A stretch of DNA of 37,699 bases from a virus, in IMG/VR virus record IMGVR_UViG_3300008113_000151, positions 1-37,699 of that record, one strand, 5' to 3'. This document shows positions 1 through 37,699 of this stretch, in pieces. The notes beneath the pieces were generated by a model. It had not been told where the DNA came from and did no database searches. It was given only the letters and a program-made list of their open reading frames with translations. The first letter of the stretch is position 1, and the number at the start of each line of letters is the position of its first letter. Made by a program: the position numbers and the translations under genes.

Positions 1-114
1 CTGCCCATACCTCGCCGTTAGTGCTGCGTCTAAAGTTAATGTTCTGATTCAAAGCGTAAAACTGATCGCCTAAAAATCTAACATTGGTCATTGATGCAGT
101 CGTCCCACTCACCC
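1..114. repeat. Terminal overlap showing circular closure
   Basis: These bases are identical to 37586-37699. The repeat cuts through one open reading frame that reads continuously across it. It is therefore best explained as the overlap of a circular or circularly permuted assembly, not as a biological terminal repeat. The unique genome length is 37,585 bp. Confidence 0.9.
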
Positions 115-1093
115 GCCTTGTAACCGTCCCATCAGCCGCAATCGTGGCGATGTAGCCTGAGCCGTTGGCTGAGTTGCCGACACTGACGAACGTGTTATTG
201 CCGAAGGCGATGCCGTTCAGTGTTGCGCTGTTGTTAGTGCGGCTGGTGAATGTTGTGCCGTCTGTGGATGAGGCCATTGCGCCGTTTGCGCCAGTGATTA
301 ACAGGGTTGTGGGCGAGGCTGCGATGCCGACGAGGTTGGCTGTGACCCCTGCGGAGAGCGATGTGTAGCTTGTTCCGTTCGTTGAGGTCAGCAGGGTTTG
401 GGTTGCCCCAACGATATAGATAGCGTTGTTAAAGACAGTCGCCTCAAGCAGGTTTTGCGCTGTTCCGCTCGTTTGAACAGTCCAAGTGCCTGTTGGGTCT
501 GTTGCGGTAGTAATAGTTCCCGCGTTACCCACCGCAATCCATAAGTTCAAAGACTGTGAGTATGTAACCCCGTTAAGTTGCTGGGTTGTGTTTGTGTTTG
601 TTGCTGCGGTATATGTTGTGCCGTTTGTTGAATAAAATATAGCCCCGTTACCGCCAACAGAAACAGAAATATTATTGGCTATATGAACGTCAATAAATCC
701 ACCAGCCCCTTGGCCTGTTGCGTTCGTGTAGGTAATCGCATCTGTCGAGAACCTCAAATTTCCAGTGTTCCCTGCCACAATAAAATAGTTCGTACCGCCA
801 ACTGATCCAAACGATGCTCCGTTCAGTATTTGCGTCGTCCCACTTGTCCTCGCTGCCCATGTCTCGCCATCATCGTCTGATGTCGCAATGAATCCACCAC
901 CACCGACAATGACATTTCGCAACGTACCGCCGACCAGACCAGAGGTGACTTCGTTTGTGGGTTGTGTAATGACGGGGGTGTTTACTCTGCGGTAAGATGT
1001 GCCGTCGCTTAGGAAAACAACACCAGCCAAAGCGTGAGCCGCAATAAACCGATTTCCATGAAAGCCTCTTCCGTCCCGGAACCCAACGCAAAC
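1..1093 (-). CDS. Tail-fibre/adhesin propeller region (5' part, wraps to 37585)
   Basis: This leftward frame is open from a stop at 1094-1096 down to base 1 and continues, through the circular join, to a stop at 36906. It encodes about 12 repeats of roughly 40 residues. Each has a hydrophobic strand, a Gly-rich turn and an S-T-(D/N)-G-T-x-(W/Y/F) motif, as in Ycf48/BNR-type beta-propellers. There is no ATG anywhere in the frame before the propeller; only TTG and GTG codons occur. It begins inside the end of the LamG-like gene at 1009-2295, one base out of frame (-1). I infer that both parts form one adhesin of about 990 residues, joined by a frameshift or broken by a single-base error. The role is probably host-surface binding at the tail. 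Confidence 0.75.
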
Positions 1094-2295
1094 CTATTCA
1101 CCCCATCAAACGCAATCGCGTTGGTCACGCCTACCGCAGATGCAACTCCATTCCTGTCATTAATAGCCGTCACACCCACCAAATCCTGACCATTCCCGCG
1201 GATCAGGTTGGTCGCAGTACCCATCAGCCTCAACCCAGCACCCTCAGCCATTTTCGTAAAATTACTCAGCGTCCCCGTGCCTTGCTTGCCAATCCTGATG
1301 TCAGCATTGACACCAGACAGCCGCAATGCACGTTTCTGTGCCACGCCTGTGTCGGGGCAGTCAATCTCAGCGTACAGCGTAGACTCGCCTTGTCTGATGG
1401 ATGTTAAGGCTGTGGCGGTGAGTGGGAAGTTGTCGGCGTTGCGGGTGACTTGGGCGGTTGTGGTTGGGATGTACGAGGTTGCATCCGTTGCTTCCTCAAC
1501 GCAAAAACCAAAGACAACAATGTCCCAGTCTGCGTTATTTGTAGGCCGAACTAAACCATGCTGACGAGAGCCACCCGTAACCGCAGTGAATGTGTATTTA
1601 TATCTAACAAAAGTTGCGGTTGCCGTCATATCCGCTGAACTCAGATTTCCGTCACCGATCAGTCGAAATGTTGCGTTTACGCCAGCGTTTGCAGCTTTTG
1701 CATAGACCGATATTGTGTACATCCTACCCGAAACAATGGACGCCGCCCTCTGATAGACGGATGTTGCTCCAGTTCCTTGCAGCCTCCTTGCATTATTAGA
1801 GCCACTCGGAGATAAGGCAAAGTTGGGTGTTTCCGTAACGGCTGTTCCAGTGTATCCACTCAGATCATCCGACCCTAAAGATGCGTTCGTCGCCGCAACT
1901 TCACTCAACACACCCTTCCGCACCAACGTTACCGGGTCATAATCTTCCCGCATCTCAAGACTGCCAATGCGCCAATCAGTCGATGTGCCGCTGCCTGTCA
2001 CTGACACTACGTTAATCACAAGCGACTGTGTCGAAGGCGTGTAGGACGTCACAGTGCCTGTCATGCTGCCTGTCGCACCTGCTTGAGCTACGGTAATGAC
2101 GTTTGAGCCAACGGGCCAGTCACGATTGACGTTCAGATCGGCTGCGAGGGTGAAAGTTTTGCTACCCGTGGCGATTGTGTTGGAAGTCGTTGAGAAATCC
2201 ACGCCGACGATTAAGCCTGCGGAATTGACGCGGGTTGCGCCTGTGCCACGGCTGAAGTTTACGAGCGTTGAAAAAGGTTTGGCTACTAAGGTCAT
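1009..2295 (-). CDS. Tail fibre protein with CBM-like and LamG-like domains
   Basis: 428 residues. The N-terminus (PFSTLVNFSRGTGATRVNS) and the following YDPVTLVRKG block match a widespread phage structural-protein layout. Next come a carbohydrate-binding-like beta-sandwich (about residues 155-275, ending SYIPTTTAQVTRNAD) and a LamG-like domain (about 285-425). The last strand, GLLRLTLW, is where LamG domains in this family normally read RLTYW, followed by a linker beginning LSD. Here the frame stops after LVLFS, while LSDG appears in the -1 frame and opens the long propeller region. So this gene is probably the N-terminal half of a larger adhesin. It lies 14 bp downstream of the coiled-coil fibre gene. 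Confidence 0.75.
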   Translation of the reverse strand: MTLVAKPFSTLVNFSRGTGATRVNSAGLIVGVDFSTTSNTIATGSKTFTLAADLNVNRDWPVGSNVITVAQAGATGSMTGTVTSYTPSTQSLVINVVSVTGSGTSTDWRIGSLEMREDYDPVTLVRKGVLSEVAATNASLGSDDLSGYTGTAVTETPNFALSPSGSNNARRLQGTGATSVYQRAASIVSGRMYTISVYAKAANAGVNATFRLIGDGNLSSADMTATATFVRYKYTFTAVTGGSRQHGLVRPTNNADWDIVVFGFCVEEATDATSYIPTTTAQVTRNADNFPLTATALTSIRQGESTLYAEIDCPDTGVAQKRALRLSGVNADIRIGKQGTGTLSNFTKMAEGAGLRLMGTATNLIRGNGQDLVGVTAINDRNGVASAVGVTNAIAFDGVNRFALGSGTEEAFMEIGLLRLTLWLVLFS

Positions 2296-2309
2296 TTTAT
2301 CTGCCTATT

Positions 2310-3407
2310 TTAGAATGTGGTCAGCGCAACACGCTTCCAGCTATTTGCTGAAACGGCGACATAAAGGAAGTCTGAATCAACAGCGAACTCACCCAAACGC
2401 CCGGTAGATGTGGCAGTTGCGGGAACGGAGACAACCTGGGGATCAACGTAAGTGTCAAAAGCAAGCGTGTCTGTCGCCACGCCGTTTGCGTAAGTGCCCG
2501 TGTCAAAGTTCAGGGATAGCGTTACGTAATCAGCGCCGAAGAACTTATAGCGTGTCTTGCGCCCCTCAAGCGTCTCGTCAGCATCGACAAGTACGTAGTC
2601 CCCGTCCTCCAACTGCGTGGTGTCCACTGAAGCAAAGTTTGAGTAAACAAACGGTCTTGAGTACGGGTTTTGATAGCGCAAGAACACAAACGCATCTTCA
2701 ATTAAACCCGCCTGAAATGGCCCATCTGGGAATGAAAGCACAAGACTTGGATTGTCGGCCTGCTGATACTGATAAAACGATGCCTTGCCGTTCCTGCGCT
2801 CGTCTTCCAACACAAGAAACACTTGGTCGTACACAAGTGAAGCAATGCCCTCTGCCGCGTCACGGTAGGTCGTAAACACTTTGTACTGTGTGCTGATCGC
2901 GATAGCTGTGTCTTGCGCTTGGAGGGCGAAGTTTTGAGCTGTGACAGCAGATAGGTTTGCACTCGATGCGCCGGCCTGTGCAGAGTTAGTTAAACCCTGC
3001 ATGGTTGAAAGAGATTGCTGCGCCGTGACAGATGAATTTAAGGCGTTGGCTTCAGAGATGCCCGCAGCAGTGCTAGAGGCCACTGAAAGGCTTGCTGATG
3101 CAAACGCATTAGATTCACTGACTGCCGCGTTATTCTCGCTTGTAAGCGCGTTAGATTCGCTTGTTGCGGCATTAGTCTCGCTTGTTGCCGCGTTGGTCTC
3201 ACTCGCAAGCGCAGCCGCAGCACTCGCCACCGCCGTAGCTGCTGAAGTAGTAGCAGTGTTTAGATATATCGCAAAAGCAGGTGCAGAGACGAAATTGCCA
3301 ACCTTGGCGCGTCCAATATTCACACCATCCCGAGACAGAAGAACCAAGTCCTCATCTACAAAAGGCGCTGCAACTTCAACAAGTTGCCCAATTGTCTTAT
3401 CAGCCAT
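2310..3407 (-). CDS. Coiled-coil tail fibre protein
   Basis: 365 residues. The N-terminal 50 residues (MADKTIGQLVEVAAPFVDED) resemble a virion-attachment head. Residues about 55-165 are Ala/Ser/Thr-rich with a 7-residue period (variants of ASETNAA), typical of the trimeric coiled coil of lambda side-tail-fibre-like proteins. The C-terminal part (about 185-365) is globular, with aromatic/acidic strands, and ends in a GRLGEFAVDSDFLYV segment found at the tip of several phage fibres. It starts the fibre module directly after the portal and the small gene at 3438. Probable role: fibre shaft or adaptor (inference). Confidence 0.7.
   Translation of the reverse strand: MADKTIGQLVEVAAPFVDEDLVLLSRDGVNIGRAKVGNFVSAPAFAIYLNTATTSAATAVASAAAALASETNAATSETNAATSESNALTSENNAAVSESNAFASASLSVASSTAAGISEANALNSSVTAQQSLSTMQGLTNSAQAGASSANLSAVTAQNFALQAQDTAIAISTQYKVFTTYRDAAEGIASLVYDQVFLVLEDERRNGKASFYQYQQADNPSLVLSFPDGPFQAGLIEDAFVFLRYQNPYSRPFVYSNFASVDTTQLEDGDYVLVDADETLEGRKTRYKFFGADYVTLSLNFDTGTYANGVATDTLAFDTYVDPQVVSVPATATSTGRLGEFAVDSDFLYVAVSANSWKRVALTTF
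3040..3235 (-). repeat. 21-bp tandem repeats encoding the fibre heptads
   Basis: Degenerate 21-bp units encode consecutive heptads of the ASETNAATSE type in the fibre gene at 2310-3407. The units between about 3120 and 3210 are the most alike at DNA level, suggesting recent duplication of heptads. Such repeats change shaft length without breaking the frame. Confidence 0.7.
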
Positions 3408-3437
3408 TTTTACCCACCGACAACGATGTTAATGCAC

Positions 3438-3587
3438 TCATGCGTCCGACCCTTCAATTGCAGCGTTGTTGGTATCGGCTGGAGTATTAATAGTATTAAT
3501 ACAATCAATAAACCCTTGCTCGCCCTCTACCGTAGTGTAGACAATCTCATCTTCTTTGTACATTAAAGCGTCGTCTGGCTCACTCAT
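3438..3587 (-). CDS. Small hypothetical protein after the portal
   Basis: 49-residue acidic protein starting MSEPDDALMYKEDEIVY. Its ATG (3585-3587) overlaps the portal stop by ATGA, so it is very probably translationally coupled to the portal. I do not recognise a family. It has no membrane segment and no motif beyond a run of acidic residues at both ends. Confidence 0.65.
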   Translation of the reverse strand: MSEPDDALMYKEDEIVYTTVEGEQGFIDCINTINTPADTNNAAIEGSDA

Positions 3588-5875
3588 TGGTATTCCCCGC
3601 TTGATGGAGGCATTGGTGCAACACCGACAACTCGCCCCGATTGATCTCTAATCACTTGTTTAGGCTGGCTCATGGCTTGAGCGACCCCTGCATTACCTTG
3701 CTGAATCAGTGTGCCTAGCATTGCAATGGCTTGTGCCATCAACCCTTCTTTTTCGGCTTCGGAGGCATCTTCTTCTTCGACTTCATTGGACTGTCGCACG
3801 GCATCTTGATTACCCTTCATACCTGTTAGTTGTTTCAGTACCATTTCAGCTTCCTTCATGCGAAGTTCAGCGAGAATTTTCTGTTCCTGCATCTCAAGTT
3901 CGAGTTGTTTGCGAGCCATATCAGCCTGCATTTGCTCACGCTCAAGCATCAGTTTAGCCGAGGCAATCTGTTGGTCAGCCTGCATCTTGGCTGAGTCAAT
4001 CTGCATCTTCATCTGCGCCTTTTCGCGCTCAACCTGTGCCAACATCTCTGCTGCTTGCGTATTCGGATCAGGCTGTGGTGGTTGCTCTGGCATCTGGAAG
4101 TCAGCAGGTAACTGGGTTACAAACTGCTGTGCATTGCGGAAACCCGCCAGTTCGACCATCTTAGACAGTGTGTTGCTGTACTGAGCGAGTGACACCAACG
4201 GGTTGGTCGGGCCAAGTGATTGCAAAATTAGTTCCTGCTTCTGGGCCAAGCCAGTCAGCACATTGAACTTCTCATTCTGTGTGCCACCGCCAAGCCCCAC
4301 TGCAATGGATACATCCATGCCGCTTGACCAATAACGCGGATCAATCGTCACCCACTCGTTGCGCAACTTAATCGTGCGAGGCTTATCCTGGTGAACAGTA
4401 ATGAGCCTAAACACCAAGCGGAACAAGTCCTGCATCCCATTTGCAAGGTGACGCGTAATCAGTTCAATGCGAGCCTGTGAAGCAGTCATCTGTGCGCTTG
4501 CAGCCGTGGCGGTGGTGTTGCGTAGTGCCTCGGCATCCAAGCCCATGCTGGACTTGCTAATGCCTGTCCTATCTTCTTTGACGCTGTCAATGTAGCCCAA
4601 CATCTGCAAGCCTGAGCCAGATGTGTCATTGGTCATCAATGGCAGAACGGCTTGCGGGTTCTTAGCTCGAATGATTGCGCCAACTTCATTGTTAAGCACA
4701 TCATCAATGTTCACCTGCCCCTCAACCACCACGGTTCTAGGATTAATGGCTTGAGCGAGCGAGTCAAGGCTATTACGCCATACAACCGATTTGACCCGCT
4801 GTATATCCAACAGGTCATCTGCAATAGACGTGGCTTCCAGCGCGTTTAAGTGAGGCTCAGGATCGACGCAGAAGGCTACGAAGGGGTGATAGTCCACATC
4901 CTCGACTGAGAGGACGTGATAGCCGCTACCAACCGTGCAAACCTTGAGCATTTCAGCAATGCCATCGTCGTTGCGGTCAATATAGGCGTAGGACTCAACA
5001 TACAACACCTGCCGCATTGCCTCGTTAATCGCTGCCTCGTTACCGTCGTAACGGCGGTAATCCGTCCGAGCTAGGTAAAGTTCGTTATCATCCAATCCCT
5101 CGTCAGTCGTGTGGCTCTCAATTTCCTCACGGTCATAACCCATTGCAACTAAATCGCTGACTGTCATCAATCGGCGGTGGGCAATGAAGGATTCACCCAA
5201 TTTGGTGTCACGGCGAGCAACCAACACCTCTTCAGGCGGCACTTCGCACACCATAATTGCGCCCTTCTTTTGCTTGCGCGTAATGGTGCAATCGTATGTG
5301 GGAACCTGAACAGGCATTTGCTGCCCCGTTATGGGGTCTGTGGCGGCTTGCTGAGTGAAGGTTGTACCTGTAACCTCAACCTCAGTGTCAGGCTCCTGCT
5401 GGAGCAACATGAGTGTGTCTGAATCCAATCCGGTGTAGCGTTGGGTTGAGGTGGTTTCCTTTTCATCCCACCAGACTTTGACAAAGCCAGCCTTGGTAAT
5501 GAGTGCGTCTTTGGCTACGGCGTAGAAGGTTTGGAAGAAGTTGTTATCTGCACCAAGCACAACGTGCTGCACATAATCTGTTGCTTGATCGGCTGTTTCC
5601 TCGTCCTCTGGCCCAGTGGGGGAGAACTCAACCACACGGTCAGATGAGAAGAACACGCGCATGATGGAGGGCAACATGCTCTGCACAACATCTCGCACAT
5701 CACGGGAAACCATGCGGGAACGCCCCTCTTCAGACTCTACATCGGGCAGGTCGCCCTGATAGTAGCGAGTGGCTAAGGCGCGGATGCCCGACAATTCCTC
5801 ATCGACGTAATAAATGGCTGAGTCGATCTCAGCCGCTACGATTGCCTTTAACTGGCTGTCGTCGAGTTTCGCCAT
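3584..5875 (-). CDS. Portal protein (P22-like)
   Basis: 763 residues, the size of P22-type portals. The N-terminal region (DVVQSMLPSIMRVFFSSD, then ATDYVQHVV and DALITKAGFVKVWW) is the characteristic portal clip/wing core of podophages. Residues about 585-690 form a long Glu/Gln/Met/Lys-rich helix (KAQMKMQIDSAKMQAD and following), matching the barrel coiled coil of P22-like portals. It should form the dodecameric head vertex through which DNA enters and leaves and which binds TerL during packaging. It lies 50 bp downstream of TerL and overlaps the next small gene by ATGA. Confidence 0.9.
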   Translation of the reverse strand: MAKLDDSQLKAIVAAEIDSAIYYVDEELSGIRALATRYYQGDLPDVESEEGRSRMVSRDVRDVVQSMLPSIMRVFFSSDRVVEFSPTGPEDEETADQATDYVQHVVLGADNNFFQTFYAVAKDALITKAGFVKVWWDEKETTSTQRYTGLDSDTLMLLQQEPDTEVEVTGTTFTQQAATDPITGQQMPVQVPTYDCTITRKQKKGAIMVCEVPPEEVLVARRDTKLGESFIAHRRLMTVSDLVAMGYDREEIESHTTDEGLDDNELYLARTDYRRYDGNEAAINEAMRQVLYVESYAYIDRNDDGIAEMLKVCTVGSGYHVLSVEDVDYHPFVAFCVDPEPHLNALEATSIADDLLDIQRVKSVVWRNSLDSLAQAINPRTVVVEGQVNIDDVLNNEVGAIIRAKNPQAVLPLMTNDTSGSGLQMLGYIDSVKEDRTGISKSSMGLDAEALRNTTATAASAQMTASQARIELITRHLANGMQDLFRLVFRLITVHQDKPRTIKLRNEWVTIDPRYWSSGMDVSIAVGLGGGTQNEKFNVLTGLAQKQELILQSLGPTNPLVSLAQYSNTLSKMVELAGFRNAQQFVTQLPADFQMPEQPPQPDPNTQAAEMLAQVEREKAQMKMQIDSAKMQADQQIASAKLMLEREQMQADMARKQLELEMQEQKILAELRMKEAEMVLKQLTGMKGNQDAVRQSNEVEEEDASEAEKEGLMAQAIAMLGTLIQQGNAGVAQAMSQPKQVIRDQSGRVVGVAPMPPSSGEYQ

Positions 5876-5882
5876 GTCGGGT

Positions 5883-5928
5883 TAAGCCCTTAAATGTTTT
5901 CAAGATTGTACTTATGTTCAAGGGCTTA
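5883..5928. repeat. Inverted repeat between TerL and portal
   Basis: TAAGCCCTT (5883-5891) and AAGGGCTTA (5920-5928) form a perfect 9-bp inverted repeat with a 28-bp loop. The right arm contains the TerL stop codon, and the left arm sits just before the portal start. There is no U-run, so it is not a terminator. It could modulate portal translation or mRNA processing (inference). Confidence 0.45.
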
Positions 5929-7212
5929 CACAATACCCTTGAGGGCGCGTCGGATGGGGGCTGAACTACTGGCTTCTCGAAGTCCAACAGCGAGGTATCG
6001 GGTACAATCTGCCGCGTGACTTGCAAAGTTATGTAGCGGCCTGTCGTAAAACACCTGGCGCTTCTGGTCATACTCACGCCGATACTGTTTAAGCAGGTCA
6101 AGCGCCCGTAGAACAGTGTCAGAGTTATTGAACCACATCTTAGGCAGTGCCATCCGCACAGCGTTAATTCCGTCCTCAATAGACAACTTAGGCGCAACCG
6201 TTGGCTGTATGCCCATCATCTGCAACATCTCAAAACGGCTTTTACCCGTGCCAAGCTCCCGCACTTGGACGTCATGCGGCAGAATGTAGTCGCCCATTGT
6301 CCACCCGTTTGACTTAGCGCGTTCCTCAATCTGCTTGACGTACCAATCAAGCCCTACGCCGTTGTTCTCCAAATAATCCAACATGCGTATCTGACCGGCA
6401 GGTGTGACCTGATAGAACCATATTGCCGTGTCATCCGACATACCTAAGTCCCAAGCCGTGTTCACCCTTAGCATAGGCTCATGCGGCACAGCAGCAACAC
6501 GCCCTTGCGCTTCTGCCTCTCGCAACAGATCGCCGTAGTACGCACCGACAATAGCAGCGTCAAACGAGCACTCAAACTCCTGCGCGTACTCGTTATCACT
6601 TAGGGCGCGTTTTAAGCGGTCTAGTTCCTCTTGCGGGATGATGTTGGTATCAGATGCTTTAAGCACCTGCACAAACCACTCTGGGTCGGTTCTAGCGAGT
6701 TTAAACGTCTCTCCCAGCAGGTTGCCCCAACCCTTCGGTGTGCCAGACAAGTCTAGCCACCCTTGGCGGTCTGCCAGCGCGGGATAAATAATCTGCGTCA
6801 GCACGTAAGGGGGGATGTCCTGCGCCTCATCAGCGCAAATACCGTCAAAATACAAACCGCGCAAGCGTTCTGCATTTTCAGCGCCGTATAAACGAATGTT
6901 TGCGTTATTGTGGGCAAATGTAATTGATAACTCAGACTCATTAACTTTACCGCCCAATGCGGTAATAGGCGCGGCATAATATTTTAAATAAGCCCAAGCA
7001 ATATCTTTGGCCTGAATATAAAACGGTGCAAGATAACCAAAGCGAGGATTAGGCTTTGTGCAAGTAGCCGCCTCTCGAATTAGTTTATTAATCCGTGCAA
7101 CCGTTTTACCCGCACGTCGATGAGCAATTGTGACTGAATACCTTTTATCAGTATCGTGATATGCCGCAAAGCAATCCCTCGGCGTGTAATCAATCTCAAT
7201 CACTTTTTCCAT
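5926..7212 (-). CDS. terL: Terminase large subunit
   Basis: 428 residues, the usual length for TerL. The ATPase domain shows Walker A as AHRRAGKT (about residues 30-37) and Walker B as GICADEAQ (about 124-131), followed by the coupling motif LSGTPKG. The nuclease domain begins near TAWDLGMSDDTAIW (first catalytic Asp about residue 255) and ends with an HAAD segment typical of the last nuclease acid. It cuts and pumps DNA through the portal at 3584-5875. Its start lies inside the 3' end of the TerS gene (13-bp overlap), giving a coupled TerS-TerL-portal block. Confidence 0.95.
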   Translation of the reverse strand: MEKVIEIDYTPRDCFAAYHDTDKRYSVTIAHRRAGKTVARINKLIREAATCTKPNPRFGYLAPFYIQAKDIAWAYLKYYAAPITALGGKVNESELSITFAHNNANIRLYGAENAERLRGLYFDGICADEAQDIPPYVLTQIIYPALADRQGWLDLSGTPKGWGNLLGETFKLARTDPEWFVQVLKASDTNIIPQEELDRLKRALSDNEYAQEFECSFDAAIVGAYYGDLLREAEAQGRVAAVPHEPMLRVNTAWDLGMSDDTAIWFYQVTPAGQIRMLDYLENNGVGLDWYVKQIEERAKSNGWTMGDYILPHDVQVRELGTGKSRFEMLQMMGIQPTVAPKLSIEDGINAVRMALPKMWFNNSDTVLRALDLLKQYRREYDQKRQVFYDRPLHNFASHAADCTRYLAVGLREASSSAPIRRALKGIV

Positions 7213-7487
7213 GTAAAGGCCAGCGATACGGGATTCTCTTTATCGCCCGTCAATTCCGTTCTGGCTAATTTAGGCGCTGCATACTCGGCTAACTTGCTAA
7301 CCAAGTCCAAAGCCTTGCCAGGATCATCAGTCGCTACTTGAGTTAGCCACACAGAGAAGTTGCCTGAGTTGTCCTCAAGCAAGCGTGTAATGACCTCGCG
7401 GAACTCCGCATTGACTTTATTAGGGACGCCCTTCTGACGCCCGCCAGTCTTTACCGAACCTTTCGGCTTCCCGACTTTTTCTGGCAT
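7200..7487 (-). CDS. terS: Terminase small subunit
   Basis: 95 residues. The N-terminus GKPKGSVKTGGRQKGVPNKV, followed by a helical segment, is the signature of a common class of phage TerS proteins whose basic Gly-rich start precedes a DNA-binding helix. It should recognise the packaging start site and activate TerL. It overlaps TerL directly downstream, the standard arrangement. The class is short (90-150 residues), so the length fits. Confidence 0.75.
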   Translation of the reverse strand: MPEKVGKPKGSVKTGGRQKGVPNKVNAEFREVITRLLEDNSGNFSVWLTQVATDDPGKALDLVSKLAEYAAPKLARTELTGDKENPVSLAFTWKK

Positions 7488-7500
7488 TTTCCAAACCCAT

Positions 7501-8400
7501 CTAGTGTAGATTTAGCCGAACGGCCTCAATTAAACGATTCTGTGTGACGTCCTTATCTTGTAACGCCTTAAACACGCTGTTGTCAATAGTACCAGAAGCA
7601 ATAAGGTGATGTATATAAACGGTGTTTTGTTGTCCTTGCCTGTGAAGTCGTGCGCAGGCTTGGTTATACAGTTCAAGCGACCAAGGCAGCGTGTACCAAA
7701 CGCATTGATTGCCGCCCCGTTGCAGGTTAATGCCATGCCCCGCGCTTGCTGGGTTTAGCAACAACACCTCTATTTTGCCGTTGTTGAAGCCCTCAATATC
7801 CTGCGCACCTTGCAGCATTTTGGCCTGCGGAAGTGCCTGCATGATGCGTCGGGCTTCATGCTTGAACCAGTAAAACACAAGGCAGGGTTGATGTTGCAAC
7901 TCCCCTACAATCTCACAAAGTGCTTTAAGTTTATGGTCGTGAACGTCTACAACCTCGCCGGATGAATCGTAGACCGCGCCGGAGGCCATCTGTTGCAGTT
8001 TGCTGCAAAGAACTCCTGCGGTTGAGGCTTCTATGGTGTCCACAACCATGTCATCCTTCAATGTCTTGATTTTATCCTGTGTGGTTTTGTCCAGCAGGAT
8101 GCTGTGCTCAACGTTCACACGCTCCGGCAATTTGGCGGTGGATGGCATGGACATGCACACATCCGCAACTTTGCTATATATCTGCTGGTCAGAACCCTCT
8201 CGCAACTTCCACGAATAAACGATATGCCCGTTGCGTTTGTCGGGTTTAAAATAGGTTTCAAGGTATGCGGTTTTAGAGCGCAGCAAACGTTGGCCTGCGT
8301 CGATCAGGTACAACTGCGCCCACAAATCCTCTAAGCCGTTGGGCGCGGGCGTTCCTGTCAGGCCGGAGAGTTTAAAGAGTTGGACGCACACGTTGAACTT
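7501..8400 (-). pseudogene. SNF2/DEAH-type helicase, N-terminal half missing
   Basis: The 296 residues from a GTG at 8389-8391 cover only the second half of a phage SNF2-type ATPase. They start at the motif III segment GLTGTPAPNGLEDLWAQ and include the helicase C domain, with AGHGINLQRG (motif V) and ARLHRQGQ (motif VI). Walker A and the DEAH box, normally about 150 residues upstream, are absent. The frame upstream of 8400 turns into unrelated sequence that stops within about 60 bp, and the other strand there encodes a holin. The product could not hydrolyse ATP alone. It ends 13 bp before TerS. I infer a rearrangement or misassembly near 8391. Confidence 0.75.
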
Positions 8401-8667
8401 GCACGCGGCCAGATGGAAATAAATAAAATTGAAGCGGGTTCTGATTTATTTCGAGGCGGATGGAGGCCAGCATGTGGGTGGATTTGTGTGTTTGGGCTTT
8501 TTTACAATGCTATTTTGCAGCCTATCGCACCGGAGTTGGTGGCGATAATAACAGGGAAAGCGATGACACTGCGACCGGCTGATACCGAGGTGCTAATGAC
8601 GCTTTTAGGTGGCTTGCTAGGGCTTGGCGGAATGAGATCATGGGAGAAACTCAAAAACCGCCAATGA
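8380..8667 (+). CDS. Holin of the GTA/3-TM type, N-terminus possibly missing
   Basis: 95 residues from TTG at 8380. It shows the hallmark NKIEAGSDLF, GWRPACGWICV, LRPADTEVL and LGLGGMRSWEK segments of the GTA_holin_3TM family (known family knowledge). There are two clear membrane segments, about residues 30-55 and 68-86. Family members usually carry 30-60 more residues at the N-terminus. Here the frame runs back only to a stop at 8332, and its first 20 codons overlap the helicase gene on the opposite strand. It is the only rightward gene in a long leftward region, so it is either inserted or sits at a breakpoint. It would permeabilise the inner membrane at lysis. Confidence 0.65.
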   Translation: MDAHVELARGQMEINKIEAGSDLFRGGWRPACGWICVFGLFYNAILQPIAPELVAIITGKAMTLRPADTEVLMTLLGGLLGLGGMRSWEKLKNRQ

Positions 8668-8668
8668 A

Positions 8669-8911
8669 TCAGACGCTATACGTGAACAATTTTTCTATTT
8701 TATCGTTCACGTAATCCATAAATGATTTTTTATTTCCTTTTTCTTCTTCATTTGAATACAGAGGAATAGGGTCTAAAAACTTTATTCTTCTGTAAAGTAA
8801 TTCCTGCTCGTTTTTATATGAAATTGCCTCGCTGAATGTACAAAATAGAATCTGACTAGAATTAAAATTCGGCAAGTGCAATCTCAACATCCAAGCAACT
8901 GGCTTATTCAT
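8669..8911 (-). CDS. Hypothetical protein, last gene of the leftward early operon
   Basis: 80 residues with mixed aromatic and charged content and no recognised motif. Its ATG overlaps the stop of the upstream RHH-like gene by ATGA, which supports real translation. It converges with the rightward holin gene, ending one base away. Because the holin locus looks like a breakpoint, the native 3' end of this gene could also have been altered. Confidence 0.5.
   Translation of the reverse strand: MNKPVAWMLRLHLPNFNSSQILFCTFSEAISYKNEQELLYRRIKFLDPIPLYSNEEEKGNKKSFMDYVNDKIEKLFTYSV
8679..8713. repeat. 9-bp inverted repeat near a convergent gene end
   Basis: TACGTGAAC (8679-8687) and GTTCACGTA (8705-8713) are a perfect inverted repeat flanking a 17-bp AT-rich loop. 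It lies at the 3' end of the gene at 8669-8911, where leftward and rightward genes converge. No clear U-run follows on either strand, so a terminator role is uncertain; it could be a protein-binding site. Confidence 0.4.
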
Positions 8912-9090
8912 ATTTTCCTTGACTCAATAAGTTTATTAATAACCACTGTCCTAGAAAACCCAGTTAGATCGCAAATTTCTTTTAGAATCTGAGTTTCTTT
9001 AGCGCCAAGTAGAACGGTTAATTTTGACCCACCTGAAGCAATGTGCCGTTCTAAATGCGCTTTTACTGCGCGTTGTACTGATTTTGTCAT
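8908..9090 (-). CDS. Small ribbon-helix-helix-like protein
   Basis: 60 residues. The middle reads KLTVLLGAKETQILKEICDLTGFSRTVVINKLI. This looks like a beta strand, a helix and a turn (TGFSRTVVIN) followed by a second helix, the layout of ribbon-helix-helix DNA-binding proteins of the Arc/CopG kind. It could be a small transcriptional regulator of early genes. The assignment is from pattern only; it is short and without catalytic motifs. It overlaps the next gene by ATGA. Confidence 0.55.
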   Translation of the reverse strand: MTKSVQRAVKAHLERHIASGGSKLTVLLGAKETQILKEICDLTGFSRTVVINKLIESRKI

Positions 9091-9137
9091 TGTGTCTCAC
9101 AAACTTTGTAATATAAATTCTAGTATTATTAAAAAAA

Positions 9138-9404
9138 TCATTTTTCATTAAGCCGGTTTGCCACCAATGTCGCATAACCTGCAATGTCCACCCAGCTATC
9201 GGCATAATCTGAATCGCCGTTTATAATCCTGGCAATCTTATGGCAGATCATTTCTAGGGCTTCCGCCTGGTCGCATGATAAATTTTTTGATCGCTTCATT
9301 AGCTCAACGGCAATTATTTCCTTCAAACTTTGAGCCACGAATGCGTGGTCTTTGAATTTGCCGTATCTTAAACCGCGCTCATCCAATATATTTTCAACGC
9401 TCAT
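9138..9404 (-). CDS. DUF6378-like protein
   Basis: 88 residues. The layout ERGLRYGKFKDHAFVAQSLK, then EALEMICHKIARIINGD, then YADSWVDIAGYATLVANRL matches a conserved phage family annotated as DUF6378 (established family; function unknown). The all-alpha pattern with conserved Glu and Asp residues recalls nucleotide pyrophosphohydrolases of the MazG type, but that link is inference. The start overlaps the end of the preceding gene by ATGA. Confidence 0.65.
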   Translation of the reverse strand: MSVENILDERGLRYGKFKDHAFVAQSLKEIIAVELMKRSKNLSCDQAEALEMICHKIARIINGDSDYADSWVDIAGYATLVANRLNEK

Positions 9405-9805
9405 ATTTCCCCACGTATGCGCCAGCCAATTTCTAAAGACCGGACGATTTCTCTCACTTTATAAACGTTCATTCTGAAATACGCTTTTTTTGCATGAATA
9501 ATTGAATCCTCGAACCTCTTTGCAAACTCTGGCGGTATTTCCTCTTTGTCTTTTAACTTTTTGGCCATTTCTTTCATCGCTTCAAAATCAATGCTCAATT
9601 TAAATGATTTTGATAGCGCTTCAATCACCTCAGCAAGGCCGAGAACGGCTGGGTGCGCAATGTAGTACAAACCTTCAAGGTCTTTGTAAAGAACCGTTCC
9701 ATCCTCAGTAGAATAAACCTCACCGGCTATTAACTGAGAGCAGAACAGTTCGATACCGCCAAAAACAGTCTGAACTTGCGCAAGCGTTGGGCGCTTAAAC
9801 CGCAT
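9401..9805 (-). CDS. Hypothetical early protein
   Basis: 134 residues, rich in Lys and Glu, with a likely helical middle section (IEALSKSFKLSIDFEAMKE). No family is recognised and there is no signal peptide or membrane segment. It begins inside the 48-residue gene at 9795-9941 (11-bp overlap) and overlaps the DUF6378-like gene by ATGA. It is therefore part of the coupled leftward early operon. Confidence 0.55.
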   Translation of the reverse strand: MRFKRPTLAQVQTVFGGIELFCSQLIAGEVYSTEDGTVLYKDLEGLYYIAHPAVLGLAEVIEALSKSFKLSIDFEAMKEMAKKLKDKEEIPPEFAKRFEDSIIHAKKAYFRMNVYKVREIVRSLEIGWRIRGEI

Positions 9806-9941
9806 CGCTTTCGTTCCATTTGTTCAGGGTTTTGGCAATGTTTTGCAGAATATAAAGAGGAATTTCACTCCGAAACCCTTTTTCAGGGTTTATCAAATTG
9901 ATAAGCAACTCTTTGTATTCCTTCAATTCATAAGTATTCAT
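9795..9941 (-). CDS. 48-residue hypothetical protein
   Basis: The product starts MNTYELKEYKELLINLIN and ends WNESDAV; it is predicted helical and soluble. Its ATG (9939-9941) overlaps the stop of the 33-residue membrane peptide upstream by ATGA. Its 3' end overlaps the start of the gene at 9401-9805. The double overlap, more than any similarity, supports it as a real gene. Confidence 0.55.
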   Translation of the reverse strand: MNTYELKEYKELLINLINPEKGFRSEIPLYILQNIAKTLNKWNESDAV

Positions 9942-10039
9942 TTAATCCCAATCTGTGAATATAGGTTATAAAAACAAATTACGGCAGATAAAATACAACA
10001 CACGCCAACAACGCAACACTGAACAAAATCATCTTTCAT
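9938..10039 (-). CDS. 33-residue membrane micropeptide
   Basis: The product starts MKDDFVQCCVVGVCCILSAV and has one hydrophobic segment (about residues 8-24) rich in Cys and Val, flanked by charged ends. Its ATG overlaps the stop of the upstream TM-protein gene, and its TGA overlaps the ATG of the downstream gene, each as ATGA. It is embedded in a chain of coupled genes, so translation is likely. It could act on the host envelope or partner the 55-residue membrane protein upstream (inference). Confidence 0.5.
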   Translation of the reverse strand: MKDDFVQCCVVGVCCILSAVICFYNLYSQIGIK

Positions 10040-10203
10040 GCTCCAATCCCAATAAATAAGATAACTGCAAAAACAAACCCAACAACCCCACCACAAAACA
10101 TAGGGTGGCGGTCCATCCAGTTGTCCTCGGAAATGTAGACATTGCTACCATAGGCCTCGAACCTAGTACGAGGTATTTTTTTAAACTTGTCATAGAATTT
10201 CAT
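10036..10203 (-). CDS. Small single-TM protein
   Basis: 55 residues from ATG 10201-10203. This start is preferred over the upstream in-frame ATG at 10224 because the latter lies deep in the previous gene. The N-terminal half is basic and the C-terminal half (MFCGGVVGFVFAVILFIGIGA) is one Gly-rich membrane span ending at the C-terminus, so an N-in orientation is expected. No family is recognised. It is coupled to the neighbours on both sides. Confidence 0.55.
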   Translation of the reverse strand: MKFYDKFKKIPRTRFEAYGSNVYISEDNWMDRHPMFCGGVVGFVFAVILFIGIGA

Positions 10204-10378
10204 TTTTTTTTCTTCTCTCTTCAATTTTTTGTTTTAACTCATCAATCTGAACCAGATAGTTCAGAATGTTTCCTATTTCGTTTACCTCAAGCGCGGCGGC
10301 CTTTCTTGCTTCAACTTCTAGCCGGTCTGCTGCCTTGCGTAGTTCCTGCGCTGCTTCAAAAATCATTTTTGCCTTCAT
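10190..10378 (-). CDS. Small coiled-coil protein behind an early promoter
   Basis: 62 residues, almost entirely helical, with heptad-like spacing of Ala, Leu and Ile (KMIFEAAQELRKAADRLEVE, later IDELKQKIEERRKK). It is likely a coiled-coil dimer. It is the first gene after the promoter-like element at 10404-10417, with an AGGGGAG ribosome site about 6 bases before ATG. It overlaps the following membrane-protein gene. Confidence 0.6.
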   Translation of the reverse strand: MKAKMIFEAAQELRKAADRLEVEARKAAALEVNEIGNILNYLVQIDELKQKIEERRKKNEIL

Positions 10379-10403
10379 TTAAACTCCCCTGTTGAACCAA
10401 TAT

Positions 10404-10417
10404 AAGTATACTAACAC
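10404..10417 (-). promoter_or_regulatory. Conserved early promoter-like element P3
   Basis: On the minus strand this reads TGTGTTAGTATACT, 25 bases before the ATG at 10378. It matches the elements at 12458-12471 (minus) and 15606-15619 (plus) in the consensus TGTGTT(A/T)(A/G)TA(A/T)NCT. The 3' half resembles an extended -10 box; no good -35 is seen. Probably a phage early promoter or an overlapping operator. Confidence 0.5.
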
Positions 10418-10457
10418 ACATAAAAGACAACAGGAAAGTTTTTTTAATTATTTTTTA

Positions 10458-10880
10458 TCAGAACGGAACATCGTCCTGAATGTCCGCTACCGGCTTCGGC
10501 TTTGGCGCTGCTGGCTGGTCTGCATCGGTTGGCTTTGGCTTTGGTGGTGCTGGCTGGTCTGCATCGGTTGGTTTTCCTGCAAAATTAATTCCAACAACTT
10601 TCCCGGTCAGCTTGGATTTCTCTGCGCCATCTTTCCCGACATAAGTCTCGATATGAAGCTCATCCAGACTTGCGACAATCTTTGTTCCTTTGGTCAGATA
10701 CGGCGCCAGTGACTCTGCCTGTTTTCCCCAGATGGTGCCATCAATCCATTGTGTAGGACGTTTACCGTCCTTCCCCTTGCGTCCGTAGGTGTATGCCAGT
10801 GATACGCTTGCAACGGCATCGCCACCGCTTGTGAAACGAACCTCAACGTCACGACCAACTGTTAAAAGTGCTGTAAACAT
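10458..10880 (-). CDS. ssb: Single-stranded DNA-binding protein
   Basis: 140 residues. The N-terminal OB fold (about 1-105) shows VGRDVEVRFTSGGDAVASVSLA, QWIDGTIWGKQAESLAPYL and KGTKIVASLDELHIETY, the core of phage SSB proteins. The linker carries a duplicated 13-residue unit, PTDADQPA(P/A)PKPK. The C-terminus ends DDVPF, the acidic tip through which bacterial SSBs recruit replication and repair partners. It should coat single-stranded DNA during replication and recombination with the exonuclease and ERF protein immediately upstream. Its start touches the end of the exonuclease gene. Confidence 0.85.
   Translation of the reverse strand: MFTALLTVGRDVEVRFTSGGDAVASVSLAYTYGRKGKDGKRPTQWIDGTIWGKQAESLAPYLTKGTKIVASLDELHIETYVGKDGAEKSKLTGKVVGINFAGKPTDADQPAPPKPKPTDADQPAAPKPKPVADIQDDVPF
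10492..10569. repeat. 39-bp tandem duplication in the ssb linker
   Basis: 10492-10530 and 10531-10569 are two head-to-tail 39-bp units differing at only three positions. They encode two copies of a Pro-rich 13-residue linker unit in SSB and keep the frame. The near identity suggests a recent duplication. Confidence 0.9.
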
Positions 10881-11506
10881 TATTTCTTTTCCATTCTTTT
10901 AGTAATTTGTGATACTTCATCGTTAAAAAAATTCACTTCTTCTGCCAGGTTTTTAATGTAATCTTCGTCACGCTCAACCCGCAGGACAAAAAGCTGCAAA
11001 TGCTCAGGGAACCTTGGGTCATAACTCACGAAGTCGCACCACTCTGCATTGGTAACCCACAAGCCGAATTGAACCTGTGGCTTGTACTGTGATGGAAGTC
11101 GTCCAGCTTCAAGGTATTCAAAATGCGTTGCTGACTCAGGACATTTGATTTCAATCAAATTTGTGCCGTTGAATCCGTCCGGTGAATAACCAATGAATTC
11201 ATCCTTCACTTTAATAAACCCAGCCTCACGAACCATTACGCAATTCAGTGCCTCATACGCACCGCGAGCGAATTTCTCTTGCTCGATGCCCCATTGCATG
11301 GCACCACTAACAAAGCCATTTTCTTGAACTGATCCGGTGATTCGCTCAACCGCTAATTTTGTGCGGTATTGCTTGCGTGTAGCGGCCTCCCCTCCGGTCT
11401 TTAGCTTTGCCAGCACATTGGCCACACCAGAGCCGGTAACGCAACCCAAACGGGCGTTAAACCATTCTGGTGACCGTTGCTCAAAATTGAGTTCTATCGT
11501 TTTCAT
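10880..11506 (-). CDS. YqaJ-like viral recombinase (5'-3' exonuclease)
   Basis: 208 residues, the usual size of lambda-exonuclease-fold YqaJ proteins. The N-terminus QRSPEWFNARLGCVTGSGVA is diagnostic. Catalytic residues follow in order: Glu in MQWGIEQEKFA (about residue 74), Asp in GYSPDGF and Glu-x-Lys in LIEIKCP (about 118-135), then the Gln pair in KPQVQFGLW. It resects double-stranded ends to give 3' tails for the annealing protein encoded just upstream (11503-12051), with which it overlaps by ATGA. Together with SSB they form a Red-like recombination module. Confidence 0.9.
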   Translation of the reverse strand: MKTIELNFEQRSPEWFNARLGCVTGSGVANVLAKLKTGGEAATRKQYRTKLAVERITGSVQENGFVSGAMQWGIEQEKFARGAYEALNCVMVREAGFIKVKDEFIGYSPDGFNGTNLIEIKCPESATHFEYLEAGRLPSQYKPQVQFGLWVTNAEWCDFVSYDPRFPEHLQLFVLRVERDEDYIKNLAEEVNFFNDEVSQITKRMEKK

Positions 11507-12051
11507 GAAAGTTCTTTCTTGCGTGTGTCTTTAGCGTCTGCGAGCAATTTCTGCTGAGCTGGCTGTATTGATGTCCAAAGTTTGGCCAGATCATCAAGCG
11601 TTTCGCATTCTTTGATTTTCTTTTCCAATGCCAAATCTTTTGCAACTTCTGGCCTAATTTGAATTGTTCCATTGCCATCGTCATCGTCACCACCGACAAC
11701 GGTAACCAAGGCCATCAGGCTGAACCGTCTAGCGTAGGTTGTGGCTGACCCAATGCCTTGGGCGTTCTGCTTGTCTACAAAAACCGTTATGCCTTGCGTC
11801 TCAATCCATTGTCCTGACTCGTGCATCAGAAGGTTTGAGCAAGTGACCCCGCTTTCGGTTGTTGTAACGTCCTGCAACAGACTTAAGCCGTTACGGGCTA
11901 GCACAGGTACAACCGCATTGCGAACGGACGCCAGACTAGCGTATGACGATTTGAAATGCGGGTTTTTACTATCGAACTGCGGATTGTTCATTTCGCTTTG
12001 TGCCTTTGCCAGTGCGAATGCCAGGTCGGAGATGCTTTCAGATTTTTTCAT
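11503..12051 (-). CDS. ERF-family single-strand annealing protein
   Basis: 182 residues. The segment LAFALAKAQSEMNNPQFDSKNPHFKSSYAS, then LSLLQDVTTT, then GIGSATTYARRFSLMALVTVVGGDDDDGN is the ERF superfamily signature, with the conserved acidic stretch at the end of the domain (about residues 125-135). It anneals homologous single strands and probably pairs with the YqaJ exonuclease downstream. Between it and the gene upstream lies a G/C-run hairpin (12069-12087). A purine-rich GAAAG precedes its ATG. Confidence 0.88.
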   Translation of the reverse strand: MKKSESISDLAFALAKAQSEMNNPQFDSKNPHFKSSYASLASVRNAVVPVLARNGLSLLQDVTTTESGVTCSNLLMHESGQWIETQGITVFVDKQNAQGIGSATTYARRFSLMALVTVVGGDDDDGNGTIQIRPEVAKDLALEKKIKECETLDDLAKLWTSIQPAQQKLLADAKDTRKKELS

Positions 12052-12068
12052 TTTTTTCTTTCGGTTGT

Positions 12069-12087
12069 AGGGGGTTCCCCCCCCCCT
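12069..12087 (-). other. G/C-run hairpin upstream of the ERF gene
   Basis: On the minus strand AGGGGG, a 7-base loop and CCCCCT form a 6-bp stem inside a 10-base G homopolymer. It separates the first leftward gene from ERF and lacks a following U-run. A matching hairpin lies at 15961-15976 in the same relative position. Possible RNA-processing or stability element. The homopolymer length may be misread. Confidence 0.45.
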
Positions 12088-12095
12088 TGTGTGGT

Positions 12096-12425
12096 TTATT
12101 CGTTTTCTGCGATGTAGTACGCATTCCTGATTGCCACTTCAGCAGTGGCCAACCTTACGTATTTGGCGAACAATGCGCCAATGACCTCATCAGGTGCGTT
12201 AGCAGCGACCAAGTGGATGCACTGGTACATATCTTCGTGGCAGATTCTTTCATCCACCTCCGCCAAGGTGTTGTATGCCTCAATAAAAGGTTTTTGCAGA
12301 GTCTCTGCGACCTCAGCCTTTTCACGCTCGACTAGATTGGCGACTCGGTTGGTGTAGCGCATTTCTGCACGGTCTTGGTTTAAAAGTGCTTGGTAAGTGC
12401 CTGCTGGGTAATTGGAAGAATTCAT
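12096..12425 (-). CDS. First gene of the leftward early operon, unknown function
   Basis: 109 residues, predicted all-helical (YTNRVANLVEREKAEVAETL, then EVDERICHEDMYQCIHLVAA), soluble, no recognised family. It is the first gene behind the element P1 (12458-12471), with a 32-base leader carrying GAAGG as a possible ribosome site. Position suggests an immediate-early product, perhaps a host takeover or regulatory protein (inference). Confidence 0.6.
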   Translation of the reverse strand: MNSSNYPAGTYQALLNQDRAEMRYTNRVANLVEREKAEVAETLQKPFIEAYNTLAEVDERICHEDMYQCIHLVAANAPDEVIGALFAKYVRLATAEVAIRNAYYIAENE

Positions 12426-12457
12426 TTTTGCTGCCTTCAGTTGCGTTGAAAGAGATT

Positions 12458-12471
12458 AGATTATAAACACA
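12458..12471 (-). promoter_or_regulatory. Conserved early promoter-like element P1
   Basis: The minus strand reads TGTGTTTATAATCT and includes a perfect TATAAT -10 box (12460-12465). It lies 32 bases before the start of the first leftward gene. A CA-rich tract (12477-12486) occupies the -35 position instead of a good TTGACA, which suggests activator or repressor involvement. It belongs to the same motif set as 10404-10417 and 15606-15619. Confidence 0.65.
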
Positions 12472-12527
12472 ATTTATTAGTGTGTGTGGGTTTTTTTGCT
12501 TTTTTTTGAATTTATTTTTAGGCAAAG

Positions 12528-12563
12528 AAAAACCCCGACGATTGACGCAACCAATCTCGGGGT
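12528..12563 (-). terminator. Rho-independent terminator, leftward
   Basis: On the minus strand ACCCCGAGATTG pairs with CAATCGTCGGGGT (12-bp stem, one bulged base at 12539, 7-base loop), followed by a T-run. There is no T-run on the plus strand, so it acts leftward. It sits upstream of P1 and just left of the replication operon, so it would end a transcript started between 12563 and about 12690. Confidence 0.75.
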
Positions 12564-12593
12564 GGTGGCCGGTGAACAGGGAAGAACGCCGAC
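12528..12593 (-). ncRNA. Candidate short leftward RNA (OOP-like position)
   Basis: A minus-strand promoter candidate has -35 TTTGCG (12623-12628), a 17-base spacer and -10 TAAAAT (12600-12605). It would start RNA near 12593 that ends at the strong terminator at 12528-12563, giving about 65 nt. Position beside the replication operon and opposite orientation recall lambda OOP RNA. No conserved sequence is claimed; this is prediction from promoter plus terminator. Confidence 0.3.
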
Positions 12594-12634
12594 AAATGAA
12601 TTTTAACGGTATGCAAAAAAAACGCAAACAGCGC

Positions 12635-12663
12635 TTTACACGTGGAGAGTGAAATAGTAAGAT
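12635..12663 (+). promoter_or_regulatory. Sigma-70-like promoter of the rightward operon
   Basis: TTTACA (12635-12640), a 17-base spacer and TAAGAT (12658-12663) give a good host-type promoter whose start would be near 12670. That leaves a 17-base leader with GAAAGG before the ATG at 12687. It is the only clear promoter upstream of the replication genes. Confidence 0.6.
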
Positions 12664-12686
12664 ATTGCTTTCAATGAAAGGCGGTC

Positions 12687-12887
12687 ATGGACAAAGACAG
12701 AATTGACGCAATCAATAAAGGCAACACCAGATACGAAGGGCGGTCATGCCCAAAGTGCGGCGAAACGACAAGATACGTACTGAATGACAATTGTGTTTCT
12801 TGTGCGGCCAAGCATGTAAAAACACATCGGGAAAAGATCAGAAAAATGATCGCAAAAGCAAAAAAAGGCGGTTCAAATGAAAGTTAA
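12687..12887 (+). CDS. Small zinc-finger-like protein
   Basis: 66 residues. CPKCG (about residues 20-24) and CVSCAAKH (about 37-44) provide four cysteines in a CxxC-CxxC arrangement typical of a zinc ribbon, followed by a very basic helix (HREKIRKMIAKAKKGG) that may bind nucleic acid. It is the first gene of the rightward operon and overlaps the initiator gene by 11 bp. Could be an early regulator or replication accessory (inference). Confidence 0.6.
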   Translation: MDKDRIDAINKGNTRYEGRSCPKCGETTRYVLNDNCVSCAAKHVKTHREKIRKMIAKAKKGGSNES

Positions 12888-13647
12888 AAATTTCGCAAAA
12901 CTTCAGCACTTTAAAGATAGATGCCCGCCTTGGATAAAACTTTACAGGGATATTTTAGATCATCGTGATATCAGCTTGATATCAGACTGTTCTTTTCGTG
13001 TATTGGTTGGGGTCTGGTTGCTCGCTTCTGAAGACAAGCAAATGCAGGGCAATTTACCAAGCGTTGATGACATTGCATTTAGGCTTAGAATGGATAAAGT
13101 CAAAGTAATCAATGCCTTAAAAGAGCTCAAACCATTTTTATATATGGATGATATCGAGGTGATATCAGAGCGATATCAAGATGATGCACCAGAGACAGAG
13201 ACAGAGACAAAGACAAAGGGAGAGGTAGAGAGAAAAAAAGAGGAAAAAGAAAAAAAAGAAAAGCCGCAAGCGGCTAGCGCTTCGCGCTCTAGTGTCTCTA
13301 AACCTGATGACGTTTCAGACCAGACTTGGACAGACTGGGTAGCCCACAGGAAAGCAAAGAAGGCAACGGTCACGGAGACGGTTTTGAAAAGCATACAGGC
13401 CGAAGCAGACAAGGCAGGCATGAACCTGGAGGCCGCTTTAGAAACGATGTGCGCCAGAGGTTGGTCTGGCTTCAAGGCCGAGTGGGTTCAGACTGCTGGG
13501 CAATCAACAGCAAAGTCACAAATTATTGGCAAGAGCATGGGTTCAGCGGCAGACGAAATTGTCGGTCAAATTTTTGGCGATGTTTTAGATGGCGATTGTT
13601 TTTTTGTTAAAGACATTTTGGAGATTGAAAAAAATGGCAATGCGTGA
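12877..13647 (+). CDS. Replication initiator (lambda O-like organisation)
   Basis: 256 residues. The N-terminal part (about 10-95) is a winged-helix of the phage replication-protein type (WIKLYRDILDHRDISLISD, then LPSVDDIAFRLRMDKVKVI). A charged linker of Glu/Thr/Lys repeats (about 106-130) follows. The C-terminal part (TWTDWVAHRKAKKATVTETV, then CARGWSGFKAEWV) matches the DnaT/O-type C-terminal domain. The gene itself carries five GATATC-centred iterons, as lambda O carries ori. The product should bind these and load the helicase through the next gene's product. Overlap with the downstream gene is 14 bp. Confidence 0.75.
   Translation: MKVKNFAKLQHFKDRCPPWIKLYRDILDHRDISLISDCSFRVLVGVWLLASEDKQMQGNLPSVDDIAFRLRMDKVKVINALKELKPFLYMDDIEVISERYQDDAPETETETKTKGEVERKKEEKEKKEKPQAASASRSSVSKPDDVSDQTWTDWVAHRKAKKATVTETVLKSIQAEADKAGMNLEAALETMCARGWSGFKAEWVQTAGQSTAKSQIIGKSMGSAADEIVGQIFGDVLDGDCFFVKDILEIEKNGNA
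12966..13179. other. Iteron cluster, probable replication origin
   Basis: TGATATCAG occurs at 12966 and 12977. Related copies TGATATCGA, TGATATCAG and CGATATCAA start at 13149, 13160 and 13171. Copies in each group are exactly 11 bp apart, about one helical turn. They lie inside the initiator gene. A purine-rich, A-tract-rich stretch follows (about 13190-13260), then two small hairpins (from 13263). This is the layout of lambdoid origins: iterons, then an easily melted region. Confidence 0.65.
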
Positions 13648-14266
13648 AAAAGAAAAAGATGTTCGTGAGTTTTTTGAGGTCATGGGGAAAACGGCAGAGT
13701 ATTACAGTCGGGCCGTCACAAAAGAGGTTTGCAAAACGTACTTTGAGATGTTGTGTGATTTTGACATCGAGGACGTAAAGCAGGCATTGCGTGACCACAT
13801 GCGTGACTCCACCGAAGGTAGATTCTTCCCAACGGTTGCGCACGTCGTCGGAAAACTTGAAAAAAATAAGCCAAAGCCAAAAGGGCATATAGGCGTTGAT
13901 GAGGCGTGGTCAATCGCCATGCAAGCAGAAGACGAATACTCAACCGTGGTATGGACTCAGCCAATAGCGGAAGCATGGGGAATAGCTAAAAACGTATTGC
14001 CAGACAGAACCGGTGCACGAATGGCCTTCAAATCGGCTTATGAGCGCATTTTGAGTGGCCTTCCTGCCAACGCTGCGCTTAAATGGTACCCAAGCATAGG
14101 AATTGATGCGGCAAGGCGTGAGGACGCTTTAAACGAAGCCGTAAAAATGGGCAGACTGTCTGGCGAGCACGCGGCAGGATTGTTACCGCCACCAAAGACT
14201 GAGCAGAACAAAGAAGTCGCAGCAAAATATTTGGCACAACTTCGCTTAATGATCGGGAAGCAATGA
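13634..14266 (+). CDS. Helicase-loader-like protein (lambda P position)
   Basis: 210 residues from ATG 13634, preceded by GGAG about 10 bases upstream; an upstream in-frame start at 13589 lies inside the initiator and is less likely. The N-terminal helices (FFEVMGKTAEYYSRAVTKEV, DIEDVKQALRDHMRD, FFPTVAHVVGKL) resemble the G39P/G40P loader fold. The C-terminal part (about 110-170, GARMAFKSAYERILSGLPAN) is conserved in phage proteins of this position. It should bring the host DnaB helicase to the initiator. The family call is by pattern and synteny. Confidence 0.6.
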   Translation: MAMREKEKDVREFFEVMGKTAEYYSRAVTKEVCKTYFEMLCDFDIEDVKQALRDHMRDSTEGRFFPTVAHVVGKLEKNKPKPKGHIGVDEAWSIAMQAEDEYSTVVWTQPIAEAWGIAKNVLPDRTGARMAFKSAYERILSGLPANAALKWYPSIGIDAARREDALNEAVKMGRLSGEHAAGLLPPPKTEQNKEVAAKYLAQLRLMIGKQ

Positions 14267-14487
14267 AACTCGTTATAAATGCAATTGATAATTTTCGGTG
14301 GGCAAAGATTTTGAAATCAGACCACGCATTGTGGTTTTTATCCGAAGGGGCGAAGGATGACCAGAGACTAGAAAAAATACTCCATCGCCAGATTGAGCTG
14401 GGGAACGTGGTCGAGCATGGGAATAGCTACAAATTTGCAGACAATGTGCAGAGGGATGAATTCGGGCGGTTGAGTTTTGAACGATAA
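14263..14487 (+). CDS. Hypothetical protein (74 aa)
   Basis: The product starts MKLVINAIDNFRWAKILKSD. The middle section (EKILHRQIELGNVVEHGNSYKF) could be a helix plus beta wing, as in small DNA-binding domains, but no family is recognised. Its ATG overlaps the loader stop by ATGA and its end overlaps the next TTG start, placing it in the coupled operon. Confidence 0.55.
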   Translation: MKLVINAIDNFRWAKILKSDHALWFLSEGAKDDQRLEKILHRQIELGNVVEHGNSYKFADNVQRDEFGRLSFER

Positions 14488-14659
14488 GATTAAGTGGTTT
14501 AAGACAAGCGAGGCCAGCATAAGCAACGGGCGGTTTCACATTGCTCGGTTTATGTCTGGCAAAGAGGCAGGGTTCCTGCTTTGGGATGACAAAAAATTAA
14601 TTGGAACTTTTTTAAGTGCGGAAGAAGCAAAACAAGAGGCGGTGCGATTAAATGGGTAA
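14477..14659 (+). CDS. Hypothetical protein (60 aa, TTG start)
   Basis: The product contains TSEASISNGRFHIARFMSGK and GFLLWDDKKLIGTFLSAEEA. This looks like a short all-beta domain with a C-terminal helix, common among unnamed phage early proteins. The TTG start (14477) lies 11 bases inside the previous gene. Its end overlaps the nuclease gene by 8 bp. Confidence 0.5.
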   Translation: MNDKIKWFKTSEASISNGRFHIARFMSGKEAGFLLWDDKKLIGTFLSAEEAKQEAVRLNG

Positions 14660-14918
14660 AAAGTACATGGGCAGGGTTGCAGAACTTGGGTGCAGCTTGT
14701 GCCAGGTTATTGGATACGGTCCAACACCGGCAGAAGTGCACCACTTGCGAGAGGGTGTAGGAATGGCTCAGAGGAACAGTGATTTCTTGACTATCCCACT
14801 ATGCCCCGAACATCACCGTGGCGCTAGCGGGGTGCATGGTGACCGTTCAGCATTGAAAAACGCACGTCAGGATGAAATGAGTTTACTGGCTTGGACGATA
14901 GAGGCACTCAATGGCTAA
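14652..14918 (+). CDS. Ref-like HNH nuclease
   Basis: 88 residues. The pattern CSLCQ (about 14-18), EVHHLREGVGMAQRN (about 31-45), IPLCPEHHRG (about 51-60) and SGVHG fits the Ref family. In phage P1, Ref is a RecA-dependent HNH endonuclease with paired Cys and His metal ligands (established for P1). Here it probably helps recombination or host-DNA cleavage alongside YqaJ and ERF. It is close to the minimal size of the family's catalytic domain. It overlaps the next gene by 8 bp. Confidence 0.75.
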   Translation: MGKKYMGRVAELGCSLCQVIGYGPTPAEVHHLREGVGMAQRNSDFLTIPLCPEHHRGASGVHGDRSALKNARQDEMSLLAWTIEALNG

Positions 14919-15228
14919 AACATCACCCACGCAGCGCAGTTTGGCCTTGCTTCGTGAAGAAGGCTATCACTGCGAGATTGTAGAAAAATGGAATTCGTTT
15001 ACCCGCACCCGTAAAGACCTTTGGGGCTGGGCAGATATTCTGGCCATTAGGAAAGGGGAGGTTCTGGCGGTGCAGGTTACTAGCGGAAGCAACACATCAG
15101 CGCGGGAGAAAAAAATAGCAGACAGCGAGATCACGCCAAAAGTGCGAGAGGCCGGAATCAGGATTGAGGTTCACGGCTGGAGAAAATTAAAAGCAGGATG
15201 GGCTTGCAAAAGGATAATTCTTGACTGA
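14911..15228 (+). CDS. PD-(D/E)XK-like nuclease-fold protein
   Basis: 105 residues. The segments RKDLWGWADILAIRKGEVLAV, QVTSGSNTSAREKKI and RIEVHGWRKL match a conserved phage family with a restriction-endonuclease-like fold. The Asp in WGWAD is the likely first metal ligand. The usual Glu-x-Lys is replaced by Gln-Val-Thr, so activity is uncertain. It directly follows the Ref-like gene and probably belongs to DNA processing (inference). Confidence 0.6.
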   Translation: MAKTSPTQRSLALLREEGYHCEIVEKWNSFTRTRKDLWGWADILAIRKGEVLAVQVTSGSNTSAREKKIADSEITPKVREAGIRIEVHGWRKLKAGWACKRIILD

Positions 15229-15559
15229 TATCGACATTCACAAGGTTTTAGATTTCATGCGGGACAACTCAAAACTATTCGCTCAGGCCAAGGCAGAACG
15301 GGTTTACTTGGAGGAAATGCGGAAGTCTAAAAAAGCCATGCTCATGCAGCAGGCAGAATTAAACGGCTTCAAAACCTCCGCAACTCAAGAGCGTGAGGCA
15401 TACGCCAGTGGAGAATACATAAGCCTGCTGGAAGGGCTTAAAAGCGCCGTAGAGCGGGAGGAATCATTGCGGTGGATGTTGATTGCAGCACAGGCGAAGG
15501 CGGAAGTGTGGCGCAGTCTGGAGGCAAGCAATAGGGCGATGGATAGGGCGAGCGCATAA
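15221..15559 (+). CDS. Conserved phage hypothetical protein (112 aa, TTG start)
   Basis: A long helical protein with conserved-looking stretches AKAERVYLEEMRKSKKAMLM and ASGEYISLLEGLKSAVE. Similar proteins are common in phage early regions, without known function. The start is TTG at 15221, overlapping the previous stop; the first ATG, at codon 13, would remove part of the first helix. It is the last gene before the internal promoter element at 15606. Confidence 0.6.
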   Translation: MTDIDIHKVLDFMRDNSKLFAQAKAERVYLEEMRKSKKAMLMQQAELNGFKTSATQEREAYASGEYISLLEGLKSAVEREESLRWMLIAAQAKAEVWRSLEASNRAMDRASA

Positions 15560-15597
15560 AATTTTTTTAATTTTTTTTTAAAATGCCCACATTTTCA

Positions 15598-15617
15598 GAT
15601 ATTAGTGTGTTAATATC
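15598..15617. promoter_or_regulatory. Palindromic operator-like site
   Basis: GATATTA (15598-15604) and TAATATC (15611-15617) are perfect inverted arms around GTGTGT. The site overlaps the promoter-like element P2, so a dimeric regulator bound here would control the gene at 15648. Upstream lies a T-rich stretch (15561-15581) with no hairpin. Confidence 0.5.
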
Positions 15618-15619
15618 CT
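15606..15619 (+). promoter_or_regulatory. Conserved early promoter-like element P2
   Basis: The plus strand reads TGTGTTAATATCCT, 28 bases before the ATG at 15648. It is the third copy of the motif seen at 12458-12471 and 10404-10417. The leader that follows, with CTTTCATCGCAAC, also resembles the P1 leader (CTTTCAACGCAAC), so the similarity extends beyond the -10 region. Confidence 0.55.
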
Positions 15620-15647
15620 TTCATCGCAACGCAACAGGGAAAAGAAA

Positions 15648-15956
15648 ATGATTACAACGCAACTGGAATTATGCTCACTTCAAGCCGCACAGGTAGACCT
15701 GCTTGGTCGCCTTCTGGCAGAAATCGCAGACCTGCAAAAACAGGCTGAGGAAATCAAGGATTCAATCAAAGACTTGGCCAGCACTAACGGTGTAACGTCT
15801 TACGAAGGACGCTTGTTCAAAGCCACTTACAGCGAGTCAAACCGCAACTCAGTGGATTACAAGGCGCTTTGCTCAGACCTGAACATAAGCAAGGACTTGC
15901 TGGCCAAGTACACAAAGCAAACCGCGGTGTTTACCGTAAAAGTCACAAGCCGTTAA
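15648..15956 (+). CDS. Conserved early phage protein (102 aa)
   Basis: The N-terminal half is a coiled-coil helix (LLAEIADLQKQAEEIKDSIK). The C-terminal half has a beta-rich end, LFKATYSESNRNSVDYKA, then VFTVKVTSR. This combination recurs in unnamed phage early proteins and superficially recalls the phage gp157 nuclease-inhibitor layout, but I cannot confirm that. It has its own promoter-like element and is followed by a strong short hairpin, so it may be expressed separately at high level. Confidence 0.6.
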   Translation: MITTQLELCSLQAAQVDLLGRLLAEIADLQKQAEEIKDSIKDLASTNGVTSYEGRLFKATYSESNRNSVDYKALCSDLNISKDLLAKYTKQTAVFTVKVTSR

Positions 15957-15960
15957 ACAT

Positions 15961-15976
15961 AGGGGGGAAACCCCCT
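15961..15976 (+). other. GNRA-capped G/C hairpin
   Basis: AGGGGG, a GAAA tetraloop and CCCCCT form a perfect 6-bp stem right after the stop of the gene at 15648-15956. Only TTTATT follows, so termination would be weak; it may protect the 3' end of the upstream message or slow read-through. Confidence 0.5.
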
Positions 15977-15990
15977 TTATTGGAGATCAC

Positions 15991-16191
15991 ATGAAACCAA
16001 TATCGTTACTCACGCAACAGATTAAAAGTTTGGAAAAGTTGCCGGAACAAAAGCCGGTAGATCAAAAAAATGAAGTTCCCCAGATTATCGAAATTGATAG
16101 CAATAAAAAATGGGCGTTTGATATTTTGTCAGCGCCAACCACAAACAACGAACACGCCCGCAAGTGGGCAGAAATGGTGTTAAGAAAATGA
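15991..16191 (+). CDS. Hypothetical protein (66 aa)
   Basis: Polar protein with a helical N-terminus (SLLTQQIKSLEKLPEQ), a disordered middle and a C-terminal helix ending ARKWAEMVLRK. No family is recognised. GGAG lies 8 bases before its ATG, and its stop overlaps the next ATG (16188) by ATGA. Confidence 0.55.
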   Translation: MKPISLLTQQIKSLEKLPEQKPVDQKNEVPQIIEIDSNKKWAFDILSAPTTNNEHARKWAEMVLRK

Positions 16192-16508
16192 TTACCGGTA
16201 AAAAAGAGTGCCAAGTTATTGAAATGCTCAAAAAATTAAAGGTTGCATCAGCCACCCAGATCGCTGAATTGCTGGGCGAGGAAAAGCGAGTGGTTCAAGG
16301 GCGCATACAGACCTTAAAGCGTAAAGGGGTGGTTGAGGGTGTAGGCAAGGTTAAAAAGACGCTTACAACGGAGTTTACGTACCGTATCAAGCCACCAGAG
16401 CCAAAGGCGAAAAGTGATTTTGTTCCTACGGCCACTTTCGAGCAGATGAGGAAATTTAAAAAGCAGATTCAAGGCACGCCATGGGCACAATTAGCGGTGT
16501 TGGTATGA
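16188..16508 (+). CDS. Winged-helix DNA-binding protein A
   Basis: 106 residues from ATG 16188, chosen because it overlaps the upstream stop as ATGA; an earlier in-frame start at 16164 would run inside the preceding gene. Residues about 5-55 (VIEMLKKLKVASATQIAELL, then VQGRIQTLKRKGVVEGVGK) form a helix-turn-helix with wing. The C-terminal part is basic. Likely a transcription regulator. It is followed by a second winged-helix gene with the same architecture. Confidence 0.65.
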   Translation: MITGKKECQVIEMLKKLKVASATQIAELLGEEKRVVQGRIQTLKRKGVVEGVGKVKKTLTTEFTYRIKPPEPKAKSDFVPTATFEQMRKFKKQIQGTPWAQLAVLV

Positions 16509-16819
16509 CAAAGACAGATGAAATTTTAACCTTGCTTTCTGCAAGACCGATGACAAGCGAGGAAATCGAGGCCGCTACTGGCCTGACCAAGAACAGGCTT
16601 TGGGGGTTGATGAAAGCGCCACTTCAAAGAATGAAGGTTAAGAGAACAAAGCAGGGATTCTGGGCAATCGACAAAACGTATGACGAAGAAATTGACCGGG
16701 GAGTTAAATACTTGCGCTCAATTGGCTACACAGTAATACCACCGAAAGGGAAGAAATTGGCGGAGATACCTGGTTTGTTTTGGAACTTTAAAAGGAATGA
16801 AAATGAGCAACACAATTAA
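16505..16819 (+). CDS. Winged-helix DNA-binding protein B
   Basis: 104 residues from ATG 16505 (ATGA overlap with protein A). Residues about 3-55 (DEILTLLSARPMTSEEIEAA, then LWGLMKAPLQRMKVKR) again give a winged helix. The C-terminal half (YLRSIGYTVIPPKGKKLAEI) differs from that of protein A. The pair may have arisen by duplication and diverged, or may bind adjacent operators (inference). Confidence 0.62.
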   Translation: MTKTDEILTLLSARPMTSEEIEAATGLTKNRLWGLMKAPLQRMKVKRTKQGFWAIDKTYDEEIDRGVKYLRSIGYTVIPPKGKKLAEIPGLFWNFKRNENEQHN

Positions 16820-17069
16820 CATCAACGGCATTGAGTACATCCCTGCAACTGAGGCACGGCCTCGCATCGTAGGCAGCCGCGCATGGGATTGGAGGTACGG
16901 AATGATGGAAGGATTTATTGCGATTTCTACGCTTCTCTGCGGTTTTGCTTTCGGCTGGATTATTGCCCACAACGAAGTCGCAAAAGAGTGCGACAAACTG
17001 GGGAAGTTCTACGTTGGCGACACTGTTTATGAGTGCAAGGCAGTTCCAAAAAAGGAGGGGGAGAAATGA
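16803..17069 (+). CDS. Small membrane protein
   Basis: 88 residues from ATG 16803, with AAAGGAATGAAA upstream as ribosome site; ATG 16797 is the alternative. A short soluble N-terminus is followed by one membrane segment (GFIAISTLLCGFAFGWIIAH, about residues 37-56) and a C-terminal tail with two Cys. No signal cleavage site is seen. Its stop overlaps the next start by ATGA. Unknown function. Confidence 0.55.
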   Translation: MSNTININGIEYIPATEARPRIVGSRAWDWRYGMMEGFIAISTLLCGFAFGWIIAHNEVAKECDKLGKFYVGDTVYECKAVPKKEGEK

Positions 17070-17269
17070 GCAAAAAGGCACCACATGCAGGAGTACCGAT
17101 GTCAAAAGAATACGAGGAAATGATGCGGCACTATTTTCCAACAATACCAAAGGCGTTAATTTCTGACGCTTGGAAACATCATGCGACGCCGGTTGAGGTT
17201 CGGGCGCATCTTGATGCAGGACAACGCGCAGCAGTGTCTTTAAGAAGGAGTAGAAGAAATGAACCGTGA
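17066..17269 (+). CDS. Hypothetical protein (67 aa)
   Basis: Starts at ATG 17066 (ATGA overlap; GGAGG upstream). The product MSKKAPHAGVPMSKEYEEMM with a helical C-terminal half (ALISDAWKHHATPVEVRAHL) is basic at its end. No family is recognised. It overlaps the next gene by 11 bp. Confidence 0.5.
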   Translation: MSKKAPHAGVPMSKEYEEMMRHYFPTIPKALISDAWKHHATPVEVRAHLDAGQRAAVSLRRSRRNEP

Positions 17270-17498
17270 AAAAGTAATTGAGTTGGCGCGTGCAGCGCAC
17301 TTGGACGTATACGGGCTTGGCAAAGACCATGAGAAATTCGTAGCAGCACTAGAGCATTTTGGTACCTTCATTGATGAGGGTGCCACGCAAGTATTCCACC
17401 AACTCCTGAACATCCTCGGCCCAACACCACCTGAATGTTGCGGATGTGCATATGAATGGCAAGCCGCCATTGACCTGATAAAGAAGGAATTGGAATGA
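17259..17498 (+). CDS. Hypothetical protein (79 aa)
   Basis: Helical protein beginning MNREKVIELARAAHLDVYG and FVAALEHFGTFI, a pattern shared with many unnamed phage proteins of about this size. A CCGC motif near residue 60 could bind a metal, but there is no second Cys pair. GAAG precedes the start; its stop overlaps the next gene by ATGA. Confidence 0.55.
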   Translation: MNREKVIELARAAHLDVYGLGKDHEKFVAALEHFGTFIDEGATQVFHQLLNILGPTPPECCGCAYEWQAAIDLIKKELE

Positions 17499-17665
17499 CT
17501 AAAGTAATTGCGTTGGGAGCTTCAAAAATGCACCTCGGAGAATTAGCCGAAAAGATACGGGAAACAATTATGGAATATGAGGGGCGAATCAGTTTGGCTG
17601 AAGCGGTTGGCGTGCTTGAGATCGTCAAATCAGACTTAATTCTCAACAATGCTGAGAATTTATAG
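17495..17665 (+). CDS. 56-residue hypothetical protein
   Basis: The product starts MTKVIALGASKMHLGELAEK and is predicted helical (ETIMEYEGRISLAEAVGVLE). Its ATG overlaps the stop of the preceding gene by ATGA with GGA just upstream, which supports translation. Its last codons overlap the hairpin at 17638-17660. No family is recognised. Confidence 0.55.
   Translation: MTKVIALGASKMHLGELAEKIRETIMEYEGRISLAEAVGVLEIVKSDLILNNAENL
17638..17660 (+). repeat. 8-bp inverted repeat at a gene end
   Basis: AATTCTCA (17638-17645) and TGAGAATT (17653-17660) pair perfectly around a 7-base loop. It covers the last codons of the gene at 17495-17665 and is not followed by a U-run. Possible mRNA hairpin or operator. 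Confidence 0.4.
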
Positions 17666-17675
17666 GAAAAGAGAA

Positions 17676-17741
17676 ATGAGCCGAAAACCGAGAGAATCCG
17701 AGAAACACATTTTTGTAAATGGATACAGCAATGCGAGCTGA
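17676..17741 (+). CDS. Possible 21-residue leader peptide
   Basis: MSRKPRESEKHIFVNGYSNAS has a good purine-rich ribosome site (GGAAAAGAGAA) and its stop lies 11 bases after the ATG at 17731 of the next gene. It may serve re-initiation of the next gene. There is no other evidence that the peptide itself has a role. Confidence 0.3.
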   Translation: MSRKPRESEKHIFVNGYSNAS

Positions 17742-17952
17742 CTATTGCCCCATCGGAGGTGAGCCCTGCCAATCTTTATGTACAGAGCCATGTTCTGCTG
17801 GAAAGAGTGTAAATGCCGCTGGCGTGAACGAGTTAATGCGAGCTTTGAAAATCATTTCAATTTGGGCTGAGAACGGCAGGACTGAGAAAGACTTTGACGA
17901 CATTGCAAAACTTGCAAATGAAACAATAAAACACGGGGGTATGTTGTTATGA
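17719..17952 (+). CDS. Hypothetical Cys-rich protein (73-77 aa)
   Basis: The N-terminal part (DYCPIGGEPCQSLCTEPCSAG) has four cysteines in a CxnC pattern that could hold a metal or disulfides; the rest is helical (ELMRALKIISIWAENG). Two starts are possible: 17719, or 17731, which would begin MRADYC and is closer to similar phage proteins. Its stop overlaps the next ATG by ATGA. Confidence 0.5.
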   Translation: MDTAMRADYCPIGGEPCQSLCTEPCSAGKSVNAAGVNELMRALKIISIWAENGRTEKDFDDIAKLANETIKHGGMLL

Positions 17953-18227
17953 GTTATGAAATGATAGATAAACAAGGAAACAAAATGAACGACCGAATTA
18001 AAGAACTTGCCGAACAAGCTACAACTAAACATACTTCTTATTTTGATGGTAGAGGTAATGTGACTGAAACTTATTTTGATACTGAAAAGTTTGCCGAGTT
18101 GATTGCTCGAGAATGCGGTTACTATGCTGATGTTTTTGAAGCAGTTGGTTGTCCTGTAGATATGGATCCTACCGAAACAAAACCCAGCGACTACATTAAA
18201 AAACAATTGGGGATTGATGATGAATAA
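17949..18227 (+). CDS. Hypothetical phage protein (80-92 aa)
   Basis: The body from ATG 17985 (MNDRIKELAEQATTK, then FDTEKFAELIARECGYYADV) matches a very common small phage protein of unknown function. ATG 17949 overlaps the previous stop as ATGA and gives a 12-residue extension; ATG 17985 has AAGGAAAC upstream. Both starts could be used. The C-terminus ends IKKQLGIDDE. Confidence 0.6.
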   Translation: MSYEMIDKQGNKMNDRIKELAEQATTKHTSYFDGRGNVTETYFDTEKFAELIARECGYYADVFEAVGCPVDMDPTETKPSDYIKKQLGIDDE

Positions 18228-18241
18228 ACGAGGAGATCAAA

Positions 18242-18457
18242 ATGACAACAGTAGCTCAAATGATTGAATGGCTTAAGACATTGCCTAAAGATGCGGAAGT
18301 CCAATGCGGAGTAGAAGAAACTTGTGGCTATGGTCACTACATGCGTATGACAGAAGTTGATTTTGACGCAAGTGATATTCTTAGTTTTGCTAGCCCAGAA
18401 GACCGTGCAAAATATCCCAACATGGGTGGTAGAGTCATTGTTCAAATCCGTGGCTAA
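18242..18457 (+). CDS. Conserved small phage protein (71 aa)
   Basis: The product begins MTTVAQMIEWLKTLPKDAEV, a start shared with a widespread family of short phage and prophage proteins without known function. It continues with a beta-rich C-terminal half ending GGRVIVQIRG. GAGGAG lies 7 bases before the ATG. It is one of the few genes here not overlapping its neighbours (14 bp and 51 bp gaps). Confidence 0.6.
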   Translation: MTTVAQMIEWLKTLPKDAEVQCGVEETCGYGHYMRMTEVDFDASDILSFASPEDRAKYPNMGGRVIVQIRG

Positions 18458-18508
18458 TAAACATTGCACTTTAAGAAAATATCAAATTGTTTTTTGGAGA
18501 AACAGAAA

Positions 18509-18670
18509 ATGAAAGAAGAAAAGTTTCAAAAGATAGTGGAAGAGATCAGCGAGTTTCTAGGAGATCATGCTCTGCGGAGTCATCATTACTTGTTTGACGA
18601 AGATATTATCCGAATCTTTTCACACTATAAAAAGAAACACGTTAAACGAGCATTAGAGGAACTAAGATGA
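18509..18670 (+). CDS. Hypothetical protein (53 aa)
   Basis: Starts at ATG 18509 with TTGGAG upstream; an earlier in-frame ATG (18464) lacks a ribosome site. The product (MKEEKFQKIVEEISEFLGDH, then IRIFSHYKKKHVKRALEELR) is helical and charged. Its stop overlaps the next ATG. No family is recognised. Confidence 0.5.
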   Translation: MKEEKFQKIVEEISEFLGDHALRSHHYLFDEDIIRIFSHYKKKHVKRALEELR

Positions 18671-18996
18671 GTGATGAACAGGTTATTGAAATTGCAATTC
18701 AAGGCCACGCCAGCACACGAGACGCAATTAGGTGGGCAATTCAGCAAGTGCGTAGACCCGGCCCACTCTTTGATCGCCAGATCGATGTGGTGACAGTCCA
18801 GCAGTGGGGTTGGGACGTAGATTTCCCAGCGCACAGGGCGTATGCCAGAGCAATTGAGCGTTTATTAAATAAGCCCTCAGCAGATGGATGCCCCGATTGC
18901 GGTGGGCCTACAAGGCTGTGTCACGGGTATGTTACAAACATTGAGACCAATTGGAAATCTTGTACAGAATGCGACTGGCAAGGAGCACCGGAATGA
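18667..18996 (+). CDS. Zinc-ribbon protein (109 aa)
   Basis: The N-terminal two-thirds contains helices (HASTRDAIRWAIQQVRR and AHRAYARAIERLL). The C-terminal third carries CPDCGG and CTECDW, a CxxC-CxxC zinc ribbon (about residues 76-105). It is probably a nucleic-acid or protein-binding adaptor. It overlaps both neighbours by ATGA. Confidence 0.6.
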   Translation: MSDEQVIEIAIQGHASTRDAIRWAIQQVRRPGPLFDRQIDVVTVQQWGWDVDFPAHRAYARAIERLLNKPSADGCPDCGGPTRLCHGYVTNIETNWKSCTECDWQGAPE

Positions 18997-19226
18997 GTGA
19001 CCCTGTAGACCACCCAGAACATTACCAAAGCGACTGCAACGGCATTGAGTGCATCCAAGCTATTCGTGCTGCGCTGGGTTCAGAGGGCTTTGTAGCGCAT
19101 TGCAGAGGCACGGCTATCAAGTACATCTGGCGCACTGGGAAAAAGCACCCTGAAAAAGAATCCGAAGACCTGCGTAAGGCCGTGTGGTATTTGCTACGCG
19201 CTATCGAAGAACTCGAAACGATTTGA
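18993..19226 (+). CDS. DUF3310-family protein
   Basis: 77 residues from ATG 18993 (ATGA overlap). MSDPVDHPEHYQ, then GIECIQAIRAALG, FVAHCRGTAIKYIWR and DLRKAVWYLLRAIEEL is the complete DUF3310 signature, a small all-helical family very common in phages and sometimes annotated as nucleotide-kinase-like, though without a proven function. It is the last gene before the tandem terminator at 19234-19280. Confidence 0.8.
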   Translation: MSDPVDHPEHYQSDCNGIECIQAIRAALGSEGFVAHCRGTAIKYIWRTGKKHPEKESEDLRKAVWYLLRAIEELETI

Positions 19227-19233
19227 TTGTCTC

Positions 19234-19280
19234 CTTAGCCTCGTGCTGAGTTTTCCCGCCTTTGTGCGGGATTTTTTTTT
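19234..19280 (+). terminator. Tandem Rho-independent terminators ending the rightward operon
   Basis: First hairpin: CTTAGC, a 5-base loop and GCTGAG, followed by TTTT (19234-19254). Second: CCCGC, a 6-base loop and GCGGG, followed by A and nine T (19255-19280). They start 8 bases after the DUF3310 stop. Two in a row suggests tight termination of early transcription. Confidence 0.85.
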
Positions 19281-19299
19281 GCAAGTGCGAAAATGGCGC

Positions 19300-19641
19300 A
19301 TGGACGAGAACAGAGAAAAGTTTGACAGGTTTTGTGCTGAGAAGGGCTTAGAAGGCACTGACCGAGATTACTTTTTTTGGCTGTCCGCGCTTCAGACAAC
19401 GCACGAGCAGAGTCCTGTTGCGTTTGCGTATTTTGGAAGTGACGGGTCGCTGTTGCAAATGCTTGACTTCATAGAAAAAGGTCGCAAACCCCAAGCCACC
19501 CCTCTTTACGCCAAGCCAATGGCGTCAGGCGTGGTCAAGCCCGACATACCCGTTGAGACGCTTCAGCACGTTCTGAGCAACTACTACTCTGATGATCTGA
19601 TGGGGATGTTATTGTGGGTGCAGAGGGTGTCAAAGATGTGA
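19300..19641 (+). CDS. Hypothetical protein beyond the terminator (113 aa)
   Basis: Starts at ATG 19300 (MDENREKFDRFCAEKGLEGT); an earlier in-frame start would lie inside the terminator. It contains SPVAFAYFGSDGSLLQMLDF and ATPLYAKP, the pattern of small phage and prophage proteins with a PLYA motif. A C-terminal helix, VETLQHVLSNYYSDD, follows. Function unknown. Only about 20 bases separate it from the terminator and no promoter is seen, so expression probably needs read-through. Confidence 0.55.
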   Translation: MDENREKFDRFCAEKGLEGTDRDYFFWLSALQTTHEQSPVAFAYFGSDGSLLQMLDFIEKGRKPQATPLYAKPMASGVVKPDIPVETLQHVLSNYYSDDLMGMLLWVQRVSKM

Positions 19642-19736
19642 TCTGGTGTTTGATCCCACCAGTAGGACATCGCAAGAGTATAGGAGAGCTATTGCAATTG
19701 GGTATTCTCACCAAAGGAACAACGGGAGAGCAATGA
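19638..19736 (+). CDS. Possible 32-residue protein
   Basis: A GTG start overlaps the previous stop as GTGA and gives VIWCLIPPVGHRKSIGELLQ and 12 more residues. There is no family match. The coupling is the only support. The remaining bases to 19771, where leftward and rightward genes converge, hold nothing I recognise and no clear terminator. Confidence 0.3.
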   Translation: MIWCLIPPVGHRKSIGELLQLGILTKGTTGEQ

Positions 19737-19771
19737 CTAAGGGCATTATGGCATAAGTGTTATTCTAAATG

Positions 19772-20656
19772 CTAGTCTACAATCTCTTTAAAAAGCCCAA
19801 AAGGGTCGTAACCAAACTCGTTTATGGAGTTTCCTTCTGTAAAAAGACTCCCGGCGGGTACTTTCTTTTTTAAGATTTTTGAACCTTCACCAAAATAATT
19901 TCCATGCTGTTTTGCATACTCAAGGCTTGGCGTTACCCAATCGTAAGGGTTTATTTCACTAGACTCTACACTGTTAGGGACTGCCCGATAAACCGTTACC
20001 TCTTGAAGCGGATTGTCCTTTGCCGTTTGAAATGCACGAATAGTAGCTGCATCTTGTTTACCACCTTCACCAAAATATCTTAAAGCCTGTGAGCTATAAA
20101 TATCGTCACCAAAGGCAGGAGATAGGTTAGCCATAGTGGCGTCACCTTTGGCATCAAAAGCAGGTGCCTGATGACCACCAACATATTCACCCCTTTGAAT
20201 TGGATTGTCGTAATCAATTTCCAGTTTTTTTGCGAGTTTTCTAGCTTGGTCAGCACTGTATGGCGTTCCATCGGGAAGCATATTACTCATCACCGCCGGA
20301 GCCTGCGCTTGCATAAACGCCTTTTGGTACGTGGATGGGGTTACAGCAGTCTTAGCCGCTCTCACAAGCCCTGACGAACCCGGTGTAGGCACAAACCCAC
20401 CCATTGCCTCACCCATGCCAATCACGTTCTTATCCTTACCCACCGCAGGGATGTAATCGAGGATATTCTGCGAAGTTGGCAACGGCTGCTTGTCTGACAG
20501 CAAGCCTAGAATGTCTCCAGGTGCACCAAGCGTTGCCGCCACACTGCCTCTAGCAGCGTTACCTAGCATGGGCAAAAGCCCTTGAGTCACGGCATCGTAA
20601 ACGCCTGTGGCGGTGGAGCGTAAGTTAGCGTTTTTCTGTGCGCGTGGGTTTGGCAT
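19772..20656 (-). CDS. Predicted ADP-ribosyltransferase ejection protein (ART-PolyVal type)
   Basis: 294 residues, last gene of the late region. The N-terminal 90 residues (VYDAVTQGLLPMLGNAARGS) look like an internal-virion segment rich in Gly and Ala. The C-terminal half has VTVYRAVP (Arg about residue 223), DWVTPSLEYAKQHG (Ser/Thr about 241-243), KKVPAGSLFTEGNSINEFGYDP (Glu about residue 283). This is the R-S/T-E order of ADP-ribosyltransferases and closely matches the ART domain described in polyvalent proteins of phages and mobile elements. Likely injected with the DNA to modify a host target (inference). Confidence 0.65.
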   Translation of the reverse strand: MPNPRAQKNANLRSTATGVYDAVTQGLLPMLGNAARGSVAATLGAPGDILGLLSDKQPLPTSQNILDYIPAVGKDKNVIGMGEAMGGFVPTPGSSGLVRAAKTAVTPSTYQKAFMQAQAPAVMSNMLPDGTPYSADQARKLAKKLEIDYDNPIQRGEYVGGHQAPAFDAKGDATMANLSPAFGDDIYSSQALRYFGEGGKQDAATIRAFQTAKDNPLQEVTVYRAVPNSVESSEINPYDWVTPSLEYAKQHGNYFGEGSKILKKKVPAGSLFTEGNSINEFGYDPFGLFKEIVD

Positions 20657-21892
20657 TTATTCCTCGTTATTGGGTATGGCGAGTAGTCCTGCTGGAGCAA
20701 CAGCACCCGCGCTGAACATCTGATTTGGAAACTGCATAAACTTGCGAATTCTGTCCTCTACACTGCCGGGTTCGTAGAATTGCAGGTTTTCAATCCCGCC
20801 ACGGCGCAAAATATCAATTGTGCTACCTGACGCATCCCCTGGCACGATTGCACCAGAAAACTCATTTAGACCCACCGCCCTTTGTGGTTTAACCTCAAAG
20901 TATTCTGTCGGCAGGTTTGGGTCAGATAATCTACCTAAAAGCCCTCGCGCTTGTTCAAATGACGCTTCATCAAGGTTTGGATACAAACGGCGTAAAACCT
21001 CTGGATTGCGCTTCTCTGCGGCCTCTAGCAGTGCGTCACCTGCATCGTACCGACCAGCACCGGATAACAGTCCTGTGACGTTTGAATACTCATCAGAAAG
21101 GCTTTTTGCTATTGGCTCAAACTCAGATGACGGAAGTACGTTACCCCGAGACGCTTGAACCTGATCGAAGGTTCTAAATTTAGGTTGAGCCACGGCACGA
21201 AGGTTTCCAATGCCGTATGAAAAGCCCTCTGTGTTTGCTCCGCCTTTCATTTCCTTAACAATGTTGTCAAGCGTTGCAGGAGCATAACGGCGATTGCCTG
21301 ATTGCGTGTAGCCTTTAAAGATTCGTTCAGATGTATCAATACCCATTGACGGCAGTTCAGATACAAACTTGTTGATGTAGTCGTCAAAGTACGGAGAATC
21401 AGATGCCAAGTTGCTGATTAAAGAACTGTATTCCCAATTGTTCATATTGCCCTTTTCAGGCAAACGTCCAGTATCAGCAAGAAACTTTCTCTGTACGGCA
21501 TCTGAATAGCGCAATTCTCCACGGTCAGCAAAATCCTGTGAAAGTTTCTTTGCGCTGTATGTGTCAATGCCAAAAACATCAGCAAGTTTATCAATGCCTT
21601 TTTTTGACACCTCAACCTCAATCCGAGGACGACGTGCCGTATAAGCATCAGACCTGTAAACGGGGTTTTTGGTTGATGGCTTGGCAAACTCTTTAGGCGC
21701 AATCAGGGAGATATCACCGAAGTTTGTAAGTGGCGCGTCAGCCTTGCTTACGGCCAGTGACGGAACAGGAAGCCCACCAAGTTTGTCAGCAGCAGCAAGT
21801 TTGTCAGCACGGACATTGTGCTGAACAATTAGGGGTGCTTCCTTAACCCCTAACGCCTTCATCAGTTTAATCATACTTGCGGGGGTGGGCAT
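20657..21892 (-). CDS. Polyvalent-protein-like ejection protein
   Basis: 411 residues. The N-terminal part, LIVQHNVRADKLAAADKLGG, then LPVPSLAVSK, LTNFGDISLI and YRSDAYTARRPRIEV, matches a conserved domain found in large polyvalent proteins of phages and conjugative elements (known association; function unclear). The C-terminal half is helical with GLLGRLSDPNLPTEYFEVKP. It abuts the ADP-ribosyltransferase gene directly, without a gap, so the two may represent a split form of a larger effector protein carried in the virion. Confidence 0.6.
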   Translation of the reverse strand: MPTPASMIKLMKALGVKEAPLIVQHNVRADKLAAADKLGGLPVPSLAVSKADAPLTNFGDISLIAPKEFAKPSTKNPVYRSDAYTARRPRIEVEVSKKGIDKLADVFGIDTYSAKKLSQDFADRGELRYSDAVQRKFLADTGRLPEKGNMNNWEYSSLISNLASDSPYFDDYINKFVSELPSMGIDTSERIFKGYTQSGNRRYAPATLDNIVKEMKGGANTEGFSYGIGNLRAVAQPKFRTFDQVQASRGNVLPSSEFEPIAKSLSDEYSNVTGLLSGAGRYDAGDALLEAAEKRNPEVLRRLYPNLDEASFEQARGLLGRLSDPNLPTEYFEVKPQRAVGLNEFSGAIVPGDASGSTIDILRRGGIENLQFYEPGSVEDRIRKFMQFPNQMFSAGAVAPAGLLAIPNNEE

Positions 21893-21893
21893 A

Positions 21894-23501
21894 TTAGTCT
21901 CCTGTCAAAAGTCCACCGAGGTACGGTGAACCCGCACTCAAGCCTGCGCCTACACGCTGCATGGCTTGGGGTCGTTGTGCTGCTATAAACCGCTGAAACG
22001 CGTTCATAGCGGGATCAGTGTACGCCAATGATGCCAAGCCGGTCAGACTTGCTGCAACAGGACTGACAGCCCCAGCAGCACCCGTCATAAGCCCCATCGC
22101 CGCCAAACGTCCAGCCGTACCAGAGTCCGGTGTCTTGCTGCCCAAACGCTCTACACCCTGTTGAGCAAACGCACCTAGTTCAGTTTCTCCACGACGAGAT
22201 GCACCTTTGCGGATTGATGTATCAGCCCTTGCTGCCGATTGCGCCAACTGTGCAGGTGAAAATATACCTTCAACACTACCGCCAACAGGCACAGCCGTTT
22301 CAATTGCTACAAACTTGGAATAACCCTCATCAGTTTTGCGGAGGTCTTTAGCAAGTTTGCGGTTCTGGTTTTGCAACGACATACCCACCGACTCATCAAG
22401 TTTACGGAAAGGTTCATACAGCAAACCCTCGTTACCTTGAACACCTTTGTATGCCAAAGCATCATTTCTCAAGTCTTGTCGCAGTGCTTTGATACGTGCC
22501 CCGCTGATAGGGCCTCCAGACAACTCGCCCATGACCGCTTCAACGCGCTTATTGAAAAACGCTTTTTGCTCATCTGGCAATTTGCTGCTATACCGATTCA
22601 CAATCCCCACGAGTTGATTTTCAAGCGTCTTGTTGTAGCCCAATGTCATTGCAGGGTAGATTCGGTCATACTCAGCGCCAAGCCGGTCGCGAGTAAACGT
22701 TAGCGCATCCCGCACTGTACCCGTACGAGGCACTTTCTCACCGATTGGCGCAAGTGCTTTGTCAAGCGCAGCAAAGTCAAATGACTTGAGCGAACTCATT
22801 TTTGCAGGGTTAATCAGCGACTTGATACCCGGTGTGCCTGCACCCACTTCCTCAAGACTTTCAACCACGCCGCCCAAAGCCTGCCCAGGTGTCATGCGAA
22901 CACCTTGCTCCATTAGCTTACGTGCTGTGGGGTCTAACTCAGGGCGCATTGTTCGACCAAGCGCACCACCGCCAACAGACAACCCCGCCCCCATCAGTGT
23001 ATTGGGGATAATGTTTTCGGTTATTGCCTCTGGTGTTTCAGCCTTGCCCACTGTCTCAGCCGCACCCATTGCACCGCCTGTAAGTCCTGTGCGTAGCAGA
23101 CTAGGCACCTTGCTTGCCCCTTTAAGCATCATGCCGCCGGGCACAACCAAGCTGCCGCCAATCTCTGCCGCTGTACTAGTCACAGGGTAATCCTGCCCAA
23201 AAGAGGCTTGTTGGCTACGCAAACGGTCACGCATGGCTTCGTACTGTTGCCCTGACATTGCACCTGTACGCGCTGCTGCTTCCAACTCATCACCAAAACC
23301 CATCGTCAAACCTTGACCCACTGAGCGCAAACCCTCTGCCATAGGCGAATAGGGCACACGTTCACGCGCACCTGTCATGGGGGCTACTGCTGCGCCTTGC
23401 ACTTGCGATAATGCTGCCTGATACGCATCGTTATCACTCATCGGGGTTTGAGACTTGACGCGGTACTTTTGACCTTCAATGGTTACAATGTACTCGTTCA
23501 T
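21894..23501 (-). CDS. Internal virion / DNA ejection protein (535 aa)
   Basis: The N-terminus MNEYIVTIEGQKYRVKSQTP is a small beta motif common to podophage internal proteins. It is followed by Gly/Ala-rich helices that could insert in a membrane (SLVVPGGMMLKG, GLTGGAMGAAETV, IPNTLMGAGLSVGGGALG) and a long helical region (FTRDRLGAEYDRIYPAMTLG). This composition fits proteins ejected ahead of DNA to form a channel in the host envelope. No lytic transglycosylase motif is visible. It overlaps the preceding gene by ATGA. Confidence 0.6.
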   Translation of the reverse strand: MNEYIVTIEGQKYRVKSQTPMSDNDAYQAALSQVQGAAVAPMTGARERVPYSPMAEGLRSVGQGLTMGFGDELEAAARTGAMSGQQYEAMRDRLRSQQASFGQDYPVTSTAAEIGGSLVVPGGMMLKGASKVPSLLRTGLTGGAMGAAETVGKAETPEAITENIIPNTLMGAGLSVGGGALGRTMRPELDPTARKLMEQGVRMTPGQALGGVVESLEEVGAGTPGIKSLINPAKMSSLKSFDFAALDKALAPIGEKVPRTGTVRDALTFTRDRLGAEYDRIYPAMTLGYNKTLENQLVGIVNRYSSKLPDEQKAFFNKRVEAVMGELSGGPISGARIKALRQDLRNDALAYKGVQGNEGLLYEPFRKLDESVGMSLQNQNRKLAKDLRKTDEGYSKFVAIETAVPVGGSVEGIFSPAQLAQSAARADTSIRKGASRRGETELGAFAQQGVERLGSKTPDSGTAGRLAAMGLMTGAAGAVSPVAASLTGLASLAYTDPAMNAFQRFIAAQRPQAMQRVGAGLSAGSPYLGGLLTGD

Positions 23502-24571
23502 TTAACACGCTCCACTGTTACGCCAGCAGGTAAACCGATGTCTGTTGGGGTTGCCTTACCAGACTTAATACGTGCAGCGCCAAGTAGGTTATTCAAACGT
23601 TTTTGTTTATCCGTAATTGTCTGTGCGCTATCCCCTATTTGCGGGAAGTATGAACGGCGATAACCCTCTAACTGCTCTCGGGTATATGCCGCGCCAGTGC
23701 CTAAAGTCAATGCTGAATCTAACACTTCTAACTGTGCTGCTTCAATAACCTGACGCTGTGCAGGAATTGCCATGTTCTTTAAAGTCTCTGAACCCGTCAA
23801 TCTCTGCACCAATTCCCCTGGTGCGTTTGGCTTAATTGCTGACGGGTCAATGCCAGAAGCAGTAGCTAACGATTGCAAACCGCCCTGCAAACGCTGAACC
23901 AAGAAGCCAGCCGTGCGCTCAGACTCAGATGGCATATTAATAATGGTTGATGGTGGCCGCTCAAGGTTACGACGACGAGCTTCTGCATCCACCGCCTGTA
24001 ACTGTTGCGGTGACATTGAACCCACATCACTGGTGCCGAACATGGTTAGTGCCAAATTTCCTACCGCACCTGTTAAACGGCGTTTTTCTGGATCGGCTGC
24101 ACCTTCAGCTATGACCTTTTCGCCTTCATACAAACGCTCACCAGGTTTAAGAACCTGACGGCTTGCCTTAATTTGATCGGCAAAAACCTTTGCTAGTTCT
24201 AAATCGCCAGATTGCAGCGAAGCTGCATAAGCCTCGTTCAACCTTGACGGGTCAGTGTTAGAAAGTAATTTTTGACGCTGTGCCAAAATATCCTTTTGAC
24301 GTTTTGCCTCCGCAATCTTTTGCCCCGTTAGCACATTGCCAACCTGACCCTCAATGCTAGATTTGAAAGCGCCTTGTCCCGCTTGTAAGCCTTGCAAAAG
24401 TGCTGGAGCTAATGGGGCACGCCCTGTGCCTGGTTGCCCACCCGCAGATGCAGCCATGATTGAAAGCCCTGCATTTAACAGCGCGTTGTTTTGAGCCGCA
24501 GCGATTTGCTTGGGATCAATCAACCCCTCAAGCCCTTGAGCATCACCGAAAATGTTTAAAAGTCCGTTCAT
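23498..24571 (-). CDS. Internal virion protein (357 aa)
   Basis: Helical, Gln/Ala-rich protein. The C-terminal block TGAAYTREQLEGYRRSYFPQ, then TDKQKRLNNLLGAARIKSGKA, recurs in structural proteins of podophages located in the ejection cluster. A coiled coil is likely at about residues 90-150. It probably sits in the head with its neighbours and leaves with the DNA (inference from position). ATGA overlaps at both ends. Confidence 0.6.
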   Translation of the reverse strand: MNGLLNIFGDAQGLEGLIDPKQIAAAQNNALLNAGLSIMAASAGGQPGTGRAPLAPALLQGLQAGQGAFKSSIEGQVGNVLTGQKIAEAKRQKDILAQRQKLLSNTDPSRLNEAYAASLQSGDLELAKVFADQIKASRQVLKPGERLYEGEKVIAEGAADPEKRRLTGAVGNLALTMFGTSDVGSMSPQQLQAVDAEARRRNLERPPSTIINMPSESERTAGFLVQRLQGGLQSLATASGIDPSAIKPNAPGELVQRLTGSETLKNMAIPAQRQVIEAAQLEVLDSALTLGTGAAYTREQLEGYRRSYFPQIGDSAQTITDKQKRLNNLLGAARIKSGKATPTDIGLPAGVTVERVK

Positions 24572-24870
24572 GCTAGTAGCCCTCGTTGTTTGAGATAGTC
24601 TGCGTACAGCGTTCTAAAGTCACCCATTGGTTGCATAGGCTGAAGCAAACCAGAAGGCTGTGGCATCTCTTGCTGCGGTCTCTGTTGTGTCTTATTGAAA
24701 ATGTTTGCAGCCAAACCTAGAAGTTGTGCGTTTGGCTGACCAAACTGTGTATTTAGCATTGGCGCTTCACCTGTAGGCATACGCAAGCCCGGTTCGCTAC
24801 CTTGCATTGGAGGTCTAATGCCGGGGGTAGTGCCAAACGACGGAAAGCCGTAATCTCCGAGAAATCTCAT
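24568..24870 (-). CDS. Small structural protein of the ejection cluster
   Basis: 100 residues from ATG 24870, with AAGGGG upstream; a GTG at 24876 is the alternative start. The Pro/Gln/Met-rich, low-complexity product begins MRFLGDYGFPSFGTTPGI and ends with a short helix, FRTLYADYLKQRGLLA. No family is recognised. Its place between two ejection-type genes suggests a linker or chaperone-like virion component. Confidence 0.5.
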   Translation of the reverse strand: MRFLGDYGFPSFGTTPGIRPPMQGSEPGLRMPTGEAPMLNTQFGQPNAQLLGLAANIFNKTQQRPQQEMPQPSGLLQPMQPMGDFRTLYADYLKQRGLLA

Positions 24871-24879
24871 CTTCACCCC

Positions 24880-25824
24880 TTAACTAAACAAGCCAAGTGC
24901 GCCACCAATCAACGCACCTGTGCCTGCGGTTATCGGCCCACCTGCTGCGCCAATAGATGCACCCGCAGCCGCACCAGACAAAGCACCACCACCAACAGAG
25001 CCAACCAAGTTACGTCTTTGTGTCGGAGATGATGTGCTTGAACCATACGGTAGCTGACTGCCACTGAACGCGGATTGCAAGATGCCCAAACGCTCAAGAG
25101 GTAAGTTACGAGCAGCATCAAGCCTTTGCTGTTCAAGGTCGCGCTGAAGGTCGCCGCTTGAAATTTGAGCTTGCGCGTTACCAAGAAAACTACGGTTCAT
25201 CAACTCGTAATTCTGCATCTGTGCAAGTCGGTCAGCCTGTGCCGCACCTAACGCTGATTCATAACCTTGCGCTCTCAGTCCTGCACTTGTACGTGCTTGT
25301 TGATCCATGAAGTTACGGTTGTTCTCTGCCTCTGCCACCGCCTGCCGTGAGCCGCCAAATGCCCCACGAGAAAGCGCCTGTGCGTTGATACCCTGTTGCT
25401 GCATCAAACGTGCGCGGTCGTTATCCGCAAGGCTCTGGTCGATTACCTGCTGTGTGTATGGGTTCTGATAGTCTGCGATTCGATTACCAAGGAAGGCATT
25501 TGATGCCATGCCAGCAACGCCTTGCTCTGCTGCTTGCATAGATTGTGGGTTAAATCCTTTGTTAAGCCACGAGGTAGCATTAACGCCTTGGTTTTCTAGG
25601 TCGGACAACCCAGCAAACTGTCGTACTTGCAGTGGCGAGTCAAAAGCAAGCCCTCTGGCGGTATTGAAAATATCCTGTTGATAATTCTGTACGTAAGCAG
25701 GAATGTTGGCCCTTTGCTCAACAACTTGAGTGCCGCCACCTTTGCCACCGTAAAATGTCAGAGATTCAATCAACCTTGGAATAAAATTAAAAATCGTAAA
25801 CATTCCACTATCCCCGTTTAGCAT
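24880..25824 (-). CDS. DNA-transfer-type internal protein (314 aa)
   Basis: Starts at ATG 25824, or possibly ATG 25803 (MFTIFNFIPRLIES). A Gly-rich head (YGGKGGGTQ) is followed by a long helical, Gln/Asn/Ala-rich body (TARGLAFDSPLQVRQFAGLS, QQGINAQALSRGAFGGSRQA, ARTSAGLRAQGYESALGAAQ). A Gly/Ala-rich hydrophobic C-terminus (GGALSGAAAGASIGAAGGPI) could cross a membrane. This matches the layout of DNA-transfer proteins ejected by P22-like and related podophages. Confidence 0.65.
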   Translation of the reverse strand: MLNGDSGMFTIFNFIPRLIESLTFYGGKGGGTQVVEQRANIPAYVQNYQQDIFNTARGLAFDSPLQVRQFAGLSDLENQGVNATSWLNKGFNPQSMQAAEQGVAGMASNAFLGNRIADYQNPYTQQVIDQSLADNDRARLMQQQGINAQALSRGAFGGSRQAVAEAENNRNFMDQQARTSAGLRAQGYESALGAAQADRLAQMQNYELMNRSFLGNAQAQISSGDLQRDLEQQRLDAARNLPLERLGILQSAFSGSQLPYGSSTSSPTQRRNLVGSVGGGALSGAAAGASIGAAGGPITAGTGALIGGALGLFS

Positions 25825-26225
25825 AGTCTTTTCTCCACCATTCTGTATATCTCTTCAAACCCGTATTTCATGCGCCATAGCCTTGCTACAGACTTTCTAG
25901 CGCAACCACGAACGCACGTTGCACCTTGGCTAACTGCCCAGTCAAACATGGCTTGTGTATGCTCTTTTGTGGTCTTGCCGCCAATGGCATTTATGTAAAA
26001 AATCCTGTCGTTTGGCATATCGTCAAAGTGGTACACCACAGCACCGACAATTATGTTTTCCTCAAGAAAAACCATCAACGTGTTCTGCCCACTAACGCAC
26101 CACAATTTCAGGTGCGAAATATCGCACTCACCTTTTGCATGAGCCATTGCCGAACGTATAAACGAATCAACTTTTGCCCACGATTGCGCTACGTACTCTT
26201 TGGGGATTATGTCAATTGCGTTCAC
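25818..26225 (-). CDS. GNAT-fold protein of the ejection cluster
   Basis: 135 residues, GTG start (26223-26225) coupled as GTGA. The order LMVFLEENIIVGAVVYHFDD (central strands), IFYINAIGGKTTKEHTQAMF (strand plus helix), then CVRGCARKSVARLWRMKYGF follows the acetyltransferase fold. The Gly-x-Gly acetyl-CoA loop is poorly kept. T7 gp13, an internal-core assembly protein, has the same fold and similar position (established for T7). I favour a virion-assembly role over catalysis. Confidence 0.6.
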   Translation of the reverse strand: MNAIDIIPKEYVAQSWAKVDSFIRSAMAHAKGECDISHLKLWCVSGQNTLMVFLEENIIVGAVVYHFDDMPNDRIFYINAIGGKTTKEHTQAMFDWAVSQGATCVRGCARKSVARLWRMKYGFEEIYRMVEKRLC

Positions 26226-26419
26226 ACAACCACCGTACTCAAAGCACCCGCATTGCTCACAACAACCTTGTATCGAGTACCGTTTGGCGCCGTCAGAATT
26301 AACGCATTGCCGCCTACGTCAATGTCCTGATTGCGCTTGAAATTCATCTTGTCCGCAGATTCAATCGCACGGAAGTTTTGGCGCATCTGCTCGTCTGCTG
26401 GCGGGGTTAGCTTAATCAT
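26222..26419 (-). CDS. Small hypothetical virion protein (65 aa)
   Basis: MIKLTPPADEQMRQNFRAIE followed by a beta-rich half (IDVGGNALILTAPNGTRYKV). Such short proteins often follow the stabilisation protein in podophage genomes, but I do not recognise a named family. Coupled on both sides (ATGA before, GTGA after). Confidence 0.55.
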   Translation of the reverse strand: MIKLTPPADEQMRQNFRAIESADKMNFKRNQDIDVGGNALILTAPNGTRYKVVVSNAGALSTVVV

Positions 26420-27999
26420 CTCATGCCCCCAATCTCAACATCCATGCGAACATTGCCAATTCTGAAATCCTGACCGAACAGCGCGTTTCGGGAAATTACT
26501 AATGTGGTGCCCATGTCATCAACCAAGAGCCTGCTTAACTTGTCAGCCTTGGCTAGATTGCTCTCAGGCACCGCCTGAATACGTATGCTCAGTTGCCTAC
26601 CCGTAACGCGTATTGAAGTAGGGTTAGTGCTGTCATAATTGACGTATTGAAAGTCCTCAGCATTGGGGTATAACTTTGGTGTGAAACCAAAGAAAATAGT
26701 CCCCTGCTGCTTTTCGTCTGGGTACAGGTATTTAGCCATGTAGACGTTTGAACCGCCGTTGATTTCAACGGGGCCAGTCTGTGCGTAAGGTTGGCGGTTT
26801 TCATAAGAAAAGCCAATCTCATGTTCGTACAAAAAACCGTCAAAGCCAACCCTCAACGGCAACGGAAAGACGTTTGAATCCACACCTATTGATCTATCCA
26901 TGCCACCAATGCTCCAGTGGTTTTCACGGTAGTTATAGGTTACGTATGAATCTATTTCCATGCCTGCGGGGTAATACCAAGTAACCTCTCCAAAATCGTT
27001 ATTGTGTACCGCCCAAACTTTTTGAAGCTGTGACCTGTTGATTCTGGAGAATACATAGTCACCCACCTCTGAAGGCAGGTTTTTAACGAATCCATCGTAT
27101 GCAAAAAACCCGTTATCGTTCATCCAAAACGCTAACTTGTCAGCAACCACAGCAGCGTTTCGAGATACGCACCCACAGCCATCGCCAACACGCTCAAACC
27201 CATAAACCAATGGCGGGCCGATATACTGGGCTGCAAATGCGTCTGTAGATGTCAGGAATAGCATCTGCCCCCGAACCTTTACCGCCTGCATGATTTCACC
27301 AGGAGTGGCTAATTCAAAGTCACCTGCCTGAGTCGTGGCTGTCACTTGCCAATTGAAAAGGTTTTCCTGATCGCTCCAAGCGATCCTTCGACGGTTTCCA
27401 CCCGCCTGCAACAGAAAAACAAACCGCTCGTCAGAAACGATCACACCTTTGTTATTGACGGGGACTGTTCCTGCTGTGGCAACCACTGGTACGGCGGTGG
27501 CTGTCATTAAATCCCAATAAAACAAACGTCCATCTTCAGACTGCACCGCAACTAAAAACTCACCGAAGTTGTCGAGCGCCCACGTCGTTGCGAACTGTGT
27601 AATGTTGGTGGACGTTCTCGCAGTGCCATAGGTGTTCACACCGTACACGCCACCGCCATAACCTGAGTTCACGTTATTGCTGATGAAGCCTGTGGCAAGC
27701 CCTGCCGGGCTGATGTCTTTAGCGCCCACAATACTGGAGCCAACTGCAAATAGTTTGGTGTGTGTGCCCACCGCCACATAACGGTCAGCGCCGTTATTGC
27801 GCCACGCATGAATACCTCTAGAAACCCCCGTGAATGACACAGGTTCGTTAGTAGCGGTTCTGTACTGCCTCCACCCACCAACAGGGCGCAATGTGCCCTC
27901 AAACCAGCGCATTAAGTCGGCATCGTAATACCTACCCTGAGATTGGTATTCAGTGCCTTGGCGGTAGACGCCTGCGGGAATTTTTAGAGAGACGAGCAT
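26416..27999 (-). CDS. Tail / packaged-DNA stabilisation protein (gp10-like)
   Basis: 527 residues, all-beta. The N-terminus SLKIPAGVYRQGTEYQSQGR, with WFEGTLRPVGGWRQY, is conserved in a class of podophage tail proteins. The following repeated strand motifs (HAWRNNGADRYVAVGTHTKL, FAVGSS, GRLFYWDL, FVFLLQAGGNRRRIAWSDQE) suggest a beta-propeller. P22 gp10, which plugs the head after packaging, has comparable size and fold (established for P22). Assignment here is by pattern and by its place after lysis genes and before the ejection cluster. Confidence 0.65.
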   Translation of the reverse strand: MLVSLKIPAGVYRQGTEYQSQGRYYDADLMRWFEGTLRPVGGWRQYRTATNEPVSFTGVSRGIHAWRNNGADRYVAVGTHTKLFAVGSSIVGAKDISPAGLATGFISNNVNSGYGGGVYGVNTYGTARTSTNITQFATTWALDNFGEFLVAVQSEDGRLFYWDLMTATAVPVVATAGTVPVNNKGVIVSDERFVFLLQAGGNRRRIAWSDQENLFNWQVTATTQAGDFELATPGEIMQAVKVRGQMLFLTSTDAFAAQYIGPPLVYGFERVGDGCGCVSRNAAVVADKLAFWMNDNGFFAYDGFVKNLPSEVGDYVFSRINRSQLQKVWAVHNNDFGEVTWYYPAGMEIDSYVTYNYRENHWSIGGMDRSIGVDSNVFPLPLRVGFDGFLYEHEIGFSYENRQPYAQTGPVEINGGSNVYMAKYLYPDEKQQGTIFFGFTPKLYPNAEDFQYVNYDSTNPTSIRVTGRQLSIRIQAVPESNLAKADKLSRLLVDDMGTTLVISRNALFGQDFRIGNVRMDVEIGGMR

Positions 28000-28001
28000 T
28001 T

Positions 28002-28205
28002 TTAGCCCTTAGTTGTTTCTGCATTTTCGGCTTTTTTGTCGGCTGTGACAATACCGATTATGCCCACCAAGCCAATCCCTGCGCTGATAATAGCGTCAGC
28101 TAAAACAGGCTGTATTGTCACGCCGCACGAGGTCAGTATCATCACTATGCCACGCCATGTGGACGGCTCAGAAAGCCTATCTAATGCCCACTGTTTAGTT
28201 ACCAT
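28002..28205 (-). CDS. Holin
   Basis: 67 residues with two membrane segments, about 19-33 (GIVMILTSCGVTIQPV) and 37-53 (AIISAGIGLVGIIGIV), and a charged C-terminus (DKKAENAETTKG). The N-terminal stretch SEPSTWRGIVMILTSCGV is a common motif of small class II-like holins next to lysozymes. It overlaps the end of the lysozyme gene. It would open the inner membrane and let the lysozyme reach the wall. Confidence 0.75.
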   Translation of the reverse strand: MVTKQWALDRLSEPSTWRGIVMILTSCGVTIQPVLADAIISAGIGLVGIIGIVTADKKAENAETTKG

Positions 28206-28657
28206 GTTTCTGGGTACTTTCCATTCAAAAAGATTGCCTGCTCTGCCAACCGCCTACGCCGCACACCCTCGCTAGGCTTCCCATTGACTTGATCCCATTT
28301 AGGAAATTCAGCACCTGCGCCGAGAATGTCGCCTGCAACAATCTTCTTCCAAAGCGTTGCTGCTGGTCTTGGCCCAAGGTTGAAAACGAAAGACACACAA
28401 GCATCAAATTCGTGCTGTTTGAGTTTGGTAGCGCCGCACTGCCTACGCACAGCGTTCTCAGCAAACATCAAGTCACGCAACAGGCTTGCTCTGGCTTGGT
28501 CGTCTGTCCAAATGGTCGTAGCAGTCACGCCACCTGTTGATCCAAAGCCACAAGTCCACACCCCTGCTGAACACTTATACGCATGGTGCAGGTCGCCTTT
28601 ACGGTTGCAACCCTCAAACAGTTTAATGGCGCTTACGCCTTGCTCAGAGATGTTCAT
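28199..28657 (-). CDS. Lysozyme (GH24 endolysin)
   Basis: 152 residues. FEG (catalytic Glu15), then AYKCSAGVWTCGFGST in the place of the family's AYxDxxGxxTIGYGHT. The catalytic-cleft Asp is Cys, a variation seen in many phage lysozymes. FDACVSFVFNLGP and the basic WDQVNGKPSEGVRRRRLAEQ are also family hallmarks. There is no signal peptide or signal-anchor segment, so export depends on a holin. It cleaves peptidoglycan glycan strands. ATGA overlap with the collar-protein gene. Confidence 0.9.
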   Translation of the reverse strand: MNISEQGVSAIKLFEGCNRKGDLHHAYKCSAGVWTCGFGSTGGVTATTIWTDDQARASLLRDLMFAENAVRRQCGATKLKQHEFDACVSFVFNLGPRPAATLWKKIVAGDILGAGAEFPKWDQVNGKPSEGVRRRRLAEQAIFLNGKYPETW

Positions 28658-29544
28658 GCTTTGATAATGAATTGAATACCGATGTACGGAGGCAGGTTTG
28701 CGTTGGTTGCTGATGCACCCGCAGAGGCTACGGTTGTCCCGACGCTAATTCCTGTGGTGTTGGAGTTTGTAGTCGAAGGCACGGCAAGCTGATAAACAAA
28801 AGAAGCTGCGTCAGCACCGTCCACTTGTGGGGTTCCACTAGCCACCCGCAAATATCCGTGGGTGTGCCCGGGATCACTTACAGTTGATGTCGCAGTGTGT
28901 GTGTGCGCTGGTAGGGTTGCATCTTTGTTACCGCCCTTGGCGTTCAGCGCATAAGTAGTCCCCGCACCAATCGGCATACGGTCACGGTAATCTGGCAGGT
29001 TAAACGTTATTGACCCGTCACCTGCACCAAAGGTTGTACCAAGAATTGCGAACAGTGCTGCAAAAGTGGTTCTGCTAACTGCTGCGCCGTTACACAACAA
29101 GTAACCCATTGGGGCTGTGTTGGTCGCCCACATCATGAGCGACCCTGTTGGGACGGTACTGGTTTCAAGTTGAATGTCCAAGCCTGTGCTAAATACCTTT
29201 GAACTAATACCCTGCGGAACCTGAACCCCTGTCCCTGCTGCGGTTTTAACAGTCACGTTAAACGCGCCTGTGGTGTTGTTCACAATCACATAACCACGCT
29301 GAGGAGTGGCAGGGATAATTAAGTTCACGTTGGCTAACAAGTTGCCGTTCAACGTAATAATCTCTTTAGCGGCCTCGTCAGCACTTAAAGTAACGTCTGC
29401 GTTTGATAGAGGCTTGGTCACGCCACCAAACTGCACAGCGCGGTCTAGCGTTGCAAGCGACGCATTAAGTTGTGTACCCCATGTGTCCGTGTCTGCGTTT
29501 ACTGAAGGGACTTGCAACCCGAGGTTTGTAGAAATGGTGCCCAT
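28654..29544 (-). CDS. Tail fibre protein with phage tail collar domain
   Basis: 296 residues from ATG 29542-29544, overlapping the adaptor stop as TGATG; an upstream in-frame TTG is less likely. The N-terminus (MGTISTNLGLQVPSVNADTD) is a virion-binding motif. Residues about 135-195 (GSLMMWATNTAPMGYLLCNG, LFAILGTTFGAGDGSITFNL, PDYRDRMPIGAG) are the tail collar domain. A His-rich stretch, AHTHTATSTVSDPGHTHGY, follows, which in related fibres coordinates metal in the trimer. The end YIGIQFIIKA is typical. Confidence 0.85.
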   Translation of the reverse strand: MGTISTNLGLQVPSVNADTDTWGTQLNASLATLDRAVQFGGVTKPLSNADVTLSADEAAKEIITLNGNLLANVNLIIPATPQRGYVIVNNTTGAFNVTVKTAAGTGVQVPQGISSKVFSTGLDIQLETSTVPTGSLMMWATNTAPMGYLLCNGAAVSRTTFAALFAILGTTFGAGDGSITFNLPDYRDRMPIGAGTTYALNAKGGNKDATLPAHTHTATSTVSDPGHTHGYLRVASGTPQVDGADAASFVYQLAVPSTTNSNTTGISVGTTVASAGASATNANLPPYIGIQFIIKA

Positions 29545-30152
29545 CAAAACATCCTTGCTTTAGCTTTTAAACCAGACGATGCTGTTTGCGCCCTATCGTC
29601 CTCAATCTCAAGTGCGTCTATTGCGCCTTGATAGTATTGCGCCCACGTTTGAATCCGAATGTCCTCTTTTAGATAAGGCGCTGAGTTAATCAAAGCGCCA
29701 TAAAGGTAAATGTCAGGCGCCTTTGACAAAAGCCAGTTAGAGGCTAACGTTTCACCCAGACGGGGGATTCGCTGATAATAGGTCAGTGTGGCGGTGTATG
29801 CACTATCAGGCACAGGCAAAAACTGAAAGTTATTCCCGATCACTGAAAAATCAGTTGGTCTGCCCGTTTGCGGGTTTGCCGCTTTAAACATTGCCATGCT
29901 GTCAATCGTGCGAAACTGCAAAGGCATAACTGGGTTAGTGTTTAACACCAATGAGCGCGTTTCCAAGAAATCAGTAGGCAGGGCTTTAAGTTCACCGTCC
30001 ACCGTAATTGTGGCGGTGGCTAACATTTGACGAACACGCAATTGTCGCTCAGTCTGTGTTTCACTCAAGGCAATAAAACCCGTTATAGACGCGTCAAGGT
30101 CATCACGGTTTAAAAAGTCAGCTATTTGGGCTTTGAGTTCTGTGTAGGTCAT
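29544..30152 (-). CDS. SU10-type head-tail adaptor protein
   Basis: 202 residues. DFLNRDDLDASITGFIALSE, then TERQLRVRQML, LPTDFLETRSLVL, FLPVPDSAYTATLTYYQRIP and LYGALINSAPYLKED is the adaptor family found beside SU10-like capsid proteins (established family). It forms a ring under the portal that joins the tail. It overlaps the preceding gene by ATGA. Confidence 0.8.
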   Translation of the reverse strand: MTYTELKAQIADFLNRDDLDASITGFIALSETQTERQLRVRQMLATATITVDGELKALPTDFLETRSLVLNTNPVMPLQFRTIDSMAMFKAANPQTGRPTDFSVIGNNFQFLPVPDSAYTATLTYYQRIPRLGETLASNWLLSKAPDIYLYGALINSAPYLKEDIRIQTWAQYYQGAIDALEIEDDRAQTASSGLKAKARMF

Positions 30153-30451
30153 TTGCCGAATACCTTGTATTTGGCTGAACGCTCATCAGCCAAGCAACGA
30201 TGAAACTGCTCTTTGGTAAACCAACCCTTGCGCTTCCACTCATCAAGCAATTGAAACGGAACCCCACGCAGAACCACTTTGCCATCATCCCAACGGTCAA
30301 GGCTAGAAGTCATGTTGTGAATGGCTTTGTTCTCATCCACAAGTTGTGTTTCGTCTTTGGTGATTTGATGGGTAATCGCACCATCTTCATGAAAGTGAAG
30401 TTTCTCAAAAACACCTGCTGCTTGGTTTACGTGGACAATGCGAGAATCCAT
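30149..30451 (-). CDS. Head-associated hypothetical protein (100 aa)
   Basis: Starts at ATG 30451 because GGAGGAAAG sits immediately upstream; an in-frame start at 30481 lacks this. MDSRIVHVNQAAGVFEKLHF, HQITKDETQLVDENKAIHNM, RGVPFQLLDEWKRKGWF occur in proteins placed after the capsid gene of SU10-like and related podophages. Function unknown, probably head completion or decoration. Confidence 0.6.
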   Translation of the reverse strand: MDSRIVHVNQAAGVFEKLHFHEDGAITHQITKDETQLVDENKAIHNMTSSLDRWDDGKVVLRGVPFQLLDEWKRKGWFTKEQFHRCLADERSAKYKVFGK

Positions 30452-30505
30452 CTTTCCTCCTGCTGTTGCCGATAGACCCAAACAAGCCTATTGGGAACAA
30501 CAGAA

Positions 30506-30522
30506 AGGGGATTGTAGCCCCT
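30506..30522 (-). terminator. Weak hairpin downstream of the capsid gene
   Basis: On the minus strand AGGGG, a 7-base loop and CCCCT, followed by TTCTGTTGTT. The stem is short and the U-run poor, so it would be a partial terminator or an mRNA-stabilising hairpin after the highly expressed capsid gene. Confidence 0.35.
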
Positions 30523-30536
30523 CTCCGTTATGCTGC

Positions 30537-31502
30537 TTAGGCCAATGTCGTGGTCAGGTCGAATACGCCGCCCAAACCCTTTTCATTGGTAACTTCCAAG
30601 CCCCACTCAGCCAAACACATAAACTTGCGAGCGTCGCCAGTCTTGGCAAGTTCTTCGCAAGAGTATGGGCGCAGGGTGTTCACAGACACGTAATCGGTGT
30701 CAATGAACAGTGCGTCACGCTCACGCTGGAAGGCGTTAGGAACGATAGACACAGGGCCAAAATCGCCCAAATAAACGTCTGCTGCACCAACGATGGTTGC
30801 AGTCTTTCTGTTTGTCTCGGTACGCAGTTGAGCAATACCAGCAAAGGTTGAGAACTTCTGCTTGTTCACAGGCCCGACCATGACCATATCGGTCTTAGCA
30901 CCGTTCTTGTACAGTTGTTGCAGAACGTCCTTAACCTGTGTTTCGGTGAAGGCGCGTTGTGTGCCGTCAGTGCGAACAGCAGTAGGAACGTTGGTGTAAA
31001 CAGGGTTTGCGCCCGTTGCACCAATGTTGGTGTTGGTCTTGATGAACGCCAGCACAGAACCAGTCTTACGTGGGTTGGTGGTTGCATCACCAGCAGCAGC
31101 GCCCTGATTGCTCAACAAAATGGCTTCTGCATCACGGCGAATTTCCAAGCCCTTCAACACCTTCTGATAGTTAATTTCAGAAGCGCGGCCCGCTTTACGA
31201 ACCTTTTCTTCGGTTTCGGAAATCAGGAAGGACTTACGCATAATCTGCGTGTAATTGCCCAAACGAATGGTAGGGGTAAGGGCTGCGTATGTTGTATCAT
31301 CGCCCTCAACAAACGCGTTATTCAGATCAACGGCGTTCAAGTCTTGGGTCTGCCACTCATAAAAAGTGTTGGATACAGACTTCTTGCCAGCGTTAGAGAT
31401 GAAAGGGGTTTCTTCCATTGCCACACGGCTGATTACGTCTGAAAGTTCTTCGCGGATGCCTTTAGCGGCATAGGTCTGAAATGTATTAGCAATTACTGCC
31501 AT
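30537..31502 (-). CDS. Major capsid protein (SU10 family)
   Basis: 321 residues. The N-terminus MAVIANTFQTYAAKGIREEL, SDVISRVAMEETPFISNAGK is the start of the SU10 major head family (DUF5309-like, HK97 fold). Later IRLGNYTQIMRKSFLISETE, LKGLEIRRDAEAILLSNQG and VYLGDFGPVSIVPNAF follow the same family. It starts 13 bp after the scaffold gene, and the scaffold-capsid order is as expected. There is no visible prohead protease, consistent with an uncleaved capsid protein. Confidence 0.88.
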   Translation of the reverse strand: MAVIANTFQTYAAKGIREELSDVISRVAMEETPFISNAGKKSVSNTFYEWQTQDLNAVDLNNAFVEGDDTTYAALTPTIRLGNYTQIMRKSFLISETEEKVRKAGRASEINYQKVLKGLEIRRDAEAILLSNQGAAAGDATTNPRKTGSVLAFIKTNTNIGATGANPVYTNVPTAVRTDGTQRAFTETQVKDVLQQLYKNGAKTDMVMVGPVNKQKFSTFAGIAQLRTETNRKTATIVGAADVYLGDFGPVSIVPNAFQRERDALFIDTDYVSVNTLRPYSCEELAKTGDARKFMCLAEWGLEVTNEKGLGGVFDLTTTLA

Positions 31503-31515
31503 GATGTTTCTCCAA

Positions 31516-32487
31516 TTAAGATTTCAAAAAACTAAGTAAAGCGGCCGCGTCTCTAATCGAACCTGTTTGGCTCAAACGCTGCTCGGCACGTTTCTTTGCA
31601 GAGTTATCCACAGTCCCCTTTGAACCAGGCTTTACCACTTGCTTTGCAACTGCGGGTTTTTGATTCACCACCGCCTGTTTCTTGCTCATCAACTGGTCAT
31701 ATAGCGCCGCTTTACGCAGTGCTACGATTGCCCTATGGTCAAAGGCTTGTGCAAGCTCATCATCAGAAAAGCCCAACTTCTTACCCTGCTCGATCACCAT
31801 TTGCTTTTCCGCTTTGGCTTTCTCTGCGTCTTTCCATTCTGGCACTACTGCCAACAATGCCTGACGCTCTCGCTCAAGGGTTTGAGCCATGATTTTCTGT
31901 TGCTCAACCTGCTGTAACTGCCCTAGCCGTTGTTGTTCAGCCGCAATGACTTGCTGCTTTTGCTGCTTTCGCTGCCACTCAGTCCACTGTAAGCTGTACT
32001 CAATCGGGTCTGTTGCTCGCAACGTGTCCCAATCGGGTTCTGCCCCTGCGGTTTGCTGAAGTTGCTCTGCCAAAGCTCCCAACAACTGCTGATACTGCTG
32101 CCTTTCACTCAGAACCGCATTTGCCTCAGCCTCAAACGTTCTACGCTGTTCAGCCAATTCCTGCGTTTTCTTCGTGTAGTCCTTCTGCCTCATGTAGCTG
32201 GCTTTGACATCCTCCGGTGTGACCTTGATTTGCTCGCCATCAATCTCTAGCGTCAAACTCTCAGGTTCCGTAGGCTCATCTTCGCCTTCTTCATCGACTT
32301 CAGACTCGCCTTCCTCTTCAGGCTCTTCACCCTCTGGTTCCGACTCGGACTCAGGTATTTCTACCTCGTCCTGTTGTGCCTCGACTTCGCCCTGTTCTCC
32401 GTCATCCGGCAGAGGTGTATCAAGTGCTGCTGCTGCGTCCATCAAAGATAATGATCCAGTCCCGCTAGGGGTTGCTGAAGTATCCAT
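31516..32487 (-). CDS. Scaffolding protein
   Basis: 323 residues. Residues about 28-78 are a very acidic, disordered stretch (Glu/Asp/Ser/Pro). Residues about 100-240 are a long Gln/Glu/Arg coiled coil, and the C-terminus is basic (KKRAEQRLSQTGSIRDAAAL). This acidic-coil-basic layout, together with the position directly before the capsid gene, is characteristic of scaffolds. The basic end should bind the inner face of the capsid and the protein should leave before packaging. Confidence 0.8.
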   Translation of the reverse strand: MDTSATPSGTGSLSLMDAAAALDTPLPDDGEQGEVEAQQDEVEIPESESEPEGEEPEEEGESEVDEEGEDEPTEPESLTLEIDGEQIKVTPEDVKASYMRQKDYTKKTQELAEQRRTFEAEANAVLSERQQYQQLLGALAEQLQQTAGAEPDWDTLRATDPIEYSLQWTEWQRKQQKQQVIAAEQQRLGQLQQVEQQKIMAQTLERERQALLAVVPEWKDAEKAKAEKQMVIEQGKKLGFSDDELAQAFDHRAIVALRKAALYDQLMSKKQAVVNQKPAVAKQVVKPGSKGTVDNSAKKRAEQRLSQTGSIRDAAALLSFLKS

Positions 32488-32511
32488 AGTTTAACACCTT
32501 CCTTTGTAAAA

Positions 32512-32775
32512 TCAATGCTTTCGGGTTCGCTTTGCTCGCTCTTCCTCAAACACGCCGTTGTTGCGCGAAGCGGATAGCGCCATCTCCAACCGTTGCACGG
32601 CATGGATGGTGTGATAAGCGGTTTCTCGGATTTCAGATTGTGACGGGGACGAACCAATAATCTTGTCCATTTCCGTTTTTACAATTGCATCCAAACTTGC
32701 ACGTAGAACCGGGTCTGCTAAGAGTTGCCCAGCACGTTTTCCGTCTGCAATGATTTGATCGACTTCTTCAGTCAT
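32512..32775 (-). CDS. Hypothetical head-region protein (87 aa)
   Basis: Helical product, MTEEVDQIIADGKRAGQLLA, DPVLRASLDAIVKTEMDKII, ending in a basic tail (RAKRTRKH). Short proteins with this GKRAxxLLxDPxL start are common near head genes of many phages, without known function. It abuts the upstream gene with no gap. Confidence 0.6.
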   Translation of the reverse strand: MTEEVDQIIADGKRAGQLLADPVLRASLDAIVKTEMDKIIGSSPSQSEIRETAYHTIHAVQRLEMALSASRNNGVFEEERAKRTRKH

Positions 32776-33201
32776 TTAAGCCTCACATAGTAAGATTGCG
32801 AGAATGGCTTCTTCATCATCTCGCACGAACGTCAGAACCACGGAAATTTCAGTCAGAATCGCCAGGCATTGCGCCTGCTCGGGGGTCTGTCTAAGCATTT
32901 CTTGCCGTAGTTCAAACTCGATAGCAGACAGACGGGCAAGCAACTCTGAGAGTGCTTGTGTGTCCGTGTCCTGTTCTGCGTACTGCTCCACCTGTGCTAA
33001 AACCTCTCGCACAGGCTTGGCTGCCTCGGGTGTAGATACACCCTCAGTCAGTTCTTCAAGCCGCCTAGCCGCCGTGAGGATGGCTTCTGTACGGCTTTCC
33101 TTATCGTAAACTTCATCGGGACGAATGTAGCGTTTAGGCGCAGCATCGGCATCCCGCTTTTTTTTGCGGAAGTTGTTTAGGAGTAGGGCTGCTAAGGCCA
33201 T
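32776..33201 (-). CDS. Hypothetical protein (141 aa)
   Basis: Begins MALAALLLNNFRKKKRDADA, a short hydrophobic start followed by a basic cluster, then RYIRPDEVYDK. The rest is helical and acidic with Leu/Glu heptads (ALSELLARLSAIEFELRQEM). No family is recognised. The start overlaps the stop of the TM protein at 33201. Possibly a small virion or head-assembly component. Confidence 0.5.
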   Translation of the reverse strand: MALAALLLNNFRKKKRDADAAPKRYIRPDEVYDKESRTEAILTAARRLEELTEGVSTPEAAKPVREVLAQVEQYAEQDTDTQALSELLARLSAIEFELRQEMLRQTPEQAQCLAILTEISVVLTFVRDDEEAILAILLCEA

Positions 33202-33572
33202 TAATGCAGTTTATTAGAAACTAGCGACCACAAAGCCGCCACAAGTCCACCAATGCCAGAGCCTAGCGCCATTTTCAGTAGCCAATCGTGGTGCGATACC
33301 TGCATTTTTAGGGCTTGAATGTCGCCGTGGATTTGGCGCAACTCTTTAAGTTCGTGGAATAGCGCGTCTATGCGCTCATGCACCCGCATAAGGGACTGCT
33401 TTACGTCTGAGTTCATGGCTTCTCGTGCCTTAAGCGAAACCTTGCCAATCTCTACAATGGCTTCAGTGGTCTGCGAAATGCGCTGATTCATCACATCAAG
33501 CTGACCCTGCATTTTGTCGGGACTGGTCACGATTTCATCTCCATCATTTATGAAAATCCATTTTGAGAACAT
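33201..33572 (-). CDS. XhlA/haemolysin-like coiled-coil membrane protein
   Basis: 123 residues. A helix of Glu/Lys/Leu/Ile (QRISQTTEAIVEIGKVSLKA, RVHERIDALFHELKELRQIH) leads to a single C-terminal membrane segment (WLLKMALGSGIGGLVAALWS, about residues 96-115). This is the layout of XhlA-like and other holin-accessory proteins, but also of membrane-anchored virion proteins. It lies away from the lysis genes, so a lysis role is only possible. Starts as TAATG on the preceding gene. Confidence 0.5.
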   Translation of the reverse strand: MFSKWIFINDGDEIVTSPDKMQGQLDVMNQRISQTTEAIVEIGKVSLKAREAMNSDVKQSLMRVHERIDALFHELKELRQIHGDIQALKMQVSHHDWLLKMALGSGIGGLVAALWSLVSNKLH

Positions 33573-33736
33573 TACAACTCTTCTACTTCCACCTGCAAAA
33601 TTGCTGTTGCCCGATTCAAAAGTGCGTCATACGTGATTTTCCAATCAGCCGTTTTGTACGCCTCAAGATGCTGTTTAATTTTTTCAAATTCGGCTGCGTC
33701 TTTCCCGTCGATTGTTATGGTTTTGGTGATTTTCAC
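33572..33736 (-). CDS. 54-residue hypothetical protein (GTG start)
   Basis: Product begins VKITKTITIDGKDAAEFEKI and ends ILQVEVEEL: a short strand, then helices. GTG (33734-33736) overlaps the previous TGA as GTGA, and its TAA overlaps the next ATG as TAATG. Both junctions point to a genuine, translationally coupled gene. No family is recognised. Confidence 0.6.
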   Translation of the reverse strand: MKITKTITIDGKDAAEFEKIKQHLEAYKTADWKITYDALLNRATAILQVEVEEL

Positions 33737-33942
33737 AGCGGATTTCCGTTCTCATCAACGTAGATAAGATCAGTTCTCGGTATGGACTGCCAAGCAGACC
33801 ATGAACCCAGACTTACGCCAAGCACAGAAAGCAAAGTGTCTTTAGTCCTGTATTGCAAATTCTCAAAGTACGAAACTTGACCATTGATTACTTCACGCTG
33901 CATTACACGTCGGATTTCTATGTTGTTGCTACCTATCGCCAT
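33733..33942 (-). CDS. Small hypothetical protein of the fibre module (69 aa)
   Basis: Starts at ATG 33942, with GGAGA six bases upstream, just after the stop of the collagen-like fibre; an upstream in-frame start lies inside that gene. MAIGSNNIEIRRVMQREVIN, then LQYRTKDTLLSVLGVSLGSW and TDLIYVDENGNPL. The pattern suggests a small beta protein. Unknown function. Confidence 0.55.
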   Translation of the reverse strand: MAIGSNNIEIRRVMQREVINGQVSYFENLQYRTKDTLLSVLGVSLGSWSAWQSIPRTDLIYVDENGNPL

Positions 33943-33943
33943 A

Positions 33944-35185
33944 TCAGTCTCCGACCACGGCGTGAGCACCACGCGTCACGTTGGCTGCTGCGGCTGAACA
34001 CTGAACAGTGACGCTTAAATTTAGTGCAGTGGCGTTATTGATTGCTACTGTCGCCCCCGCTGCTGTTGGCGTACCCAATGCCGCCGCTTGCTGAATCGCA
34101 AAGCCTAAGCCTGTCGCCGCCGCTGTAGTGGGGAAGTAGACTACAAAGTCTGCCGTACCCTGCGCGTTAGCTGCTTGCGCTGCTGATGTGGTTAGCTGTG
34201 CCACCAGACCATCTGCAATCGTCCCTGCTGCGCCAATACGTATGCGGTAAATTAAAGTGCCTGTACCTGCTGATTGGTGTAGCACACGAGCGCGAATAGA
34301 ATCCCCCGCAAGCAAGAAGTTAGCGGGGATTACCCACCTAGCCACAATGGTTTCAGTTGTCGTAGTTGCGTTTGCAAGTGTCGGTGGGCCGATACGTGCA
34401 CGGGGTGTTGCAACAGTCACAGCACCCGTTTGACCGTTTACGCTGTTCACTCCTGTAACTGCACCTGTTGCGCCGTTAAACGAGGTCACACCGCTGTTCG
34501 CAATGCTCATGGTGTCAGTCGCTGCATCAGCAGTTAAGACGATGCCCGTACCTGCGTTGATCGTTACTGTGTCAGCCGCTAAGTCAGCCTGTAACAATGT
34601 CGGGGTTGGGCTTGTGCCGACCTGTACGTTTGCAAACGTATTCTGCGGCGCGGACACTGTGCCTGTGATTGTCACACTGTCTGCTGCCGCATCCGTGGTC
34701 AGCGTAATGCCTGTACCCGCAACTAAGGTCAGTGTGTCGTTTGCGACTTCCGCTGCGACAGTAGTTTGACCACTGACTGCAATGTTCGTGAATGCCAATG
34801 CTGCTGGGCCAGTAGCACCTGTTGCGCCCCTGATGTCAGTTGCGCCTGCCAGATTAGTGAATCCTGTTGCGCCAATATAATTGGCTGTGGGCACTGTGGG
34901 CTTAGTTCCTGTCCCACCAGTGTAGTCCACAACACGCAACACACGGCGCTCGCCATCTGCTACGTTAGCCAATACGGGAGACCACCCTTTGTCGCCTTGC
35001 GCCCCTGTTGCTCCAGTAGCACCCTGCGCCCCCGTTGCACCTTGCGGGCCTGTGAAATCAAACAAGTTGCCGTTGGAGTCTTTAAGTTTTGGCATCCCGT
35101 TGGCATCTGCAAAGAAGCGAACGTACTGCATCCCTAGTGCCTCAACACCAACCCCCGCCGCGTTGCGCTTGAGTAGATCAAACAT
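33944..35185 (-). CDS. Collagen-like tail fibre protein
   Basis: 413 residues. The N-terminal part (about 1-44, YVRFFADANGMPKLKD) is followed by Gly-x-x triplets at about residues 46-67 (GPQGATGAQGATGATGAQG) and again near 119-127. Beta-rich repeats (VEVAND, TLTLVAGTGITLTTDAAADS, TVTINAGTGIVLTADAATDT) follow, and a compact C-terminal domain (about 275-413) resembles a trimeric fibre tip. It is probably a receptor-binding fibre. It overlaps the 56-residue gene upstream by 8 bp. Confidence 0.72.
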   Translation of the reverse strand: MFDLLKRNAAGVGVEALGMQYVRFFADANGMPKLKDSNGNLFDFTGPQGATGAQGATGATGAQGDKGWSPVLANVADGERRVLRVVDYTGGTGTKPTVPTANYIGATGFTNLAGATDIRGATGATGPAALAFTNIAVSGQTTVAAEVANDTLTLVAGTGITLTTDAAADSVTITGTVSAPQNTFANVQVGTSPTPTLLQADLAADTVTINAGTGIVLTADAATDTMSIANSGVTSFNGATGAVTGVNSVNGQTGAVTVATPRARIGPPTLANATTTTETIVARWVIPANFLLAGDSIRARVLHQSAGTGTLIYRIRIGAAGTIADGLVAQLTTSAAQAANAQGTADFVVYFPTTAAATGLGFAIQQAAALGTPTAAGATVAINNATALNLSVTVQCSAAAANVTRGAHAVVGD

Positions 35186-35348
35186 TAATTTCCCTCACAA
35201 TTCCAGCAAGCACCACAAGACCATCAACCACAACCACAGGGCCAGACAAAACGGGGTCGTTTGTTGGCGTATAAACTTTGTTAGTCGGAATGTACGACGG
35301 AACACTCAATTCCTCTTGCGGTACTCGGTTTATTCTGTATCCGCTCAT
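35178..35348 (-). CDS. 56-residue fibre-module protein
   Basis: MSGYRINRVPQEELSVPSYI followed by Val-rich strands (SGPVVVVVDGLVVLAGIVRE). Its ATG overlaps the stop of the NFPATQ-repeat protein as ATGA, and its stop overlaps the start of the collagen-like fibre. No family is known to me; the size suggests an adaptor or trimerisation element. Confidence 0.6.
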   Translation of the reverse strand: MSGYRINRVPQEELSVPSYIPTNKVYTPTNDPVLSGPVVVVDGLVVLAGIVREINV

Positions 35349-36607
35349 TCAATAAACTCCACAAAATACGATGCCGTGGAAGTAAACACCAATGTAGGCG
35401 CGGTAAGGTTAGCCCTTGGTGCAATTGTAATGCTTGCGCCTGCTGGAATGGTAATAGTCTGTCCACCGTTAATCGTCATGCTTGCACCCAAAAGCGCCCC
35501 GGCGGTGGCTGTGATAGCCAGAATCCGCTTGTTTGCCGCAACAGTTAAAGTGCCTGCCGTACCTGAGTTGTAACCCCATGTACCGCTCTCATCTGGAGTC
35601 TTGGCATCCAGGCTAGACAGCGATGCGTTGCCCGTTGTCTGGTTTGCTGCTGTTGCAGCGCCGTTGAGCGTCCCGAGGTTGGCTGTAACAGTGCCGCTAA
35701 CAGTTGCATTCAGGTTTGCTGCTGTTGCTTGTGTAACAGTTACAGTGCCGCTAACCGCTTGTGTAGCAGGGAAATTACCAACTTGGATAGTTTCTAATGC
35801 TGCAAGTGTCGTGCTGTCTAACGCCACGGTTCCAGATACGGCTTGTGTAGCGGGGAAATTCCCCACATTCACGCTGCCGTCTACGGTGATGGAATTACCA
35901 CCGTCTTGGATATTAACCGCAGCCGCCCCAGCACCGTTCTGAACTGTTATGGATTCAAGCGCAGTAAGGGTTGCGCTATCAAGTGCCACTGTGCCGCTAA
36001 CCGCCTGAGTGGCGGGAAAGTTGTTTACGCTTACTGTTGTCGTTTCAAGCGCCGCCAGTGTTGCGGAGTCTAACGCAACAGTGCCGCTTACTTGTTGCGT
36101 TGTCGGAAAGTTTCCAACATTTACCGAGCCGGTAACAGTTACACTATCCTGTGCTGATGACAGATTGCGAATATCAAAGTCAGTTGCGGATACAGCAACC
36201 GTGTTGCCTATGTTGATCGTCTCTAATGCCGCCAATGTACCGACAGACAACGACACAGTGCCATCAACGGTAACAGGCTCAGCAATGTTTACCGTACCTT
36301 CAACCGACACCACACCAGTGACCACCGCCTCAACGGTAAGCGCCCCTGAAGGCGTTACCTTCACATCGTGATACTCGCCACCCTGCGCTGTGCTAAAGCC
36401 CTGAATAACGCTGTGTGTAACTAACCCCCAGTCGTCTGTGGTTAGGTTTGTCCCCATCTGCCGAACTTCAGCACGAGCGCCAGGTATCTCAGGGTCAGAG
36501 ATAACCACACCCTCGCGGAAAAGGTCAACTCCCGCAGGAGTTGTGACCTTCGTTCCTTCAAGGCTATCAGGGCCTTCACCAATGAGGACGGCTGCATCTA
36601 TTGTCAC
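35345..36607 (-). CDS. Repeat-containing virion protein (NFPATQ repeats)
   Basis: 420 residues. After an N-terminal domain (about 1-95), four to five units of about 28 residues follow. They are built on VxVGNFPATQAVSGTVALDS and TLAALETI, separated by variants such as VNIAEPVTVDGTVSLS. The C-terminus (about 345-420, TAGTLTVAANKRILAITATA) is a beta domain. These repeats occur in structural proteins of diverse tailed phages, likely as beta-helical or beta-solenoid stalks. It overlaps both neighbours (ATGA). Confidence 0.7.
   Translation of the reverse strand: MTIDAAVLIGEGPDSLEGTKVTTPAGVDLFREGVVISDPEIPGARAEVRQMGTNLTTDDWGLVTHSVIQGFSTAQGGEYHDVKVTPSGALTVEAVVTGVVSVEGTVNIAEPVTVDGTVSLSVGTLAALETINIGNTVAVSATDFDIRNLSSAQDSVTVTGSVNVGNFPTTQQVSGTVALDSATLAALETTTVSVNNFPATQAVSGTVALDSATLTALESITVQNGAGAAAVNIQDGGNSITVDGSVNVGNFPATQAVSGTVALDSTTLAALETIQVGNFPATQAVSGTVTVTQATAANLNATVSGTVTANLGTLNGAATAANQTTGNASLSSLDAKTPDESGTWGYNSGTAGTLTVAANKRILAITATAGALLGASMTINGGQTITIPAGASITIAPRANLTAPTLVFTSTASYFVEFIE
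35735..36120 (-). repeat. Tandem repeats encoding the NFPATQAVSGTV units
   Basis: Imperfect DNA repeats of about 84-120 bp encode the NFPATQAV/SGTVALDS blocks in the gene at 35345-36607. Individual copies share runs such as the code for ATQAVSGTV. Length variation in this tract could change fibre length by recombination. Confidence 0.65.
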
Positions 36608-36909
36608 CCAAACACCCTCACAGGAGAATTAACCTCAACCGCCATCGCATCCCAACCCTCTGGAACCTCACCCAGAAGGTTTACGTGCCACCCGGGTATA
36701 TAAGTTGGCTCTAGCACCCCCAAGCCATCTTCATCCAGAACAGGCTCGCCTTCATCGTCCAGAACAGGCGTTTTGCCGCCGTCAGGGATCAAGCCAATCA
36801 CTGACAAGACAAAACCCTCGCCAGCGATTTCACTTGCAGGGGAAAGTTTCAGTTTCGCCAACTCACTCAAGAATTGGCTTTCGGACTCAAATTTCAGAAA
36901 AGTTGTCAT
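36604..36909 (-). CDS. Hypothetical fibre-module protein (101 aa)
   Basis: MTTFLKFESESQFLSELAKL, then DEGEPVLDEDGLGVLEPTYI and GWHVNLLGEVPEGWDAMAVE. The last part resembles small phage tail proteins with a PGWHVN...PxGW pattern. Acidic, soluble, no catalytic motif. Overlaps the adhesin gene's stop and the next start by ATGA. It could be an adhesin chaperone or assembly factor (inference). Confidence 0.55.
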   Translation of the reverse strand: MTTFLKFESESQFLSELAKLKLSPASEIAGEGFVLSVIGLIPDGGKTPVLDDEGEPVLDEDGLGVLEPTYIPGWHVNLLGEVPEGWDAMAVEVNSPVRVFG

Positions 36910-37699
36910 AGCGTTTTCGCAGTCAGCTCAGCGGTTGTCATAGCGTCTTTGTAAATAATCACGTCCTTGATGTACCCGTTAAGATTCTCCGCAATCGACG
37001 CAGCCGTAATGACCGGAATCGTCGCAGCCGTGTCGCTGGTGCTTGCCACACCGTTAAGTGCAGCGATCACTTGGTTTTGCTTGTAGCTCAAAGCGATTTT
37101 GTTCACACCAGACTTGAACTGCGGCAAAGGCTGATTGCTTTGCAAAGTCGTTCCGAGAATCGAAGCTGTGCCTGAGTTTTGGACGGCTGTCCATGTGATT
37201 GCGTCTGGTGAGTACAGAAGAACACCGCCGTTACCTGCGGCATACCAGAGTTGATCGCGTTGGGAGAACATGACGGAGTTGAGGTTGGCGGTTGTGTTGG
37301 AGGTGCGGATAACATGATTTGCGCCGTTTGCATCTAGGGTCACAATTGTTCCTGCCTGCCCGACCAAAACAAAGATGTTGTTTGCAAAATCGACACCTCT
37401 GAGTTGTCCTGTTGCAGACGGGGTAACGCCTGTGATGGTTATCGTCAGCCAAGATGCGCCGTTATCCGTGCTTCTACGAATTGTTCGAGTAGTGCCTGCG
37501 GCAGTGGAAAGCGCAACAACAAACACGTTGCCGTTTCTAGCAATGTCTTCGTGAATGTAACCTACATCTGCTGACACCGGTATTTCTGCCCATACCTCGC
37601 CGTTAGTGCTGCGTCTAAAGTTAATGTTCTGATTCAAAGCGTAAAACTGATCGCCTAAAAATCTAACATTGGTCATTGATGCAGTCGTCCCACTCACCC
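36906..37699 (-). CDS. Tail-fibre/adhesin propeller region (3' part)
   Basis: This is the C-terminal 226 residues (36906-37585) of the adhesin whose upstream part lies at 1-1093; bases 37586-37699 repeat the window start. It contains the last propeller-type repeats, with motifs such as RRSTDNGASW and YSPDAITW. It finishes with a short segment, NGYIKDVIIYKDAMTTAEL, that resembles the last strands of a LamG/concanavalin-like domain. A GTG at 37695-37697 could be read as a start, but the frame is open far upstream, so it is internal. The stop overlaps the ATG of the next gene (36909) by ATGA. The family assignment rests on repeat pattern only. Confidence 0.75.
   Translation of the reverse strand, partial: VSGTTASMTNVRFLGDQFYALNQNINFRRSTNGEVWAEIPVSADVGYIHEDIARNGNVFVVALSTAAGTTRTIRRSTDNGASWLTITITGVTPSATGQLRGVDFANNIFVLVGQAGTIVTLDANGANHVIRTSNTTANLNSVMFSQRDQLWYAAGNGGVLLYSPDAITWTAVQNSGTASILGTTLQSNQPLPQFKSGVNKIALSYKQNQVIAALNGVASTSDTAATIPVITAASIAENLNGYIKDVIIYKDAMTTAELTAKTL
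37586..37699. repeat. Terminal overlap (copy of 1-114)
   Basis: Exact copy of the first 114 bases of the window, marking circular closure. No gene should be counted twice here. Confidence 0.9.

What the first reader, a model, noticed from the sequence alone, without database searches (positions are those of the whole stretch)
19772..20656. Predicted ADP-ribosyltransferase carried in the virion
The last late gene combines an internal-virion-like N-terminus with an ART-PolyVal-like C-terminus containing the expected Arg, Ser/Thr and Glu in order. If packaged and ejected it would act on host proteins before phage genes are expressed, as T4 Alt does with a different architecture.
Basis: partly seen in the sequence, partly recalled or inferred. 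Interest (0 to 1): 0.65.

Follow-up and report, generated by a model that had tools for sequence, protein, structure and literature searches.

The report
Predicted virion-borne phage ADP-ribosyltransferase
The last gene of this small phage's structural operon probably encodes an enzyme that tags host molecules with ADP-ribose, joined to a leader shared with giant phage proteins thought to be injected with the DNA; its enzyme family is common in phages but seems to be unnamed and is mislabelled in a phage protein library.

Summary
The ORF is real: 19772-20656, minus strand, 294 aa, last gene of the late operon. It has two modules. Residues 1-~105 are a leader shared with polyvalent proteins of other phages, some lying between terminase and portal genes. 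Residues ~151-294 are a compact domain found in at least 446 IMG/VR contigs and 171 phage records. PHROGs calls it 'ParB C-terminal domain'; Pfam and NCBIfam have no name for it.

AlphaFold2 models the domain with confidence (pLDDT 90). Every PDB chain with VIA-align Z of 2 or more has the ADP-ribosyltransferase (ART) fold, though each match is weak (best Z 5.1). In 72 distinct homologues Arg224 and Glu280 are invariant and position 242 is Thr/Ser in 97%: an R-[T/S]-E site in ART order.

It is not Pfam's ART-PolyVal family, which is H-Y-D. Iyer 2017 stated that the R-S-E ARTs of the T4 Alt/VIP2 family are absent from genuine polyvalent proteins; this R-[T/S]-E family occurs in them, sometimes beside ART-PolyVal.

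Virion carriage is inferred from the leader, gene position and neighbours (ejection proteins, a PBECR5 nuclease), not shown. In the closest relative the slot holds a different leader with no enzyme.

The parts
19772..20656 (-). Whole ORF, 294 aa: leader plus ART-like domain
20342..20656 (-). Leader, residues 1-~105 (MPNPRAQK...AARGSVAATLGAPGDIL...MGEAMGGFVPTP), shared with polyvalent proteins carrying other cargo
   Evidence: AlphaFold2 gives no confident fold
19772..20206 (-). ART-like domain, residues 151-294 (phrog_2579 match 154-285)
19985..19987 (-). Arg224 codon, predicted NAD-binding Arg of strand 1 (VYRAVP)
   Evidence: invariant in 72 of 72; aligns with ModA R72 and ModB R73
19925..19933 (-). 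T242-P243-S244, STS-like motif after strand 2 (DWVTPS)
   Evidence: position 242 T or S in 97% of 72; strand then helix in the model
19817..19819 (-). Glu280 codon, predicted catalytic Glu (SINEFGYDP)
   Evidence: invariant in 72 of 72; directly before a strand in the model
20657..21892 (-). Neighbouring predicted effector: PBECR5 nuclease-type protein, 411 aa, directly upstream and abutting
   Evidence: Pfam PF18814 E 8e-22
21894..23501 (-). Ejection-protein-like gene upstream, 535 aa
   Evidence: phrog_26400 'DNA ejection protein' E 2e-6
24880..25824 (-). Second ejection-protein-like gene, 314 aa
   Evidence: phrog_4287 'DNA ejection protein' E 3e-4

Best explanation
The gene encodes a small effector carried in the virion. 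A ~105-residue leader directs or accompanies packaging with the ejection proteins. The C-terminal ~135-residue domain is an ADP-ribosyltransferase of R-[T/S]-E type that, after ejection with the DNA, takes ADP-ribose from NAD+ and attaches it to a host macromolecule before phage genes are expressed. Shown here by computation: the two modules, the invariant R and E with T/S at 97%, the ART-like predicted fold, the late-operon position, and the sharing of the leader with polyvalent proteins. Inferred: NAD+ use, a host target, packaging and ejection. Glu280 has Ile (mostly Ile/Leu in the family), not Glu or Gln, two residues before it, so the acceptor need not be arginine (inference from general knowledge of ExE/QxE enzymes).
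For: AlphaFold2 of the domain on 37 sequences: pLDDT 90.3, pTM 0.84. All 31 PDB entries listed at VIA Z>=2 are ART-fold (Tpt1/KptA, Arr, TreX, TreTu, Vis, SdeA mART and others), and Foldseek's top six are all ARTs. R, E, H162 and W240 are invariant and T/S242 97% in 72 distinct homologues. The profile aligns its Arg with T4 ModA R72 and ModB R73; the hhalign score 22.5 exceeds all 60 column-shuffled controls, maximum 19.35; R73 inactivation of ModB is reported in PMC10468400. Packaging: the gene abuts a PBECR5 gene and follows ejection-protein genes; the leader recurs on giant proteins encoded between TerL and portal and on one with a genuine ART-PolyVal domain; homologues L047 and L100 join the same leader to the same ART.
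Against: No single structural match is strong (best Z 5.1 over 74 residues; Foldseek E >= 0.59), and sequence profiles do not reach any known ART family. No virion proteomics exists for this phage. Standalone copies in mycobacteriophages lie among small non-structural genes, so the domain does not need a virion to be useful. The leader has no confident predicted fold and no proven role.
Confidence: 0.55

Rival explanations
1. It is an active ART but is not packaged: it is made late and acts inside the producing cell, for example on lysis, translation or a competing phage.
For: Standalone homologues exist outside structural gene clusters, for example Contagion gp125 and Vibrio phage 1.081 gene 40. 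Several IMG/VR relatives are standalone ORFs.
Against: Here it is the last gene of the structural operon, fused to a leader found on polyvalent proteins and directly behind ejection-protein and PBECR5 genes.
Confidence: 0.22
2. It has the ART fold but another activity, such as NAD+ hydrolysis or an RNA or nucleotide reaction like Tpt1/KptA, its nearest solved fold.
For: The best structural matches are Tpt1/KptA. The residue two before the Glu is Ile/Leu/Trp, not the Glu or Gln of protein-modifying R-S-E enzymes. His162 is an extra invariant residue.
Against: No match to the Tpt1 family profile in the window. Tpt1 carries no R-[T/S]-E triad (general knowledge). R-S-E enzymes mostly modify macromolecules (PMC9503650).
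Confidence: 0.15
3. The C-terminal domain is not an ART but a ParB C-terminal or DNA-binding domain, as PHROGs and some GenBank records label it.
For: phrog_2579 is named 'ParB C-terminal domain' and RefSeq mycobacteriophage records use that name.
Against: The match covers only positions 337-462 of the 472-position phrog profile, the predicted fold is alpha/beta and matches only ARTs, and the invariant polar residues fit an enzyme. Pfam finds no ParB domain.
Confidence: 0.05
4. It is a decaying accessory gene without a current function.
For: The slot is not conserved: the closest relative has a 121-aa leader-like protein without an enzyme, another relative has a different gene set, and 48 records of phages with related capsids lack the domain (most are fragments).
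Against: The window copy is an intact 294-aa frame and keeps every invariant residue of the family.
Confidence: 0.03

Closest known systems
Polyvalent proteins (Iyer et al. 2017, PMC5512222)
   Same: Late-gene context, the same leader type on proteins with ART-PolyVal, PcfJ or LPD23 domains, and the same ART domain inside genuine polyvalent proteins
   Different: The window protein carries only one recognised enzyme domain. Its ART is R-[T/S]-E, whereas that paper describes polyvalent ARTs as H-Y-D and the R-S-E Alt/VIP2 family as absent from genuine polyvalent proteins
Phage T4 Alt
   Same: Proposed logic: an ART packaged in the head, ejected with the DNA, acting before phage transcription
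   Different: 294 aa with a different leader; no detected match to Alt/VIP2-type Pfam models; packaging unproven; no ExE motif
Phage T4 ModA/ModB family
   Same: R-S-E order; the invariant Arg aligns with ModA R72 and ModB R73
   Different: hhalign probability only 3.6%; no ExE motif; Mod proteins are made in the cell, not injected
Pfam ART-PolyVal PF18760
   Same: Same predicted superfamily; side by side in one polypeptide in L074, and weakly in L053 and L072
   Different: H-Y-D active site versus R-[T/S]-E; no profile relationship
PHROG 2579 'ParB C-terminal domain'
   Same: Same protein family (E 6e-30)
   Different: The name probably comes from another part of long members; the domain itself is ART-like

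Membership tests
ART superfamily | ART fold | tested here: met
   Confident model; all VIA rows with Z>=2 are ART-fold, though individual scores are low (best Z 5.1)
ART superfamily, R-S-E type | Arg in strand 1, Ser/Thr after strand 2, Glu before a later strand, in order and conserved | tested here: met
   R224 and E280 invariant, T/S242 97% of 72; strand positions
ART superfamily | NAD+-dependent transferase activity | not testable with these tools
   needs an enzyme assay
Pfam ART-PolyVal PF18760 | match to the family profile | tested here: not met
   no hit; hhalign probability 0.8%
Pfam ART-PolyVal PF18760 | His-Tyr-Asp active site | tested here: not met
   Arg in strand 1 and Glu at the third position, versus H-Y-D in PMC5512222 section 9
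T4 Mod family | profile similarity | tested here: inconclusive
   hhalign probability 3.6%, score above 60 shuffled controls
T4 Mod family | R-S-ExE motif | tested here: not met
   I278-N279-E280 here; Ile/Leu/Trp two before Glu across the family
Tpt1/KptA | match to PF01885 | tested here: not met
   no match in the window while E. coli and two other controls ring
Tpt1/KptA | shared fold | tested here: inconclusive
   best VIA match, Z 5.1 over 74 residues
Polyvalent proteins | two or more effector domains in one polypeptide | tested here: not met
   leader plus one enzyme domain here; homologues L047, L051, L060, L074 do meet it
Polyvalent proteins | encoded among virion genes | tested here: met
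   last gene of the operon holding capsid, scaffold, tail and ejection genes
Virion-ejected ART (T4 Alt type) | present in virions and ejected into the host | not testable with these tools
   needs proteomics and an ejection assay
ParB C-terminal domain | ParB-type domain in the matched region | tested here: inconclusive
   no Pfam ParB hit; the predicted fold matches ARTs; no ParB profile was tested directly

The most novel reading that the evidence does not exclude
An unnamed, widespread R-[T/S]-E ADP-ribosyltransferase family, mislabelled as ParB in PHROGs, is a main enzyme cargo of polyvalent proteins in environmental phages, delivered behind exchangeable leaders; the window shows a two-part version, leader plus enzyme. 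Its unusual I/L-x-E motif and invariant His and Trp would point to an acceptor unlike that of Alt and Mod.
Probability: 0.45. Interest if true: 0.65.

Novelty: new variant of a known kind. Interest (0 to 1): 0.5.

Why it matters
Proteins that phages inject ahead of their own gene expression decide the first minutes of infection, and few besides T4 Alt are understood. This gives a minimal 294-aa candidate with a clear catalytic prediction, a reusable leader that could be tested as a packaging tag, and a name for a domain present in hundreds of phage contigs that standard libraries miss or mislabel. It also qualifies a published statement that R-S-E ARTs (of the Alt/VIP2 family) are absent from polyvalent proteins.

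Tried and rejected
Pfam, NCBIfam and PDB sequence profiles: no significant match; a DRAT hit at E 0.05 in single members was treated as chance. ART-PolyVal membership: rejected. A combined full-length alignment (A4) misaligned leaders onto the ART domain and was not used for folding; leader and domain were aligned apart. Leader structure prediction failed (pLDDT 47). The invariant MPNPRAQK octapeptide is partly a search artefact, since it was a search pattern; a search without it and a blast without it show that the rest of the leader recurs with MPNPRAQQ or no such motif. Terminator scan found no hairpin for the late operon at 19642-19771. A search of bacterial genomes found only 15 loci, nearly all from metagenome-assembled genomes, so the family looks viral. 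No paper naming this family was found; the 2015 ART review was not held.

Full report
What is there. The ORF 19772-20656 on the minus strand encodes 294 aa. The window is a 37.7-kb virus record with a 114-bp direct terminal repeat, so probably a complete genome. The minus-strand late genes include terminase large subunit and portal (3584-7212), scaffold and major head protein (30537-32487), tail and lysis genes, two genes matching 'DNA ejection protein' families, a PBECR5 gene and, last, this ORF. Its ATG abuts the stop of the PBECR5 gene, with GAGG just upstream. The late-gene set resembles that of podoviruses; capsid relatives include Sulfitobacter, Sinorhizobium and Pelagibacter phages.

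Two modules. Residues 154-285 match phrog_2579 (E 6e-30). Residues 1-101 match, at 31-40% identity, the starts of 800-1700-aa proteins of other phages whose remaining sequence is different. In L001 that giant protein lies between a TerL gene and a portal gene of the same portal family as the window's. L004 joins the leader to a genuine ART-PolyVal domain, L001 and L007 to PcfJ, L025 to LPD23. The octapeptide MPNPRAQK was one of the search patterns, so its constancy is biased; searches without it still find the leader, including in L047 and L100, where it precedes a metallopeptidase-like region and the same ART domain. The window protein is therefore best read as a short form of that architecture, without the peptidase part. 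The leader has no confident fold.

The C-terminal domain. Homologues: 171 phage records and 446 IMG/VR stretches, of which the best 80 were fetched. Among 62 distinct fetched examples, 24 lie in proteins of 1000 aa or more, 21 at the C-terminus of 280-700-aa proteins and 6 are standalone. In L074 it sits directly next to an ART-PolyVal domain in one frame; in L053 and L072 a weaker ART-PolyVal match, below the family cut-off, lies next to it. In 72 distinct near-complete sequences H162, R224, W240, E280 and, where present, G282 are invariant and position 242 is Thr or Ser in 97%.

Fold. AlphaFold2 on 37 window and IMG/VR sequences gives pLDDT 90.3 and pTM 0.84. R224 is in a strand, T242 ends a short strand followed by a helix, and E280 precedes a strand. 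Foldseek against PDB gives no significant hit, but its top six are ART-fold enzymes. Of 290 chains realigned by VIA-align, the 31 entries listed at Z>=2 are all ART-fold, best Tpt1/KptA at Z 5.1, rmsd 2.8, 74 residues; the lethal-factor row covers its VIP2-like domain (own knowledge). BFVD hits are 15 direct relatives, none named as an ART. Weak single scores and a consistent superfamily together support a divergent ART; they do not prove activity.

Which ART. ART-PolyVal is H-Y-D (PMC5512222), and the profiles do not match (hhalign probability 0.8%). Against a nine-sequence T4 Mod alignment hhalign gives probability 3.6%, too weak for membership, but the score beats 60 column-shuffled controls and the Arg falls on ModA R72 and ModB R73, the latter shown to be essential. 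The residue two before the Glu is Ile/Leu/Trp, not Glu or Gln, so arginine specificity should not be assumed. [quoted passage not shown] this R-[T/S]-E domain is in such proteins. I found no paper that names the family, in an open-access library only.

Is it in the virion? Inference only. For: operon position behind ejection genes, abutting PBECR5, which Iyer 2017 predicts to be injected; leader shared with proteins between TerL and portal. The closest relative (L136: ejection protein 72% and PBECR5 59% identical) has at the same place, behind a similar ribosome site, a 121-aa protein resembling a different leader (that of L043, 41% identity) with no enzyme, and its genome lacks the domain while seven of eight records in the same control search were positive. 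A more distant relative has other genes there. The slot is variable, as expected for an accessory effector. Against: standalone copies in mycobacteriophages lie among small non-structural genes.

Verdict. Novelty: a new variant of a known kind.

Noticed in passing
window 20657-21892 (-): Gene directly upstream is a PBECR5-type predicted nuclease (Pfam PF18814, E 8e-22), a second likely injected effector; residues 195-394 also match phrog_22978, a 3513-position family.
   Followed up: partly
window 1-114 and 37586-37699: A 114-bp direct terminal repeat, so the record is probably a complete genome although it is a virus contig.
   Followed up: no
L136:9862-10227: Closest relative carries a 121-aa leader-like protein without any enzyme domain in the slot of the ART gene; 41% identical to the leader of L043, whose protein does carry the ART domain.
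   Followed up: partly
L074:4554-5408: An ART-PolyVal domain and the new ART domain lie in tandem in one 2448-aa protein; weaker ART-PolyVal matches lie next to the domain in L053 and L072.
   Followed up: partly
L097:3867-5495: The ART domain is split over two ORFs by a stop between the first helices and the Arg strand; an intervening element, a frameshift or a sequencing error.
   Followed up: no
L027 (MW202462.1) 3962-4876 and L028 (MG592456.1) 2974-3627: These two homologues carry a 45-60-residue insert between the Arg strand and the Thr/Ser motif.
   Followed up: no
PHROG 2579 and RefSeq mycobacteriophage records such as NC_022065.1 gp125: The label 'ParB C-terminal domain' is attached to a 129-aa protein that consists almost only of the ART-like domain; likely misannotation.
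   Followed up: partly
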